Below are positions 1-64,000 of a DNA stretch of 64,000 nt, piece by piece. The stretch comes from Flavobacteriaceae bacterium (lineage in GTDB: Bacteria; Bacteroidota; Bacteroidia; Flavobacteriales; Flavobacteriaceae). Each line of letters begins with the position of its first letter. The stretch's first letter is position 1. The DNA is taken from the NCBI GenBank assembly GCA_021648265.1, contig JAKITD010000003.1:1-64000 (forward strand), written 5' to 3'. Position numbers and translations under genes: made by a program. A model generated the notes under the pieces. It searched no databases. It saw only the letters and a program-made list of their open reading frames with translations, and was not told where the DNA came from.

Positions 1-680
1 TTGTTTTAGCAGTAATCATCTGGTTTTTGTTTTTAAAATCTGGGATTCATCCAACTATAGCTGGAGTTCTACTGGCTTTTACTATTCCTGTGAATAGACG
101 AATAGACATCCCATTTTTTTCTGAAAACATAAAACGAATTTCTAGTAAATTGCTTGATTTTTCAGATAATGACGACGAAAATCATTTATTAACCAGTGAT
201 GAGGTAAAATGTATCGAAAACTTGGACGATTTAACAACCGAGGTTCGTTCTCCTCTTCAACATCTAGAACATAGACTCCATAGCTTAATTGCTTATTTTA
301 TTCTTCCTATTTTTGCTTTTGCAAATGCCGGTGTTGTTATAAGTGCTAACTACGATTTCAACTTCACATTAATGACTAATATTGCTTTAAGCTTGTTTTT
401 TGGCAAACTTATTGGAGTTTCATTATTTTCTTATTTAGGTTTAAAATTTAAAATTACTGAACTGCCTTCTGGTGTAAATTTTAAACAAATTATTGGTGTT
501 TCAGCAATTGCAGGAGTTGGTTTTACGATGTCTATTTTTATAGATAATTTAGCTTTTGAAGGCGATTTAATTAGTATTAATTCTGTAAAAGTGGGTATTA
601 TAATAGGATCGCTTGTTGCCGGAATTATTGGTTATTTAATTTTACGATTTACTAGTTCTAATGAATCTGAAAAGGAATAA
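1..680 (+). CDS. nhaA: Na+/H+ antiporter NhaA, C-terminal part (5' end outside window)
   Basis: Open frame to window start; motifs SGIHPTIAGVLLAFTIP, LHSLIAYFILPIFAFANAGV and GVGFTMSIFIDNLAF typical of NhaA. Confidence 0.93.
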   Translation, partial: VLAVIIWFLFLKSGIHPTIAGVLLAFTIPVNRRIDIPFFSENIKRISSKLLDFSDNDDENHLLTSDEVKCIENLDDLTTEVRSPLQHLEHRLHSLIAYFILPIFAFANAGVVISANYDFNFTLMTNIALSLFFGKLIGVSLFSYLGLKFKITELPSGVNFKQIIGVSAIAGVGFTMSIFIDNLAFEGDLISINSVKVGIIIGSLVAGIIGYLILRFTSSNESEKE

Positions 681-701
681 TATTTTGAATTACCTAACAT
701 T

Positions 702-1343
702 ATGAAAAAAATACTACTAGTAACATTTTTATTACTTCAAATTGAAATATACGCACAAAACAATTTGAAATGGAATATTGGAATTGAATTTTCGATTGAT
801 AACATATCTATCGACAACGGAGATAACAATGCTTATCTCATTACCGAAGGAAACATTAATGGATACGGAGTTGATTTTGATAACAATAATTTTAGTTTAG
901 GATTAATTACTCAATACTTTATTAATAAAAAATTAAGTATCTCATCTGGGCTTTTATATTCGAATAAAGATTTTACTGGAACATTCAATTGTGCAACGTG
1001 TGGCTCTACTCCTTTTCCAACTTATTCACCTGAAACAATTAAACAAAGGTTTCTAGTAATTCCTGCATCCATCGACTACACCTTTTTACTAGGAAGTTTA
1101 AAACCAATTTTAAAAGTGGGACTTAAAAACAATGTTGAAATAAATAATGATTTAAAAGAAATTAGCAAAGGTTATTTTTTAGAGGCTTTTTTCGGTGCGT
1201 TGGTTAATTATGAATTTTTAGAATATTGGAATATTGGAGTTGGCTATAACTATCAAATCACTTTAACTGAATTATATAAAACTGATGAGTTTAATTTAAA
1301 AACAAATAATTTCTATATTCAGATTAACTATAAGCTAAAATAA
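702..1343 (+). CDS. Outer-membrane beta-barrel-like secreted protein
   Basis: Signal peptide, alternating beta-strand pattern, C-terminal YNYQITLT...FYIQINYKLK. Confidence 0.6.
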   Translation: MKKILLVTFLLLQIEIYAQNNLKWNIGIEFSIDNISIDNGDNNAYLITEGNINGYGVDFDNNNFSLGLITQYFINKKLSISSGLLYSNKDFTGTFNCATCGSTPFPTYSPETIKQRFLVIPASIDYTFLLGSLKPILKVGLKNNVEINNDLKEISKGYFLEAFFGALVNYEFLEYWNIGVGYNYQITLTELYKTDEFNLKTNNFYIQINYKLK

Positions 1344-1394
1344 AGCTGGGTAAGACTGTTTATAATTAATTGATGGGACTCGCCTACTTACGAA

Positions 1395-1433
1395 TCCCGA
1401 GGCTTCGGGACTCGTGTCCCGATAACTATCGGA
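1395..1433. repeat. Two adjacent short palindromes TCCCGAGGCTTCGGGA and TCCCGATAACTATCGGA
   Basis: Seen directly; members of a dispersed TCCCGA/TCGGGA palindrome family. Confidence 0.8.
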
Positions 1434-1471
1434 ATTTTATTCGGTTTGTGTTGAGAAATTAAGCCGCACAA

Positions 1472-1618
1472 CTAATCTTTTATAAGATAGTTAATTGCTT
1501 TTTTGACTGTTTTATTTTTACCTAAATAATTACTAAAACCGCTTCTAAATCTTTTGCTTTCGTATTCCTTTTTCAGAAATCCTTTTATCGCAATGGTTTT
1601 CAGAAAATCCACTTCATT
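1472..1618 (-). pseudogene. Possible small-gene remnant (frame without in-frame start)
   Basis: Minus-strand open frame NEVDFLKTIAIKGFLKKEYESKRFRSGFSNYLGKNKTVKKAINYLIKD*; a one-base shift would join it to an upstream MLLTGKMK start. Confidence 0.3.
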
Positions 1619-1718
1619 TTACCTGTTAATAACATTTTTAATAACTCCTTTTTTTAGTTTTCAATTCGTCTATTCATAAAACTATCTTTATAAAGACTAA
1701 TCACTCTTTTATTATGTC

Positions 1719-2168
1719 ATGTATTATTACGACTTTCAAGTGGTGCTTCAAGAAGTCCCTGGAGAGATAAGCCTTTGCTTTTCTATTTCAGGTTGCAACT
1801 TGCGTTGTGAAGGTTGTCACTCTCCTTTTCTTTGGAAGGAAGGCAACGGAAACATACTCACGTTAGGCGTTTATACTTCATTACTAAAACAATATAAAAA
1901 CTTGGCTACTTGCGTGCTTTTTATGGGTGGCGAATGGCATAAAGAGGAACTAATTAATATGCTTCAACTAGCGAAAAAAAACAACTTAAAAACCTGCCTT
2001 TATACGGGTGAAGAAATTGTTCTAGAAGAAATAAAAAACCAACTCACTTTCCTTAAAACTGGAAGATGGAAACAAGAATTAGGCGGATTAGAAAACCCGA
2101 ATACCAACCAACTATTTATAAATGTAACGACAAACCAAAAACTAAATTATTTATTCAGTAAAAACTAA
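1719..2168 (+). CDS. nrdG: Anaerobic ribonucleotide reductase-activating protein (radical SAM)
   Basis: CNLRCEGCHSP radical-SAM CxxxCxxC motif; next to nrdD. Confidence 0.9.
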   Translation: MYYYDFQVVLQEVPGEISLCFSISGCNLRCEGCHSPFLWKEGNGNILTLGVYTSLLKQYKNLATCVLFMGGEWHKEELINMLQLAKKNNLKTCLYTGEEIVLEEIKNQLTFLKTGRWKQELGGLENPNTNQLFINVTTNQKLNYLFSKN

Positions 2169-2172
2169 ATGT

Positions 2173-4044
2173 ATGATACGATTAACACAGGAACAAGTTT
2201 CAAAAAAAATTGATTTTATAGACCATTACATCAACTCATCAAATGCTGCCGATGGCTCCAAAGTTGATGCCAATGCTAATGTAACTTCAAAAAATATTGC
2301 TACGATGGAAGCCGAACTGAATAAAGACATCAACATACAAGTAAATCGTGCTTTGGTTAAACGTAAAATTGCTTCCATTTTTGGTGACGATTTGGCAAAC
2401 GAATATACACGTCAAATTGAAGCACACGAGATCTATGTACACGATGAAACTTCGTTAAAGCCTTATTGTGTCTCAATTAGTATGTATCCTTTTTTGTTTG
2501 ATGGCCTGACCAAATTAGGTGGCGAAAGTAAAGCTCCAAAACACTTAGAAAGCTTTTGTGGAGAGTTTGTAAACCTTGTTTTTGCCATCAGTTCTCAATT
2601 TGCTGGAGCTTTGGCAACGGTGGAATTTCTAATGTATTTTGATCATTTTGCCAAAAAAGATTATGGTCAAAATTATATGGATAAGCATCCCGATTTAATC
2701 GCCAATCATTTACAACATGTCGTTTATGCCATAAATCAACCAGCTGCGGCGAGAGGATATCAGTCCGTTTTTTGGAATATCTCTTTATACGATGAAAGTT
2801 ATTTCAACAGTATATTCGAAGATTTTGTATTTCCAGATATGACCAAACCTGAATGGGAAGATGTAAAAAAACTACAAGTCTTTTTTATGAAATGGTTCAA
2901 TGAAGAACGTACCAAAGCAGTCTTAACTTTTCCTGTCGTAACTGCTGCTATGTTGGTAAAAGATGGAACTCCAGTGGATAAAGAATTTACCGAAATGTGT
3001 GCTCAAGAACTCAGTGAAGGAAATTCATTTTTTATCTATCAATCTGAAAGTGCCGATAGTTTGGCTTCCTGTTGTCGCCTTCGTAGTGAGATTAGTGACA
3101 ACACCTTTAGTTATTCCTTGGGAGCTGGTGGAGTAGCAACGGGTTCTATTAATGTGATTACGTTGAATATGAATCGCTTGATACAGCAAGGTGCGAATAT
3201 CCAAGAGGAAGTACAGAAAATTCATAAATATCAAGTGGCTTACCGAAAGCTGATTGAAGAATATGAAGCGTCCGGATTGCTTCCTGTTTACAAAGCTGGT
3301 TTTATCACTTTAGACAAACAGTTTTTGACCATTGGCATCAACGGAATGGTTGAAGCTGCCGAAAGTCAAGGGATTCAAGTAAGTAATAATACTGCTTATA
3401 AAAAATTTGTAAACAAATACCTAAAAGTAATTTACGACGAAAATAAACTAGCAAAAAAACAATACGGTTATATGTTTAATACCGAGTTTGTTCCTGCTGA
3501 AAATTTAGGGGTAAAAAATGCCAAATGGGATCGAGCCGATGGACTTTTTGTCCCACGAGATTGTTATAATTCGTATTTCTATGTAGTGGAAGATCATAAA
3601 ACCAACACGCTCGATAAAATTATTCTCCACGGAAATGAAAACATCCAATATCTAGATGGTGGTTCTGCACTTCATTTAAATTTAGAAGAAACTCCTAACA
3701 AAGATGGTTTTATCAATCTACTGGATGCTACAGCTGCTGCGGGTTGTAATTACTTTTGCTTCAATATTAAAATTACCATTTGTAATGATTGCAACCATAT
3801 TGATAAACAAACACTTTATAAATGCCCCGAATGTGAATCTAAAAATGTAGATCACGCAACTCGTGTTATCGGTTATTTAAAAAGAGTTTCTAGCTTTAGT
3901 AGCAAACGACAAGTAGAACACGATTTACGTCATTATCATATTAAACCTCCAAAGGATGCTTTAGGTAAAAATAGAGTAGCGACCTTTTCTAGAAGTACTA
4001 AAAAAGAAAGAAATATCTTTGAAGAATCTTTGTATTCGAATTAG
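2173..4044 (+). CDS. nrdD: Anaerobic ribonucleoside-triphosphate reductase
   Basis: 623 aa; C-terminal CNDC...CPEC zinc site followed by the glycyl-radical RVIGYL motif; next to nrdG. Confidence 0.94.
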   Translation: MIRLTQEQVSKKIDFIDHYINSSNAADGSKVDANANVTSKNIATMEAELNKDINIQVNRALVKRKIASIFGDDLANEYTRQIEAHEIYVHDETSLKPYCVSISMYPFLFDGLTKLGGESKAPKHLESFCGEFVNLVFAISSQFAGALATVEFLMYFDHFAKKDYGQNYMDKHPDLIANHLQHVVYAINQPAAARGYQSVFWNISLYDESYFNSIFEDFVFPDMTKPEWEDVKKLQVFFMKWFNEERTKAVLTFPVVTAAMLVKDGTPVDKEFTEMCAQELSEGNSFFIYQSESADSLASCCRLRSEISDNTFSYSLGAGGVATGSINVITLNMNRLIQQGANIQEEVQKIHKYQVAYRKLIEEYEASGLLPVYKAGFITLDKQFLTIGINGMVEAAESQGIQVSNNTAYKKFVNKYLKVIYDENKLAKKQYGYMFNTEFVPAENLGVKNAKWDRADGLFVPRDCYNSYFYVVEDHKTNTLDKIILHGNENIQYLDGGSALHLNLEETPNKDGFINLLDATAAAGCNYFCFNIKITICNDCNHIDKQTLYKCPECESKNVDHATRVIGYLKRVSSFSSKRQVEHDLRHYHIKPPKDALGKNRVATFSRSTKKERNIFEESLYSN

Positions 4045-4067
4045 ATAAATCAATTTTATATTATCTA

Positions 4068-4126
4068 GTCGAGCGCAGTCGAGACCTTTTTATATAGTTC
4101 TCGACTGCTCCCGATAATTTTCGGGA
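4068..4126. repeat. Inverted repeat GAGCGCAGTCGAGA/TCTCGACTGC with TCCCGATAATTTTCGGGA palindrome embedded in the right arm
   Basis: Seen directly between nrdD and cysH-like; may also act as a terminator. Confidence 0.7.
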
Positions 4127-4159
4127 CGAACGGACAAACGTAACAATCTAACAACAAAA

Positions 4160-4810
4160 ATGACTATCATCGAAATCCATCAACAATTAAAGAAGTATCA
4201 AGTCGAAAATAGAAAAGTGCTTGTTACTTCTTCTTTTCAAACCCATAGCATTCCCTTATTGCATATTTTAAGTACTTCGGAAGTGGAAGTTGAGGTGTTA
4301 TTTATCAATACTGGATTTCATTTTGCAGAAACGGTTTCGTTTAAAGATGAAGTTTCAGAATTACTCAATTTGAAAGTAATAGATGTTCGTTCGCAAGTTC
4401 CTAAAAGCCTTCAGAAAGATGAAGAAGGGCATTTTTATTTTGCTTCCGATACTGATTATTGTTGTTTTTTAAACAAAACACAACCTTTAGAGCCTTTCTT
4501 AATGCAGAATGACGTTTGGATTTCGGGAGTTCGTTCCGAGCAAAGTTCCGAAAGAAAAAATATGAAAACCGAACAGGAATCTCCTTTTAATACGCTACGG
4601 TTTCATCCACTATTAGATTGGACTTCCAAGCAAATTTATGAGTATAGAATGCGTTATAATTTACCCGAACACCCCTTAGACAAAGAAGGATATCAAAGTA
4701 TTGGTTGTGCCCCTTGTACTCGAAAATTTGATGCTAATGATGAGCGATCTGCAAGATGGTTTGGACAAAACAAAACCGAATGTGGATTGCATAAAAATTT
4801 AATAAAATGA
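4160..4810 (+). CDS. Phosphoadenosine/adenosine phosphosulfate reductase family protein (CysH-like)
   Basis: CC...CxxC cluster motif (DYCCFLNK; IGCAPCTRK), HPLLDWT, ECGLH. Confidence 0.88.
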   Translation: MTIIEIHQQLKKYQVENRKVLVTSSFQTHSIPLLHILSTSEVEVEVLFINTGFHFAETVSFKDEVSELLNLKVIDVRSQVPKSLQKDEEGHFYFASDTDYCCFLNKTQPLEPFLMQNDVWISGVRSEQSSERKNMKTEQESPFNTLRFHPLLDWTSKQIYEYRMRYNLPEHPLDKEGYQSIGCAPCTRKFDANDERSARWFGQNKTECGLHKNLIK

Positions 4811-5727
4811 GAATATTAATTACCGGTGGTGCAGGTTATATTGGCACCGAATTGGTCTATTTATTAGAACAAGAAAAGGCTATCAAAGAAATCGTAGTGT
4901 ACGATAATTTAAGCCGTAAAAACTTCAATCTATTTATTGGAAAAACGAAATTACCTTCCAAAAAAGTCCGTTTGGTGATTGGCGATTTATTAGATTCAAG
5001 AAAGTTGAAAGTGGAAGTAGAAAAGGCGGATGTGGTGTTTCATTTAGCCGCAAATGTAACCACACCTTTTGCAGATTACAATCCGCATGAGTATGATCAA
5101 ACCAATAATTGGGGAACGGCAGAACTCACTTATTTAATTGAAAATAGTGCTGTTTCAAAATTTATTTATGTGAGTAGTGTTTCTGTGTATGGAGCTTCAG
5201 AAAAGGAATTGGATATTAACTCCACTCCCAACCCAAAAACCTTTTATGGAATCTCTAAATGGAATGCTGAAAAACACGTACAACGACTTCAAAAATCAAG
5301 TATTGACACCTACATTCTTCGTTTAGGAAATGTGTATGGTTATAGTAAAAGTATGCGATTTGATTCGGTGATTAACAAGTTTATGTTTGAAGCCAACTTT
5401 AAAAATCACATTCGAATTCACGGTGACGGAAACCAAATGCGATCTTTTATTCACATAGACAAAGTAAGTTCATTGTTGAAGAACTTACTGTTTTCAGAAT
5501 TAAAACCTGACACTTATAATTTGGTAGAACAAAATTATAGTGTCAATGAAATTGTCGATGTTTTAAAGCAAATTAATCCAGATTTAGAGTTTACTTATCT
5601 TACTCAAAATATGATTATGCGGAGTTTAATTATAAGTCCAGATAACAGAATAAACGCTATTTGTAAAAACAAAAATAACGATTTGTCAGAAGCCCTGTTA
5701 AAGTTTAAAAAAGAGTTTAGTTTCTAA
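4807..5727 (+). CDS. NAD-dependent epimerase/dehydratase (SDR family)
   Basis: GGAGYIG Rossmann motif, YGISKWNAEK catalytic YxxxK. Confidence 0.88.
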   Translation: MRILITGGAGYIGTELVYLLEQEKAIKEIVVYDNLSRKNFNLFIGKTKLPSKKVRLVIGDLLDSRKLKVEVEKADVVFHLAANVTTPFADYNPHEYDQTNNWGTAELTYLIENSAVSKFIYVSSVSVYGASEKELDINSTPNPKTFYGISKWNAEKHVQRLQKSSIDTYILRLGNVYGYSKSMRFDSVINKFMFEANFKNHIRIHGDGNQMRSFIHIDKVSSLLKNLLFSELKPDTYNLVEQNYSVNEIVDVLKQINPDLEFTYLTQNMIMRSLIISPDNRINAICKNKNNDLSEALLKFKKEFSF

Positions 5728-5767
5728 GTCCTTGTTTTATTGTTGGAAACAACAGTCTAGTATAAGG

Positions 5768-6823
5768 TTATTCTTTAATGACTTTAATAATTTTACTTTC
5801 ATTAAGAATTAGAAAATAGATCCCTGCAGACAGATCTTGAAGGCTAATTTTTTCATTTTTTTTAACAATGCCTTTCTCCAAAACAGCTCCGGAAACACTA
5901 TAGATTGAATATTTCACAGGAGTAATTAATCCTGAAATTTGAATAAAATTAGATGCCGGATTAGGATGCACAGTAATTTTTTCTATGTCAAAATTGCTAA
6001 TAGAAAGAAGAGGGGGTAATTCAAACTTACTTATTTTAAAATCTTCTGCAATATAAAGTATGTCATTAAAAATTTCTAATCCTTGAGTAGGATTGTATAA
6101 TCCCGAAACAACAGTTTCTCTTACTGGATTTGAATTTCTCATATCAATTTTAGAGATACGGTCTTGACCTATACTTTGACCAGCTTCAGCAATATATAGT
6201 TCATATCCTCTATGTATCAATCCTCTAGGTAGTAATAAGTTTGAAATAACATTAACTGCTATCGGATTGGGGTCGGTTAAATCAGTTTTTAAAACTTTAT
6301 CTTCTACATACGTGGCTATAAACAAATCATCTTCTACCAATTCCAATGCGTAAGGTGTTTCAATTCCATTAATAACCTCAACAATAGGAGGATTCGGAAT
6401 TGATATGTCTATTTTTATTATTCTATCCAAACCAAATTGGGCTATATATAATTCATTTCCGTACATTTCTAAGTCAAATGCACTTGAAACATTTTCAACT
6501 ATAACGATAGGTGTCGGATTAGGGTCCGAAAGATCTATTTTAGAAATTTTATTTATTCCCTGAACTTGAGAGAAATATAATTCAGTTCCATCAATTGCCA
6601 ATCCCCAAGGCTGAACAACACTAAGAACTACTTCTGGTATTGGATCTGGCACTGATATATCCAATTTAATTATTCTATTTGCGTTTCTTTCTGAGATGTA
6701 AAGTTCACCTTCATATACTAAGAGGTCTTGTGGTTGGTTTAATCCTGTGACAAAATCTGTTGCCTGAGAGTGAATATTTAAACTGATAAATAAGAGGACT
6801 CCGAAAGAATAAAAATATTTCAT
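5768..6823 (-). CDS. Beta-propeller repeat protein with T9SS type A C-terminal sorting domain
   Basis: Repeated KIDLSDPNPxP / ELYIAExxxxRI blades; C-terminus VHPNPASNFIQISG...IYFLILNESKIIKVIKE. Confidence 0.8.
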   Translation of the reverse strand: MKYFYSFGVLLFISLNIHSQATDFVTGLNQPQDLLVYEGELYISERNANRIIKLDISVPDPIPEVVLSVVQPWGLAIDGTELYFSQVQGINKISKIDLSDPNPTPIVIVENVSSAFDLEMYGNELYIAQFGLDRIIKIDISIPNPPIVEVINGIETPYALELVEDDLFIATYVEDKVLKTDLTDPNPIAVNVISNLLLPRGLIHRGYELYIAEAGQSIGQDRISKIDMRNSNPVRETVVSGLYNPTQGLEIFNDILYIAEDFKISKFELPPLLSISNFDIEKITVHPNPASNFIQISGLITPVKYSIYSVSGAVLEKGIVKKNEKISLQDLSAGIYFLILNESKIIKVIKE

Positions 6824-7031
6824 TTATTTGTATTATAGTTAATAGTTACTGATAACATCAAGGATAGCCGCAGTAATTTTTTCCAAAAAAAAATTATTGA
6901 CTGTTATCTAGTGTTGTCTTTAGTTTTTCTATTTTGCTATTCTATTTAGTCCAAAGCTAAGCAAAATCTTTATTATAGGAAAAACGTAGTTCGAAAATGA
7001 GTCCAATAATTTTAAAGGACTAAAAATGAAC

Positions 7032-7056
7032 TACCTCGACCCAAGGGTGCGAGGTA
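7032..7056. repeat. Hairpin TACCTCGACCCAAGGGTGCGAGGTA (probable IS right-end hairpin, one bulged base)
   Basis: Perfect stem apart from one bulge, abutting the tnpA stop codon. Confidence 0.7.
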
Positions 7057-7503
7057 TCAAAATAACTTTAATTGTGAAGTGTGAATCTTTTTATATTCTC
7101 CCGTCTTACCTTGATTTTTCAAATATTTCTTGATTACTTCTTCATTTGCATACTGACCAACTGTATTAATATAATATCCCGAAGTCCAAAATTTTCCACC
7201 CCATAATAATCGTTTAACTTCTGGATGTAATCTGAATATTTCTCGGGCTGTCAAACTTTTTACAGTATTCACAATCTTTTTAGGTGAAATCATCGGAACA
7301 CTCTGTATCAAAAAATGAACGTGATTATCATCACATCCTATTTCTATAAAATGAATCTCATATCGAGATGAGATACCTAAACAAATCTCTTGCAATGTTA
7401 CGGAAACTTCATCTGTTAATACACTTCTCCTATATTTTATAGGACAAACCAAATGATACAACAACAAACTCTTATTATGACTCTTATGGATATGCTCACT
7501 CAT
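7057..7503 (-). mobile_element. tnpA: IS200/IS605-family Y1 HUH transposase TnpA
   Basis: NDNHVHFLIQ-type HUH motif (DDNHVHFLIQS), GGKFWTSGYYINTVGQY catalytic Tyr region; flanking hairpins at 7032-7056 and 7532-7549. Confidence 0.93.
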
Positions 7504-7531
7504 TCCACAAAAATAACTATCTTACGCTACA

Positions 7532-7549
7532 CCCGACGCAAGCGTCGGG
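7532..7549. repeat. Hairpin CCCGACGC-AA-GCGTCGGG (probable IS left-end hairpin)
   Basis: Perfect 8-bp stem, 2-nt loop, upstream of tnpA. Confidence 0.7.
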
Positions 7550-7561
7550 GAATTCTCTTGA

Positions 7562-9970
7562 TTAAAACTTATAACTAACCGCAGCAATAAAATTAAGCCC
7601 CGGAGCAGCCAAACCAGAAGAATAGGTTCGGTAACGTTGGTTGGTAATATTTTCTACTGTTGCATTAATTTGCAATGCTTGGGTGATTTGGTATTGTGCT
7701 CCAAAATTTAACGTGTACCAAGAGGGAGAATATGGATTTCCGTTTTCGTCTAAAGCGTATAAATGTGGTTTTCCTTGCTCGCCAGGAGCTAAATCTTCAA
7801 AACTAAACTCTCCATTATATTCTGCAAAAGCATCAAATTTTAGTTTGTTAAGTTTAAAAGTTAAATGTGTGTTCCCAAATTGTGGTGCTACGTGTCTAAC
7901 TGCTTCTCTACTTCCATCCTCTTCTTCTTGGTAGCCATCGGTAATATTGTATTGTGAAGTTAATTGTACGCTTTTAGAAAAGTTGATTTCAACTCCTACT
8001 TCAAAACCGTAAATTTCTGCACGACCTCCATTTTGAATGGCTTGTACCTTGCTTAATTCTCCTTGATATATAATTTCGGTTTGACCATCAATACTGTAAT
8101 CTCTTCGCACCAAAGCATCTTCTAAAAAGGTAATATATCCTGCAAAATCAAATTTTACTACATCTTCAAAATTTAAAGTGGCTACAATTTCTCCATTATA
8201 GGCATACTCGGGTTTTAAATCTGGATTTGGAACTACTACCGAGCCTGGTTCGCTATCGAAAATCTTCCCAATATCATCAATATTCGGTGCTCTGAAAGCG
8301 GTTGAAAAGTTAAATCGCCATCCCAAAATATTGCTTGCTTGCCAATTTAACCCAACACTTCCTGTTAAAGCGCCTGTGTTAATAGTTGCTTCGGTAAATG
8401 GAAAATCGTAATAAGGAGTATCAAAATTGGCATATAATAATATGTAGTTATAACGCAATCCTGCTTGTAATGATAAAGTTTCAGTTAATTTAGATTGTAA
8501 ACTTACATAGGCTGCCACCGATTGCCAAGTAGATCCATCAGGGTAACGCGATGCTGTTTCTGCAGTATCTCCATTGAAGATATCGGTTTTCTTTCCGTTG
8601 GAATTTACTTTGTTATAAATATATTCAAGCCCGTAAAACAGCTTACTTTTTCCAAACTTTTTTATAAAATCCAATGCCGAAGTATAGGCATCTACTTTCT
8701 CTTTGGTTTCGTATAAAGTAGTATCACCAAAGCTTCTATCTTTTCTTCCTTCTTTAAAATTTTGATATGATAAAGTAGCTATGCTTTTATCGTAAAAAGT
8801 AGTTCCGTTATGTGTTATTTCAAGATTTCCACTCATCCATTCTTGGGGTGCATAATCCCAAACTGCCGATCTAAACTGCCCGTCTTCCTTTCTGGTTAAA
8901 CGATCGTACCTTGGATAATCGCTTGTGGTTGTGTAAAATAACCCTAAGTTAAAATCCCAATTTTGTGAAGGCATATACCTGATTTTCTGCATTGCATTAA
9001 TTTGGTTATAACCTGTTGGTACTTGTACTCTCGGGTCGTTATTTGTAACCACGACATCTACTCCGTCAATTGTTTCTACATATTCAGAACGTAAAAAATC
9101 GTCTGGACCGTATTTTCCCATTTTTAAATCTCCAAAATCGGTATAGGAGACACTGGTTAAAAAAGCCCATTCTTTTAGTCCGATATTAAAATCTATATGC
9201 CCTGTTTTTTCCTCACTAGCGGTTGCATATCTTAGGGTTGCATTTCCAGAAAAAGAGGTTCCTTCTTCAAAAGAAAATTTAGCGTCTTTGGTGTAAAAAT
9301 TCATCACTCCACCTATGGCATCGCTTCCGTAAACTACAGATCCTGGGCCTAAAATAACTTCTGTTCTTTCAATAGAAAAGGGATCTATAGAAATTATAGA
9401 TTGAACATTTCCACCACGAAAAATAGCATTATTAAAACGCACACCATCTACTGCAATTAACAAACGATTGGTTGAAAATCCTCTAATAATAGGGCTTCCG
9501 CCACCCAACTGGCTTTTTTGAATAAACACATTTCCGCTGCTTTCTAGTAAATCTGCGGAAGTTTGAGGATTGGTAAACATAATATCTTCGCTGGTAATGC
9601 TCGATATTTTCTGAGGAATATCACCTTTGTCTTGTTTAAATTTTGAAACTGATAAAATCACCTCATCAAGAGTACTAGCATCTAGTTCTAAATACACTGT
9701 TTTTTTAGATTCTAGAATATGCTCTTTGAAAAGTGTAATAGTAATATGAGCTATATGCTGAAATGTGATTTTTTCGTTTGCTGAAAAACCTGAAATATCT
9801 ACAAAACCATCAAAATCTGTAATTCCTGAAATGGTTTTATCGGTATTAAATATGGCAACTCCAGAAATTGGAGAATGTGAATCTTTTTCAAAAACTTGAA
9901 TCTTTTGAGCAATGATTGAAGAAAAAGAAAGGAAGAAAAATATGAAAACTATGGGCAGTTTTATGCTCAT
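7562..9970 (-). CDS. TonB-dependent outer-membrane receptor
   Basis: Carboxypeptidase-like N-terminal domain, plug (SSGNVFIQKSQLGGGSPIIRGFSTNRLLIAVDGVRFNNAIFRGGN), C-terminal barrel ending in aromatic F. Confidence 0.93.
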   Translation of the reverse strand: MSIKLPIVFIFFFLSFSSIIAQKIQVFEKDSHSPISGVAIFNTDKTISGITDFDGFVDISGFSANEKITFQHIAHITITLFKEHILESKKTVYLELDASTLDEVILSVSKFKQDKGDIPQKISSITSEDIMFTNPQTSADLLESSGNVFIQKSQLGGGSPIIRGFSTNRLLIAVDGVRFNNAIFRGGNVQSIISIDPFSIERTEVILGPGSVVYGSDAIGGVMNFYTKDAKFSFEEGTSFSGNATLRYATASEEKTGHIDFNIGLKEWAFLTSVSYTDFGDLKMGKYGPDDFLRSEYVETIDGVDVVVTNNDPRVQVPTGYNQINAMQKIRYMPSQNWDFNLGLFYTTTSDYPRYDRLTRKEDGQFRSAVWDYAPQEWMSGNLEITHNGTTFYDKSIATLSYQNFKEGRKDRSFGDTTLYETKEKVDAYTSALDFIKKFGKSKLFYGLEYIYNKVNSNGKKTDIFNGDTAETASRYPDGSTWQSVAAYVSLQSKLTETLSLQAGLRYNYILLYANFDTPYYDFPFTEATINTGALTGSVGLNWQASNILGWRFNFSTAFRAPNIDDIGKIFDSEPGSVVVPNPDLKPEYAYNGEIVATLNFEDVVKFDFAGYITFLEDALVRRDYSIDGQTEIIYQGELSKVQAIQNGGRAEIYGFEVGVEINFSKSVQLTSQYNITDGYQEEEDGSREAVRHVAPQFGNTHLTFKLNKLKFDAFAEYNGEFSFEDLAPGEQGKPHLYALDENGNPYSPSWYTLNFGAQYQITQALQINATVENITNQRYRTYSSGLAAPGLNFIAAVSYKF

Positions 9971-10686
9971 TGAAATATTTGGTTTAAGACCTCTAAAGAC
10001 TTTGGTTTTTTAAAGCCGTGCAAATGTAATTGATAATAAATCAATAACATATTTAATAGGTCTGATCGTTGGTTTTTTGTTAGTTTTATTCGCGATATCG
10101 CATCAAAATCTATGCCGAAAAATCTTTTTAGGTCAACAATAGCTTGTCCTGATTCACAATATTTCCCGTTGTTATGATCTTGAAAATTACCTTCTATTAA
10201 ATTAAAGTATTTCTTTGAAACATTGGAGGTATCTGGATAAAATCCTAAATACATACTTAAATTTAATAAAAATAAGATATGAAAATTGGCTATTTTAGCA
10301 TTGGTATCTAACCAAATTAAAGAGGCTTCAATATATTGAAACAATTCTTTGTCTTCGGCTTCTTCTTTTATGGAATTTGAAAGTATTTCAGCTATAAAAA
10401 TCGCTAAGCTACTTTTTAATATTTGAGTATGAAGGGATTTATAAGGGTACGATATTTTAACTTCTTTTAAGTACTCTAAAGTGCCTTTGTCTTTATGAGA
10501 AGCTTCAATTTCTAGAAGTGTTAATGCTTGAAAATAGGAAGGTTTAAGTTTTCCTTTTTTTGTTTTCAATACATTCCGAAGCAAATACGTTTTTAAACCT
10601 GAAGATTGTGTGAAACATTTTACAATAAGGTCTGCTTCTCCATATTTAAGGGATGAAAAAACAATGGCTTTGGTATTGACAATCAT
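9967..10686 (-). CDS. recO: DNA repair protein RecO
   Basis: N-terminal TKAIVFSSLKYGEADLIVKCFTQSSGLKTYLLRNV; size and next to porZ. Confidence 0.9.
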   Translation of the reverse strand: MIVNTKAIVFSSLKYGEADLIVKCFTQSSGLKTYLLRNVLKTKKGKLKPSYFQALTLLEIEASHKDKGTLEYLKEVKISYPYKSLHTQILKSSLAIFIAEILSNSIKEEAEDKELFQYIEASLIWLDTNAKIANFHILFLLNLSMYLGFYPDTSNVSKKYFNLIEGNFQDHNNGKYCESGQAIVDLKRFFGIDFDAISRIKLTKNQRSDLLNMLLIYYQLHLHGFKKPKSLEVLNQIFQ

Positions 10687-12983
10687 TACCTAATAATCAT
10701 AATTTTTGCCACTTTAGTCAACAGATTATCGTCTGAGGTTATCAACACTAAATATACACCTGAAGCAACTCTATGTCTTCCGAAAGCGGTGGTGTCCCAT
10801 TGTACGCTTCCTCCTTCCGAGGTAGTTTCAAAAACAAGATTCCCTGTGATATCGGTAATTTTTACATTTGCTTTTGCGGTAAGACCGTCGATGGTTACAT
10901 TTCCGAAGAACTCTGGACGTACAGGATTTGGAAACACATATACGTTTTCAAGATCATCCTTCGGCGCTGTGGAACTTCCCTTGTATGCAACCAACCCATT
11001 AGCAGTTGCAAAATATACGATTCCTGTTGAATCGTCTATAGCTATATCCGATACGTTGTCTGAAGGCAAAGGAGAGTTATCTTCTGTAAATCGCAATAAT
11101 GTTTCTTGCCCATTAGACGAAAAATAAAACACTCCAGAAGCTGCTGTAGATACCCATTTATTATTAGATCCATCTACTTCAATATCTGTGATTGATTGAA
11201 GAAATAATAACTCCTGTGGCACCCCATTTTCTAAAATAATAATAGGTTGAGACTCGATATCTGCTCCATCTTCGAAAAAATTTCCTGCGCTAAATAAAAC
11301 TCGTAATCCCTTTCTGGTTCCTATCCATAATCTATTTTGATTATCAAAAGCTAAGGCTTTTATATCTGTAGAAGGTAAATCTCCACTTCCTACACCTTCT
11401 CCAATTCTATTAAATTGGTTTGACGTTGGATTATAACCTACCAACCCACTTTGTACAGCACCAAAAAACACATATCCTTCTCTACTTATAGCCAGTTTAC
11501 TTAATGCCAGCTCGCTTTCCGCATCAATAATACTTGAAATATCTATTGTTTGAAATTGCCCAGACGATGTTTTTTTTATCAACCCATCATTTGTTTTAGA
11601 TTGAAGAAACCATAAGCTTTCCTCCCTATCAAAATCAGAACCAAATAATCGAATTCCTATGGCTTCGTTTCCTTGAGGAATGTCTAATGGACTGTTTGTT
11701 TCATTGTATAAGATACTTGGGTTTTGACCTTCTATTTTAAGTAATCCTTTTTGAAAAGAACTCATATACGTTTCATTAGGGTTATATGGGTTTATCTTTA
11801 CGTAAACTATATCATTTACATCATCTACGTTTAACAGACTTGTTAGAGTATCGTATTTAATGTTTTTCCAAGTTTCGTTTTTATAATTACTAATACCTCT
11901 TCGGGTTAAGGGAAAAGGGTTAAATGTTAAATTCACATCCCCAAATACGACCCATAATTGACCTGGTGACGCATCTATTGCGAATGGTTGGTTAAATAAT
12001 GGTCCTTCTGGAAGAATTAGTTGTGCATCTAAACTCCCAAAAGGCACTTTTAACATTCCTGTTTCTTTAGTTCCTAAATAAAAAAAGTTGTTAAAGGCTA
12101 TTCCCGATTGTAATTCATAATCATAATCAGGTAATGAATTTATTTCGGAAAGCAATACATACCCTTCAGAACAAGCTTTTATGGTAGAAATGGCAGAAAT
12201 GGTTAATATTTCTGAAATTACTCCAAAATCTACTATTGAAGTGTTAAACGAATCTACTTGTAAAAACCCATTTTCTGGAGTATAACTTAAAATAATATTA
12301 TTGGTTCTAGCAGTATAAATTTCTGAACCTAGAGTTTGTATTCCAACAAAACCTCCTCCATTAATTGTTGTCCACTGCTGATAATCAATAATATTATCAT
12401 CGTTAACAAATGCACTTCTTATTCCGTTTTCTAAAGTTGCTGCATAAATTCTATCTCCTAAAACAGTTGTTTGCGAAACATTTATTTGGATACCAATGTC
12501 TCCTATAAAGTAAGTGTCTCCAAATTCTAAAGCTGCTAAATTGTAAACCGAAATTCCGTATTGAGTAGAAATATATAAGCTTCCGTTATGTTCGTAAAAA
12601 TGATTAATATGTTTTCTATCTGGAGGTATCGTCTGTTTGTCCAAAATATCTACAACTCTTAAGATATTTTCTTCTCCATCAATTACAATTTCAATCAGTC
12701 CATTTTCATAACCAATTACATACAATCCAAAATTATCGCTATAATATGCTGTTGAAATAGATTTTCCAGATAATCCATTTATAGTAGATATCATTTCAAT
12801 ATCCTCAGTAGATAAATCGTAGGTAAATATTGAATTTTCGGCAGCGGCATAAATTTTATCATTGCCTTGAGAGATGCTTTTTATAGAAACATACGAAAAA
12901 AAGCCCGTCCAACTTTGTTCAAAATTTTGTGCAATTAAAAAATAAGATTGTAAGAACAGAAAAACTACTGCTAATTTCTTCAT
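10686..12983 (-). CDS. porZ: Type IX secretion system protein PorZ (beta-propeller with T9SS C-terminal domain)
   Basis: NFEQSWTGFFSYVSIKSISQGNDKIYAAAENSIFTYD start, propeller repeats, C-terminal VFPNPVRPEFFGNVTIDGL; linked to recO. Confidence 0.88.
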   Translation of the reverse strand: MKKLAVVFLFLQSYFLIAQNFEQSWTGFFSYVSIKSISQGNDKIYAAAENSIFTYDLSTEDIEMISTINGLSGKSISTAYYSDNFGLYVIGYENGLIEIVIDGEENILRVVDILDKQTIPPDRKHINHFYEHNGSLYISTQYGISVYNLAALEFGDTYFIGDIGIQINVSQTTVLGDRIYAATLENGIRSAFVNDDNIIDYQQWTTINGGGFVGIQTLGSEIYTARTNNIILSYTPENGFLQVDSFNTSIVDFGVISEILTISAISTIKACSEGYVLLSEINSLPDYDYELQSGIAFNNFFYLGTKETGMLKVPFGSLDAQLILPEGPLFNQPFAIDASPGQLWVVFGDVNLTFNPFPLTRRGISNYKNETWKNIKYDTLTSLLNVDDVNDIVYVKINPYNPNETYMSSFQKGLLKIEGQNPSILYNETNSPLDIPQGNEAIGIRLFGSDFDREESLWFLQSKTNDGLIKKTSSGQFQTIDISSIIDAESELALSKLAISREGYVFFGAVQSGLVGYNPTSNQFNRIGEGVGSGDLPSTDIKALAFDNQNRLWIGTRKGLRVLFSAGNFFEDGADIESQPIIILENGVPQELLFLQSITDIEVDGSNNKWVSTAASGVFYFSSNGQETLLRFTEDNSPLPSDNVSDIAIDDSTGIVYFATANGLVAYKGSSTAPKDDLENVYVFPNPVRPEFFGNVTIDGLTAKANVKITDITGNLVFETTSEGGSVQWDTTAFGRHRVASGVYLVLITSDDNLLTKVAKIMIIR

Positions 12984-13048
12984 AGGAATTAAATTTCTAT
13001 AAGTATAACACGCTAAAATACTATTTATTTTGTATTGATTTAAAAAGA

Positions 13049-13076
13049 AAAAGGTTGCCTAATAGGACAACCTTTT
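13049..13076 (-). terminator. Rho-independent terminator-like hairpin of gdhA
   Basis: AAAAGGTTG/CAACCTTTT stem; U-rich tract on the minus strand. Confidence 0.75.
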
Positions 13077-13099
13077 AAAATTTATAAAAAAGATTACTA

Positions 13100-14443
13100 T
13101 TAAACTACGCCTTGTGCTAACATAGCATCTGCTATTTTCACAAAGCCAGCAATATTTGCTCCTTTTACATAGTCCACATAACCAGTTTCGTCTTTACCGT
13201 ATGTTACACAAGCTTTATGAATGTCGTTCATAATAGTATGTAATTTAGTATCTACTTCTTCCGCAGTCCAATTTAAACGAAGTGAATTTTGAGACATTTC
13301 TAATCCTGAAGTTGCAACACCACCAGCATTTGATGCTTTTCCTGGCGCGAATAATATTCTATTCTCTGTAAATATTTCTATTGCTTCAGGTGTAGTAGGC
13401 ATATTAGCTCCTTCACTTACACACATACATCCGTTTTGTACTAATGTTTCTGCTTCATTTTTGTTCAATTCATTTTGAGTTGCACAAGGAAGTGCTACAT
13501 CACATTTAACAGACCAAGGACGTTCTCCAGCAAAATACTTAGCCGAAGGATATTCAGAGACATATTCGCTAATACGACCACGTTTTACATTTTTAAGCTC
13601 CATTATATAAGCCAATTTAGACGCATCAATTCCGGCTTCATCATAGATATATCCGCCAGAATCTGACATGGTTACTACTTTACCACCAAATTGAGTTGCT
13701 TTTTCAGTTGCATATTGAGCAACATTTCCTGAACCAGAAACTACCACTGTTTTCTCTTCAAAAGAAGTTCCTTTAGTTGCTAACATATTTTTAGCAAAAT
13801 ATACATTTCCATACCCTGTTGCTTCTGGACGAATTAACGATCCTCCATAAGATAGTCCTTTACCTGTAAGAACACCTGTAAATTCGTTTCTTAATCTTTT
13901 ATACTGACCAAAAAGGAAACCTATTTCTCTACCTCCAACTCCAATATCTCCTGCAGGAACATCGGTGTTAGGTCCTATATGTCTTGAAAGTTCCGACATA
14001 AAGCTTTGACAAAAACGCATTACTTCTGCATCTGTTTTTCCTTTTGGGTTAAAATCAGATCCTCCTTTTCCACCACCCAATGGTAGTGTTGTTAAACTGT
14101 TTTTGAAAACTTGCTCAAAACCTAAGAATTTTAAAATACTAAGATTTACCGTTGGATGAAAACGCAACCCACCTTTATAGGGACCGATTGCAGAGTTAAA
14201 TTCAACTCTATACCCTCTATTTACTTGAATTTCACCGCTGTCGTCTGTCCAAGGAACTCTAAACATAATAGTACGTTCTGGTTCTGCCATACGTTCTAAT
14301 AATTTTTTACCTTGATACTCTTTATTATCCTCTATGAATGGAATAACAACTTCGGCTACTTCAGTAACTGCCTGCATAAATTCAGGCTCGTTTGGATTCA
14401 TTTTTTCAACAGATAAAATGAATTCTTTTATACTTTCTTTCAT
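13100..14443 (-). CDS. gdhA: NADP-specific glutamate dehydrogenase
   Basis: 447 aa; PYKGGLRFHPTVN, LPLGGGKGGSDFNPKGK, SEGANMPTT motifs. Confidence 0.96.
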   Translation of the reverse strand: MKESIKEFILSVEKMNPNEPEFMQAVTEVAEVVIPFIEDNKEYQGKKLLERMAEPERTIMFRVPWTDDSGEIQVNRGYRVEFNSAIGPYKGGLRFHPTVNLSILKFLGFEQVFKNSLTTLPLGGGKGGSDFNPKGKTDAEVMRFCQSFMSELSRHIGPNTDVPAGDIGVGGREIGFLFGQYKRLRNEFTGVLTGKGLSYGGSLIRPEATGYGNVYFAKNMLATKGTSFEEKTVVVSGSGNVAQYATEKATQFGGKVVTMSDSGGYIYDEAGIDASKLAYIMELKNVKRGRISEYVSEYPSAKYFAGERPWSVKCDVALPCATQNELNKNEAETLVQNGCMCVSEGANMPTTPEAIEIFTENRILFAPGKASNAGGVATSGLEMSQNSLRLNWTAEEVDTKLHTIMNDIHKACVTYGKDETGYVDYVKGANIAGFVKIADAMLAQGVV

Positions 14444-14466
14444 ATGTATATAATATTTATTAAAGC

Positions 14467-14532
14467 GGTCATATGTTGTACGCTATTAATTATTCTGTTT
14501 GTATGATAAAAATTTTAACCTGCTCGTTTCAT
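14467..14532 (-). promoter_or_regulatory. Conserved 5'-leader element copy A, upstream of gdhA
   Basis: Minus-strand ATGAAACGAGCAGGTTAAAA...AGCGTACAACATATGACC then 23 nt to the ATG; TATATTTG promoter-like box about 40 nt further upstream. Confidence 0.7.
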
Positions 14533-14699
14533 GAAATTTAATTTATTGAAAACGTTAAGATTAATTATTTTGCAAATATAAGGTTTATTGAAAAAAAGGG
14601 TCTTATTTTTCAATAAATAAACTAATTATGAGTTATAAATTTTACGGTTACATTAGTTTTTATATATTTGTTACGTCTCAACCTAAACCTACAATTAAA

Positions 14700-15470
14700 A
14701 TGAATACCAGAATAATATTATTGGTAGTCTTATTTCTTGTGTTTCCTAAACAAGAAGTTTACAGTCAATTTGGCTTCTCACACGAAATTGGAGTTATTGT
14801 TGGTCCCTTAGCTTTATACTCAGATTTTGGGCAACGTAATGACAATGAAACTAACTTCGGAAATACAAGTATTGCAATTGGAATTATTCATTATATGAAT
14901 TTTGCCTATAGAGCAGATTGTAATTGTTATACGCGTGATAAGTATTTTAATGATCACTTTAAAATTAGATCAGAAATAGATTACCATAAAACAAAGCTTG
15001 ATCATTTAGGAAGATGGGTTGCTCCAGACCAACAAGGTCAAGGACCTGATTTTTTAAGGTCTATGAAAGGAGAAACACAAATATTTGAAATAGGTGCTCA
15101 ATTAGAATATTTTCCTTTAAGCATTAGAGACTTTACATCTGGAGGTGCCAAACTAGCACCTTTTATTAGTGCAGGTGTACATTGGATTACCTATGACCCT
15201 AACATAACTTACAATGATGATGGAGATTACTTTGGAGGAAAATACGACCCTGTAACTACTATAAATAATGAGGGAGGAAACACTTGGGCTTTTTTAGCAA
15301 GTGTAGGTGTACGTTATAAATTGACTCCACTTAGTGATTTAATGTTGGATAGTCGTATCCAGTATTATTTTTCAAACTGGGTAGATGGTTTGAATCCAGA
15401 AGCACCTGAAAACAAAGCCAATGAATGGCATTATTGGTTAAATTTCGGTTATATTTATTACCTTCAATAG
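14700..15470 (+). CDS. Outer-membrane beta-barrel protein of the flavobacterial THC0290_0291 type
   Basis: Signal peptide MNTRIILLVVLFLVFPKQEVYSQ; GFSHEIGVIVGPLALYSDFGQR...; likely start is the internal Met at 14700, not 14628. Confidence 0.65.
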   Translation: MNTRIILLVVLFLVFPKQEVYSQFGFSHEIGVIVGPLALYSDFGQRNDNETNFGNTSIAIGIIHYMNFAYRADCNCYTRDKYFNDHFKIRSEIDYHKTKLDHLGRWVAPDQQGQGPDFLRSMKGETQIFEIGAQLEYFPLSIRDFTSGGAKLAPFISAGVHWITYDPNITYNDDGDYFGGKYDPVTTINNEGGNTWAFLASVGVRYKLTPLSDLMLDSRIQYYFSNWVDGLNPEAPENKANEWHYWLNFGYIYYLQ

Positions 15471-15477
15471 ATTATAA

Positions 15478-16617
15478 TTAACCTATTGCTTGTCGTAAAT
15501 CTTCAATTAAATCTGCTTCGTCCTCAATTCCAACACTCAATCTAATTAAAGAGTCAACAACGCCTGTTTTTTCTCTTTCTTCTTTAGGGATACTTGCATG
15601 AGTCATACTTGCAGGATGTCCAGATAGGCTTTCAACTCCTCCTAAACTTTCGGCCAGCGTAAATACTTTTAAATTCTCAACAATTTTTATTGCTTCACTA
15701 TAATCATTCCCTTTGGTGGTAAAAGATACCATCCCGCCAAAATCATTCATTTGAGATTTTGCAACTTCGTGATTTGGGTGACTTTCAAAACCTGGCCAAA
15801 AAACTTTTTCTATTTTAGGATGATTGTTTAAATAATGAGCTACTGCCTTTCCGTTTTCACAATGACGTTGCATTCTTACGTGAAGTGTTTTGATTCCGCG
15901 TAACATTAAAAAACTGTCCTGTGGCCCACAAATAGCACCACTTGCATTTTGAATAAAATATAATTTATCTGCAAGATCTTTATCTTTTACAATTAAAGCT
16001 CCCATAACAATATCGCTATGACCTCCTAAATATTTTGTAGCACTGTGCATCACAATATCAGCTCCTAAGTTTAAAGGTTGTTGCAAATAAGGGGTTGCAA
16101 AAGTATTATCTACGCCAAGAAGTAAATTATGCTTTTTGGCGATGGAAGCTGCCTTTTTTATATCAATAATATTTAGCATTGGGTTGGTTGGTGTTTCTAC
16201 CCAAATTAATTTTGTGTTTTCGTTTACAAAATCTTCAATTTTATCTGCATTTTCCATTCCAATAAAATGAAATTTCACACCAAAACCTGTATAAATCTGA
16301 GTAAATAAACGGTATGAACCTCCATATAAATCATTGGTTGAAATTACCTCATCTCCAGGTTTTAATAATTTCATTACGGCATCTATTGCTGCTAATCCAC
16401 TACCAAAAGCCAATCCAAAATTACCGTTTTCTAAACTTGCAAAACTTCTTTCTAAAGCAGCTCTAGTTGGATTGTGCGTACGCGAATATTCAAACCCTTT
16501 ATGTCCTCCTGGGGTGGTTTGCGCATAAGTTGATGTTTGGTATATTGGTGGCATTACTGCTCCAAATGCTTTATCATGTTCTTGTCCGCCGTGAATTGTT
16601 TTGGTATTAAATTTCAT
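15478..16617 (-). CDS. Trans-sulfuration PLP enzyme, cystathionine gamma-synthase/lyase family
   Basis: MKFNTKTIHGGQEHDKAFGAVMPPIYQTSTYAQ, SATKYLGGHSD PLP-lysine motif, SLGGVESL. Confidence 0.94.
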   Translation of the reverse strand: MKFNTKTIHGGQEHDKAFGAVMPPIYQTSTYAQTTPGGHKGFEYSRTHNPTRAALERSFASLENGNFGLAFGSGLAAIDAVMKLLKPGDEVISTNDLYGGSYRLFTQIYTGFGVKFHFIGMENADKIEDFVNENTKLIWVETPTNPMLNIIDIKKAASIAKKHNLLLGVDNTFATPYLQQPLNLGADIVMHSATKYLGGHSDIVMGALIVKDKDLADKLYFIQNASGAICGPQDSFLMLRGIKTLHVRMQRHCENGKAVAHYLNNHPKIEKVFWPGFESHPNHEVAKSQMNDFGGMVSFTTKGNDYSEAIKIVENLKVFTLAESLGGVESLSGHPASMTHASIPKEEREKTGVVDSLIRLSVGIEDEADLIEDLRQAIG

Positions 16618-16640
16618 AAGTCTTTATTATTTGGTATCTT

Positions 16641-16705
16641 GGTCATATGCTGTTCGCTAATAGAAATTAAACTTTATAATTAGCTTTTGAACTTGCTCGT
16701 TTCAT
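16641..16705 (-). promoter_or_regulatory. Conserved 5'-leader element copy B, upstream of the metB-like gene
   Basis: Minus-strand ATGAAACGAGCAAGTTCAAAA...AGCGAACAGCATATGACC then 23 nt to the ATG; TATTTTTG box about 19 nt upstream. Confidence 0.7.
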
Positions 16706-16772
16706 TGTTGTATTTTTAGTGAAACAAAAATAGTTTTTATTTTATTAATTTTGAATCTATAATTTTTTATTT

Positions 16773-17525
16773 ATGCCTTACAAAATCAAATTCTTGTTTA
16801 TTCTTTTTATTGTCTCTATTAGTTGTAAAAAAGAAGAATCGATTACATTAACTTCTAAAAATTTTTCTGAAGAATTTAAAGAAAATTGCAAAGGTGATAA
16901 TTGTGCGAAAGTTACTATTGATTACATAAAATTTGAAGGGGAAAAAGTGGTAGTTGATAAAATAAATTACACCATTGGAAGTTCAATCATCTATTTTTTA
17001 AATTCCAATTTAGAGAAAAAGTTAATCGCAAGCACCATAACCGAAGCTGCTAACATTTTTATAAAAGGATATGAAGCTGATAGGAAAGAATTTCCAGATC
17101 TTAGCCCTTATGATGCTGAATTAACGGTATTAAATTCTAAAACCTCTTCTGAAATAATATCTGTAAAAACCAGGTTTTACAGTTATACTGGAGGAGCACA
17201 CGGCAATAGTATTTTTAGTTTTTTAAACTTTGATCCTAAGACAGGAAATGTAATGACTACAAATTCAATCCTAAAAAACAAAAAAGAATTTACGGATTTT
17301 GTTGAAAATATATTCCGAGAAAAAAATAATATTCCTGAAGGTGAAAGTATTAATTCAACTGGTTTTTGGTTTGATAAAGAAACTTTTAAACTGCCTGAAA
17401 CCATCGGATTTTCAGAAACCAATTTAGTTATAATTTACAACCAATACGAAATCGCTAGTTATGCTGATGGTCCAATTGAAGTTTTGATTCCTATTGAAGA
17501 GGTAAAGCCTTATCTAAATTTTTAA
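16773..17525 (+). CDS. DUF4163/DUF3298-domain lipoprotein (RsiV-like)
   Basis: Lipobox-like ISCKK, YTGGAHGN motif, IPIEEVKPYL ending. Confidence 0.72.
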   Translation: MPYKIKFLFILFIVSISCKKEESITLTSKNFSEEFKENCKGDNCAKVTIDYIKFEGEKVVVDKINYTIGSSIIYFLNSNLEKKLIASTITEAANIFIKGYEADRKEFPDLSPYDAELTVLNSKTSSEIISVKTRFYSYTGGAHGNSIFSFLNFDPKTGNVMTTNSILKNKKEFTDFVENIFREKNNIPEGESINSTGFWFDKETFKLPETIGFSETNLVIIYNQYEIASYADGPIEVLIPIEEVKPYLNF

Positions 17526-17977
17526 ATATTTTTCTTCATAGCTAAAATATACGCTAAGTGTATGCCTTCATGAAAATTATTAAACTCCAAAGCTTCATTA
17601 ATAGTAGATAATACCGTTTTTGTAGAAACTGTGTATGCTGAATATTCTTTAAAATTTCCTTTATTATAATCCTTTTGAGTTTGTTTAACGGTTGAAAATA
17701 ATTGTTTTTTTAACAACTCAACATCTTCAATTGTTGCATTTGCTTCTGCTTTGCTTCCTTTCCTGAAAGCTTTAATTTCTTCTTCAGAAACTAATGTAGG
17801 CAATCCCGATAATGCATATACTAATAATTGTTGCGTAATTACCACGTGCTTTATATTCCAATAAATAGTGTTACTAAAACCTGCGGGGATTTTATTTAGA
17901 TGTTCTAAAGAGAAAGTTTCAAGAAAACTTTTAAAAATTGCTCTTGTTTTTAAAGTGATATCAAAAGTGTAGTCCAT
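17522..17977 (-). CDS. DinB-family protein
   Basis: GFSNTIYWNIKHVVITQQLLVYALSGL ... NFHEGIHLAYILAMKKNI. Confidence 0.85.
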   Translation of the reverse strand: MDYTFDITLKTRAIFKSFLETFSLEHLNKIPAGFSNTIYWNIKHVVITQQLLVYALSGLPTLVSEEEIKAFRKGSKAEANATIEDVELLKKQLFSTVKQTQKDYNKGNFKEYSAYTVSTKTVLSTINEALEFNNFHEGIHLAYILAMKKNI

Positions 17978-18068
17978 TGTTTTAATTATGAATTAAAAGT
18001 AATGTATTTCAAATGGAAATTGATTAATTTGTAAGCAATATAAACTTATCCGACTTTACATACATAAA

Positions 18069-18416
18069 ATGAAAAAAATATACCATCTCTCCACCTGCGA
18101 TACCAACAGGCGCATTTTAAAAGAATTAAATTTGCCAGAAGATTTTATAAAACAAGATATTAAAGTAACTCCTGTTTCTGAAGCTGAATTGGAAGAATTA
18201 TACCAACTTTCAGGAAACTATGAAACGCTTCTAAACAAACGAGCAAGAATATATAGTGAACGAAAGTTGAAGGACAAAAATCTTCAAGAATCCGATTTTA
18301 AAAAATTATTACTAGAACATTACACTTTTCTAAAACGTCCTGTACTTATTAATGGGAAGCATATTTTTATCGGAAATAGCAAAAAAGTAGTTGCTTCGGC
18401 TAAAAATTCGTTGTAA
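18069..18416 (+). CDS. Arsenate reductase (ArsC/Spx)-family thioredoxin-like protein
   Basis: MKKIYHLSTCDTNRRIL, LLEHYTFLKRPVLINGKHIFIGN. Confidence 0.8.
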   Translation: MKKIYHLSTCDTNRRILKELNLPEDFIKQDIKVTPVSEAELEELYQLSGNYETLLNKRARIYSERKLKDKNLQESDFKKLLLEHYTFLKRPVLINGKHIFIGNSKKVVASAKNSL

Positions 18417-18457
18417 TAATTTAATTATCATTATTTTTGAAATGAATTTGTCTCTCT

Positions 18458-19462
18458 ATGAAAAGATTACTATTTCTTTTTTTAATTATTGGATTTAGTG
18501 CTTTTGCTCAAAAAGATTCGCTAAAACTTAAAAACAACGACCTTATAGTTGGCGAATTAAAATCAATGGTAAATGGTATTATCATTATGAAAACTTCTTA
18601 TAGTGATAAAGATTTCAGAATTGAATATATCAACGTAAAAGAAATTTATTTAGATCAAAGTTTTTTAATAAACTTAGTTAATAAAAGTCATTATTTAGGA
18701 AAAGCAAAGACAGTAAGCCCCGGAATTGTTGAAATCACCACAGATGGGATGTCTTTTGAAACTAAAATTGAAAACATTGTTCAATTAAAAGCAATAGACA
18801 CAAAATTTTGGAGCCGTTTCACAGGTGCTATTGACCTAGGTTTTAACCTAACAAAATCTAACAATTTCAATCAATTTTCCCTTGGAAGTAATTTAAAATA
18901 CGAAAGTGAAATTTGGAATTTTAGTGCTTCCTATAGCTCCCTCCTTACCAACCAAGATGATGTAGATCAAATTAAAAGAACCGAATGGAATATAGACGCT
19001 CAACGGTTTATTTATAATGAATGGTATGCTATTGTTGACGTTTCCTTTTTATCAAATACCGAACAAGCACTAAAAGGAAGGGTGAGTACACTTGGTGGCA
19101 TCGGAAAATATGTAATAAGAACTAACCGTCTTTATTTAGGTGTTAGAGCTGGGATCAATTACAATATTGAAACTTATTTTGACGAAGCGCTTGATAAAAA
19201 ATCTACGGAGGCCAACCTTGCTGCTAATTTTAATATGTTTGAATTTGGAGATTTCAACCTCAGCACAGACTTTACTGCCTATCCTAGTTTGTCGGAAAGT
19301 GGTCGTTTTCGTTTAGATTATAATTTAATTCTTAAATACGATCTACCCTGGGATTTTTATATAAAAATGGATTTTGCATTAAACTATGATAATCAACCGG
19401 CGGTAGAAGGAAACGATTTCGATTATATTTTTAACAGCGGATTTGGATGGGAATTAAAATAA
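18458..19462 (+). CDS. DUF481-domain outer-membrane protein
   Basis: Signal peptide; FTGAIDLGFNLTKSNNFNQFSLGSNLKYES and TEWNIDAQRFIYNEWYAIVDVSFLSNTEQAL. Confidence 0.78.
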   Translation: MKRLLFLFLIIGFSAFAQKDSLKLKNNDLIVGELKSMVNGIIIMKTSYSDKDFRIEYINVKEIYLDQSFLINLVNKSHYLGKAKTVSPGIVEITTDGMSFETKIENIVQLKAIDTKFWSRFTGAIDLGFNLTKSNNFNQFSLGSNLKYESEIWNFSASYSSLLTNQDDVDQIKRTEWNIDAQRFIYNEWYAIVDVSFLSNTEQALKGRVSTLGGIGKYVIRTNRLYLGVRAGINYNIETYFDEALDKKSTEANLAANFNMFEFGDFNLSTDFTAYPSLSESGRFRLDYNLILKYDLPWDFYIKMDFALNYDNQPAVEGNDFDYIFNSGFGWELK

Positions 19463-19469
19463 CATTTTC

Positions 19470-20366
19470 ATGAACCCAAGAGCACTCGCACTTACTGCAG
19501 CCACTGCAGCAGCTGCAATCTACGGTGTAAATCATACAATTGCCAAAAACTTAATGCCTTCAGTAATTGAACCTTATGGGTTTATTTTGTTACGTATTAG
19601 TGGTGCCGTTGTTCTTTTTTGGTTGGTTGGATTGTTTTATCCTTCCCAGAAAATTGAACGTAGTGATTGGTGGCGTATTCTCGCTTGTGCTTTTACAGGA
19701 ATGGCGGTAAATATGCTCGCTTTTTTTAAAGGGCTTAGCTTGTCAACTCCTATAAACAGTTCGGTGGTAATAACTATGGTTCCTGTTTTATTACTCATAA
19801 TGTCTGCCGTTTTTCTGAAAGAAAAAATTACCTGGCGAAAATTCATCGGTATTGGTCTTGGATTAATAGGAGCTTTATTATTAATTTTCTTCGGAATTAA
19901 AACACAACAAAACGCACCAAATATTCCATTAGGAAATGTGTTCTTCATTATCAATGCAACTTCTTATTCAGTTTATTTAATTATTGTAAAACCACTGGTC
20001 GAAAAATATAGTTCTATTACTCTTATGAAATGGTTTTTCTTATTTGCACTAATTATAAATATACCAATTGGTATAAAAGAATTTATTGCAGTTGAATGGT
20101 CGCAATTACCATTGGATATTATCTGGAAGCTTGCATTTGTAGTAATAGGAACCACCTTTTTTACCTACCTTTTTAATATTTTTGCGCTAAAACAGTTAAA
20201 ACCCTCTACCATTGGATCTTTTATTTATTTACAACCAATTTTAGCAACCATTTTTGCTATTATTATGGGAGCAGATTCGCTGACTACCATCCGTGTTGCT
20301 GCAGCTACTCTAATATTTACAGGGGTTTATCTTTCTACTCGGAAACCAAAAACAATTAAAAAGTAA
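19470..20366 (+). CDS. EamA/DMT-family transporter
   Basis: About ten hydrophobic segments in two EamA repeats. Confidence 0.88.
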   Translation: MNPRALALTAATAAAAIYGVNHTIAKNLMPSVIEPYGFILLRISGAVVLFWLVGLFYPSQKIERSDWWRILACAFTGMAVNMLAFFKGLSLSTPINSSVVITMVPVLLLIMSAVFLKEKITWRKFIGIGLGLIGALLLIFFGIKTQQNAPNIPLGNVFFIINATSYSVYLIIVKPLVEKYSSITLMKWFFLFALIINIPIGIKEFIAVEWSQLPLDIIWKLAFVVIGTTFFTYLFNIFALKQLKPSTIGSFIYLQPILATIFAIIMGADSLTTIRVAAATLIFTGVYLSTRKPKTIKK

Positions 20367-20374
20367 TTAATTTT

Positions 20375-20833
20375 ATGACAACATTAGAACTCAAATTTGA
20401 ATTACAACAACAGTGCAAAGACCTTATAAATTTTCGTTTAGAACGAATTCAGAAAGTCATTGCAGATATTGAAACTTCTCTAAAAGAAGAGTCTAAAAGC
20501 ACGAGTGGCGACAAGCATCATACAGGAAGAGCAATGCTTCAAATTGAAAGAGAAAATGCAGGAAATCAGCTTAGGGAAATCGAAAAAGTGTTACAACAAC
20601 TAGATAAAGTTGATATTAGTTCCTTTTCAAGAATAATCCGATTAGGAAGCCTTGCCGAAACCAATAATGCTAACTTTTTTATAAGTATTTCGGTTGGAAA
20701 ATTGGAAGTAAACAACATCTTTTATCTCGGTGTTGCTCCCAATGCTCCTATAGGATTGTGTCTTTTAGGAAAAACCGAAGGAGAACAGTTTAATTTTAAT
20801 GGGATGGTTTATAAAATAGAAAAGGTATCTTAG
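20375..20833 (+). CDS. Conserved protein with GreA/GreB C-terminal-like fold (coiled coil plus beta domain)
   Basis: GDKHHTGRAMLQIERENAGNQLREIEKVLQQL; C-terminal APNAPIGLCLLGKTEGEQFNFNG. Confidence 0.6.
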   Translation: MTTLELKFELQQQCKDLINFRLERIQKVIADIETSLKEESKSTSGDKHHTGRAMLQIERENAGNQLREIEKVLQQLDKVDISSFSRIIRLGSLAETNNANFFISISVGKLEVNNIFYLGVAPNAPIGLCLLGKTEGEQFNFNGMVYKIEKVS

Positions 20834-20863
20834 TTAGACACAAATTTCACAAATTTTCACGAA

Positions 20864-23023
20864 TTATTTTTTAACTTCAAAACCTCCTTTTTCAGGAAGG
20901 GTTCGGTAGCCCATATTATACAACGTAAAGGCAAAAATATCGGCATATTGCTCTATAGTTTTACTTACTGGTGTTCCTGCTCCGTGACCTGCATCGGTTT
21001 CAATTCTAATTAATACTGGATTATTTCCTGTTTGTTTTTCTTGCAATTCTGCAGCAAACTTAAAACTATGTGCCGGAACTACTCGATCATCGTGGTCGCC
21101 AGTGGTAATTAATGTTGCAGGATATTTCACTCCTTTTCTAACATTATGAACGGGAGAATAACCTAATAAGTATTCGAACATTTCTTTAGTATCTTCCGAA
21201 GTACCATAATCATACGCCCAACCAGCACCCGATGTAAAGGTGTGATAACGCAACATATCTAACACTCCCACAGCAGGTAAAGCTACCTTCATTAAATCGG
21301 GACGTTGTGTCATTACAGCACCCACTAAAAGTCCGCCGTTAGATCCTCCCCGAATTGCTAAATAATCTTTAGAAGTGTAGTTGTTTTTAATTAAATATTC
21401 GGCAGCAGCAATAAAATCGTCAAACACATTTTGCTTCTTTAATTTGATTCCTGCATCGTGCCATTCTTTTCCGTATTCACCACCACCACGAAGGTTTGCA
21501 ACTGCATAAATACCTCCTTGTTCCATCCATACCGAATTGGTAATACTAAATGAAGGTTTTAAACTAACATTAAATCCGCCATAACCATAAAGTATGGTTG
21601 GATTTTTTCCGTTGAGTTTCAATCCTTTTTTATGAGTGATAATCATTGGGATTTTAGTGCCGTCTTTCGATTTGTAAAACACTTGTTTGCTTTCGTAATT
21701 GTCGGAGTTAAAATCGATTTTAGAAGCTCTAAACAATTCTGAAGTACCCTTTTTAATGTTGTATTTATAAGTGCTTCCAGGAGTTACATAATTGGTAAAC
21801 GAGTAATATAGTTCGGTTTCTTCTTTTTTTGTTCCGAAGCCACTAACGGTTCCAACACCTGGTAATTTAACGGTTCTAATTAACTTTCCATAATAGTCGT
21901 ATTGCAATACTTTTGAAACGGCATCGACCATATAATTAGCAAAAAAATAACCTCCGCCAGTAGATGGGCTTAATACATTTTTGGTTTCAGAAATAAAATC
22001 TACCCAATTTTCTGGTGTTGGACTAGCAGCATCAACGGTTACAATTTTCTGATTGGGAGCATTTAAATTAGTTGCCAAATAAAGTTTGGTTCCGACGTTT
22101 TCTATGATATATGAATTACTATCGGTATGATCTAAAATGGTAATCAACTTACTAGTTGGTTTGGATAAATCTTTTATAAACAACTTATTTCCTGAAGTAG
22201 AAACACTTGCTGTAATCGTTAAGTATTTGTTGTCTTCGGAAACATAACCTCCAACATATCTATGCTTTTCGGAAGGGATTCCTCCAAATATCAATTCATC
22301 CTCTTTTTGAGGAGTTCCCAGTTTATGATAGAATAATTTATGTTGATCTGTCTTTGCCGAAAGTTCGCTTCCTTTGGGCTTGTCGTAACTTGAATAATAG
22401 AATCCTTCATTTTTATACCAAGAAACACCACTAAATTTTACATCGATTAAGGTGTCTTCAACAATTTTTTTGGTTTCAGTATTCATTACCAAAACTTTTC
22501 GCCAATCACTTCCTCCTTCAGAAATACTATAGGCTGCAATTTTCCCGTTTTTAGAAAAACTTAATCCTCCTAAGGAAATCGTTCCTTCTTTATTAAAGGT
22601 GTTTGGGTCTAAAAAAACTTTGGCAGTTTTAAGATCATCACCTGTTTTGTAACGGTAAATTACATATTGATTTTGCAATCCATCATTTTTATAGAAATAA
22701 GAATAGTCACCTTCTTTAAACGGTGCACCTACTTTTTCATAATTCCAAATAGCCGTTAAACGTTCTTTTAGTTCATTCCTAAAAGAAATTTGATCTAAAT
22801 AATTAAAGGTAGTTTCATTTTCTTGTTTAACCCAGGCTTCGGTTTCTTTACTTCGATCATCTTCTAACCAGCGGTAAGGGTCTTTTACATCGGTTCCGAA
22901 ATAATTGGTAACCGTATCTACTTTTTTACTTTTTATATAGTTCACTTTAATAGTTTCGTTATTGTTTTGAGAAATTGCAACGATTGAAAATGCAACTACA
23001 AAGGGTAACAAGAAATGTTTCAT
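20864..23023 (-). CDS. Prolyl oligopeptidase family serine peptidase (S9A)
   Basis: [29 protein letters not shown] nucleophile motif, [20 protein letters not shown]. Confidence 0.95.
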
Positions 23024-23081
23024 AAGTCTCGATTATTTAAACAAATTTACTGAAATACTTCAGCTTTATTTGTAGTTTTTA

Positions 23082-24071
23082 TCACACAAGATTCTGTGCA
23101 ACAAGATATTCAGCTATCTGAATTGCATTTGTCGCAGCTCCTTTTCGAAGATTATCGCTCACAATCCACATATTTAAGGTGTTTTCTTGGGTTTCATCTC
23201 TACGAATTCTGCCTACAAAAACATCGTCTTTTCCATTGGCATAAATCGGCATTGGATAGGTATTGGTATCTGGATTATCTTGAACCGTTATTCCGGGAGT
23301 TTCGTGTAAAATTCTTCGAACATCGTTGAGGTCAAAATCTTTTCTAAAAGCTACATTTACCGACTCGCTATGTCCTCCAACAGTTGGAATTCTGACTGCA
23401 GTTGCTGTTATTGAAAAAGTGCGATCGTCCAGTATTTTTTGAGGTTCTCGTGCTAATTTCATTTCTTCTTTGGTATAACCATTCGCTTCAAAAACATCGC
23501 AATGAGGTAAGGCATTTTTATGAATTGGATAGGGATATGCCATTTCATCTTTAATTCCTTTTATTTCATTTTCTAACTGATTAACTGCTTTTACACCTGT
23601 TCCTGAAACCGATTGATAAGTAGAAACCACTACGCGTTTCATAATATATTTTTTATGAAGCGGTGCTAATGCCATTACCAACTGAATGGTGGAACAATTG
23701 GGATTAGCGATAATTTTATCGTCTTTTGTAAGTTGAGAAGCATTGATTTCTGGTATCACTAATTTTTTGGTTGGATCCATTCGCCAAGCAGAAGAATTGT
23801 CAATAACGGTTGTACCAACTTCAGCAAATTTTTGAGCCCATTCTAGAGAAATTGCAGCTCCTGCTGAAAAAATAGCAATGTCTGGTTTTTCAGAAACAGC
23901 AGCTTCTAAACCAATTATTTTTATGGATTTTCCATTATAGGGAAGTTCTTTTCCTACCGATTTTTTGGAAGCTACCAAAAGTAATTCAGAAATAGGGAAG
24001 TTACGTTCTTCCAATAATTTTATCATAATCGTACCAACCATTCCAGTGGCACCAACAACTGCTACTTTCAT
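23082..24071 (-). CDS. asd: Aspartate-semialdehyde dehydrogenase
   Basis: MKVAVVGATGMVG, PNCSTIQLV catalytic Cys, VGGHSESVNV. Confidence 0.95.
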   Translation of the reverse strand: MKVAVVGATGMVGTIMIKLLEERNFPISELLLVASKKSVGKELPYNGKSIKIIGLEAAVSEKPDIAIFSAGAAISLEWAQKFAEVGTTVIDNSSAWRMDPTKKLVIPEINASQLTKDDKIIANPNCSTIQLVMALAPLHKKYIMKRVVVSTYQSVSGTGVKAVNQLENEIKGIKDEMAYPYPIHKNALPHCDVFEANGYTKEEMKLAREPQKILDDRTFSITATAVRIPTVGGHSESVNVAFRKDFDLNDVRRILHETPGITVQDNPDTNTYPMPIYANGKDDVFVGRIRRDETQENTLNMWIVSDNLRKGAATNAIQIAEYLVAQNLV

Positions 24072-24225
24072 ATTTATGCTGAATTTATTTCAGTATCTAT
24101 TATTGTATTCCTCCCGATTATTTGGGGCACTCAATTTAAACTTGAACAGGGACCTTATTAATTAAATACTAAACACAAAAATACTATTTAGTAAATTAAA
24201 TTTCCAGAATAAAAACCTAAAAAAG

Positions 24226-24250
24226 AACCACCCACTTTTGGTGGATGGTT
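24226..24250 (-). terminator. Terminator-like hairpin downstream of mscL
   Basis: AACCACCCAC/GTGGATGGTT stem with U-tract on the minus strand. Confidence 0.7.
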
Positions 24251-24300
24251 TAGTTAAAAATTTCTGGTTAGAATGTGTAATGTAGCGGCACTACTTTACA

Positions 24301-24708
24301 TTATTTCTTAAGTAAATCTCTTATTTCTGCAAGTAATTCTTCTTGTGTTGGTCCCGGATCTGGAGCTGGAGCTTCCTCAACAGGTTTCTTTGTTTTGTTA
24401 TATGCTTTTACAATCATAAATAATACAAAACCAACGATTATTAAATTAATAATTGCATTAATCCAGTTACCATACATTATTGCGTTTTCTGCTGTTGCAA
24501 CTGCTCCTTCAGCATCAAGAACTGCTGGAGATAAAATTATTTTTAATTCAGAAAAGTTTATTCCGCCGGTAAAGTGACCAACAATTGGCATCATAACATC
24601 ACTTACAAAACCTTTAATTACAAGCCCTAAGGCACCTGCAAGTAAAACGGCAACTGCTAAATCTATGACGTTGCCTGTCATAATAAATTTTTTAAATTCT
24701 TTAAGCAT
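24301..24708 (-). CDS. mscL: Large-conductance mechanosensitive channel
   Basis: EFKKFIMTGNVIDLAVAVLLAGALG; EELLAEIRDLLKK C-terminus. Confidence 0.96.
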   Translation of the reverse strand: MLKEFKKFIMTGNVIDLAVAVLLAGALGLVIKGFVSDVMMPIVGHFTGGINFSELKIILSPAVLDAEGAVATAENAIMYGNWINAIINLIIVGFVLFMIVKAYNKTKKPVEEAPAPDPGPTQEELLAEIRDLLKK

Positions 24709-24799
24709 AATTTTTATGTTGAGAGTTAATACATAACAAGTATAAGAAATATATTAGAATTTTATCGTCGAAATACACAATATATTTATCGAAAGAAAA

Positions 24800-25909
24800 T
24801 TATTTTCGACAAACAACACGTTTTACCCTTTGTGAGATAGCAGTAATTAATTCGTAGGAGATTGAATTGATTTTCTCAGCATGTTTTTCGGCATTTTCAA
24901 CTTCTCCAAAAATGATAACTTCGTCGCCTTCTTGGCAATCAATATTAGTAATATTTACCATTATCATGTCCATACAAACATTCCCAATGATAGAAGCTTT
25001 ATTACCATTAATGGTAACCCAACCTTTTTCATTTCCGTAGGCACGACTAATTCCGTCGGCGTGACCAATTGGTATGGTTGCCGTTTTTAGAATTCCTTCA
25101 CTTTTAAAAGCTCTGTTATAACCAACAGTTTCTCCTTTTTCGATGGAATGAATTTGAGATATCACCGATTTTAAGGTAGCAATAGGTTGAAAGTTTTTCT
25201 GTTCTGAAGGAATATTGCTAAAACCATACAATCCAATTCCACTTCTTACCAAATCAAAATGTGCTTCGGGATAATTTAAAATTCCAGAAGTATTACACAT
25301 ATGCATCATCGGTTTATAATCTAAATTTCTAAAAAGCTTTTCTGAAATATTTTTGAAGGCTTCAATTTGAGAAATAGAAAACTCTTTTTCGGTTTCATCC
25401 TCACTTGCAGCTAAATGTGAAAAGATAGATTTCACTATAATAGAAGTGGTTTCTTTCAGTTTAGAACTAATAAAATCAATATCATTTTCTAAAAACCCCA
25501 ATCTGTTTAAGCCTGTATTAAATTTTAAATGAACAGGATACTTACTTTGCTTATTTTCTTTAGCAATTTCAATAAATTCCTGAAATATTTTTAGACTATA
25601 TAAATTAGGTTCTAAACAACGGTCGATTAATGTTTTAAAATTTACAGACTGGGGATGCAGTACAATAATCGGAGTTTTAATTCCTGCATCTCGAAGTGCA
25701 ACTCCTTCATTTACATAAGCTACGGCAAGATAATCAGCTCCTAGTTTAACGAGTTCTTTGGCAATTTCAACCGAATCACTTCCGTAGGCATAAGCTTTAA
25801 CAACGGCTAAAAAATTTGTGTTGGGCTTAAGTTTAGATTTTAAATACCAATAATTAGTACCCAGAGCGGTAAGATTGATTTCTAAAACAGTTTCTGTAGC
25901 TTTTGGCAT
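24800..25909 (-). CDS. alr: Alanine racemase
   Basis: AVVKAYAYGSDSVEIA PLP-Lys motif, LKFNTGLNRLGF, IGNVCMDMIMVN. Confidence 0.95.
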   Translation of the reverse strand: MPKATETVLEINLTALGTNYWYLKSKLKPNTNFLAVVKAYAYGSDSVEIAKELVKLGADYLAVAYVNEGVALRDAGIKTPIIVLHPQSVNFKTLIDRCLEPNLYSLKIFQEFIEIAKENKQSKYPVHLKFNTGLNRLGFLENDIDFISSKLKETTSIIVKSIFSHLAASEDETEKEFSISQIEAFKNISEKLFRNLDYKPMMHMCNTSGILNYPEAHFDLVRSGIGLYGFSNIPSEQKNFQPIATLKSVISQIHSIEKGETVGYNRAFKSEGILKTATIPIGHADGISRAYGNEKGWVTINGNKASIIGNVCMDMIMVNITNIDCQEGDEVIIFGEVENAEKHAEKINSISYELITAISQRVKRVVCRK

Positions 25910-25918
25910 TCCTTAGAT

Positions 25919-26551
25919 TTACTTTTTTTTTGAAACTTCTTCGGGTTCGGTAACCTTCATTTTTCGAACTTTTTCTTTCAACATGGCTTTGTAATAAGCA
26001 GACCTACTCAATGGTTCGTATTCGTCAACTTCACCTAAAAGTACGAGATTATCACCTTTTGCCTTTCGGTAGCTGTAATTGGCAAGGTTTCCTGTTCGGG
26101 TGCAAATAGCGTGAACTTTAGTCACATACTCGGCAGTTGCCATAAGAGCTGGCATAGGCCCAAATGGATTTCCTTTAAAATCCATATCTAATCCAGCCAC
26201 AATTACCCGAACTCCTCGATTGGCAAGATCATTACAAACTTTTACAATTTCATCATCAAAAAATTGAGCTTCATCAATTCCTACTACATCACAACTATCG
26301 GCTAAAATTGGAATATTTGCAGCTGCAGGCACCGAAGTAGAATGAATTTCGTTGCTATCATGAGATACAACCGAGTCATCATCATACCGAGTATCGATGG
26401 CAGGTTTAAAAATTTCTACTTTTTGTTTGGCGAATTTTGCACGCTTTAATCTTCGGATAAGTTCTTCTGTTTTACCCGAAAACATAGAGCCTGCGATGAC
26501 TTCAATCCATCCAAATTTTTCTTTTTGATTTACCGTATTTTCGAGAAACAT
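25919..26551 (-). CDS. tdk: Thymidine kinase
   Basis: [26 protein letters not shown]-loop, [22 protein letters not shown]. Confidence 0.95.
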
Positions 26552-26650
26552 AAATATTTTTTAAACTAAAACAGAATTCTTTGACGTTTACATAAAGGTT
26601 GTGTAAATTTATAAAAACAAAATAGAACATTTGCTTTATTTTAATAAGTT

Positions 26651-26711
26651 ATGAACCGAGTATATAAAAATTATTATCGAATCATAAAATCATTAATAGC
26701 GAACACATATG
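26651..26711 (+). promoter_or_regulatory. Conserved 5'-leader element copy D (diverged), upstream of 26740 CDS
   Basis: ATGAACCGAGTATATAAAAA...ATTAATAGCGAACACATATG, then 28 nt to the ATG; same length and order as copies A-C. Confidence 0.55.
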
Positions 26712-26739
26712 TTTCCGCTAAAAAATAAAATCTAAACAT

Positions 26740-27522
26740 ATGAAAAATAAAGTCTTATCCCAAATAAACACACTAGCTCAGCGAATAATTACTTCTGAAA
26801 ATGACCTTGATATTTCACAAACAAAGAACACATTAATTCAGCTTTACGAGAAATTATCGGTCTTAGAATTCTTAGAAACGAGTGTTGAAACTGAATTTAA
26901 AAAACCCGAACGCCCTGCAATCGATTCAAAAACCTATCGAGAAGAAAATTGGTTTAAAGAACCTGAAGCAGTACCTCAACCTTCCAACGAAGAAGCATTG
27001 GTAGAGCCTTTGATGGATAAAATTAAGGATATCATGGCACAAATGCCTAATGAAACTCAGAAACTGGATGAGATTTTAAAAGATATTTTACCGAAACAAC
27101 CCGACGATAAACAATCAGCTGAAATATTTTCTAATGAAATAGAAGAATTTGCTTCTTCCTATCAAGAAACGCCTGTTTTTGAACGTAAAGATGAAGAAAA
27201 ATTAGCTTCGAATAATTCAAATCAAAGTGCTGAAATAGTTTTTGAGAAAATATCAGAACTAGAAAAACCGAAGTCTATCAACGATAAATTAAATCAAGGT
27301 TTAAATATTGGGCTAAACGATCGTTTGGCATTTATTAAGCATTTATTTGAAGGAAGTGCAGATGATTACACGCGTGTTTTATCGCAAATTAACACTATGG
27401 AATCACATACTGAAGCTGCTTCGTTTATAAATTCTACTATTAAACCAGATTATAATAATTGGGTAGAAAAAGAGGAGTATGCAGAGCGATTTATGTTAAT
27501 TATTGAAAAAAGATTTAATTAA
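26740..27522 (+). CDS. Conserved hypothetical protein
   Basis: 260-aa ORF; acidic central region, C-terminal LNDRLAFIKHLFEGSADDYTRVLSQINTMESHTEAASFINSTIKPDYNNW. Confidence 0.8.
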   Translation: MKNKVLSQINTLAQRIITSENDLDISQTKNTLIQLYEKLSVLEFLETSVETEFKKPERPAIDSKTYREENWFKEPEAVPQPSNEEALVEPLMDKIKDIMAQMPNETQKLDEILKDILPKQPDDKQSAEIFSNEIEEFASSYQETPVFERKDEEKLASNNSNQSAEIVFEKISELEKPKSINDKLNQGLNIGLNDRLAFIKHLFEGSADDYTRVLSQINTMESHTEAASFINSTIKPDYNNWVEKEEYAERFMLIIEKRFN

Positions 27523-27535
27523 TTTTCAGCTTAAA

Positions 27536-28207
27536 ATGGGAAAATTATATTTGGTACCAACACCTATCGGAAATTTAAAAGACATCACTTTTAGAGCAAT
27601 TGAAGTTTTAAAAGAAGTCGATTTAATACTTGCTGAAGACACTCGAACTAGTGGGAAGTTATTAAAATATTTCGATATTTCCACTCAAATGCATTCTCAC
27701 CATATGCACAATGAACATAAAACGGTGGAAGGAATTGTAAGACGAATTAAAAACGGAGAAACCATCGCATTAATTAGTGATGCTGGTACTCCAGCCATAA
27801 GTGACCCTGGATTTTTACTAACTCGTTCTTGTGTGGAAGCAGGTATAGAAGTAGATTGTTTACCTGGAGCCACAGCATTTGTCCCTGCTTTGGTAAATAG
27901 TGGATTGCCAAATGATAAATTTGTTTTTGAAGGTTTTCTCCCCGTAAAAAAAGGCAGACAAACTCGATTATTACTTCTTGCCGAAGAAACCAGAACAGTC
28001 ATTTTCTACGAATCTCCACATAAATTAATAAAAACATTGACTCAATTTGTTGAATATTTTGGAACCGACAGACCTGTTTCAGTTTCTAGAGAAATCACTA
28101 AACTTCACGAAGAAACTATACGAGGTACGGCTTCCGAAGTATTAGCATATTACACCAATAAACCTCCAAAAGGTGAAATTGTGATTGTGGTTGGTGGGAA
28201 AAAATAA
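27536..28207 (+). CDS. rsmI: 16S rRNA (cytidine(1402)-2'-O)-methyltransferase
   Basis: GKLYLVPTPIGNLKDITFRA, LAEDTRTSGKLL, SDAGTPAISDPG, FYESPHKL; internal Met start favoured. Confidence 0.95.
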   Translation: MGKLYLVPTPIGNLKDITFRAIEVLKEVDLILAEDTRTSGKLLKYFDISTQMHSHHMHNEHKTVEGIVRRIKNGETIALISDAGTPAISDPGFLLTRSCVEAGIEVDCLPGATAFVPALVNSGLPNDKFVFEGFLPVKKGRQTRLLLLAEETRTVIFYESPHKLIKTLTQFVEYFGTDRPVSVSREITKLHEETIRGTASEVLAYYTNKPPKGEIVIVVGGKK

Positions 28208-28229
28208 GGAATTTAGTCTTACGTTGTTT

Positions 28230-28820
28230 TTAAACGTGTTTCCCTTTGTTCCAACCATGTTTTCCTAAATATTGATCGCCACTTTCTACGGCACCTCCTT
28301 CAATAGAGGTTCCCATAGAATCATTCCAACGATTTAAATATCCGAATAAAGAAATTACCCCAAGCATTTCTACAATTTCACCTTCGTTCCAATGTTGGTA
28401 AAGACGCGTTTTAATTTCTTCATTTACCGCATTTGGAACTTGTGAAGCTGCTAATGAAAAATCTAAGGCAGCACGTTCGGCTTCCGAGAAAGCTTTATGA
28501 GTTCTATATTCCCAAATATTGTCCAATTGCTCTTGCTCTGCACCGTATCTTTCCGCAGCCCGAATAGCGTGTGCCTGACAATAACGACAACCAGCCGAAT
28601 TACTACTAACCCAAGCAATCATACGTTTTAATGCTGAAGTTACCCGACCTTCATTCGCCATTACAGCTTTGTTAAGATTTATAAACGCCTTGCTAATCGC
28701 TGGACGGTGTTGCATTGTTAGTACGCTGTTGGGGCAAAAACCAAGGGTTTCGTTAAAGAAATCTGCTAATTGTTTGGTTTCGGGACTATGATTGGGTGAT
28801 AAAGGATTTACTAAAGGCAT
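28230..28820 (-). CDS. Carboxymuconolactone decarboxylase / AhpD-like peroxidase-related protein
   Basis: SSNSAGCRYCQAHAIRAAERYG CxxC AhpD-like motif. Confidence 0.85.
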   Translation of the reverse strand: MPLVNPLSPNHSPETKQLADFFNETLGFCPNSVLTMQHRPAISKAFINLNKAVMANEGRVTSALKRMIAWVSSNSAGCRYCQAHAIRAAERYGAEQEQLDNIWEYRTHKAFSEAERAALDFSLAASQVPNAVNEEIKTRLYQHWNEGEIVEMLGVISLFGYLNRWNDSMGTSIEGGAVESGDQYLGKHGWNKGKHV

Positions 28821-28980
28821 ACGGTTGTTTTTTTGATGAAAAACAAAGCTAAAGGTTTGAATATTCCCTTGCAAGGATTTATATAGACAAAGCAGTTTTC
28901 ACCATTGTTAATATCTATCTAATTCGAATAAAATACTAATAGGTATTTTGTAAATTTGCAATCAAAATAAATAAAATACT

Positions 28981-29403
28981 ATGGCAAATCATAAAGTTAC
29001 AACTTCCTGGAAAGAAAATATGTTATTGGAATCTGACAATCCAAATGGTAAAACCCTATTAATGGAAACCGATTCAGCTTTTGGAGGATCTGAACAAGGA
29101 ATGAACCCTAAGGCTTTAATGCTTTCCTCTATTGGAGGCTGTACAGGTTTGGATGTGCTTTCTTTATTAAAAAAAATGCGTGTAGCTATCGATAGTTTCA
29201 ATGTAGTTGTTGATGGTAATATGACTACCGAACATCCAAAATACTACGACAAAGTTAGTATTGATTACTACTTTACAGGAACCGATTTAAACGAAGAAAA
29301 GATTAAAAAAGCAGTTTCTTTATCTGAAGAACGTTACTGTGGTGTTATTAAAATGTTTAGGGCTTTTGCTGAAGTTACCATTACGATTCATATTAATGAA
29401 TAG
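28981..29403 (+). CDS. OsmC-family protein
   Basis: SSIGGCTGLDVLSLLKKMR, SLSEERYCGVIKMFRAFAEV. Confidence 0.9.
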   Translation: MANHKVTTSWKENMLLESDNPNGKTLLMETDSAFGGSEQGMNPKALMLSSIGGCTGLDVLSLLKKMRVAIDSFNVVVDGNMTTEHPKYYDKVSIDYYFTGTDLNEEKIKKAVSLSEERYCGVIKMFRAFAEVTITIHINE

Positions 29404-30870
29404 TTAGTTTTTTAATAATCGAACCGTAGTTCCTTCCGAAGTAAATAAATACACTCCATTTTGGGATTGTGAAATATCAATCTGGGATTGTTCTCCAGTT
29501 ATATTTCCTTGTTGAATTATTTTTCCAGTAATATCTGATATTTGATACGGAGTTTCAGAAGTAATAAAATTGTGGCTTATATTGAAAATCCCGTTAGAAG
29601 GGTTTGGGTAAACAGTCAACTTGTTCAAAAGTGGGGTATTGGTTTCTAAAAAATTATTTTTATATCTAGCCAAAACAAAATCGGTTTCGCCTTCATACCA
29701 ATAAGTACTACCAGCTACTACAATTTTATCATCAGATTGAATAATAACATTATAATTTTGAAAGTAAGGATTATAACTATAACCGTTAGAACCAAATGTG
29801 GTGTCAATATTGCCATTTTCGGTAAAACGAGCTAAAGCTAAGGTAGTCCCTTCAAATTCTGAAATATGTCCATAAATTAATAGCCTATTTCCTTGAAAAA
29901 ATACTTCTAAAGTGTAAAAATTAGCTAAATTAATTATTTTTTCTCCATTATCTGCAAAGGTAAAATCTACTGTTCCATCGGGTAAATATTGAATGATTTT
30001 TGTTAAGCCAATATCTATATTTGAAGCTGTAGCAATAATTTTCCCATCTGGTTTCAACACCATAGAACCTCCAGTTAACGATGTGTCTCCCATTACTATA
30101 ACTTTACCGTTATCCCCAAATGAGTTATCAATAGTTCCGTTTGGCATAAAACGATAAATAATTAATTTTTTAGGTGTGTTTGAATATTCTGCTTGTTGTA
30201 ATAGTATTTTTCCGTCGTTTTGTAAAAGAATTTTTCTTGTTCTAAAAAATTCTCCATCAGTATCATAAAGAGCAATACCGTTACTGCCAAAAGTTGGGTC
30301 TAAATCACCATTAGGAAGGTATCTAACCATCATAATTTGATAATAATTAGTAACATCGTCTGTGCGACCTATGGCTAATAATTTCCCGTCTTCTTGTAAA
30401 ATGGCTGTTTGAAAATAATCGGCATCAAAATCTGTAGTTGTAATACCATTAACCCCAAAAGTGTTATCTATATCACCATTAGTAAGATGTTTTGCAATTA
30501 AAAAATCTTCATTTTCGCTTCCTAAAACATAGAATGAGTTATCTGGTAGAACAATTAATTCTCTTTTCCCAAAAGGAGCTGTGTTGTAGCTCGGGTAAAC
30601 AATTCCATCATTCCCAAAAGACAAATCTACCTCTCCATTAGAAAGATATTTTGAAATTACTGTAACAGCATTAGTGCTCTCATCTACATTCCCAATTACC
30701 AACAAATTAGAATTAATTGTTTCTTTTACTTGGTAAATAACATCGTTATTATTAGTAATATTTGTAACAACATAGCCGTCATTACCAAAAGAGAGATCTA
30801 AAGTTCCATCTTGTGCAAAACTTGCTAAAGAAAAAAGTATTCCGAAAAGAAAAGTGTATTTTGTCGCCAT
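29404..30870 (-). CDS. Delta-60 (uncharacterised beta-propeller) repeat protein with T9SS type A sorting domain
   Basis: Repeated LxNGDxDxTFGxNG motifs; C-terminal VYPNPSNGIFNISHNF...GVYLFTSEGTTVRLLKN. Confidence 0.88.
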   Translation of the reverse strand: MATKYTFLFGILFSLASFAQDGTLDLSFGNDGYVVTNITNNNDVIYQVKETINSNLLVIGNVDESTNAVTVISKYLSNGEVDLSFGNDGIVYPSYNTAPFGKRELIVLPDNSFYVLGSENEDFLIAKHLTNGDIDNTFGVNGITTTDFDADYFQTAILQEDGKLLAIGRTDDVTNYYQIMMVRYLPNGDLDPTFGSNGIALYDTDGEFFRTRKILLQNDGKILLQQAEYSNTPKKLIIYRFMPNGTIDNSFGDNGKVIVMGDTSLTGGSMVLKPDGKIIATASNIDIGLTKIIQYLPDGTVDFTFADNGEKIINLANFYTLEVFFQGNRLLIYGHISEFEGTTLALARFTENGNIDTTFGSNGYSYNPYFQNYNVIIQSDDKIVVAGSTYWYEGETDFVLARYKNNFLETNTPLLNKLTVYPNPSNGIFNISHNFITSETPYQISDITGKIIQQGNITGEQSQIDISQSQNGVYLFTSEGTTVRLLKN

Positions 30871-31093
30871 AATAATAAGATTTAATGATAAACATTAAAG
30901 AGCGTTTCTCCACAGAACGACCATATTTATCACCTTAAATATAGTTAAAATATGATAATCAACCAAAAAGTAGCATTTATTGAACATTTATTTTTACATT
31001 TACTCTTTACTTCCCACTATAAAAAAGCCAAAATTCAAATTAAAAATTTCCATACATTTTTTGGAATTTATATTCTTGGAATTTCGATAAACT

Positions 31094-32785
31094 ATGCGTT
31101 GGACACTTAAACCAAAACCAGACCCTACAAAAGCTGAACTTCTTTCAAAAAAATTAGGAGTAGAAAAATCGACTGCAATCTTATTAGTGCAAAGAGGAAT
31201 TGAAACTTTTAAAGAAGCAAAAAACTTTTTTAGACCCGATTTAAACAAATTGCACGATCCTTTTTTAATGAAGGATATGGACAAAGCGGTTACAAGAATT
31301 GAAGTTGCCATTGCTGCTGAAGAAAATATTTTAATCTATGGAGATTACGATGTAGATGGAACTACAAGTGTCGCTTTACTATCTTCTTATTTACTCACAA
31401 CATATCCAAATGTGGCGACGTATATTCCAGATCGATATGGAGAAGGCTACGGAATTTCATTTAAAGGAATCGACTTTGCCGAAGACAACGATTTCTCATT
31501 AATTATCGCTTTAGACTGCGGAATAAAAGCCATCGACAAAGTTGAATATGCCTCTAAAAAAGGAATCGATTTTATTATCTGTGACCATCACCGTCCAGGT
31601 AATGAAATCCCAAAAGCAGTGGCGGTTTTAGATCCAAAACGTGATGATTGTAACTATCCTTTTAAAGAACTTTGTGGTTGTGGAGTAGGTTTTAAACTCG
31701 TGCAAGCATTGGCTTCAAAAAAGGGTGAAACGATAGATGATTTAATTCTTTATCTCGATTTGGTAGCTACTGCTATTGGTGCGGATATTGTTCCGATTGT
31801 GGATGAGAATAGGATTCTTGCTTATCACGGACTTCAAGTTATTAATAACAATCCGAGACCAGGTTTTAAGGCGATACTTCAGCAAGTAAAAAAGAAAAAT
31901 TTAACGATTACTGATGTTGTTTTTATCATCGCACCAAGAATTAATGCTGCAGGAAGAATGAAACACGGAAACCACGCCGTTACTCTTTTAACTGAAATGG
32001 ATCAAAACTTAGCTGCCAAATACGCCGTAGCAATAGATCAATTTAACACCGATAGAAAAGAAGCCGACAAGCAAATAACGATTGAAGCATTGGCACAAAT
32101 TGAAACCAATAATGAAAAGAAAGGATTTACAACCGTAGTTTACAACGAAAATTGGCACAAAGGTGTTATCGGGATTGTTGCTTCCAGATTAACTGAAACC
32201 TACTACCGTCCCACCTTAGTTTTTACTAAAAGTGGCGATGTGTTGGCAGCTTCGGCAAGAAGTGTAAAAGGGTTTGATGTGTATAATGCTTTGGAAGCCT
32301 GCTCGGAATTTATCCAGCAATTTGGTGGTCATAAATACGCAGCAGGGCTTACTTTATTAGAAGAAAACTACGAAGCGTTTAAAACTCAATTCGAAAAAGT
32401 GGTTTCTGAAACCATCGATCCAAAATTATTAATTCCTGAAATAAGGATTGATGCCCAAATCAATTTGGCAAATATCACCCCGAAGTTTTATAGAATTTTA
32501 TCTCAGTTTGCCCCTTTTGGCCCAGGGAATATGACACCTGTTTTTATGAGCGAAGACCTTCAAGATACTGGCTACGGAAAACAGGTTGGTGAAGATAAAA
32601 CGCATCTACGATTTACAGTAACTCAATATGGGAATGGGAAGGTTGTCGGAATCGGTTTTGGGCTGGGAGATAAATTAGATTTAATTTCAGAAAGAAAACT
32701 TTTTAAAGCCACATACACTATTGATGAAAATGAATGGAATGGCAATGTAAGTTTACAACTGAAGATTAAGGATATTAAGGAGTGA
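31094..32785 (+). CDS. recJ: Single-stranded-DNA-specific exonuclease RecJ
   Basis: YGDYDVDGTTSVALL, ICDHHRPG, APRINAAGRMKHG, FGGHKYAAGLTL. Confidence 0.95.
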   Translation: MRWTLKPKPDPTKAELLSKKLGVEKSTAILLVQRGIETFKEAKNFFRPDLNKLHDPFLMKDMDKAVTRIEVAIAAEENILIYGDYDVDGTTSVALLSSYLLTTYPNVATYIPDRYGEGYGISFKGIDFAEDNDFSLIIALDCGIKAIDKVEYASKKGIDFIICDHHRPGNEIPKAVAVLDPKRDDCNYPFKELCGCGVGFKLVQALASKKGETIDDLILYLDLVATAIGADIVPIVDENRILAYHGLQVINNNPRPGFKAILQQVKKKNLTITDVVFIIAPRINAAGRMKHGNHAVTLLTEMDQNLAAKYAVAIDQFNTDRKEADKQITIEALAQIETNNEKKGFTTVVYNENWHKGVIGIVASRLTETYYRPTLVFTKSGDVLAASARSVKGFDVYNALEACSEFIQQFGGHKYAAGLTLLEENYEAFKTQFEKVVSETIDPKLLIPEIRIDAQINLANITPKFYRILSQFAPFGPGNMTPVFMSEDLQDTGYGKQVGEDKTHLRFTVTQYGNGKVVGIGFGLGDKLDLISERKLFKATYTIDENEWNGNVSLQLKIKDIKE

Positions 32786-32813
32786 GATTCTTCGCTTCGC
32801 TCTGAATGACAAA
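32786..32813. repeat. REP-like intergenic module GATTCTTCGCTTCGCTCTGAATGACAAA
   Basis: Imperfect hairpin immediately after the recJ stop. Confidence 0.5.
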
Positions 32814-32825
32814 AACTGAAGAATA

Positions 32826-33578
32826 TTAATATTTTTTCAATTCAAAATTCTCACCATCAAAAACACCATAGCTGTAATGATTGATCCAATCACCAATATT
32901 AATATAAGTAGAATTTTCTCCTACATTAATTTCCATTGGAAGATGCCGATGTCCAAAAATAAAGAAATTATAGTGTTTGGTTTCTAGTTTTCGTTTGGCA
33001 TATAATGCTAACCATTCTTTATCGTCACCTAAAAAAATTTTATCCTCCTCACCCGAGATTAATTTATTTTTGACAGAAAAGTATTGTGCCATACGCATTC
33101 CTAATTCAGGATGAAGCCACCTAAATAACCATCTAAAAATAGGATTGGTAAATACTTTTTTCATTCGTTTATAGCTTTTGTCTCCTGGTCCTTTACCATC
33201 GCCGTGACCAATTAAAAAAGCTTTGTTATTAAAGGTAAATTCTTTACAATCCCTATAGGTTGGAATATTTAGTTCTTTTTCAAAATAATCTTGCATCCAT
33301 AAATCGTGGTTGCCAACAAAAAAGTAAATAGGGATTCCGCTGTCGGTAATTTCGGCAAGTTTTCCGAGTACACGTACAAATCCTTTTGGGACCACCGTTT
33401 TATACTCAAACCAAAAATCGAATAAATCACCTAATAAAAATATCGCAGCAGCATCTTCTTTAACTTCATCAAGCCATTTCACAAATTTCTTTTCACGTGG
33501 AAAACTTTCCTTAGATGTGGGAGCACCTAGGTGATTGTCGCTAGAGAAATATATTTTTTTTCCTTGTGGGATTTGCAT
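32826..33578 (-). CDS. lpxH: UDP-2,3-diacylglucosamine diphosphatase
   Basis: YFSSDNHLGAP, FLLGDLFDFWFEYKTV, FVGNHDLW, FGHRHLP metallophosphoesterase motifs. Confidence 0.9.
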   Translation of the reverse strand: MQIPQGKKIYFSSDNHLGAPTSKESFPREKKFVKWLDEVKEDAAAIFLLGDLFDFWFEYKTVVPKGFVRVLGKLAEITDSGIPIYFFVGNHDLWMQDYFEKELNIPTYRDCKEFTFNNKAFLIGHGDGKGPGDKSYKRMKKVFTNPIFRWLFRWLHPELGMRMAQYFSVKNKLISGEEDKIFLGDDKEWLALYAKRKLETKHYNFFIFGHRHLPMEINVGENSTYINIGDWINHYSYGVFDGENFELKKY

Positions 33579-33591
33579 GGGTTAAATATAC

Positions 33592-33701
33592 AAATTCCTG
33601 TGGAGGCAGGAATCTTTTTTATAATTGAATAAGATGCCGAATCAAGTTCAGCATGACAAATTACTTTTTTTGTCATGAGATTTCTGCCTCCTCAGGAATT
33701 T
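33592..33701. repeat. Long inverted repeat (23-bp arms, 21/23 matched) with two nested hairpins
   Basis: AAATTCCTGTGGAGGCAGGAATC / GATTTCTGCCTCCTCAGGAATTT; inside, ATGCCGAATCAAGTTCAGCAT and ATGACAAA...TTTGTCAT. Confidence 0.85.
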
Positions 33702-34149
33702 AGTTGTCAGCAGCAAACCATTGCGCATAACTACTATCGGTTTCTTGTAGTTTTAATGAGTGTAATTGAATATGTGGAGGTAATTCTTTCCGAATCATTT
33801 CGGCAAAATCTATAATCATCATTTCGCTGGTGGGTTGGTAATCTACCAAGAGTACATTGTGTCCTCTTTTTTGAAGTTCTTTTGCTAATTCTATATGAGG
33901 TGTATTTTTATTAAATACGGTTGCGTGATCAAAAACATCTACAATTTTTGTTTTTACAATCTTTTTTAAATCCCCAAAATCGATGACCATTCCAAATTTT
34001 ACATTCGTATTATCAGTAATAGGGTTTCCAATTACCGTTACGTGCAATTTATAACTATGTCCATGAACATTTCTACATTTTCCGTCGTAACCATAAAGTG
34101 CGTGACCTGTTTCGAAAGAAAATTGTTTAGTAATTCTAATGGTGCTCAT
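33700..34149 (-). CDS. queD: 6-carboxytetrahydropterin synthase (QueD/PTPS family)
   Basis: FSFETGHALYGYDGKCRNVHGHSYKLHVTV, MVIDFGDLK, LQETDSSYAQW. Confidence 0.92.
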   Translation of the reverse strand: MSTIRITKQFSFETGHALYGYDGKCRNVHGHSYKLHVTVIGNPITDNTNVKFGMVIDFGDLKKIVKTKIVDVFDHATVFNKNTPHIELAKELQKRGHNVLLVDYQPTSEMMIIDFAEMIRKELPPHIQLHSLKLQETDSSYAQWFAADN

Positions 34150-34204
34150 CGTTTTTATAAATTAATATTATTTAATTAATAGAATAAGCAAAAGTACTAT
34201 ATAT

Positions 34205-34270
34205 TTAGAAACTCAAAGAGGTATTTCAGAAACAGATAGTTGTTGTTTAAACAAATAAGTTGCAGTTTTG
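34205..34270 (+). promoter_or_regulatory. Predicted LytTR operator 1 plus -7 region, upstream of the histidine kinase gene
   Basis: TTAGAAAC (34205) and TCAGAAAC (34226), 21 bp apart; TTTG at 34267, 41 bp from the second half-site. Confidence 0.65.
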
Positions 34271-34314
34271 TTATTACTGTTTTTCAGTTATACTTAAATT
34301 AACGAATTATAACT

Positions 34315-36180
34315 ATGCGTTTCAAATATATTTTACTCCTCTTTTTATTATTCCCTGTTTTTTTAATTTCTCAAGATGAAAAGCAAGATAGTATTCTTCA
34401 TACATTAAAGGTAAATACACAAAGAGATAGTTTGCGAGTGGAACTGCTGTTAGATGCAGTTTATTATTATCGCTCGCGAGAATTTGAAAAAGCAACTCCA
34501 TTAATTAAGGAAGCAATAGCAATTTCGGAAGAAAAAAACTACAAGATTTTAGAAGGAAGAGGCTATTTATACTTGTCCCGAAATGAAAGAAGAAAAGGCT
34601 TATTAGATGATGCTATAAAAAATGTTTTGGTCGCAATAAATATATTTGAAGCTATTGGAAATAACAATAATTTAATGCTAAGTAATAGTCATCTTGGAAT
34701 GCTGTTTCAAGAAACAGGTTTTCCAAAAAAAGCTATAAAGATGCACTTAGAGAATATTATTATTTCTAAAAACGATGTGGCAAGTGGTGCAAAAGCAAGG
34801 TATTATTTTGATGCAGGAAATGCTTATTTATATTTAAAAGAGTATCAAAATGCTGAAAAATACTTTTTAGAAGCTGTAAAAATTTCAAAGGAAAGTAATT
34901 TTATTCCTGGAGAAATGATTATGCTTTCAACATTAGGACAATTATATATTGAAACTAAAAAATATAATAAAGCTGAACAGAATATTAATAAAGCCTTAAG
35001 CTATTTTGAAGAAACGGGACAACTTGCAAATATCGCAGGCTCTTATTTTTATCTTGGTGATATTCAGTCACATAAGCACAATTATAAAGAGGCAATTTCT
35101 TTATACAATAAGGCTCTAGATATTTATAATCAGATAAATCATTTAATGCAGATTAGGGATACTAATAGTAAACTTTTTATCGCTTATAGTATTACTGAAA
35201 ATTACAAAAAGGCAGATAAAGCAAATAAAATATATACTCTTTTAAACGATTCTATAGATTCTTCGGAACGCAATAAAATGATTGCCGAAATGAAAACAAA
35301 ATACGAAACCGATAAGATAGCAGCACAAAAAGAAGCTGCAGAGATAAAAGCAAGTTTAGCAGAAAATGAAATTAAGCAAAAAAAAAATTACCTTATTGGG
35401 GCTATTATTATTGGAGCTCTTATTCTATTAGCTTCCTTATTTTTTATAGGAAGATTAAGAGCAACAAAAAAAGCCGAACTTATTACTATAGAACTTAGAG
35501 AAACCCAAAAACGATTGGCTTTAGAAAAACAATACCGAGAAAGTGAACTAAAGGCACTAAAATCACAAATGAATCCGCATTTTATATTCAATGCCCTTAA
35601 TTCAATACAGGAATATATAGTATTAAATAAGAAAGAATTAGCAAGTGATTATTTAGGAAAATTTGCCGATCTCATTAGAACCTATTTGCATCATAGCGAT
35701 ACAGGGAAAATAGCTATTCAAGAAGAAGTAGATAGTTTAAAAACATATCTCGACTTAGAAAGTCTTCGATTTGAGGACAAACTTCAATATACTTTTGAGG
35801 TTTCGGAAGGTTTAAATACTGAAACGCTCCATATTCCTACGATGCTCATTCAACCTTATGTTGAAAACGCGCTTAAACACGGATTGCTTCATAAAAAAAA
35901 TCACAGACGATTGTCTATTAAGTTTTCAAAATTAGATACTACTAATTTACAATGTATTATCGAGGACAATGGTGTTGGCAGAAAAAAAGCGAAAGAGTTT
36001 CAAGAAAAAAGATTAAAATCACACAAACCTTTTGCAGCAAAAGCTACCGAAAGCAGGTTGGATTTGCTCAATTTTGGTAAAAATAAAAAAATAGGCGTTC
36101 AGATTATCGATTTATTTAATGAAGATAATCTTGCGAGCGGAACTAAAGTGATTTTGAGTATTCCTATGATAAAAGTATAA
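34315..36180 (+). CDS. TPR-containing LytS-type sensor histidine kinase
   Basis: TPR repeats, one TM segment, LKSQMNPHFIFNALNSIQEYIVLNKKELASDYLGKFADLIRTYLHHS His_kinase motif, VENALKHGLLHK. Confidence 0.94.
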   Translation: MRFKYILLLFLLFPVFLISQDEKQDSILHTLKVNTQRDSLRVELLLDAVYYYRSREFEKATPLIKEAIAISEEKNYKILEGRGYLYLSRNERRKGLLDDAIKNVLVAINIFEAIGNNNNLMLSNSHLGMLFQETGFPKKAIKMHLENIIISKNDVASGAKARYYFDAGNAYLYLKEYQNAEKYFLEAVKISKESNFIPGEMIMLSTLGQLYIETKKYNKAEQNINKALSYFEETGQLANIAGSYFYLGDIQSHKHNYKEAISLYNKALDIYNQINHLMQIRDTNSKLFIAYSITENYKKADKANKIYTLLNDSIDSSERNKMIAEMKTKYETDKIAAQKEAAEIKASLAENEIKQKKNYLIGAIIIGALILLASLFFIGRLRATKKAELITIELRETQKRLALEKQYRESELKALKSQMNPHFIFNALNSIQEYIVLNKKELASDYLGKFADLIRTYLHHSDTGKIAIQEEVDSLKTYLDLESLRFEDKLQYTFEVSEGLNTETLHIPTMLIQPYVENALKHGLLHKKNHRRLSIKFSKLDTTNLQCIIEDNGVGRKKAKEFQEKRLKSHKPFAAKATESRLDLLNFGKNKKIGVQIIDLFNEDNLASGTKVILSIPMIKV

Positions 36181-36208
36181 ATAGTACTGCGAAAAAAATA
36201 AAAAACAC

Positions 36209-36284
36209 ATGAAACGAGCATGTTAAAAAGTTTATCACCCAAGGAGATGACTCCCGACGTTTCGAGAGCGAACTGCATGTGACC
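36209..36284 (+). promoter_or_regulatory. Conserved 5'-leader element copy C, upstream of the LytTR regulator
   Basis: ATGAAACGAGCATGTTAAAA...GAGCGAACTGCATGTGACC then 23 nt to the ATG; middle contains CTCCCGACGTTTCGAGAG. Confidence 0.7.
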
Positions 36285-36307
36285 GAATTATTAAATAGTA
36301 TAGACAA

Positions 36308-37057
36308 ATGAAAGCAATAATAATAGACGACGAACCAAAAGCAAGAAACCTGTTGCGCATATTGGTAGAAGAAAACTGTCCAAAAATCACGCAAATTTTT
36401 GAAGCTGAAGATTTGCTTTCTGGAGTAGCGATTATAAAAAAGGAAGCTCCAAATATTGTTTTTTTAGATATTGAAATGCCCGAGCATTCGGGTCTTGAAA
36501 TATTAGATTTTATTGAAAAAGATGTAATTAATTTCGAGATTATTTTTACCACAGCTTATAGCGAATATGCAATCCAAGCTTTTCAGCTCTCGGCAATCGA
36601 TTATTTATTAAAACCTATTCGGGCATCACAAGTAAAAGAAGCAGTAGAGAAAGCAATAAATTTTATTGGCAAAGCACAAATAAACGAGCGTTTGTCTGAA
36701 TTAAAAAACTGCTTAGAAAAAGACGATTTTAAAAAAATAGGCTTGCCGTATGCAGACGGAATTAAGTTTGTGAACTTTAACGATATAATTATGCTTGAAG
36801 CAGATGGAATGTACACCAATGTATCTTTAAAAAACGAAAAAATAATTTTGGTAAGCAAGCCTTTAAAGTTTTTTGTAGAAGTGCTTCAAAAAATAAAAAT
36901 CTTTTATCGACCACATCGTTCTTACCTAATAAATTTAAAATATATACAAGAGTATATTAAAAAAGATGGTGGCTATATTGTAATGGAAAATGGTAAAACA
37001 GTTTCTGTATCCAAAGACAAAAAAGAAGAGTTTTTAGCTATTGTTCAAAATATTTAA
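36308..37057 (+). CDS. LytTR-family response regulator
   Basis: REC domain (IIDDEPKARN, FLDIEMPEHSGLE, TTAYSEYAIQAF) plus LytTR DNA-binding domain (IIMLEADGMYTNV, FYRPHRSYLINLKYI). Confidence 0.96.
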   Translation: MKAIIIDDEPKARNLLRILVEENCPKITQIFEAEDLLSGVAIIKKEAPNIVFLDIEMPEHSGLEILDFIEKDVINFEIIFTTAYSEYAIQAFQLSAIDYLLKPIRASQVKEAVEKAINFIGKAQINERLSELKNCLEKDDFKKIGLPYADGIKFVNFNDIIMLEADGMYTNVSLKNEKIILVSKPLKFFVEVLQKIKIFYRPHRSYLINLKYIQEYIKKDGGYIVMENGKTVSVSKDKKEEFLAIVQNI

Positions 37058-37140
37058 GCTTACTAAACTGAAAATCCGTGACCCGAGCAAAGCGAACAAA
37101 TTAACTCTTAAAAATATGAATGCGTGAATAAAATCCTGCC

Positions 37141-37206
37141 TTAGCAACTCAAAACCCCTTTTTGGAAATTCACACACCAAAAAACAAGGTATAATAAAGA
37201 CTTTTG
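37141..37206 (+). promoter_or_regulatory. Predicted LytTR operator 2 plus -7 region, upstream of the LamG/T9SS gene
   Basis: TTAGCAACTC (37141) and TTGGAAATTC (37162), 21 bp apart; TTTG at 37203, 41 bp from the second half-site. Confidence 0.55.
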
Positions 37207-37230
37207 CTTCATAATCAATAAAAATTTATT

Positions 37231-40200
37231 ATGAAAACAAAATTATTTTTAGCACTACTATTTATAAGTAGTATCGCTTTTGCACAATTCCCTACAAACG
37301 GATTAATAGGAGAATACTCTTTTACAGCAGGAAGCCTAGCAGACGGAGCAAATGGCAACAATTTTACACAAACAGGTACAGCCTTAACAACTTTAGATGA
37401 TCGATTTGCATCTGCTAATGATGCAATTAATCTAGGAGGAGATTATTTAACAAGAACAAATATCGATTATCCTAATTCAGGAGAATATAGAGATATAGGT
37501 ACTGTTAGTTTTTGGATTAAAACAACAACCAACTCAAGTGATACTAAAGTCATTATTGATGATACAGATAGAAGTAATATAACGGATACACAGTGGGCAG
37601 GTTATCATGTTTACTTGAAAGACGGAAAAGTGGGAGTTGCAGTTATGGTAAGATATAACGTTCTTGGTTATCGTGGATTTGGTGTTTTATCCCCTCAAAT
37701 AATTAGCGATGGTAATTGGCATCACGTTGCTATTACAATGAATAATAGAGCTCATTTTTCAGGTTCAGTTACTATTGTTAGTGCAGGTGTTGCGCTATAT
37801 GTTGATGGGGTTGCTGCTGGAAACACTGGAGTTTCAAATGCCAGTACAGGATTTATTCAATTAACCCAAACAAATGATTCTCCAGGAAACGTTACTATTG
37901 GTAATAATAGAGGTAATAATTTTCCAACAATAAATAGATACGAAGACACAATTGATGATTTGTTATTTTATGGTAGATCTTTAAGTCCAACAGAAATAGC
38001 ATCTATTGCTAATTATAATTTCTGTTTTGCTATAGATACTTCAACAATAACTATTTCAAATGCAACAACAACTAGCTTTGATGTGTCTTGGCAAGAAAAT
38101 GGTGATTTTGAATTAGCATACGTATTAAGCGGTCAGCCTCTTGCAAGTGCAACGGTTATACCAGTTAATGGATATACTTCTGGTAATCTCGAAAATATTT
38201 CAGGTTTAACAGAAGGTACTTTTTATGATATTTATATTCGAGAAGTATGTACTGCAACCTTATATTCAGCTTGGTCAAACGCTTTACCAGCAAGAACACT
38301 AGGTAAAATATTTGTTAAAGCAGATGCTACAGGAGCAAATAATGGTAATTCTTGGGCAGATGCTTATACAGATTTACAAGATGCCTTAGCAATCTCTGAA
38401 TATAATCAAGAAATATGGGTAGCAGAAGGTATTTATAAACCTCATACTTCAGACAGAAGTATCTATTTTGAAATTACTAAAAATGGCACAAAAATTTATG
38501 GTGGTTTTGATGGTACAGAAACGCAACTATCTCAAAGAGATTTTAGAGTAAATGAAACCATATTATCTGGAGATTTATTAGGTAATGATAACACAAATGT
38601 TGTGCTTAACGAAGCAACAAGAAGTGATAATACCGCAAAAATTATACACGTAAATGCTCATAATTTTACATTAGATGGCGTTACCATTTCTGATGCAGAA
38701 GGATTTATTGCAGGTAATGCGTTTTATGAATCTGGAGCAGCTTTAACTAAGCAACTTTTAAAAAACAATCTAACTATAGAGAATTGTATAATTAAAAACA
38801 ATACTGCTTATAAAGCTGGTGCTGCAATTCTTGCAGTATATGGTACTTCAGGATTTTTAAAAGTTACAAACACCGTATTTTCAAATAATCTTGCAGGATA
38901 TGGAACTGCTTTTTATAGTTATACAGTTGGTGCCACTACTTTAGATGTAGATATAACAAATTGTTTATTTAACGATAATGTAGCAACAGATATTGGTTCT
39001 TCATTAGGTTTTGCAGGTAGTGCAGGTTGGTTTAGAGCCCATAGTGCTGGCTCTACGGTTACAGCTTCGTTTGTTAATAACACCTATACCAATAATAAAG
39101 ATGATGGAACAGGTGGCGGTTTAAATAATTTTACAAGAGCAACTTTGGGTATTAGTCGAACTAGTGGAAATATGATTGCTAATGTAGATAATTGTATATT
39201 TTATAATAATGAAGCTTCAGGAACAGCTACGGCTAGATCTATAACTGGCATCCTTGCAACTCTTCCAAATAACATTACTGTTACAAACTCTATAGACGAA
39301 AATAATTTTGCTGCAATACCTGCTGGAAACACTACAAATACAAGCAATGTAAATCCATTATTTACAAATAGTCTAAATGATTTTACCTTGCAAACAGGTT
39401 CTCCTGCTATAGATACAGGAGATAATAGTAAAGTACCAGCAAGTCTTTTAACAGATTTATTAGGAAACGCACGAATTTTTAATACAACTGTAGATATGGG
39501 AGTTTACGAATTTGGTTCTCCTGTTTATACAACATATTCTTTAACTACAAGTGTTTCTGGAAACGGTTCGGTTTCTCCAAGCGGAACAACAACATACACA
39601 GCAGGAACAGTTGTAGAAATTACAGCAACGCCAGATACCGGTTGGGTTTTTAGCCATTGGCTTGGTGATGCAAGTGGTAGTACAAATCCTGTAAATGTAA
39701 CAATAAATGCTAACAGTTTGGTTGAAGCAGTTTTTGTAGAAGAAAGAACTTTAACTACAAATACTGTAGGAAATGGTTCAGTCTCTCCAAACGGAACAAC
39801 AATATATAATGATGGCACATTAGCCACCATAACGGCAACACCAGATACAGGTTGGCAATTTGATAGTTGGACTGGCGATGCCGTAGGTAGTTTAAACCCA
39901 ATCTCAATAACAATGGATGCTGACAAGACAGTTACAGCAAATTTTAGTCAAATTCAATACGAATTAACTATTATTGAAAATAACGGAACAGTTACACCAG
40001 ATAGCGGAACATTAACTGGTGGCGTTTATGTTTATAATGCAGGAACTGTCGTAGAAATAACAGCAACGCCAGCAAGTGGTTACAGTTTTGTTTCTTTTGA
40101 TATAACAGATTCTAGCGGAACAACTACGGATGTAACAAACCCGTTATCTATTATAATGAATGACCATATGGTTATTGAAGCAACATTTTCATTAATACCA

Positions 40201-41106
40201 ACTCATGAGTTAACTACAAATACAATTGGTAGCGGTTCTGTTTCGCCAAGCGGAACAACAACTCATAATGAAAATGATATTGTTGCTGTAGTGGCAACTC
40301 CTGCAACAGGCTATCAATTTGATAGTTGGACTGGAGATAGCACAAGTACAAACCCTAGCATTAACATTACAATGAATTCAGATAAAGTGATTACGGCAAA
40401 TTTTAGTCAAATACAACACAGTCTAACAGTAAATGTAATAGGAAACGGAAGCGTAACACCAAACAGCGGAACATACAATTACGGAACTGTATTAAGTTTA
40501 GTTCCAACAGCAGATACAGGTTGGCAGTTTGACGGTTGGAGTGGCGATGCCTCTGGAACTGCAAATCCGCTTTCAGTAATAATGGATTCAGACAAAGTAA
40601 TTACAGCAACTTTTAGTCAGATAGAATACGAATTAACTATTATGGCAGTAAACGGAACAGCGATACCAGATATCGGAGTTTTAATTGGAGGTGTTTATAC
40701 TTATAATGCAGGAACAACAGTAGAAATTACAGCAACTCCTGCAAGCGGTTACAATTTTATTTCTTTTGAAATAACAGATTCTAACGGTACAACTACAGAT
40801 GCAACAAATCCGTTATCTATTACAATGAATGATCATATAACTGTTGAAGCAATATTTAATTTACTTGGTTTGGAAGATGCTTTGTTCTCAAGCCTAAGTA
40901 TTTACCCAAATCCAACACAAAACATTCTAAATATTAGAACAGATACAGCTTTTGAAAAAGTAGAAATTTACAACCTACTTGGAGTGAAGTTAATTGAAAA
41001 CAATTCAAAAACATTAGATGTATCAAAGCTTCCAAGTGGAGTATATCTAATAAAAATAACTAACGAAGAAGGAAGTTATATAACCAAAAGGTTTGTAAAA
41101 GAATAG
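37231..41106 (+). CDS. Large surface protein: LamG-like domain, Fn3-like and parallel beta-helix regions, InlB B-repeat-type modules, T9SS type A sorting domain
   Basis: LamG-like N-terminus (GTVSFWIKTTTN...WHHVAITMNN), repeated GNGSVSPSGTTTYTAGTVVEITATPDTGWVFSHWLGDASG modules, C-terminal IYPNPTQNILNIRTDTAFEKVEIYNLLGVKLIE. Confidence 0.92.
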   Translation: MKTKLFLALLFISSIAFAQFPTNGLIGEYSFTAGSLADGANGNNFTQTGTALTTLDDRFASANDAINLGGDYLTRTNIDYPNSGEYRDIGTVSFWIKTTTNSSDTKVIIDDTDRSNITDTQWAGYHVYLKDGKVGVAVMVRYNVLGYRGFGVLSPQIISDGNWHHVAITMNNRAHFSGSVTIVSAGVALYVDGVAAGNTGVSNASTGFIQLTQTNDSPGNVTIGNNRGNNFPTINRYEDTIDDLLFYGRSLSPTEIASIANYNFCFAIDTSTITISNATTTSFDVSWQENGDFELAYVLSGQPLASATVIPVNGYTSGNLENISGLTEGTFYDIYIREVCTATLYSAWSNALPARTLGKIFVKADATGANNGNSWADAYTDLQDALAISEYNQEIWVAEGIYKPHTSDRSIYFEITKNGTKIYGGFDGTETQLSQRDFRVNETILSGDLLGNDNTNVVLNEATRSDNTAKIIHVNAHNFTLDGVTISDAEGFIAGNAFYESGAALTKQLLKNNLTIENCIIKNNTAYKAGAAILAVYGTSGFLKVTNTVFSNNLAGYGTAFYSYTVGATTLDVDITNCLFNDNVATDIGSSLGFAGSAGWFRAHSAGSTVTASFVNNTYTNNKDDGTGGGLNNFTRATLGISRTSGNMIANVDNCIFYNNEASGTATARSITGILATLPNNITVTNSIDENNFAAIPAGNTTNTSNVNPLFTNSLNDFTLQTGSPAIDTGDNSKVPASLLTDLLGNARIFNTTVDMGVYEFGSPVYTTYSLTTSVSGNGSVSPSGTTTYTAGTVVEITATPDTGWVFSHWLGDASGSTNPVNVTINANSLVEAVFVEERTLTTNTVGNGSVSPNGTTIYNDGTLATITATPDTGWQFDSWTGDAVGSLNPISITMDADKTVTANFSQIQYELTIIENNGTVTPDSGTLTGGVYVYNAGTVVEITATPASGYSFVSFDITDSSGTTTDVTNPLSIIMNDHMVIEATFSLIPTHELTTNTIGSGSVSPSGTTTHNENDIVAVVATPATGYQFDSWTGDSTSTNPSINITMNSDKVITANFSQIQHSLTVNVIGNGSVTPNSGTYNYGTVLSLVPTADTGWQFDGWSGDASGTANPLSVIMDSDKVITATFSQIEYELTIMAVNGTAIPDIGVLIGGVYTYNAGTTVEITATPASGYNFISFEITDSNGTTTDATNPLSITMNDHITVEAIFNLLGLEDALFSSLSIYPNPTQNILNIRTDTAFEKVEIYNLLGVKLIENNSKTLDVSKLPSGVYLIKITNEEGSYITKRFVKE
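39529..40860 (+). repeat. Tandem degenerate repeats coding for B-repeat-like modules
   Basis: Recurring GNGSVxPxxGTxxYxxGTxVxxxATPxxGxxFxxW and ITxxxxxGTTTDxTNPLSIxMNDH units. Confidence 0.85.
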
Positions 41107-41166
41107 ATAGTTGTTTTGATTGATAAAAAAGGAAGTTGATTTTTTTAGCTTCCTTTTTTTGTACTC

Positions 41167-41231
41167 TCAGAAGTCGAAAAAGCGGTTTCAGAAACTCACC
41201 TACATTTTATCTTCTACTTAAAATATATTTG
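41167..41231 (+). promoter_or_regulatory. Predicted LytTR operator 3 plus TATATTTG promoter box
   Basis: TCAGAAGT (41167) and TCAGAAAC (41188), 21 bp apart; TTTG at 41228, 40 bp from the second half-site. Confidence 0.7.
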
Positions 41232-41255
41232 TCCTATAACTTAAAAACAAAAAAA

Positions 41256-41576
41256 ATGAAAATTATTTATGCAGCAATATGTGTGTTATTTCTTTCTGCT
41301 TTTACTTCCGTAGAGCAAGAAAATTTAGCAACAACCAATGATGAAATTACAGAAACCGTAGTTTCTAGTTTTACATTAATAAACGACACCAAAGAAAAAG
41401 TAAGCATTTACACCGGAAGCGGATTTGTTACTTTAAACAAAGGATCTAAAACTAAAATAAATTGCAAAGTCGGCAAAGAAGTACGTTGGGCAAAAAGCGG
41501 GATGAAGAAAGGTGTAATCTTTAAAATAAAGAGCGATATGTGTGGTAAAACCTTGAAACTATCAAAATTAATGTAA
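41256..41576 (+). CDS. Small secreted hypothetical protein
   Basis: Signal peptide MKIIYAAICVLFLSAFTSVE; basic C-terminus. Start at 41256 follows the predicted promoter; the longer ORF from 41136 is rejected. Confidence 0.75.
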   Translation: MKIIYAAICVLFLSAFTSVEQENLATTNDEITETVVSSFTLINDTKEKVSIYTGSGFVTLNKGSKTKINCKVGKEVRWAKSGMKKGVIFKIKSDMCGKTLKLSKLM

Positions 41577-41608
41577 ATAACTAACCAAATTATTTTTTAC
41601 ATTTTACC

Positions 41609-41640
41609 AACCCGAACAATCTTATTTGTTCGGGTTTTTC
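41609..41640 (+). terminator. Rho-independent terminator-like hairpin
   Basis: AACCCGAACAA-TCTTAT-TTGTTCGGGTT followed by T-tract. Confidence 0.85.
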
Positions 41641-41816
41641 TTTTTTTAATAACAAATCTATTTGCTAATGAGGCGAGAGAGTCGCAATCTCATAAGGTCA
41701 GTTCAGCCATGCCTTATTTCTGATAGCTAGTTGTTTAGAAAATACTTCCTCTAAAGCTTCAGGAGCGAATTCTTCGTGAAGGCAATATATTTTAAAACTA
41801 AGCTCAACATTTACTT

Positions 41817-41882
41817 TCAGAAGTTAAAAATCGCTTTTCAGAAACTCACTACTTAATAGTCACACTCTTAGAATCATATTTG
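41817..41882 (+). promoter_or_regulatory. Predicted LytTR operator 4 plus -7 region, upstream of the Gly-rich secreted protein gene
   Basis: TCAGAAGT (41817) and TCAGAAAC (41838), 21 bp apart; CATATTTG with TTTG at 41879, 41 bp from the second half-site. Confidence 0.7.
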
Positions 41883-41910
41883 CCTCATAATTAACCATTG
41901 ACAACAACAA

Positions 41911-43266
41911 ATGAAAAATAGTATTAATTATTTAATTCTAAGTATCTGTTTTGGAGTTTTTACTTCAAACGCACAAGAAAGTCAAAATACCATTCTCAAA
42001 AAATTTGAATCAGGAAACTATGCAGTTTATAAGTTAAACGACAAAAAGAAATTTGAAAAGATTAAAAAAACTTGGCCAGTTGAAATCACTAAACAAGGCG
42101 ACAATGTTTCAAAAGTTTTAGTAAAAAGAGCTGGAATATTAGATGAGATTTTTGAAGCGGACGTTCCAGGGTTTCCAGCATATTTTGCTTTTAAAAACTT
42201 TAGATTATCATTTATAAATGACTATGGAGTGTATTATGAATGGAACGGAAAACAACAAGCTACTACAAAGTATATTCTAGTAAAACCAGGAGGTAGTTTT
42301 AACGGTAATCCTGAAACTATTAATAAAAGTATTGCGGCTTATGCCACAGCTACATTCAAAAAACAAACAGGTGCTCGCGCTAATGTAAAAGAAGCTAAGG
42401 CAGAAATGGCAGAAGCAGATCGTAAAATCAACTCTATTGAAGGAAAAGATGTATCAAAAATTGAAATTCAATTAGTATCAAAACCAAGTAAAGTTGCTCA
42501 TTTTAGTGAAGCAATAAAATACGGTGTAATAGTAACTTTAAAAGATGGGTCACAGCTTAAAACACCAAATTTGGGAGGGAAAATTCCTTGGGAAGATTTT
42601 ACACTTTCAAACAAAGGCTGTAGCAATACCATAGACGAAGTTCGGGTAGAGGAAAATGCTAGCAAAATACCAAATGATGAGATTGTAATACGAGTTGCTT
42701 CAAAATACAATGCTTCACTTAAAGATTCAAAAAGTATTAACACTACTTATGATATTTCAGTACAAGTAAACCGTAACGGATTTTATGGAGCAGATAGAGC
42801 TAAGGCTACCAATACAGCAACTTTTGGAGGAAGTCAGCGTGGAGGGAATGGACATAAATTAACTATAAAAGTAAAAACGGTAAAACATAAGCAAACAGGT
42901 ATTTCAATAAATAAAATTGAAATATATGACGAAACAAAAGGAGAGTTAATCGCTCAATACAAACTAACTCCTTCCACAGAACTTATTATTAACAGCAATG
43001 GAGGTAAGGGTCAATGGGGAAGTGATGGTAGTTCTAATAGTTTTCCGAATGGAGATAACGGAGGAAACGGAGGAAACGGAGGCGATATTACCATAATAAA
43101 AGACCCTTCGGTTACAAAATTAAATATTACGGTAAACAACAAAGGAGGTAAAGGCGGAAGAGGTGGAAGAAAACATAATCTAAACGGTACAACAGGAAAT
43201 GTTGGAAATACGGGAAGCAACGGAAATACAAATACACAAACCAAAAGTATATCACTAAAATTTTAA
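41911..43266 (+). CDS. Secreted hypothetical protein with Gly/Asn-rich collagen-like C-terminal tract
   Basis: Signal peptide; C-terminal NGGKGQWGSDGSSNSFPNGDNGGNGGNGGDITI...NNKGGKGGRGGRKHNLNGTTGNVGNTGSNGNTN. Confidence 0.8.
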   Translation: MKNSINYLILSICFGVFTSNAQESQNTILKKFESGNYAVYKLNDKKKFEKIKKTWPVEITKQGDNVSKVLVKRAGILDEIFEADVPGFPAYFAFKNFRLSFINDYGVYYEWNGKQQATTKYILVKPGGSFNGNPETINKSIAAYATATFKKQTGARANVKEAKAEMAEADRKINSIEGKDVSKIEIQLVSKPSKVAHFSEAIKYGVIVTLKDGSQLKTPNLGGKIPWEDFTLSNKGCSNTIDEVRVEENASKIPNDEIVIRVASKYNASLKDSKSINTTYDISVQVNRNGFYGADRAKATNTATFGGSQRGGNGHKLTIKVKTVKHKQTGISINKIEIYDETKGELIAQYKLTPSTELIINSNGGKGQWGSDGSSNSFPNGDNGGNGGNGGDITIIKDPSVTKLNITVNNKGGKGGRGGRKHNLNGTTGNVGNTGSNGNTNTQTKSISLKF

Positions 43267-43302
43267 CATAAACATAACTATCAATAATTAAATTTAACAA
43301 AA

Positions 43303-44532
43303 ATGAAAAAACAAACAGTAATTACAGCAATCTTAAGCTTATTCTTAATCATAGGAATAAGTAACAATGCCAATTCTCAAATAGGAAAAAAAGCTCTCGG
43401 ACAGGGTAAAAAGGCTTTGAGTATGGGTAAAAAAGGAAAAAGTAAATCAGGAAAATCGAAAAGTGGAAAAGGTGGAAGCTTTACAGAATTTAATAGTGAA
43501 ACAGACGAAATGGGAATCACAGGAGAATATTTTGGATTAAAAGATCCAGGTGCTGTAGGGTTGAGATTTGTAAAAGAAAGTGAAGGAAAAATTGTAAACC
43601 AACTTCATTATTTTGAGAAAAAAGGAGAACCTACTATGAAGTTAGCTTTAAAAGAAAGCTATTATACAAAACATCAAGTAAAAATGTTTTTTAAATGGAA
43701 CTCGGCAAGTGCATCAGGCTATGTTGAAATGATGGAAGTAGCACCAGGAGTATTTGCAATTATTAAAGGAGACAGAACTGTTAATAGTAATGATAAGCCA
43801 ATTGCTCTAGATGCAACAAGAACCGTTATTGAAGTAGGGGCAAAAAATAAAGCAGATTTTGATACTTGGGATATTGAAACAGCTCAAGCAAAAGTAGATA
43901 TGCTTATAGCAACTTTAAATGCTGCAAATTCTGAAAAAATTAAAAAGAAATTAATGCGTTTTGAAGCCTATAAAAACTACAAAGGGAAAATTGCATTTGC
44001 AAAAGGAACCAATTATTTAAAAACCCAAAAACTTGATCAAGCAGACCATAAAGTAGCTAACTTTATTACAAAAAGAGAATTGGGAGAAACCGTTGCTTTC
44101 AAACCATTTTTTGAGCAAACATTAGCAGCTTCACATCCTGGAGCTTGGTTTAATATTACCTATGAAATGGCTGGCGTAACAACCGATAGAGAAGCACTTA
44201 GAAAATCAAGTACAAAATTCTCAAAAAACATTCCTCAGATAGACAAAGACCAAGATAAATACTTCTTTTTCTATCCTAAAGTAACTATTAATACCCATAA
44301 TAATATTGCAGATTACGCTTTCTTAGAGTTGTTAAGATTAACTCAAGACAATTTACAAGCAGGAAAAACATACGACTTAAAAGTTACGGTTTGGGCTTAT
44401 AAAGATGGAGCAAATATAGATCCTGTTGCAACAGGAACCATACAATTAGAATATGGTACTAGAACAGAAAAATTATTATTCGATCCTATTAAAGGATGGG
44501 TAACAGTATTAGAAGACTATTTGGACGAATAA
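43303..44532 (+). CDS. Secreted hypothetical protein, apparent operon partner of the preceding gene
   Basis: Signal peptide; Lys/Gly/Ser-rich segment GKKGKSKSGKSKSGKGG; 36-nt gap to the upstream gene. Confidence 0.8.
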   Translation: MKKQTVITAILSLFLIIGISNNANSQIGKKALGQGKKALSMGKKGKSKSGKSKSGKGGSFTEFNSETDEMGITGEYFGLKDPGAVGLRFVKESEGKIVNQLHYFEKKGEPTMKLALKESYYTKHQVKMFFKWNSASASGYVEMMEVAPGVFAIIKGDRTVNSNDKPIALDATRTVIEVGAKNKADFDTWDIETAQAKVDMLIATLNAANSEKIKKKLMRFEAYKNYKGKIAFAKGTNYLKTQKLDQADHKVANFITKRELGETVAFKPFFEQTLAASHPGAWFNITYEMAGVTTDREALRKSSTKFSKNIPQIDKDQDKYFFFYPKVTINTHNNIADYAFLELLRLTQDNLQAGKTYDLKVTVWAYKDGANIDPVATGTIQLEYGTRTEKLLFDPIKGWVTVLEDYLDE

Positions 44533-44555
44533 TGTTTAATGTTGTTCAATAATTG

Positions 44556-44587
44556 AAAGCCGAGGTGAATTTTAGCTCGGCTTTTTT
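44556..44587 (+). terminator. Rho-independent terminator
   Basis: AAAGCCGAG/CTCGGCTTTTTT stem-loop. Confidence 0.85.
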
Positions 44588-44668
44588 ATTAAAAAACTAA
44601 CAATATCGAAACGAGTACAACATAAGATGTTGATGGTTGGCTACATAGGGATACCTTGTAGCCTCTTT

Positions 44669-44713
44669 AAACTGCCTTAATCTTAATTTATTTAAGAAGG
44701 GGCAGTTTTTTAT
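44669..44713 (+). terminator. Second terminator-like hairpin between convergent genes, overlapping the 3' end of the MATE CDS
   Basis: AAACTGCC ... GGCAGTTTTTTATTTT. Confidence 0.6.
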
Positions 44714-46041
44714 TTTGCTAAAGGAATGTATTTTATTTTGAATTTTATAGCCAATGCTACCGCTCTAAAAGCTATCCAAACTACTAAAGCAATCCAAATT
44801 CCTTTTAGTTTTAAATCGTAATAGTTACAAATTAATAAAGTAGGAATAAAGCCTAAAAAAGTGGAAGCGATAAGTATGTTTCGTAAGTATTTCATTTCAC
44901 CCAAACCTTTAAAAATAGCATCTAAAGTAAAGCCTAAAGCGTTAAAGGGCTGTGAGATTAAAACGATAAAGAATACTCCGTAAAAAGTAGAAAGTACCAA
45001 AGTGTCTTTTGTAAATAAAAGTCCGAGTTGGTCATAAAATAAAAGACCAGAAACCACTAAAAGTAAACTTACCACGAGGTTGTAAATATTAACTCGCTTG
45101 GTTAAAACCCAAAGTTTTTTATATTTTTTAGCTCCGAGTAATCTTCCGCCCAAAATATTTCCTGCTGCACCATATCCATCAATAAAAAAGGCTGAAAATA
45201 ACCAGAGATTTATAGCAATGGTATGTGCTGCGATGTATTCCTTCCCAAGTGAGGTTGCTTCTCGTATTGCCATTAACAAGGCGATGTTTAAGGCAACTGA
45301 CCTTACAAACAAGTTTAAACTCATATTGATTAATCGCTTAATTTCAGGGTGAATTTTTCGTTTTAGTTTTAAGGATACTTCCGTTTTTGTAAGTAAGAAT
45401 ACTAAGGCTAAAATCGCCATGACTAATTGTGCAAATAAACTTGCCCAAGCGGCACCTTTTACGCCCATGGGTTCTACAACACCTTCCATTCCGTAAACCA
45501 ATAAAAAATCCAATCCAATATTTAAAACAGCACCTAATGTTGCGATAATCATTGGCCAAAAAGTATTTTGGAGTCCTCTAAAAATTCCGAAAATAGCAAA
45601 GGTAAAAAGCGTTAGCGGAAAGCCCCAAACTCGTATATAATAGTAGTCTTTACTAAATTCTAAAATCTTTCCTTCGGCTCGTAGAAAAACTAAAATTTCT
45701 TCCACAAAAAAGTAGGTTGCCAATAATAAAAATAAGCTTAACAATACATTAAACAAAATTGCTTGTGCTGGAAAACTTTTTAAATCTTCAATTTTTCCTG
45801 CACCTAAATTTTGCGAAACAATGGCAGAAATAGCAGATCGGGTTTGTGCTAAAATCCAAATAATGGTCGATAAAAAAGTGCCTACAATTCCTACAGCAGC
45901 TAAAGATTCTGTTCCATATTCTGCAATGTTTCCTACTACGGCAGCATCTGTTAAGGAAAGTACAGGTTCGGCAATACCAGCAACGATAGCGGGTAAGGCT
46001 AATTGTTGAATTCGTTTAAAAGAAATGTCTATTTTTTGCAT
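44710..46041 (-). CDS. MATE-family efflux transporter
   Basis: About 12 TM segments; AIVAGIAEPVLSLTDAAVVGNIAEYGTESLAAVG, QTRSAISAIVSQNLGAGK. Confidence 0.93.
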   Translation of the reverse strand: MQKIDISFKRIQQLALPAIVAGIAEPVLSLTDAAVVGNIAEYGTESLAAVGIVGTFLSTIIWILAQTRSAISAIVSQNLGAGKIEDLKSFPAQAILFNVLLSLFLLLATYFFVEEILVFLRAEGKILEFSKDYYYIRVWGFPLTLFTFAIFGIFRGLQNTFWPMIIATLGAVLNIGLDFLLVYGMEGVVEPMGVKGAAWASLFAQLVMAILALVFLLTKTEVSLKLKRKIHPEIKRLINMSLNLFVRSVALNIALLMAIREATSLGKEYIAAHTIAINLWLFSAFFIDGYGAAGNILGGRLLGAKKYKKLWVLTKRVNIYNLVVSLLLVVSGLLFYDQLGLLFTKDTLVLSTFYGVFFIVLISQPFNALGFTLDAIFKGLGEMKYLRNILIASTFLGFIPTLLICNYYDLKLKGIWIALVVWIAFRAVALAIKFKIKYIPLAK

Positions 46042-46535
46042 AATCGTTCGTAGCAATAAAATGGAAATTCACTTTGTTTAGGAAAGTAAATTTCATTCAT
46101 TTTTTTATAGCCACGAAGTTCGTAAAATTTTTGGTTTCTAGGGTTCTTACTAAAGGTGTCTAATCTTATAGAACTATAATTATTCTTGATGGCAAAAGCT
46201 TCAGAAAAATCCATTAATTTTTGTGCAAATCCTTTTTCTTGAAAATTTGGATGAATTGCCAAACGATGAATGTATAAGTTGTTTATGTTAGGCGTGAGCC
46301 ATTTAATAGGAAGGTATTCTTCGTCCATTTTTGGAGTAAGAACGATGCAACCAATAATTTTCTCTTCGGAAGTAATCACGTATAATTCATTTCTTTTTAC
46401 ATCATTTTCAAAAGCAGCACCTGAAGGGTAGTGTTTATTCCACTGAAAAATATTTCGAGTTATCATATCTTCAGCACAAGCTTTGGTAATTGCTAATAAT
46501 TGAAGTATTTCTGTTTTTATTGCTAAACGTATCAT
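46029..46535 (-). CDS. GNAT-family N-acetyltransferase
   Basis: LYIHRLAIHPNFQEKGFAQKLMDFSE acetyl-CoA motif. Confidence 0.92.
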   Translation of the reverse strand: MIRLAIKTEILQLLAITKACAEDMITRNIFQWNKHYPSGAAFENDVKRNELYVITSEEKIIGCIVLTPKMDEEYLPIKWLTPNINNLYIHRLAIHPNFQEKGFAQKLMDFSEAFAIKNNYSSIRLDTFSKNPRNQKFYELRGYKKMNEIYFPKQSEFPFYCYERLCKK

Positions 46536-46578
46536 TTATTCGGTGTATTTTTGAACGAAATTATTAAATTCGAAATTA

Positions 46579-47319
46579 ATGAAAAATATTCTTGTACCAG
46601 TAGGATCTACTAAAAGTGGAATAAATAATTTAAAATATGCTTTAAATTTTGCCTCAATGAATGGCGGGAAAGTTTTTTTAATGAGTGTTTACAAAGATTC
46701 TATGAAAATTGAAGACATAGCTAAGGTAAATGAATTTTGGGAAAACGAAAAAGAACAACAATTAAAAGATGTCATTAAAGCGGTAAATACTAAAGGTGTT
46801 GAAATAGCAAAACAAGCAATTAAAGGTGACCCTTTTGATGAAATTTTAAAAATTTATAAAAAAGAAAATATTGACTTAGTAATACTTTCTCCTCAGAGTG
46901 TTGAAATTGATGATAGAATATATTTAGGTGAAATAACTGGAAAAATTGTTAAGCAAACAGAAATTCCATTATTAATAGTTCCAGATAACTTTCTTTTCAG
47001 AAAATTTGAAAGCATTTTATTAGCATTTAAAACAGGAAGTTTTACTAAGGAAAACATGTTAGATCCATTAAAGTATATGAAGGATGTTTTTAACTCAGAA
47101 ATTAATTTGTTACAAGTAATTACTCCAGAAACTACGGAAGAACATTTGGTGATAGATGAGGAATTATTAGCTTTAAAAACCTCTTTAAAAACTACAAAAA
47201 ATGCTACTACTTTTCAGGGAGTTTTAGAGCATTTTCAATCTACTAAACCAGATATGCTTTGTGTAATTAGAAGAAAAAGAGGTTTCTTTAAAAAGCTTTG
47301 GGAAAAAAATAGTGAATGA
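46579..47319 (+). CDS. Universal stress protein (UspA family)
   Basis: MKNILVPVGSTKSGINNLKYALNFA; IDLVILSPQ...GEITGKIVKQTEIPLLIVPDN. Confidence 0.85.
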   Translation: MKNILVPVGSTKSGINNLKYALNFASMNGGKVFLMSVYKDSMKIEDIAKVNEFWENEKEQQLKDVIKAVNTKGVEIAKQAIKGDPFDEILKIYKKENIDLVILSPQSVEIDDRIYLGEITGKIVKQTEIPLLIVPDNFLFRKFESILLAFKTGSFTKENMLDPLKYMKDVFNSEINLLQVITPETTEEHLVIDEELLALKTSLKTTKNATTFQGVLEHFQSTKPDMLCVIRRKRGFFKKLWEKNSE

Positions 47320-47398
47320 AACGTGATTTTCATACGAGTATTCCTTTGTTGATTTTAAGTGGTAAATTATAAAATCGACTATATTTGTTCTTAATTAA

Positions 47399-47474
<76 letters not shown>

Positions 47475-47477
47475 CAG

Positions 47478-47508
47478 AATCCCTGCTTTTGCAGGGATTT
47501 TCTTTTTT
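47478..47508 (+). terminator. Terminator of the tRNA-Ala transcript
   Basis: AATCCCTGC-TTTT-GCAGGGATTTTCTTTTTT. Confidence 0.85.
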
Positions 47509-47520
47509 ATAAAAATAGGA

Positions 47521-47597
47521 TAAGTCATTGGTTCGTTCCGATAGCTATCGGAACCAATATTCTCCACCAAACCCCTGCGAAAGCGGGGTTTTTTTTA
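47521..47597 (+). pseudogene. Decayed duplicate of the tRNA-Ala 3' end plus terminator
   Basis: AAGTCATTGGTTCG-TTCCGAT...ATATTCTCCACC then CCCCTGCGAAAGCGGGGTTTTTTTT parallels AGGTCATCGGTTCGACTCCGATATTCTCCACAG plus terminator, interrupted by AGCTATCGGAACCA. Confidence 0.6.
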
Positions 47598-47754
47598 TTT
47601 ACTTGCATGTGTTTTTTGTTGAAATCTATTCGGAAAGAACACAAACAATAACCTCTATCAATCCCATTATTAAAAATTATTATAAATAAATAGTGCTAAA
47701 TTCATTTATATAAATATATTTACGCAATATTACTATCAAATAAAAATATTACGT

Positions 47755-47976
47755 ATGAAGATTATAGATGAAGCTTTAGAGTTTGAAACCAGAAAACTAT
47801 CTTTTCAGACCACAAGTGATCGAATTATTGCTTCTAGAAAGGTGAAGTCGCTTATTTTGGGTATAAACGAAATCTATAAAGAGAATCAAGATCCAGAATT
47901 AATGGATTTAATGAAACGTCTAACTGTTATTAAAAAGAAAATTGAAGTTAGATTAAAAGGTCGTTCTCAAAGTTAA
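47755..47976 (+). CDS. Small conserved hypothetical protein
   Basis: 73-aa helical, charged ORF with its own upstream region. Confidence 0.65.
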   Translation: MKIIDEALEFETRKLSFQTTSDRIIASRKVKSLILGINEIYKENQDPELMDLMKRLTVIKKKIEVRLKGRSQS

Positions 47977-47981
47977 TTGTC

Positions 47982-48836
47982 CTATTTATTTGTTTCTTTT
48001 AAAAAGGAAATAGATTTTTCTACTACTTTTTGTAAATCATTTGGAAGCCTTTTCGCTTCCCAAGGATGTTTTGTTCCGAAAGAATGATCTCCATTTTTAA
48101 TAAGTAATAATTTACTATTGGGATTCCATTTATGAAGCTGTCTCCCTTCTGCTTCCAATACTGTAGGATCATTACTTCCTTGAACAATTAAGATAGGGCT
48201 TTTTATATTTTTAATTGCTCGTTTAATTGTGAATCGTTCTTCATTGAATTCAAAATCTTTATAAAACTGAAACTTATGAGGCATTTGTTGTTTGGTTCTT
48301 GAATTCTCAACATAAGTGATTCCTGTTTTTTCCCAATCTTTAAAGTGTTCCGAATTAATTAAAAACCGTTCTTTATAATCACTTACTCCAGCCCAAGTAA
48401 TTACGTTTTTTACTTTTAAATTTTCTGAAGCTTTTATAAGTATTATTCCACCACCTCGACTATGAGCAATAAGAGTAATATTGCTTGAATCGATTTCGGA
48501 TTTAAAGAAACCTGAAGAGGAAACCCTATTTATAATATCTTCTAAATCGTCCAACTCTTTACTGAAATTATTTTCTGAAAAGGCTTCCAAATCTGGAAAA
48601 TCAATTGGATCATCAACAGTTCCTCCATTATGTGAAAAATTAAATTTTAAAAATAAAAAACCATCCGAAGCAAATTTTTCGGCAACCAAATTCCAAGCAC
48701 CCCAATCTTTATATCCCTTATAACCGTGGCAGAATATCACGACTGGTTTTGGTGAATTTGTTTCTTTATAACACACATCGTACACGATGGTCTTTTTGTT
48801 TTTTCTTGCTAATTGTAGGTTTTTTTTTGTGATCAT
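47982..48836 (-). CDS. Alpha/beta hydrolase
   Basis: VIFCHGYKGYKDWGAWN, LIAHSRGGG nucleophile elbow, NGDHSFG. Confidence 0.92.
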   Translation of the reverse strand: MITKKNLQLARKNKKTIVYDVCYKETNSPKPVVIFCHGYKGYKDWGAWNLVAEKFASDGFLFLKFNFSHNGGTVDDPIDFPDLEAFSENNFSKELDDLEDIINRVSSSGFFKSEIDSSNITLIAHSRGGGIILIKASENLKVKNVITWAGVSDYKERFLINSEHFKDWEKTGITYVENSRTKQQMPHKFQFYKDFEFNEERFTIKRAIKNIKSPILIVQGSNDPTVLEAEGRQLHKWNPNSKLLLIKNGDHSFGTKHPWEAKRLPNDLQKVVEKSISFLKETNK

Positions 48837-48837
48837 T

Positions 48838-51564
48838 TCACACTTCTTTTTCGGTAAACGGAACTTCTTTATTGCAGATTTCTATGATTAATTTTTTTAA
48901 TTGAATTGTGTATTCATCTAAAACATCTTTAGTAATTATAACATTTCTTGGGCTTTTTCCTGGTTTTTCTTTTTTGGCGAAATTTAGGAATCCATTATTT
49001 AAGTTTTTAAAGGAAATAATTCCCGCTTCAGCATTTTCAAAGGATTTATAATCGTAAATCATAAGTGCATAAGCTAGTACTTGAATTATTTTACTGTATT
49101 TATAATCGGTCGTTACATCCTCCCAATTTACAATGTTTAAGTTGCTTTGATCCACTCTGCCAGATTTATAATCTATAACTCTAAGCGTGCCGTTAAATTC
49201 ATCTACACGATCTACTTTTCCGTGGATTTTAACAGGAAAATCTAATTCTGATATATTAAGATGAACGTTTAAATTACTTTCAATTTGAAGGATTTTAATT
49301 TCGTTTCCTTTTTTTAATTCTGAAATTTCAAAATTGATAAAATTTTCAACAAACCGTTTGGCAACTTCAAAAATGATGAGGTTTTTTCCTTTGGAATAAT
49401 CGCCACCTAAAAAGGAATTGATAAATTGATTGTTTACTTCTGAGGCAATAGATGTTTTCATCTTTTCCAATGTTTCAATCGTTAAAAACGCACCTTCTAA
49501 AGGCTTGTAAAAGGCTTCTAGCGTATCATGAACGATGGTTCCTAAAGTGTTTGCTGCTACAGTTTCTTCAACTTCTTCGGCTTCTTTTATTCTGAGTATT
49601 TTCTTATAATAAAAATCCATTGGATTTCGCATATAGGAAGTCAAAGCAGATGGGGAAAAGCCATTATTAGCAATTTCTTTTATTCTACTAATTACCTCGT
49701 CTGTTTTTGTAACGGATTTTAATTTGGAATGAATCACAGAGACTTCTGGACTTATAATATTTTTTAAAATTGTATGTTTTGGAAGTTTTTCATATTCAAT
49801 TTGAGAGATAAATCGACTCTTTTCACCTGTGCTTAATCCATCCGAAAAATTATTATAAAGCAGTGTTATGTTTTTTGCACGGTGTAATAATCTGTAAAAA
49901 TGATAGGTATAAATAGCGTCTTTTTCGGTGTAGGTTGGCAATTTATATTGTTGTTTTAAATCGTAAGTAATAAATGAATTGTTTGATTTTCCAGAAGGAA
50001 AAACGCCTTCATTCACCGAAGTAATTAATACATTTTCAAAATCTAAAACACGAGATTCTAAGACTCCCATAATTTGCAAACCGTTATAGGCATCCCCTTT
50101 AAAGTTGATGGTAGCCATCGCAATATCTTCAGTAAATAAACTATGAACCGTCTTTATACTTTTTAAATATTCAAACTTTGTGTTTAAATTTTCGATGCTA
50201 TTAAACGATTGATGTAATTGATAAATCACCACTTTTTCTATAATATTACTGGTTTTGTTTTCCTTTAGTTTTAATAGAATTGTTTGGCAAACTTTTATAG
50301 CGTTTGTACTTTTTTCTTTCCAGTCTGAAAACAAATATTCCACAACTTCTTTATCGGCATCATCACTGAATTCTAATAAATTTAAAAGTGTGATATGCGT
50401 TAGGTTATCTTTTGAAATATTCTTGATAATCTCCGTATTGTCTTTAAGTAATTTTGAAGCGACTGGGTGGTTTAAAATCGCTAGTACTTGTTTGTAATAA
50501 AAGCTAGTGCCAGAATGAAAATGAAGTGTCAATAACTGGTTAAAAAACACTACTAAAGGGAAAGATTTTAATGAAACTCCCATAGTAATATTTACATTCT
50601 GAATATTTTCTGGAAGTGATTGCAATAATGGATGCAATAAGTTTTCATCTGCCAAAACAATGGCGGTTTTGTTTAACACTTCATTAGTGCTTTTAGAAAG
50701 TTTTTCGGCAATATATTTAACCTGACCAATGTTTTTTTGAGCTTCAATTATGGTTATCTTTTTTTCGTTTTTATAATTATTCGCTACTGTTTCTGGGGTT
50801 TTGTTTTCTAATGATTGCCAATTCGAAAAATAATCCCTTACAAAATAGGAGGCACTATGTTTTTTATTTGAATAGAAATATTGATCTAAATCCCAATAGA
50901 TAGAAGTGTTTTCAGATTCTAATAATTCTTGAAAAATAGTTTGTTCAGCTTTGTTTAATGCGTTAAAGCCAATAAATACATGTTGTTTATTTCCATGATT
51001 TAATTTATAATGCTCTATGTTTTCTGCTGCTTCACGATAGACCAACCCTTGATAAGCTTGGTTGTTTTTTAGCAAATCTATTTTTAAGCTTTTATAAAAT
51101 TCAAAAAGACTGTTCCAGAATTTTAAGTAGTTCTCTACCAAAGCTGTTTTTTCTTCTTGCACATACCAGTGATTTATATCTTGAATATCACTTAAATAAG
51201 TAAAAAAAGGTTTCGGTGGAATTAGATGCCGATCTATTTCACTAAAATCATTCAACAAAGTATTGGCCCAAGTTAAATACACATCGAAACTATCCTTTTC
51301 AAGGTCGGTAGCTGTGTTTAGATAGATGTTGTAGCTTTTAAAAAGTAATTCTGTACTATTAATAATTTGAAGTCCTGAAATTTCTTCTATAAACTCCTCT
51401 ATACTTATTATTTTAGGAGCAAAAACGGTGTGATTCGTTTTTTGTTTAATTAGGTTAAGTAAAAACCCACAAGCTCTTTTACTAGGTAAAATAAAGGTCA
51501 ATGAAGAAAGGTCTTCGTATTTGTTTTTTATTTTAGAAAGGGTTTCTTCAAGGAATGTTTGCAT
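48838..51564 (-). CDS. PD-(D/E)XK nuclease-family protein, AddB-like
   Basis: 908 aa; SALTSYMRNPMDFYYKKILRI, GTIVHDTLEAFY, VDRVDEFNGTLRVIDYKSGRV nuclease motif. Confidence 0.9.
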   Translation of the reverse strand: MQTFLEETLSKIKNKYEDLSSLTFILPSKRACGFLLNLIKQKTNHTVFAPKIISIEEFIEEISGLQIINSTELLFKSYNIYLNTATDLEKDSFDVYLTWANTLLNDFSEIDRHLIPPKPFFTYLSDIQDINHWYVQEEKTALVENYLKFWNSLFEFYKSLKIDLLKNNQAYQGLVYREAAENIEHYKLNHGNKQHVFIGFNALNKAEQTIFQELLESENTSIYWDLDQYFYSNKKHSASYFVRDYFSNWQSLENKTPETVANNYKNEKKITIIEAQKNIGQVKYIAEKLSKSTNEVLNKTAIVLADENLLHPLLQSLPENIQNVNITMGVSLKSFPLVVFFNQLLTLHFHSGTSFYYKQVLAILNHPVASKLLKDNTEIIKNISKDNLTHITLLNLLEFSDDADKEVVEYLFSDWKEKSTNAIKVCQTILLKLKENKTSNIIEKVVIYQLHQSFNSIENLNTKFEYLKSIKTVHSLFTEDIAMATINFKGDAYNGLQIMGVLESRVLDFENVLITSVNEGVFPSGKSNNSFITYDLKQQYKLPTYTEKDAIYTYHFYRLLHRAKNITLLYNNFSDGLSTGEKSRFISQIEYEKLPKHTILKNIISPEVSVIHSKLKSVTKTDEVISRIKEIANNGFSPSALTSYMRNPMDFYYKKILRIKEAEEVEETVAANTLGTIVHDTLEAFYKPLEGAFLTIETLEKMKTSIASEVNNQFINSFLGGDYSKGKNLIIFEVAKRFVENFINFEISELKKGNEIKILQIESNLNVHLNISELDFPVKIHGKVDRVDEFNGTLRVIDYKSGRVDQSNLNIVNWEDVTTDYKYSKIIQVLAYALMIYDYKSFENAEAGIISFKNLNNGFLNFAKKEKPGKSPRNVIITKDVLDEYTIQLKKLIIEICNKEVPFTEKEV

Positions 51565-51575
51565 TTTATAAAAAT

Positions 51576-51607
51576 AAAAAACGTCCCGATAATATCGGGA
51601 CGTTTTC
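51576..51607 (-). terminator. Terminator-like hairpin downstream of the OmpA-family gene
   Basis: AAAACGTCCCGATAATATCGGGACGTTTT; core is a TCCCGA-N-TCGGGA palindrome. Confidence 0.8.
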
Positions 51608-51636
51608 TTAAAAAATATTATTTATTTATAATAATA

Positions 51637-53022
51637 CTAGTTTTTGTTAAGAGAGATTTCAACTCTACGGTTGTTAGCTCTACCTGCTCTTGTTTTGTTT
51701 GTGTCAAGAGGTCTTTCTTCACCAAATCCTTGATGTGTTAATCTACCATCAGCAATTCCGTTAGACTCTAAGTAATTTAATACAGACTCAGCTCTGTTAG
51801 CAGATAATGTCATATTAGAAGAATCACGACCAACACTATCAGTATGTCCTTCAATAACAAACTTAGCATTAGGGTATTCTTTCATAATACCGATGATGTC
51901 ATTTAATACACTTGCAGATTGTTCTTTAATTGTAGCTTTCCCAGTGTCAAACAAGATTGTTTTAGCATAAGAGTTTAATGCTTTTCTTACAGCTTCCGTT
52001 ACTTCTGGACAACCGTTGTTAGCAACAGTACCTGGAAGATCTGGACATAAATCATCTTTGTCTGGTACACTGTCACCATCTCTATCTGACCAAGGACACC
52101 CGTTATTTTCTTTTGGACCTAGAACAGTAGGACATTCATCATCTGGATCAGCAATTCCGTCACCGTCAGTATCAGGACAACCGTTAAATTCTTTAGGACC
52201 AGCAATAGTTGGACAAGCATCTAAGTGATCAGCAATTCCGTCACCGTCAGTATCAGGACAACCATTAAATTCTGGTAAACCTGGAGTGTTAGGACATTCG
52301 TCGTTTCTATCTTCGATTCCGTCACCGTCAGTATCAGGACAACCATTAAATTCTGGTAAACCTGGAGTTTCAGGACATTCATCTTCGTAATCGTAGATTC
52401 CGTCACCGTCAGTATCTTTTCCGCCAAATTTAAATTTGATTCCTAAAGAATGTTGGAAATGTGTTGCTCCATAATTATCTTCAAAAGCTTGCTTGTAAGT
52501 AGATTGTGCTGTAAATGCTAAATTTTCAGCAACCCAAAAGTCAACTCCTAATAAACCGTTTGCAGTACCAAAACCGATTTCGTCTATCCAAGTGTAACCT
52601 CCACCAATACCAATGTAAGGTGCAAACCAACTTCCGTTTAATAATTCTCTAAAGCTATATTTGATTTCTCCATCTAAAGAATAATAAGTTAATTCAACAG
52701 CAGTATCTCCTTCGAATTTATCAATTCTATTGATAGTTCCTACGGCAGCAAAAGAAAATCCGTTATTAATGTATCTTCCAACTCTAAGAACAGAAACTGA
52801 AGGTAAAATACTCCAGTGATCGTTTGCATTAAAATACTCATCAAAGATATCTCCCTTTGTTGAAGCAGGAAATCTTCCATCGTTGTTTACTCCAACTGGA
52901 AAAAAGTCAACGGCATTAATACCAAGTTCAATAGCCCACGGATTGTTTTTGTCCTGAGCATTAGATACGCCTACCCCTACCATAAAGAGTACAGCTACCA
53001 ATAAAATGTTTAGATGTTTCAT
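51637..53022 (-). CDS. OmpA-family outer-membrane protein with thrombospondin type 3 repeats
   Basis: Barrel N-terminus; about five repeats DTDGDGIxDxxDECPxxxGxxEFNGCP; OmpA domain [31 protein letters not shown]. Confidence 0.96.
52010..52425 (-). repeat. Tandem repeats of about 81 bp coding for TSP3 modules
   Basis: Near-identical DNA blocks GATTCCGTCACCGTCAGTATCAGGACAACC(A/G)TTAAATTCT. Confidence 0.85.
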
Positions 53023-53151
53023 ATTCGATTGTTTAATTTTTTAAGTGTTATTAATGGCAAAAGTAAGTTGTTAAAATTTATTAACAAAAACAAATCTATT
53101 AAAATTTTTTGAAATTCCTTGCTTTTAGTATTAAAATTGAGCTTTTTACTT

Positions 53152-54345
53152 TTAAATTACGTTTAATTCTTTTCCGATTTTAACAAAAGCATCTATTGCT
53201 TTGTTCAAATGTTCTTTGGTATGTGCAGCTGATAACTGCACTCTTATTCTAGCTTTACCCTTTGGTACGACAGGAAAGAAGAAGCCTATCACATAAATTC
53301 CTTCGGTTAATAATTTATCTGCCATGGTTTGCGATAGCTTTGCATCATACAACATTACAGGTACAATTGCTGAGTCTCCATCCACAATATCGAATCCTGC
53401 ATTTTTTATTCCTTTTTTAAAATAATTTGTGTTTTCTTCTAATTTATCTCTCAATGTGGTATCTTTTGACAACATTTCGAATACCTTAATAGATGCACCT
53501 ACAATTGCTGGAGCTAAAGAATTGGAAAATAAGTAAGGTCTAGAACGTTGTCGCAATATTTCAATAATCTCTTTTTTACCAGTAGTATAGCCTCCCATAG
53601 CACCTCCTAATGCCTTTCCTAAAGTTCCAGTAATAATGTCTATTCTTCCCATTACTCCTTTGTCTTCTAGGGTTCCTCTTCCTGTTTTACCAATAAAACC
53701 TGTGGCATGGCATTCATCTATCATTACCAACGCATCGTATTTATCTGCTAAATCACATATTTTATCTAAAGAAGCGACGATTCCATCCATAGAGAACACG
53801 CCATCGGTAACAATTATTTTAAAACGTGCTCCGTTTTCGTTAGCTGCGATTAATTGTTTTTCTAAATCTGCCATATTACTATTTTCATAACGATAACGAG
53901 CTGCTTTACACAAACGAACTCCATCAATTATAGAAGCATGGTTTAAAGAGTCTGAAATAATCGCATCTTCCTTTGTTAATAAAGGTTCAAAAACACCGCC
54001 ATTGGCATCAAATGCCGCAGCATATAATATAGTGTCTTCTGTTTGATAAAATTTAGCGATTTTTTCTTCTAATTCTTTATGAATATCTTGAGTTCCACAA
54101 ATAAAACGTACCGACGACATTCCAAAACCATGCGTATCCATCGCATCTTTTGCTGCTTGAATTACCTCTGGATTATCCGACAATCCCAAATAATTATTAG
54201 CACAAAAATTAATTACCTCTTCTCCTGTCGAAATTTTTATTACCGCTCCTTGTGGTGAGGTAATAATTCGTTCCTTTTTATAAAGTCCGTTGTCCTTTAT
54301 ATCTTGAATTTCTTTTGCTAAATGCTCTTTTATATTTCCGTACAT
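53152..54345 (-). CDS. kbl: Glycine C-acetyltransferase (2-amino-3-ketobutyrate CoA ligase)
   Basis: [49 protein letters not shown]. Confidence 0.95.
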
Positions 54346-54392
54346 TTTCTAATTTTTTGTTCCTTTTCCGACACTTCGGAATGAGTACAAAA

Positions 54393-57300
54393 TTAAACTT
54401 TATTTATCACAATTCCTTCCGAAGAACTATAGATTAGTATTTTTTCTGAAACTGTATAATTCATTTCTGATAACGCTAACCCGTAGGCATTTATTTGATT
54501 TTCGTGTTTTTTATTGAATACACCTGTTTTGTAATCGATTATAGAAACAGAATTGTCTGAATGAATATTTATTCTATCAGGAATTAGAATGTTTCCTTCT
54601 TTTGAAATTATTTTACTTTCAACCTTTATTTTATCTGATGTGTTATAGAAGCGATTCAATTCTGGATGATTAACAATAGCAGTAATTGTATTTTTTACGG
54701 TTTCTTTTTCTTCGGAAGTTATCGTTGCTTGTAAATCTAATCCTTCGAAAACGGAAGGAATATCGTCTAAAGAAATCACCTTTTCCATTGCTTCGTGGAC
54801 TATTGTTCCAGAAAATATTGCTTTTTCAACCTCTGTATCCCAAAGTGTAGCATCTTTAGAAATTACCTGTAAATTATGGGTCTCAGGTGAACTTGAATAA
54901 TAAAACGGGCTTATAGAAATTACATTTGAAGGCTTTTCGGTTGCGTCGTTTTTCTGAAAAGACCCAAATTCATACACCTTTTTATCTTCTTCCCAAACAC
55001 CTTTGCTTTTTAAATATTCTGCAAAATACTGATTGAAAGTGTTGACTTCTTTTTTGATTGCGGTTGGTCTGTTTGCAAATATATACAACTGTTTTTCTGC
55101 TCTAGTAAGGGTAACATACAGTAAATTTAAGTTGTCGAGTTCTAAAGTTTCTTTTTGTTTTTGGTATAATTCTTCGCCTTGTTTCCCAAATTCTTTAATA
55201 CTGTTAAGCCCAGTTTCTATATGTGTTTCATCAAAACCTAGTTTCTTGTCTTTTAGATTAATCCAATTGGAGGGAGACTTTTCAAAATAAATTTTTACAT
55301 CTGCATACGGGAAAATCACTACAGGAAATTCCAATCCTTTTGCTTTATGTATAGTCATTAATTGTACGCCATTTACCTGTTCACTTACAGGAATACTTGC
55401 TTTTTCTTTCTGAAGTTCCCACTCTTCCAAAAACGAAATTTTGCTCGCATTTGCTTTTTGTTCAAATTCAAAAACCATATCCATAAACCCATACAAATAA
55501 GCATCTGCATTCTTTGATAAATTGAATTTTCGGATGCAATATTCCAGACTATCATACATTGTTTTTGAATGCATTTCGGAAAATGAAAAACCCAACGTTT
55601 CTTTTAAATAACTAGTAAACTCATCTTCTTTTAATAAAGAAATGAAATAACTATGTTTTTCTACTTCAACAGCTAGATGTTGGTAAAGAAATTCTAAAAC
55701 TTTAATTTTTACCCCATCATTATTCGGGTACAAACTCAAGGTCAAACAATTTATTAAAAATTGAACTAGAGAAGAATGATCCAATAACAAAGTCTCTGAG
55801 GAAACTACAGAAATTTTGTTTTCTTGAAGGTAAGAACCTATAGAAATTCCATCTTTTTTATTCCGAGTTAATATGCAAATGTCTTTTTCTTGAAATTCGT
55901 TTTCCAATAAATTTTTTATTGTTTCAAGCGCTTTTTCTGCATAAATTTCGTGGGATTCTTCTTTGTTTATAGAATCAATAAACTCCATTTTCACATAACC
56001 TCCTTTATTGTTGGTGTGTTTTTGTTGATTTCCAGTTTTATATAATTCTTTATGTCGTGGGTTGCTTAAATAATTTGAAACAAATGTGAAAAAGTCATTA
56101 TTAAACGCTACTATTTCTTGACGAGAACGATAATTTGTAGGTAAATTAAAAACCTTCTTTTCAACCGGAAACGGATTTATTTCATTGCATAAATCAATAA
56201 ATTGTTCTGGCAAACCTCCACGCCAACGATATATAGATTGTTTAGCGTCGCCAACCAGCATTAAGCTTCCTTTATTCCCGTCGAAATATTCTTGAGAAAT
56301 TGAATTATTAATTAATGGTTCTATGTTTTTCCATTGAAGTTTGGAGGTGTCTTGAAATTCATCAATAAAAAAATGTCGGTATTTTTCGCCCAATCGCTCA
56401 TAAATAAAAGGAGTGGGTTGGTCTTTTATTTCGGCGTTAATCAATTTATTGAACTCCGAAATGGGTAAGATGTTTTGTTCTTCTTTAATGGTTTCAATCT
56501 CGTTGTTTACCAAATTGATAACTGAAAGTGGAGTGATGGTTTTTAGGATGGCTGACAGTAAGGACTTTTCAATAATAAATTGTTTGGTTTCATTAATATT
56601 TTTCGATAACAATGGTGTCAACTCATCAATAATAGCAGCATTATCTGGAGATTTTTTTAATGTTTTATCTGAGTAAAGTGGTTTTTCGTCAATACTTTTT
56701 ATCCAAACGGTGTTGAAATTAACATCAAAATTTCCGCTGGCTAATTTTACAAAATGCTTTGGTAAATAGCCTGAACTAAAATCTAAAAATTCCAATCCTG
56801 ACTCTTCAATTAATTGTAAAGTTTCGGAAGCAATAGTTATAATATTTTCGGTTAAAACTTTTCGTTTTTTTACTAATCTTTTTTTAAATTCCAAAAAATC
56901 ATCCAGCTTCTTTGTTTGTATATTTTTAATGTGATTAGCATCGTTTTCATTAAAAATAAGTTTTGCCGTTTTTGAAATGTCTTTCGAAATATCCCAAGAT
57001 CGATCATCATCAGTTTTTTCTAAGCTATAATCTATTAAAACTTTGGTGGTTTTGGGGTTTTCTCCTGCTTTAGAGATTAGTAAATCTACTGCTTCAGTCA
57101 ATAATTTATCGATGTCTAAACTTACTTCAAAAGAACCTGAAAGCTGTAATTCTCTAGCAAAAGTTCGTATCAAACGATGATTAAAACTATCAATTGTTTC
57201 TACACTAAAACTAGAATAGTTATGTAATAAATGAGTGATGATTTTTTTCGACTTCGTTTGAATTTCTTCCATACTCAAACCAGTTTCAGAAGCGATATCT

Positions 57301-57539
57301 TTTGCCATATCTGACGGATTACCAACAAAATTGTCTTCCGTAAATGAAATTAAATTATCGATTATTCGTTGTTTCATTTCCGCAACAGCCTTATTAGTAA
57401 AGGTGATGGCAAGAATATATTTATAATAATTATCGTTCTTGGCTTTCAGTAAAATCTTACTGTATTCTTTTACCAAAGTGAAGGTTTTTCCACTTCCTGC
57501 AGCGGCATCGTAAATTGAAAATGGAGTGAAATTATTCAA
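54393..57539 (-). CDS. UvrD/Rep-type helicase with C-terminal PD-(D/E)XK nuclease, AddA-like
   Basis: AAAGSGKTFTLVKEYSK Walker A, FIDEFQDTSKLQW, LVGDAKQSIYRWRGG, TIHKAKGLEFPVV, C-terminal GTIVHEAMEKVI...SVSIIDYKTG. Confidence 0.95.
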   Translation of the reverse strand: MNNFTPFSIYDAAAGSGKTFTLVKEYSKILLKAKNDNYYKYILAITFTNKAVAEMKQRIIDNLISFTEDNFVGNPSDMAKDIASETGLSMEEIQTKSKKIITHLLHNYSSFSVETIDSFNHRLIRTFARELQLSGSFEVSLDIDKLLTEAVDLLISKAGENPKTTKVLIDYSLEKTDDDRSWDISKDISKTAKLIFNENDANHIKNIQTKKLDDFLEFKKRLVKKRKVLTENIITIASETLQLIEESGLEFLDFSSGYLPKHFVKLASGNFDVNFNTVWIKSIDEKPLYSDKTLKKSPDNAAIIDELTPLLSKNINETKQFIIEKSLLSAILKTITPLSVINLVNNEIETIKEEQNILPISEFNKLINAEIKDQPTPFIYERLGEKYRHFFIDEFQDTSKLQWKNIEPLINNSISQEYFDGNKGSLMLVGDAKQSIYRWRGGLPEQFIDLCNEINPFPVEKKVFNLPTNYRSRQEIVAFNNDFFTFVSNYLSNPRHKELYKTGNQQKHTNNKGGYVKMEFIDSINKEESHEIYAEKALETIKNLLENEFQEKDICILTRNKKDGISIGSYLQENKISVVSSETLLLDHSSLVQFLINCLTLSLYPNNDGVKIKVLEFLYQHLAVEVEKHSYFISLLKEDEFTSYLKETLGFSFSEMHSKTMYDSLEYCIRKFNLSKNADAYLYGFMDMVFEFEQKANASKISFLEEWELQKEKASIPVSEQVNGVQLMTIHKAKGLEFPVVIFPYADVKIYFEKSPSNWINLKDKKLGFDETHIETGLNSIKEFGKQGEELYQKQKETLELDNLNLLYVTLTRAEKQLYIFANRPTAIKKEVNTFNQYFAEYLKSKGVWEEDKKVYEFGSFQKNDATEKPSNVISISPFYYSSSPETHNLQVISKDATLWDTEVEKAIFSGTIVHEAMEKVISLDDIPSVFEGLDLQATITSEEKETVKNTITAIVNHPELNRFYNTSDKIKVESKIISKEGNILIPDRINIHSDNSVSIIDYKTGVFNKKHENQINAYGLALSEMNYTVSEKILIYSSSEGIVINKV

Positions 57540-57701
57540 TGAAAAAGCTTTTTGCTAAGATAATTATTTTGCTGCTATCAAACACAGATATTAGAATAAT
57601 CTATCATACTATAAGAAGGTAGTTCTTTAAAATTTAATTTTATTCCTATTATTGTGTACTTTTGAAAAACGAAAATTATTAATCCATAAAACAGAAATAT
57701 T

Positions 57702-58310
57702 ATGTCATTTAAATTACCTGCTTTACCATACGCTTTTGATGCGTTAGAGCCACATATTGATGCACGTACCATGGAAATTCATCACGGAAAACACCATCAA
57801 GGATATACAAATAACCTAAACGGAGCAATTGAAGGAACCGATTTAGAAGGAAAATCTATTGAAGCAATTTTAGAAAATTTAGATATGAATAATGGTGCTG
57901 TTAGAAATAATGGTGGCGGATTTTACAATCACCGTCTTTTTTGGGAAGTAATGTCACCAAACGGTGGTGGCGAACCAACAGGCGATTTAGCTGTAGCAAT
58001 AAACGAGGTCTGTGGAAGTTTTGAAGATTTTAAAAATGTTTTTTCTACAGTAGCAAAAACACAATTTGGCTCAGGATGGGCTTGGCTTTGTGTACATAAA
58101 GGTGGAAAAGTAGAAGTTTGTTCTACACCAAACCAAGATAACCCATTAATGCCTGGAGTTACTTGCAACGGAACTCCAATATTAGGATTGGATGTTTGGG
58201 AACACGCCTATTACTTAAATTATCAAAACAGAAGACCTGATTATGTAAACGCCTTTTTTAATGTAATTAATTGGGAAGAAGTTTCTAAAAGATATGAAGC
58301 TAATAAATAA
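57702..58310 (+). CDS. sodA: Superoxide dismutase (Fe/Mn)
   Basis: [53 protein letters not shown]. Confidence 0.96.
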
Positions 58311-58336
58311 GAGAAAATTTATTCTTTTAAAATTTG

Positions 58337-58364
58337 AAACCCTACTTTATTAAAGTGGGGTTTT
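58337..58364 (+). terminator. Terminator-like hairpin after sodA
   Basis: AAACCCTACTTT-ATT-AAAGTGGGGTTTTT. Confidence 0.8.
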
Positions 58365-58492
58365 TGCTTAAATAGGCAATGGTGTAAATGTTTATTTTTG
58401 CAAATTTATGAAACTAATTATCCCGAAAAGTTCATGAAAAATTTTTCATTTTAAAAAAGAATTTGGAACTTGAACCTCTGGACTTTTAAAGT

Positions 58493-59728
58493 TTACATCT
58501 TGTAAACCCAACTAGCAGGATTCATTTTTTTATTGTTTTGGTAAATTAAAAACTTTAAAATTGTTTTCCCTGAATTAGATCTCGTGTAAACAGTCCCCAA
58601 CTCTTGTTTGGTAGTTACCTTGTCACCTTTTTTCACCAATACATTTTTAATGTTTTGATATACGGTTATGTAATTACCGTGTGATATAAAAATAGCATTA
58701 TTTGCTCCTTTTATTTTCTGGATATTCAACACTACTCCGTTAAAAACGGCTCTTACTTTGGACTTACTTTCAGTAGCAATTTCAACACCACTACAATAGG
58801 TAGTAACGTTGGGTAGTTGCGGATGTTTGGTAGTTCCAAAACGTTTTACAACAACACCACTCTTTACTGGCCAAGGTAATTTTCCTTTATTTTTAGTAAA
58901 ATCCGCTGCTAATAATTTGGCTTCTGGCGAAAGTGTAAATGTTTTTGAGGAACTTACTTTTGTTCCTGTTTTTTTAGCATTTTCTTTATTGGAAGCGGCG
59001 ATTGCTTCTCGAATTAAATTATCTATTTCCTTGTCTATTTTAGCTGCTTCTGATTGTTTTTTACGAATCTGACTCGCATATTTTCCTTCGTCTTTTTTTA
59101 ATGTTGCTACTAAATCATTTTGAGTTTGCAATTCTTTAGAGAGCTTTGTTTTTGCAATTTTGTTGTCTTCAATTAAGACTTGTTTTTTCTTTTTATCTTC
59201 TATCAATCCTTGATTTAACTCTTGTAAAACGATTGTTTTTTCCTTTATACTTTCTCCTTGTAATTTGCGATGTTTTGCATATTGCTTCATATACTGTAAT
59301 CGCTTATATCCTTGTAAAAAATTTTCTGAAGAAAGTAAAAACATAATTCTATTTTGCTGTGATTTACTTTTATATGACTTGGCAATCATATTGGCATAAT
59401 CTTCTTTTAACTCTTTTAATTCGTTTCGTAAATACTCAATTTTTGCGAGGTTATTATTAATTTCACGAGATAAGTAATTGGCTTGTTGGTTGGTAACTCT
59501 AATTAAATTTTGGCGAGCAGTTATTTTACTATTTAAATCTTCAACTTGGGTTAAAACCGATTTCTCTTTCTTTTGAGCTTTAAATAAAAGATTGTTTATT
59601 TGCTTAATTTCATTTAAAATCGCCTGTCTTTTTTCTTCTAATTTCTGTTGCTTATCAATTTGTGCTTCCACAGAATTCATAATAAAAAAGGACAAAAATA
59701 AAAATAGATATGTTCGGAATGTATTCAT
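58493..59728 (-). CDS. Murein hydrolase activator EnvC-like / M23-family peptidase
   Basis: Long coiled coil; LPWPVKSGVVVKRFGTTKHPQLPNVTTYCSGVEIAT...SHGNYITVYQNI. Confidence 0.92.
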   Translation of the reverse strand: MNTFRTYLFLFLSFFIMNSVEAQIDKQQKLEEKRQAILNEIKQINNLLFKAQKKEKSVLTQVEDLNSKITARQNLIRVTNQQANYLSREINNNLAKIEYLRNELKELKEDYANMIAKSYKSKSQQNRIMFLLSSENFLQGYKRLQYMKQYAKHRKLQGESIKEKTIVLQELNQGLIEDKKKKQVLIEDNKIAKTKLSKELQTQNDLVATLKKDEGKYASQIRKKQSEAAKIDKEIDNLIREAIAASNKENAKKTGTKVSSSKTFTLSPEAKLLAADFTKNKGKLPWPVKSGVVVKRFGTTKHPQLPNVTTYCSGVEIATESKSKVRAVFNGVVLNIQKIKGANNAIFISHGNYITVYQNIKNVLVKKGDKVTTKQELGTVYTRSNSGKTILKFLIYQNNKKMNPASWVYKM

Positions 59729-60505
59729 TTAATCAAGTTCAATTTCTTTGTAACCGTTCGGAATATTAAACGGAAAACGAATAGAAACATTATAATCTAT
59801 CTTTTTAAAATTAACAACAATCTTTGTAATATCTTCTTTTTGAGTAGCGATAATTTTAATTTTGGAAGGATAAAAACCTCCTTTTAAATTTTGGTAGGGA
59901 CCATAATTAATTGTAAACATTCGGTTGTTCATAGGCTGTGACAATGTTTCGGAAGCAATTTTAAAATTATCTGGATTTATTAATAATGAATGAATAAAAT
60001 TTTGTGATTGGGCTTTGGGTTGTAATTTATATTTATTTACAATAATTTCGGTTTTGTATTTATTATCTAAATCAAAAATTGACTGTCCTAACAATATAGC
60101 TTGTGCTTTCTGGAAATCTATATCGGTTCCCAACCAATTACTTAATAATGAAAAATCACCATCAAAATAAGTGTTTGAAATCGTTTCGTAATAACTAACC
60201 GTTTCTGGTGTGATATATAATTTTGCTAAGGTAATTCCTATAAGAGAAGCTTTTATCCAGATTTTTTGATCTTTTTCCATTCGCATACTCACGGTGAGAC
60301 TTTGCATGTCATCGCCATTTTTATAGAGAACGTGCATTCTTGCAGCAATGGTATTAAATTCTGGGAGTGCCGAATTATGAGTTTTAATAATCTCTTTTGT
60401 GGATAAGGAATGATTTGCTTTTTCGGAACCAATTACTGTTTTCCCTCCTCCACAAGAAATGAAAAATAACAAAGCCGAAACATATAAAAAAAACTTAAAT
60501 TTCAT
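59729..60505 (-). CDS. DUF4292-type lipoprotein
   Basis: Lipobox FISCGGGK; LPEFNTIAARMHVLYKNGDDMQSLTVSMRMEKDQKIWIKAS. Confidence 0.75.
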   Translation of the reverse strand: MKFKFFLYVSALLFFISCGGGKTVIGSEKANHSLSTKEIIKTHNSALPEFNTIAARMHVLYKNGDDMQSLTVSMRMEKDQKIWIKASLIGITLAKLYITPETVSYYETISNTYFDGDFSLLSNWLGTDIDFQKAQAILLGQSIFDLDNKYKTEIIVNKYKLQPKAQSQNFIHSLLINPDNFKIASETLSQPMNNRMFTINYGPYQNLKGGFYPSKIKIIATQKEDITKIVVNFKKIDYNVSIRFPFNIPNGYKEIELD

Positions 60506-60506
60506 A

Positions 60507-61892
60507 TTAATTGTCTGTTTTTTGATTGGATATTGAAACTTCTGAAGCTTTTTTGTTATAAATTTTTACTTTTTTATTGTTTCCTTTTAATTGATATGCA
60601 ATTGATAATTGCTGGTAAAAATCGTATTCCATTTTTAAATTATCAAATAAATAATCCAACCCTTCTTCTAGTGTTTCGATAGCAATATCTGCATTGTTAA
60701 GATGGTTATTAGCCACTCCGTTTGTTAAATATAACAGTGATTGTGCCGGAAATATTTCAATTCCTTGAATGCTTAAATCTGATGCTTGCTGATATTGTTC
60801 TACTTCAATTTGAAGCAAAATCGTATTTTTTAACAAACCATAATTATCTGGGTCTTTTTCAATTCCGTTTAAATAATATTGTAATGCTTCTTCTTTATTT
60901 CCTTCTGAAATGTAATAATCTCCCAACAACATATAAATATGACCATCATCATCAGATAAGACTGAAGGAATAACCGATTTAATTTCAAGTTTAAATGAAG
61001 GGTTTTTCTTAGTTGAAATTAAAAAATCTTCCAATACTTTTATTTTACTTTCTTTTTCAATTTCTTCGGAAGAAAAAACAATATTCATTGAGTTTACAGC
61101 ATCATTAATATTGTCTTCTTCTAAAAAATATTTGTACAATGCTAGATGAACTAATTTAGAATTAGGCTTTTGTTTCAATAATACTTTAGCAGTTTCAAAG
61201 GCTTTTTTTGAATTTCCTTCATCGCTATAGAGAAAGATAAGATTAAGATATTCTTGTTCGCTTTTTGGGTTTTTATCAATCTTTTCTTCTAGTTTATTGA
61301 TGGCTTCGGAAGTATTGCCGGTAACTCGGTAAATCTGATTTCTCAAGGCATTTCGGTAGTTGCTTTCTCCCCATTCTTCGTCCAATTCATCTAAAAGTTC
61401 TAAAGCTTTATCGTATTGTTTGGTGCGATTATACAAATTTGCAAGGTCTTCTTTATAATCTGAATCTTGCTTGATTAGCTTTTTTACTAAAGGAATAGCA
61501 GCATCATAATTTCTAGATTCATAATACAAATCGTACATTGCTTCCATTACCTCAATTCTTTCGTGATCCCAAGCCAACACCTTGTTGTAATTGATTTCAG
61601 CATCTTCATATCGTTTTAATTTTGAAAGATTTTTTCCCATTTCAAAATAAACAACCGCTTTGTTTTCTTCGTTTTCTCCTGCAGCTTTTTCTGCTTTTCT
61701 TAATGCTTCAATTGCTAATTCGTAATTTTCAATTCCTTTTTGTTTTAAGGCTTCAAAAAAATATTCTTGAAATTCATCGGTTACATTTCCAAGATCTTCG
61801 GTTACTGGGTCTCCTAGTTTTTGAGCGTAGGTTGAGTTTGGGAATTGGAGTATTCCAAAGAGAAAAAGAAAAAAAATAATTCTTGTATTCAT
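60507..61892 (-). CDS. Tetratricopeptide-repeat protein
   Basis: Multiple TPR motifs, signal peptide. Confidence 0.9.
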   Translation of the reverse strand: MNTRIIFFLFLFGILQFPNSTYAQKLGDPVTEDLGNVTDEFQEYFFEALKQKGIENYELAIEALRKAEKAAGENEENKAVVYFEMGKNLSKLKRYEDAEINYNKVLAWDHERIEVMEAMYDLYYESRNYDAAIPLVKKLIKQDSDYKEDLANLYNRTKQYDKALELLDELDEEWGESNYRNALRNQIYRVTGNTSEAINKLEEKIDKNPKSEQEYLNLIFLYSDEGNSKKAFETAKVLLKQKPNSKLVHLALYKYFLEEDNINDAVNSMNIVFSSEEIEKESKIKVLEDFLISTKKNPSFKLEIKSVIPSVLSDDDGHIYMLLGDYYISEGNKEEALQYYLNGIEKDPDNYGLLKNTILLQIEVEQYQQASDLSIQGIEIFPAQSLLYLTNGVANNHLNNADIAIETLEEGLDYLFDNLKMEYDFYQQLSIAYQLKGNNKKVKIYNKKASEVSISNQKTDN

Positions 61893-61902
61893 TTTTTTGT
61901 CT

Positions 61903-61933
61903 GGTCGAGCGCTCCCGAATAGTCGGGAGAGAC
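61903..61933. repeat. Composite palindrome GGTCGAGCGC-TCCCGAATAGTCGGGA-GAGACC
   Basis: Core TCCCGAATAGTCGGGA also at 63120-63135. Confidence 0.75.
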
Positions 61934-61982
61934 CTAATTTATTAATAAACCCTTCGTCTGCACTCAGGGTGATACAATACTG

Positions 61983-62999
61983 TTACTTCAAAGTCGAATA
62001 ATCACCAATACTCACATTTGTAAATTTACCATCGAATGTTGCGTGATTGCCAATCATAGCGTTGTCCAAAGTAGCATTTTTAATTAATGTGTTGGTTTGG
62101 ATTATACTATTTTTAACATTACTGTCTTCAATTTTTGTTTTTGCACCAATAGACACAAAAGGTCCTACGGTACTGTTTTTTATAACTACTCCTTCACCAA
62201 TGAAGCAAGGTTTTATAATTTCTGAATTTTCCAAAGTGATATTTTCTGAAATTAAAGGCTCATTCCCTTCTGCTAAAAAGCCTAACATTCTACGATTGGT
62301 TTCTATCGTTACTTCTTTGTTTCCGCAGTCCATCCATTCGTCAACGGTTCCAGTTTTGAATATTTTTCCGTCTGCCATCATTCGTTTAATGCCGTCGTTT
62401 ATTTGGTATTCTCCTCCGTTAATGATGTTGTTATCGATTACATATTGCAATTCTTTTTTAAGTACTGAAACGTCCTTAAAATAATAAATCCCGATAACGG
62501 CTTGATTGCTTACAAATTCGGTAGGCTTTTCAACAAGTTCGGTAATTTCTTCTTTTTCGTTCAGATTTACGACTCCGTATGCTTCTGGATTATTGACTCT
62601 TTTGGTCCAAATAACGCTGTCTGCTTCTTTATCTAAATCGAAATCGGCTCTAATTAAGGTATCAGCATAAGCAATTACAGCAGGCCCCGAAAGTGAAGGT
62701 TCTGCACACATAATTGCGTGACCAGTCCCTAATGGAGTTAGCTGTCTGTAAATACTTGCTTTTGCTCCTAGATCTGTTGCAAGTGATTTTAAACTTTCCA
62801 CTACCTCATTACCAAACCAAGCGGGATCGCCTAAAATAAAGGCAATTTCTTCAATAGGTTCATTGAGTAAACCTGCAATATCGGCTACTAAACGATGAAC
62901 GATTGGTTTTCCAGCAACCGGAATTAAAGGTTTTGGCACTGTTAAACTGTGTGGGCGTAATCGTGAACCACGACCTGCCATTGGTACTATTATTTTCAT
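61983..62999 (-). CDS. Sugar-phosphate nucleotidyltransferase
   Basis: MKIIVPMAGRGSRLRPHSLTVPKPLIPVAGKPIV; beta-helix C-terminus; internal Met start favoured. Confidence 0.92.
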   Translation of the reverse strand: MKIIVPMAGRGSRLRPHSLTVPKPLIPVAGKPIVHRLVADIAGLLNEPIEEIAFILGDPAWFGNEVVESLKSLATDLGAKASIYRQLTPLGTGHAIMCAEPSLSGPAVIAYADTLIRADFDLDKEADSVIWTKRVNNPEAYGVVNLNEKEEITELVEKPTEFVSNQAVIGIYYFKDVSVLKKELQYVIDNNIINGGEYQINDGIKRMMADGKIFKTGTVDEWMDCGNKEVTIETNRRMLGFLAEGNEPLISENITLENSEIIKPCFIGEGVVIKNSTVGPFVSIGAKTKIEDSNVKNSIIQTNTLIKNATLDNAMIGNHATFDGKFTNVSIGDYSTLK

Positions 63000-63066
63000 A
63001 ACTCCTATTCCCTGCGTAGGGATCTTATTAATTGAACGTCTAGTTTTATTGTTTCCAATTCCGCAA

Positions 63067-63083
63067 TTCCGATATTTTCGGAA
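63067..63083. repeat. Palindrome TTCCGATATTTTCGGAA
   Basis: Seen directly. Confidence 0.7.
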
Positions 63084-63119
63084 CGGAATCACTTTTTCAT
63101 TATTCTTTTATTTCACTTC

Positions 63120-63135
63120 TCCCGAATAGTCGGGA
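63120..63135. repeat. Palindrome TCCCGAATAGTCGGGA
   Basis: Exact copy of 61913-61928. Confidence 0.8.
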
Positions 63136-63229
63136 CGATTAGTAAACGGAATTGAGATAAAATTTTGTTTTCATTTCATGAAATTCCTGCCTTACTTCGA
63201 CTCCGCTCAGTACAAGTCGCAGAAATTAA

Positions 63230-63664
63230 TTATTTAACGCCAGTACTCCCAAATCCACCTTCGCCTCTATCGGTTTCAGATAATACCCCAACTTCGTTCC
63301 AATCTGCACGTTCGTGTTTTGCAATAACTAATTGTGCAATACGCTCTCCGTTTTCTATAGTGAAATCTTCGTTGGAAAGATTGACCAAAATTACGCCAAT
63401 TTCTCCTCGATAATCAGCATCAATGGTTCCTGGTGCGTTTAAAACGGTAATTCCTTTTTTTGCTGCTAATCCGCTTCTTGGACGTACTTGTGCTTCAATA
63501 CAAACAGGTAATTCTATAAACAGTCCTGTTTTGATGATGGTTCTTTCTAATGGTTTTAATAAAATTGGTGAATCTAAATTTGCTCGTAAATCCATTCCTG
63601 CGGAAGCATTAGTTTCATAATTTGGTAAATCATGATTGGATTTGTTTATTATTTTTATTTTCAT
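63230..63664 (-). CDS. dut: dUTP diphosphatase
   Basis: [50 protein letters not shown]. Confidence 0.97.
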
Positions 63665-63683
63665 ATTTTCTATTTGGGGCAGG

Positions 63684-64000
63684 TCAGGACCTGTCGCTGC
63701 CTATTATTCTTTTAATTTCATTTCGTTCTGTAAAAAACATTGTAGAAACAAACACTATTAATAACGCTGTTCCTGTCCATAAATTACTTTCTAAAACATA
63801 AAATGAAAGTACCGAAAATCCAACGGATAATAATAAATAAAACCCTATTTTTTTAAGGTCGTATGGTACTTTGTAATATTTTCTTCCAAGGAAGTAAGAA
63901 ACGACCATCATACTTCCGTAAGCAGCTAATGTTGCAATTGCCGAGCCTCTATAACTGATAATCGGAATTAGAGTGAAATTTAAAACCAAGGTGATTATAG
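63684..64000 (-). CDS. Polysaccharide biosynthesis / flippase-type membrane protein, C-terminal part (5' end outside window)
   Basis: Hydrophobic; [45 protein letters not shown] typical of the family. Confidence 0.8.

Follow-up and report, generated by a model that had tools for sequence, protein, structure and literature searches.

A predicted self-activating LytTR regulon of surface and secreted proteins in a Flavobacteriaceae genome

We believe that one LytTR response regulator very probably activates its own kinase-regulator operon and three neighbouring units that encode surface or secreted proteins, which would make a compact, self-activating regulon. The locus lies in a window of 64,000 nucleotides (Flavobacteriaceae bacterium, GCA_021648265.1, contig JAKITD010000003.1, positions 1 to 64,000; the genome, G000, is 2.83 Mb). 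The initial annotation had proposed one autoregulated LytTR activator with these three units, and this prediction from sequence is supported by the co-occurrence of the site with a clade of regulators, by discovery with the motif alone and by recurring targets. The sites, their geometry, their conservation, their exclusiveness in the genome and their co-occurrence with the regulator were all computed here (Table 1).

Many LytS-type kinase/LytTR pairs are encoded in Bacteroidota. In the open-access literature that we searched, we found no operator for any receiver-domain LytTR regulator from this phylum, only the repeats of Bacteroides LRS-like operons. The prediction supplies an operator, a promoter geometry and a set of targets, all recurring in about twenty genera, and through it the signalling pair is connected with surface proteins of the T9SS and with two secreted families that are uncharacterised. 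We consider this a well-supported prediction of a LytTR regulon of a known kind that can be directly tested. Testing should be easy because the same site adjoins the same regulator in more than 20 other flavobacteria, and cultured relatives (Bizionia echini, Meridianimaribacter flavus and Winogradskyella undariae) make a bench test feasible; the first two share the architecture of the locus.

Table 1. Coordinates of the predicted operators, promoters and genes in the window.
Feature	Position	Strand	Remarks
Operator 1, TTAGAAAC-N13-TCAGAAAC	34205..34236	+	upstream of kinase-regulator operon
Promoter 1 -7 box, CAGTTTTG	34263..34270	+	predicted TSS near 34275
Sensor histidine kinase, 621 aa	34315..36180	+	signal peptide, TPR repeats, TM segment, LytS-type His_kinase PF06580
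Intergenic copy of dispersed repeat	36181..36307	+	17 matches in G000, 13 in G012
LytTR response regulator, 249 aa (Response_reg + LytTR)	36308..37057	+	FYRPHRS DNA-contact motif
Operator 2, TTAGCAAC-N13-TTGGAAAT	37141..37172	+	weakest of the four
Promoter 2 -7 box, GACTTTTG	37199..37206	+	predicted TSS near 37211
T9SS surface protein, 1291 aa	37231..41106	+	laminin-G-like lectin domain, six InlB-type B-repeats, Por_Secre_tail
Operator 3, TCAGAAGT-N13-TCAGAAAC	41167..41198	+
Promoter 3 -7 box, TATATTTG	41224..41231	+	predicted TSS near 41236
Small secreted protein, 106 aa	41256..41576	+	predicted C-terminal beta domain
Intrinsic terminator after 106-aa gene	41609..41636	+	sets it apart from next unit
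Operator 4, TCAGAAGT-N13-TCAGAAAC	41817..41848	+
Promoter 4 -7 box, CATATTTG	41875..41882	+	predicted TSS near 41887
Gly-rich secreted protein, 451 aa	41911..43266	+
Secreted protein, 409 aa	43303..44532	+	second gene of Gly-rich operon

The four direct repeats with a 21-bp period had been described before, and we found all eight half-sites where they had been placed, each pair followed after 40–41 bp by the TTTG that had also been reported (34267, 37203, 41228 and 41879). Two details changed. The half-site given as T(C/T)AGAAAC is present, but the conserved stretch is longer, about TTYAGAARYTSA, and the full conserved site is TTYAGAARYTSAAA-N6-TTTYAGAAACTSA. For the -7 box, given as TAnnTTTG, we found AnnTTTG to be firmly conserved but not the leading T; a perfect TAnnTTTG occurs only at 41224, the other three boxes being CAGTTTTG, GACTTTTG and CATATTTG. 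A promoter scan with the E. coli hexamer consensus was uninformative (42 found against 48.5 expected), as expected for Bacteroidota. Operator 1 is identical in the sister genome, G012.

Conservation of the site in related loci had been suggested as a check; when it was run, the same motif and geometry recurred across genera. In 79 related loci, the spacing of half-site pairs outside coding DNA has its peak at exactly 21 bp, with 14 pairs against 0–2 at other distances and 1 in the reversed control. TTTG stands at +40/+41 in 40 of 55 sites where 0.17 would be expected per position, and the PWM used for these sites did not include TTTG. The sites are mostly 83–100 bp upstream of the ATG, and in the window and most loci of the clade one precedes the kinase, at the system's own operon. 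Known LytTR sites consist of two 9–11-nt repeats with 11–13-nt spacers (PMC4847170), and the operators fit this rule both by the 21-bp period of the four sites and by its being the sole peak in related loci. Characterised sites lie about 10 bp upstream of the -35 element, with autoregulation (PMC6193735), and the AgrA site is centred near -60 (PMC4227749). The predicted operator geometry matches that of characterised LytTR promoters.

We infer binding, dependence on phosphorylation, activation rather than repression, and the signal. In the mechanism that we propose, the TPR-sensor kinase would phosphorylate the LytTR response regulator, and two LytTR domains would then sit on the same face of the DNA, one on each half-site, at a distance of two helical turns. 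The bound region would extend from about -70 to -38 relative to the predicted start site, which we place about 5 bp beyond the G of TTTG, and from there the regulator would bring in RNA polymerase carrying the primary sigma factor. The promoters so served have a -7 box (AnnTTTG) and no recognisable -33 box. The site at the kinase-regulator operon would give positive feedback; the 1291-aa adhesin-like T9SS protein, the small secreted protein of 106 aa and the Gly-rich secreted operon with its two genes would be driven from the other sites. Alternatively, the regulator could bind the repeat as a repressor that is released by signal-dependent phosphorylation. The position of the site alone is compatible with this, and some LytTR regulators do repress, among them PlnD, and AgrA at bsaA (PMC4227749). 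However, we think repression very improbable here: the site precedes the promoter and neither overlaps the -7 box nor follows it, no conserved -33 element is visible for unaided transcription, and characterised LytTR sites in such a position activate (PMC6193735).

We searched all of G000 with sequence models and patterns. A 73-position model, built without the window and without the sister genome, ranked the four operators top in the 2.83-Mb genome (E of 4.8e-9, 2.9e-8, 3.2e-8 and 5.7e-5) and gave no other match there at E<=1e-3. Beyond the operators, the degenerate pattern TYWGMARY-N13-TYRGAAAY matches exactly at only six places in the genome; five of the six are inside ORFs, and none of the six has TTTG at the right distance. 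Since the assembly is 92% complete, remote sites could be missing.

The site also follows the regulator from genome to genome. Counting the regulator as present at 320 bits or more, we found the site at E<=1e-5 in 14 of 19 genomes with it and in 0 of 281 without it, among 300 genomes of the family; nine genomes without a regulator at that threshold had weak matches (E 7e-5 to 4e-4). On the tree, the motif and the regulator clade coincide, with 4 label changes where shuffles give 20, and no motif occurs in the sister clade. A search with the motif alone brought up four unseen genomes, and all four encode the regulator (70–71% identical). Two of them have a site about 10 bp past the regulator's stop codon; in the other two, the site and the regulator gene are about 1.4 kb apart. 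There are exceptions: G176 and G098 have the regulator with no site at E<=1e-3, the only candidate at locus L039 is divergent, those at L036 and L190 are weak, and the distant Chitinophagaceae locus L042 has the site with a more distant regulator. Random occurrence had been set beforehand as grounds for refutation, and the four sites pass: chance is ruled out by the 21-bp peak, the model ranking and the co-occurrence with the regulator.

A different DNA-binding protein, either another LytTR regulator or an unrelated factor, could bind the repeats, with the kinase-regulator pair as just one of its targets. G000 encodes nine LytTR proteins, and kinases can couple to other regulators. We nevertheless regard this as very improbable, as the motif follows this regulator's clade and not genomes in general, the motif-only search led to the same regulator each time, and no convincing site is near the other eight LytTR genes (there is one unconfirmed 20.9-bit hit, by L119). 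That the repeats merely descend from a single promoter-bearing segment, by common ancestry or duplication and without regulatory meaning, as the likeness of operators 3 and 4 and the segment exchange between sister genomes might suggest, has next to no chance of being right, because only functional columns are conserved (the half-sites, the AAA/TTT flanks and the -7 box, but neither the spacer nor the 30 bp leading up to that box) and the pattern recurs in many genera ahead of non-homologous genes.

The regulator has Response_reg (4e-21) and LytTR (4.7e-18) domains in Pfam. It carries the FhRhHRS DNA-contact motif (defined in PMC4227749) as FYRPHRS at residues 199–205, and H203, R204 and S205 are invariant among 25 members of the clade. 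P202 and S233 are likewise fixed, or almost so, in the clade that has the motif, and the receiver Asp lies within FLDIEMPE. Its best NCBIfam match is BtsR, yet it falls below the BtsR cut-off. The kinase had been called LytS-type, which holds for the catalytic domain (His_kinase PF06580, 3.5e-23) but not for the sensor. We read its signal peptide and TM segment directly off the sequence; in the N-terminal part Pfam found TPR repeats only and no multi-TM LytS/BtsS sensor domain (5TMR_LYT). Because the sensor is a TPR domain, the kinase is LytS-like in its catalytic domain only.

In Porphyromonas gingivalis, also of the Bacteroidota, FimS/FimR controls surface adhesins through a sensor kinase that likewise contains TPR repeats, but FimR has a different DNA-binding domain. 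The NCBIfam FimS model matches our kinase weakly (26.7 bits against a cut-off of 600). AgrC/AgrA of Staphylococcus aureus is a peptide quorum-sensing system with a large RNA-mediated regulon, whereas the flavobacterial locus has no sign of a peptide signal. Shared with AgrC/AgrA are an FhRhHRS-motif LytTR regulator, direct repeats centred near -60, an autoregulated operon and extracellular proteins as output (PMC4227749). The E. coli pairs BtsS/BtsR (YehU/YehT) and YpdA/YpdB share a LytS-type catalytic kinase, a LytTR response regulator, few targets and a tandem direct-repeat site, but their kinases are membrane-embedded pyruvate sensors that activate transporters (PMC5552118, PMC4847170), while the flavobacterial sensor is TPR (Reg_prop/Y_Y_Y in relatives) and its predicted targets are secreted or surface proteins. 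The LytTR regulatory systems (LRS) HdrRM and BrsRM of Streptococcus mutans and relatives share 21-bp-period direct repeats just upstream of the promoter, positive autoregulation and co-regulated neighbouring genes (PMC6193735), and their half-site ACCACTTA resembles GAAACTCA of the flavobacterial sites (ACT.A is common to both). Those systems pair a membrane inhibitor with a regulator that has no receiver; by Pfam, the flavobacterial operon is not of the LRS/HdrRM type, as it encodes a kinase and a receiver-domain regulator, and it has a Bacteroidota -7 promoter. In Bacteroides LRS-like operons, too, LytTR direct repeats are predicted ahead of Bacteroidota promoters, but there the LytTR proteins are membrane-bound, the 11-bp repeats are 11 bp apart, and no kinase belongs to the system and no adhesin regulon is described (PMC6193735).

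Downstream of the site, the genes that recur across genera are the operon of the kinase, genes for proteins with a T9SS sorting tail (all five large downstream proteins tested have one), the gene for the 106-aa secreted protein and the operon of the Gly-rich secreted protein, whose gene pair is kept beside the regulator in G012, G198 and G101. Speculatively, and we think this rather unlikely, the operator code may be a modular, exchangeable surface-protein switch in Flavobacteriaceae, with regulator-operator-adhesin cassettes swapped between genomes by recombination near operators and sensors of two unrelated architectures, TPR and Reg_prop/Y_Y_Y, feeding into one regulator and its DNA site. 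If so, strains could change the signal or the surface protein and keep the wiring.

Segments have been exchanged between the sister genomes in part of the locus. For the Gly-rich protein, a single-sequence fold model gave no usable result (pLDDT 37). For the 106-aa protein, the PDB search gave thaumatin-like matches that are partial and non-significant (E 0.03, 42 residues), and we therefore claim no function for it. Its C-terminal beta domain is predicted with confidence (pLDDT about 92), and four other genomes have homologs of it next to a regulator of this clade.

On reading the window, we confirmed all coordinates of the four half-site pairs proposed in the initial annotation, as well as the 21-bp period within each pair and the TTTG that follows at a nearly constant distance. 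The window lies on contig C4, and its genome (2.83 Mb, 92% complete) has ten zero-mismatch matches to the pattern TYWGMARY-N13-TYRGAAAY. Four are the operators; five of the six others lie within ORFs, and none of the six has a TTTG at the correct distance. When refined with a position weight matrix, the site reads roughly TTYAGAARYTSAAA-N6-TTTYAGAAACTSA. When we searched the whole genome with a sequence model of 17 sites from other bacteria, with the window's genome and its sister (G012) excluded, the four operators scored E values of 4.8e-9, 2.9e-8, 3.2e-8 and 5.7e-5, and there was no further match at 1e-3, which bears out the view that the repeat does not simply recur at random. With a model of all 23 sites the operators scored from 5e-12 to 5e-9, and the gap to the next match (0.0085) is wider.

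Operators, predicted start sites and terminator in the window
Feature	Position(s)	TTTG start past second half-site (bp)	Predicted start site	Location
Operator 1	34205/34226	41	34275	before kinase gene
Operator 2	37141/37162	41	37211	before 1291-aa T9SS protein gene
Operator 3	41167/41188	40	41236	before 106-aa secreted protein gene
Operator 4	41817/41838	41	41887	before Gly-rich operon
Terminator	41609-41636			between small gene and Gly-rich operon

The same geometry is found in related bacteria. In the non-coding DNA of 79 loci gathered from public genomes around relatives of the kinase, 14 TYAGMARY pairs are spaced at exactly 21 bp, against 0–2 at each other distance from 12 to 44 bp, and a control with the half-site reversed gave one pair. 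Of the 55 non-coding sites in 24 loci that share the same regulator clade, 33 have TTTG at +41 and 7 have it at +40 (background 0.17 per position); the matrix spans the repeats only, and TTTG lies outside it. The proposed -7 box, TAnnTTTG, held in part: AnnTTTG is fixed and the remainder of the consensus is not, and the -33 region has no conserved element. A start-site map of F. psychrophilum places the G of TTTG at -5 (PMC9723704), and on this basis the first half-site begins at about -70, the second at about -49, and the pair ends near -38. The start codon mostly lies 83–100 bp past the start of the site. The start sites in the table are predictions from these geometry rules.

The motif goes with one regulator clade. 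The window's genome encodes nine LytTR proteins, and near the other eight genes we found no convincing site, with one candidate match of 20.9 bits near one of the loci (L119). Across loci, motif presence tracks similarity to the window's regulator: every regulator above 320 bits has a site scoring 19 bits or more except those at two loci (L036 and L039), which have weak or divergent candidates, and below 280 bits a single locus (L042) has a site. On the regulator tree the motif label requires 4 changes, compared with 20 in shuffles, and the motif occurs in none of the 18 members of the nearest sister clade. In an even draw of 300 genomes from the family, 19 had a regulator scoring 320 bits or more. 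Of these 19, 14 contained a site at E<=1e-5, compared with 0 of the 281 others (Fisher p 3e-20); 3 of the 14 had contributed training sites. Searching 246 genomes of the order with the motif only, we recovered four previously unseen genomes, each with a regulator 70–71% identical to the window's. The site begins about 10 bp past the regulator stop codon in two of them (G377, G496), and in the other two (G385, G509) site and regulator gene are about 1.4 kb apart. TTTG is again at +40/+41, and the next gene, where readable, starts 91–93 bp on and has a T9SS-like tail at its end. Outside the family, the Chitinophagaceae locus L042 has a site-like repeat (L042:167) that lies 86 bp ahead of the kinase; the regulator there is a more distant one.

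Related loci have the site in front of the kinase operon (autoregulation) and of the genes 3' of the regulator. All five large downstream proteins tested in relatives have Por_Secre_tail, which the window's 1291-aa protein combines with a laminin-G-like domain and InlB-type B-repeats. In G012, G117, G210 and G236, homologs of the 106-aa secreted protein adjoin the regulator, and all but the one in G236 have a site of their own. The Gly-rich pair (451 and 409 aa) is also present in G012, G198 and G101; in G101 the Gly-rich homolog is split across two reading frames (L182:9564-10903), either by a frameshift or by an assembly error. The regulon of the window's genome appears purely local. A candidate distant member of the regulon comes from G117, where a strong operator (L223, G117:C4:87874) on a contig other than the regulator's precedes the gene for a 421-aa protein whose C-terminal tail is T9SS-like. 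A secreted family marked by F[YF]E.L..[NH]G..A.Y also recurs near these regulators (L047:7919-8257, L043:11870-12853, L189:8657-9532, L177:5919-6770); some members are directly under a site, and those tested had no Pfam match.

By all features testable here, this is a LytTR response-regulator regulon. Known LytTR sites consist of two repeats of 9–11 nt with spacers of 11–13 nt (PMC4847170), the repeats in autoregulated LytTR operons lie about 10 bp ahead of the -35 box (PMC6193735), and AgrA sites are centred near -60 (PMC4227749). The four operators fit this geometry. In the register GAAACTCA the half-site has ACT.A in common with ACCACTTA, and the FhRhHRS motif is kept in the window's regulator as FYRPHRS. 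Because of this geometry and the retained motif, we believe it most likely that the phosphorylated regulator would bind both half-sites and activate the promoters, with positive feedback on its own kinase operon; here we infer binding, phosphorylation dependence, sign and signal. P202 (within FYRPHRS) and S233 (near the C-terminus) are candidates for setting specificity, since the motif clade keeps them without exception or nearly so, and the sister clade mostly has other residues there.

The system does not belong with the HdrRM-type LRSs, and the nearest described counterpart of its operator is the LRS-like repeats of Bacteroides. Among the open-access papers searched, we found none that describes an operator of a Bacteroidota LytTR regulator with a receiver domain, so we call it undescribed only provisionally. 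The kinase had been called LytS-type, which suits its LytS-like catalytic domain but not its sensor, which is TPR. At loci including L035, L043, L181, L183 and L187, this clade of regulators and its DNA site occur with kinases of two sensor types: the TPR kinases measure about 620 aa and the Reg_prop/Y_Y_Y kinases about 970 aa. Both kinase types are apparently present in L035 and L175.

Compared with the G012 counterpart (L113), DNA identity is 89% for the kinase and 89–91% for the downstream operons. For the regulator it drops to 75%, G012 lacks the 1291-aa gene, and the two regulators fall into different branches of the tree. These differences suggest, as a hypothesis, that a regulator-adhesin cassette may have been exchanged between genomes. 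For this stretch (36165-41166), the right-hand edge of the putatively exchanged DNA coincides with operator 3 (at 41167). The kinase-regulator spacer (36181-36307) is a dispersed intergenic repeat, with no matches in G195, 13 in G012 and 17 in the window's genome.
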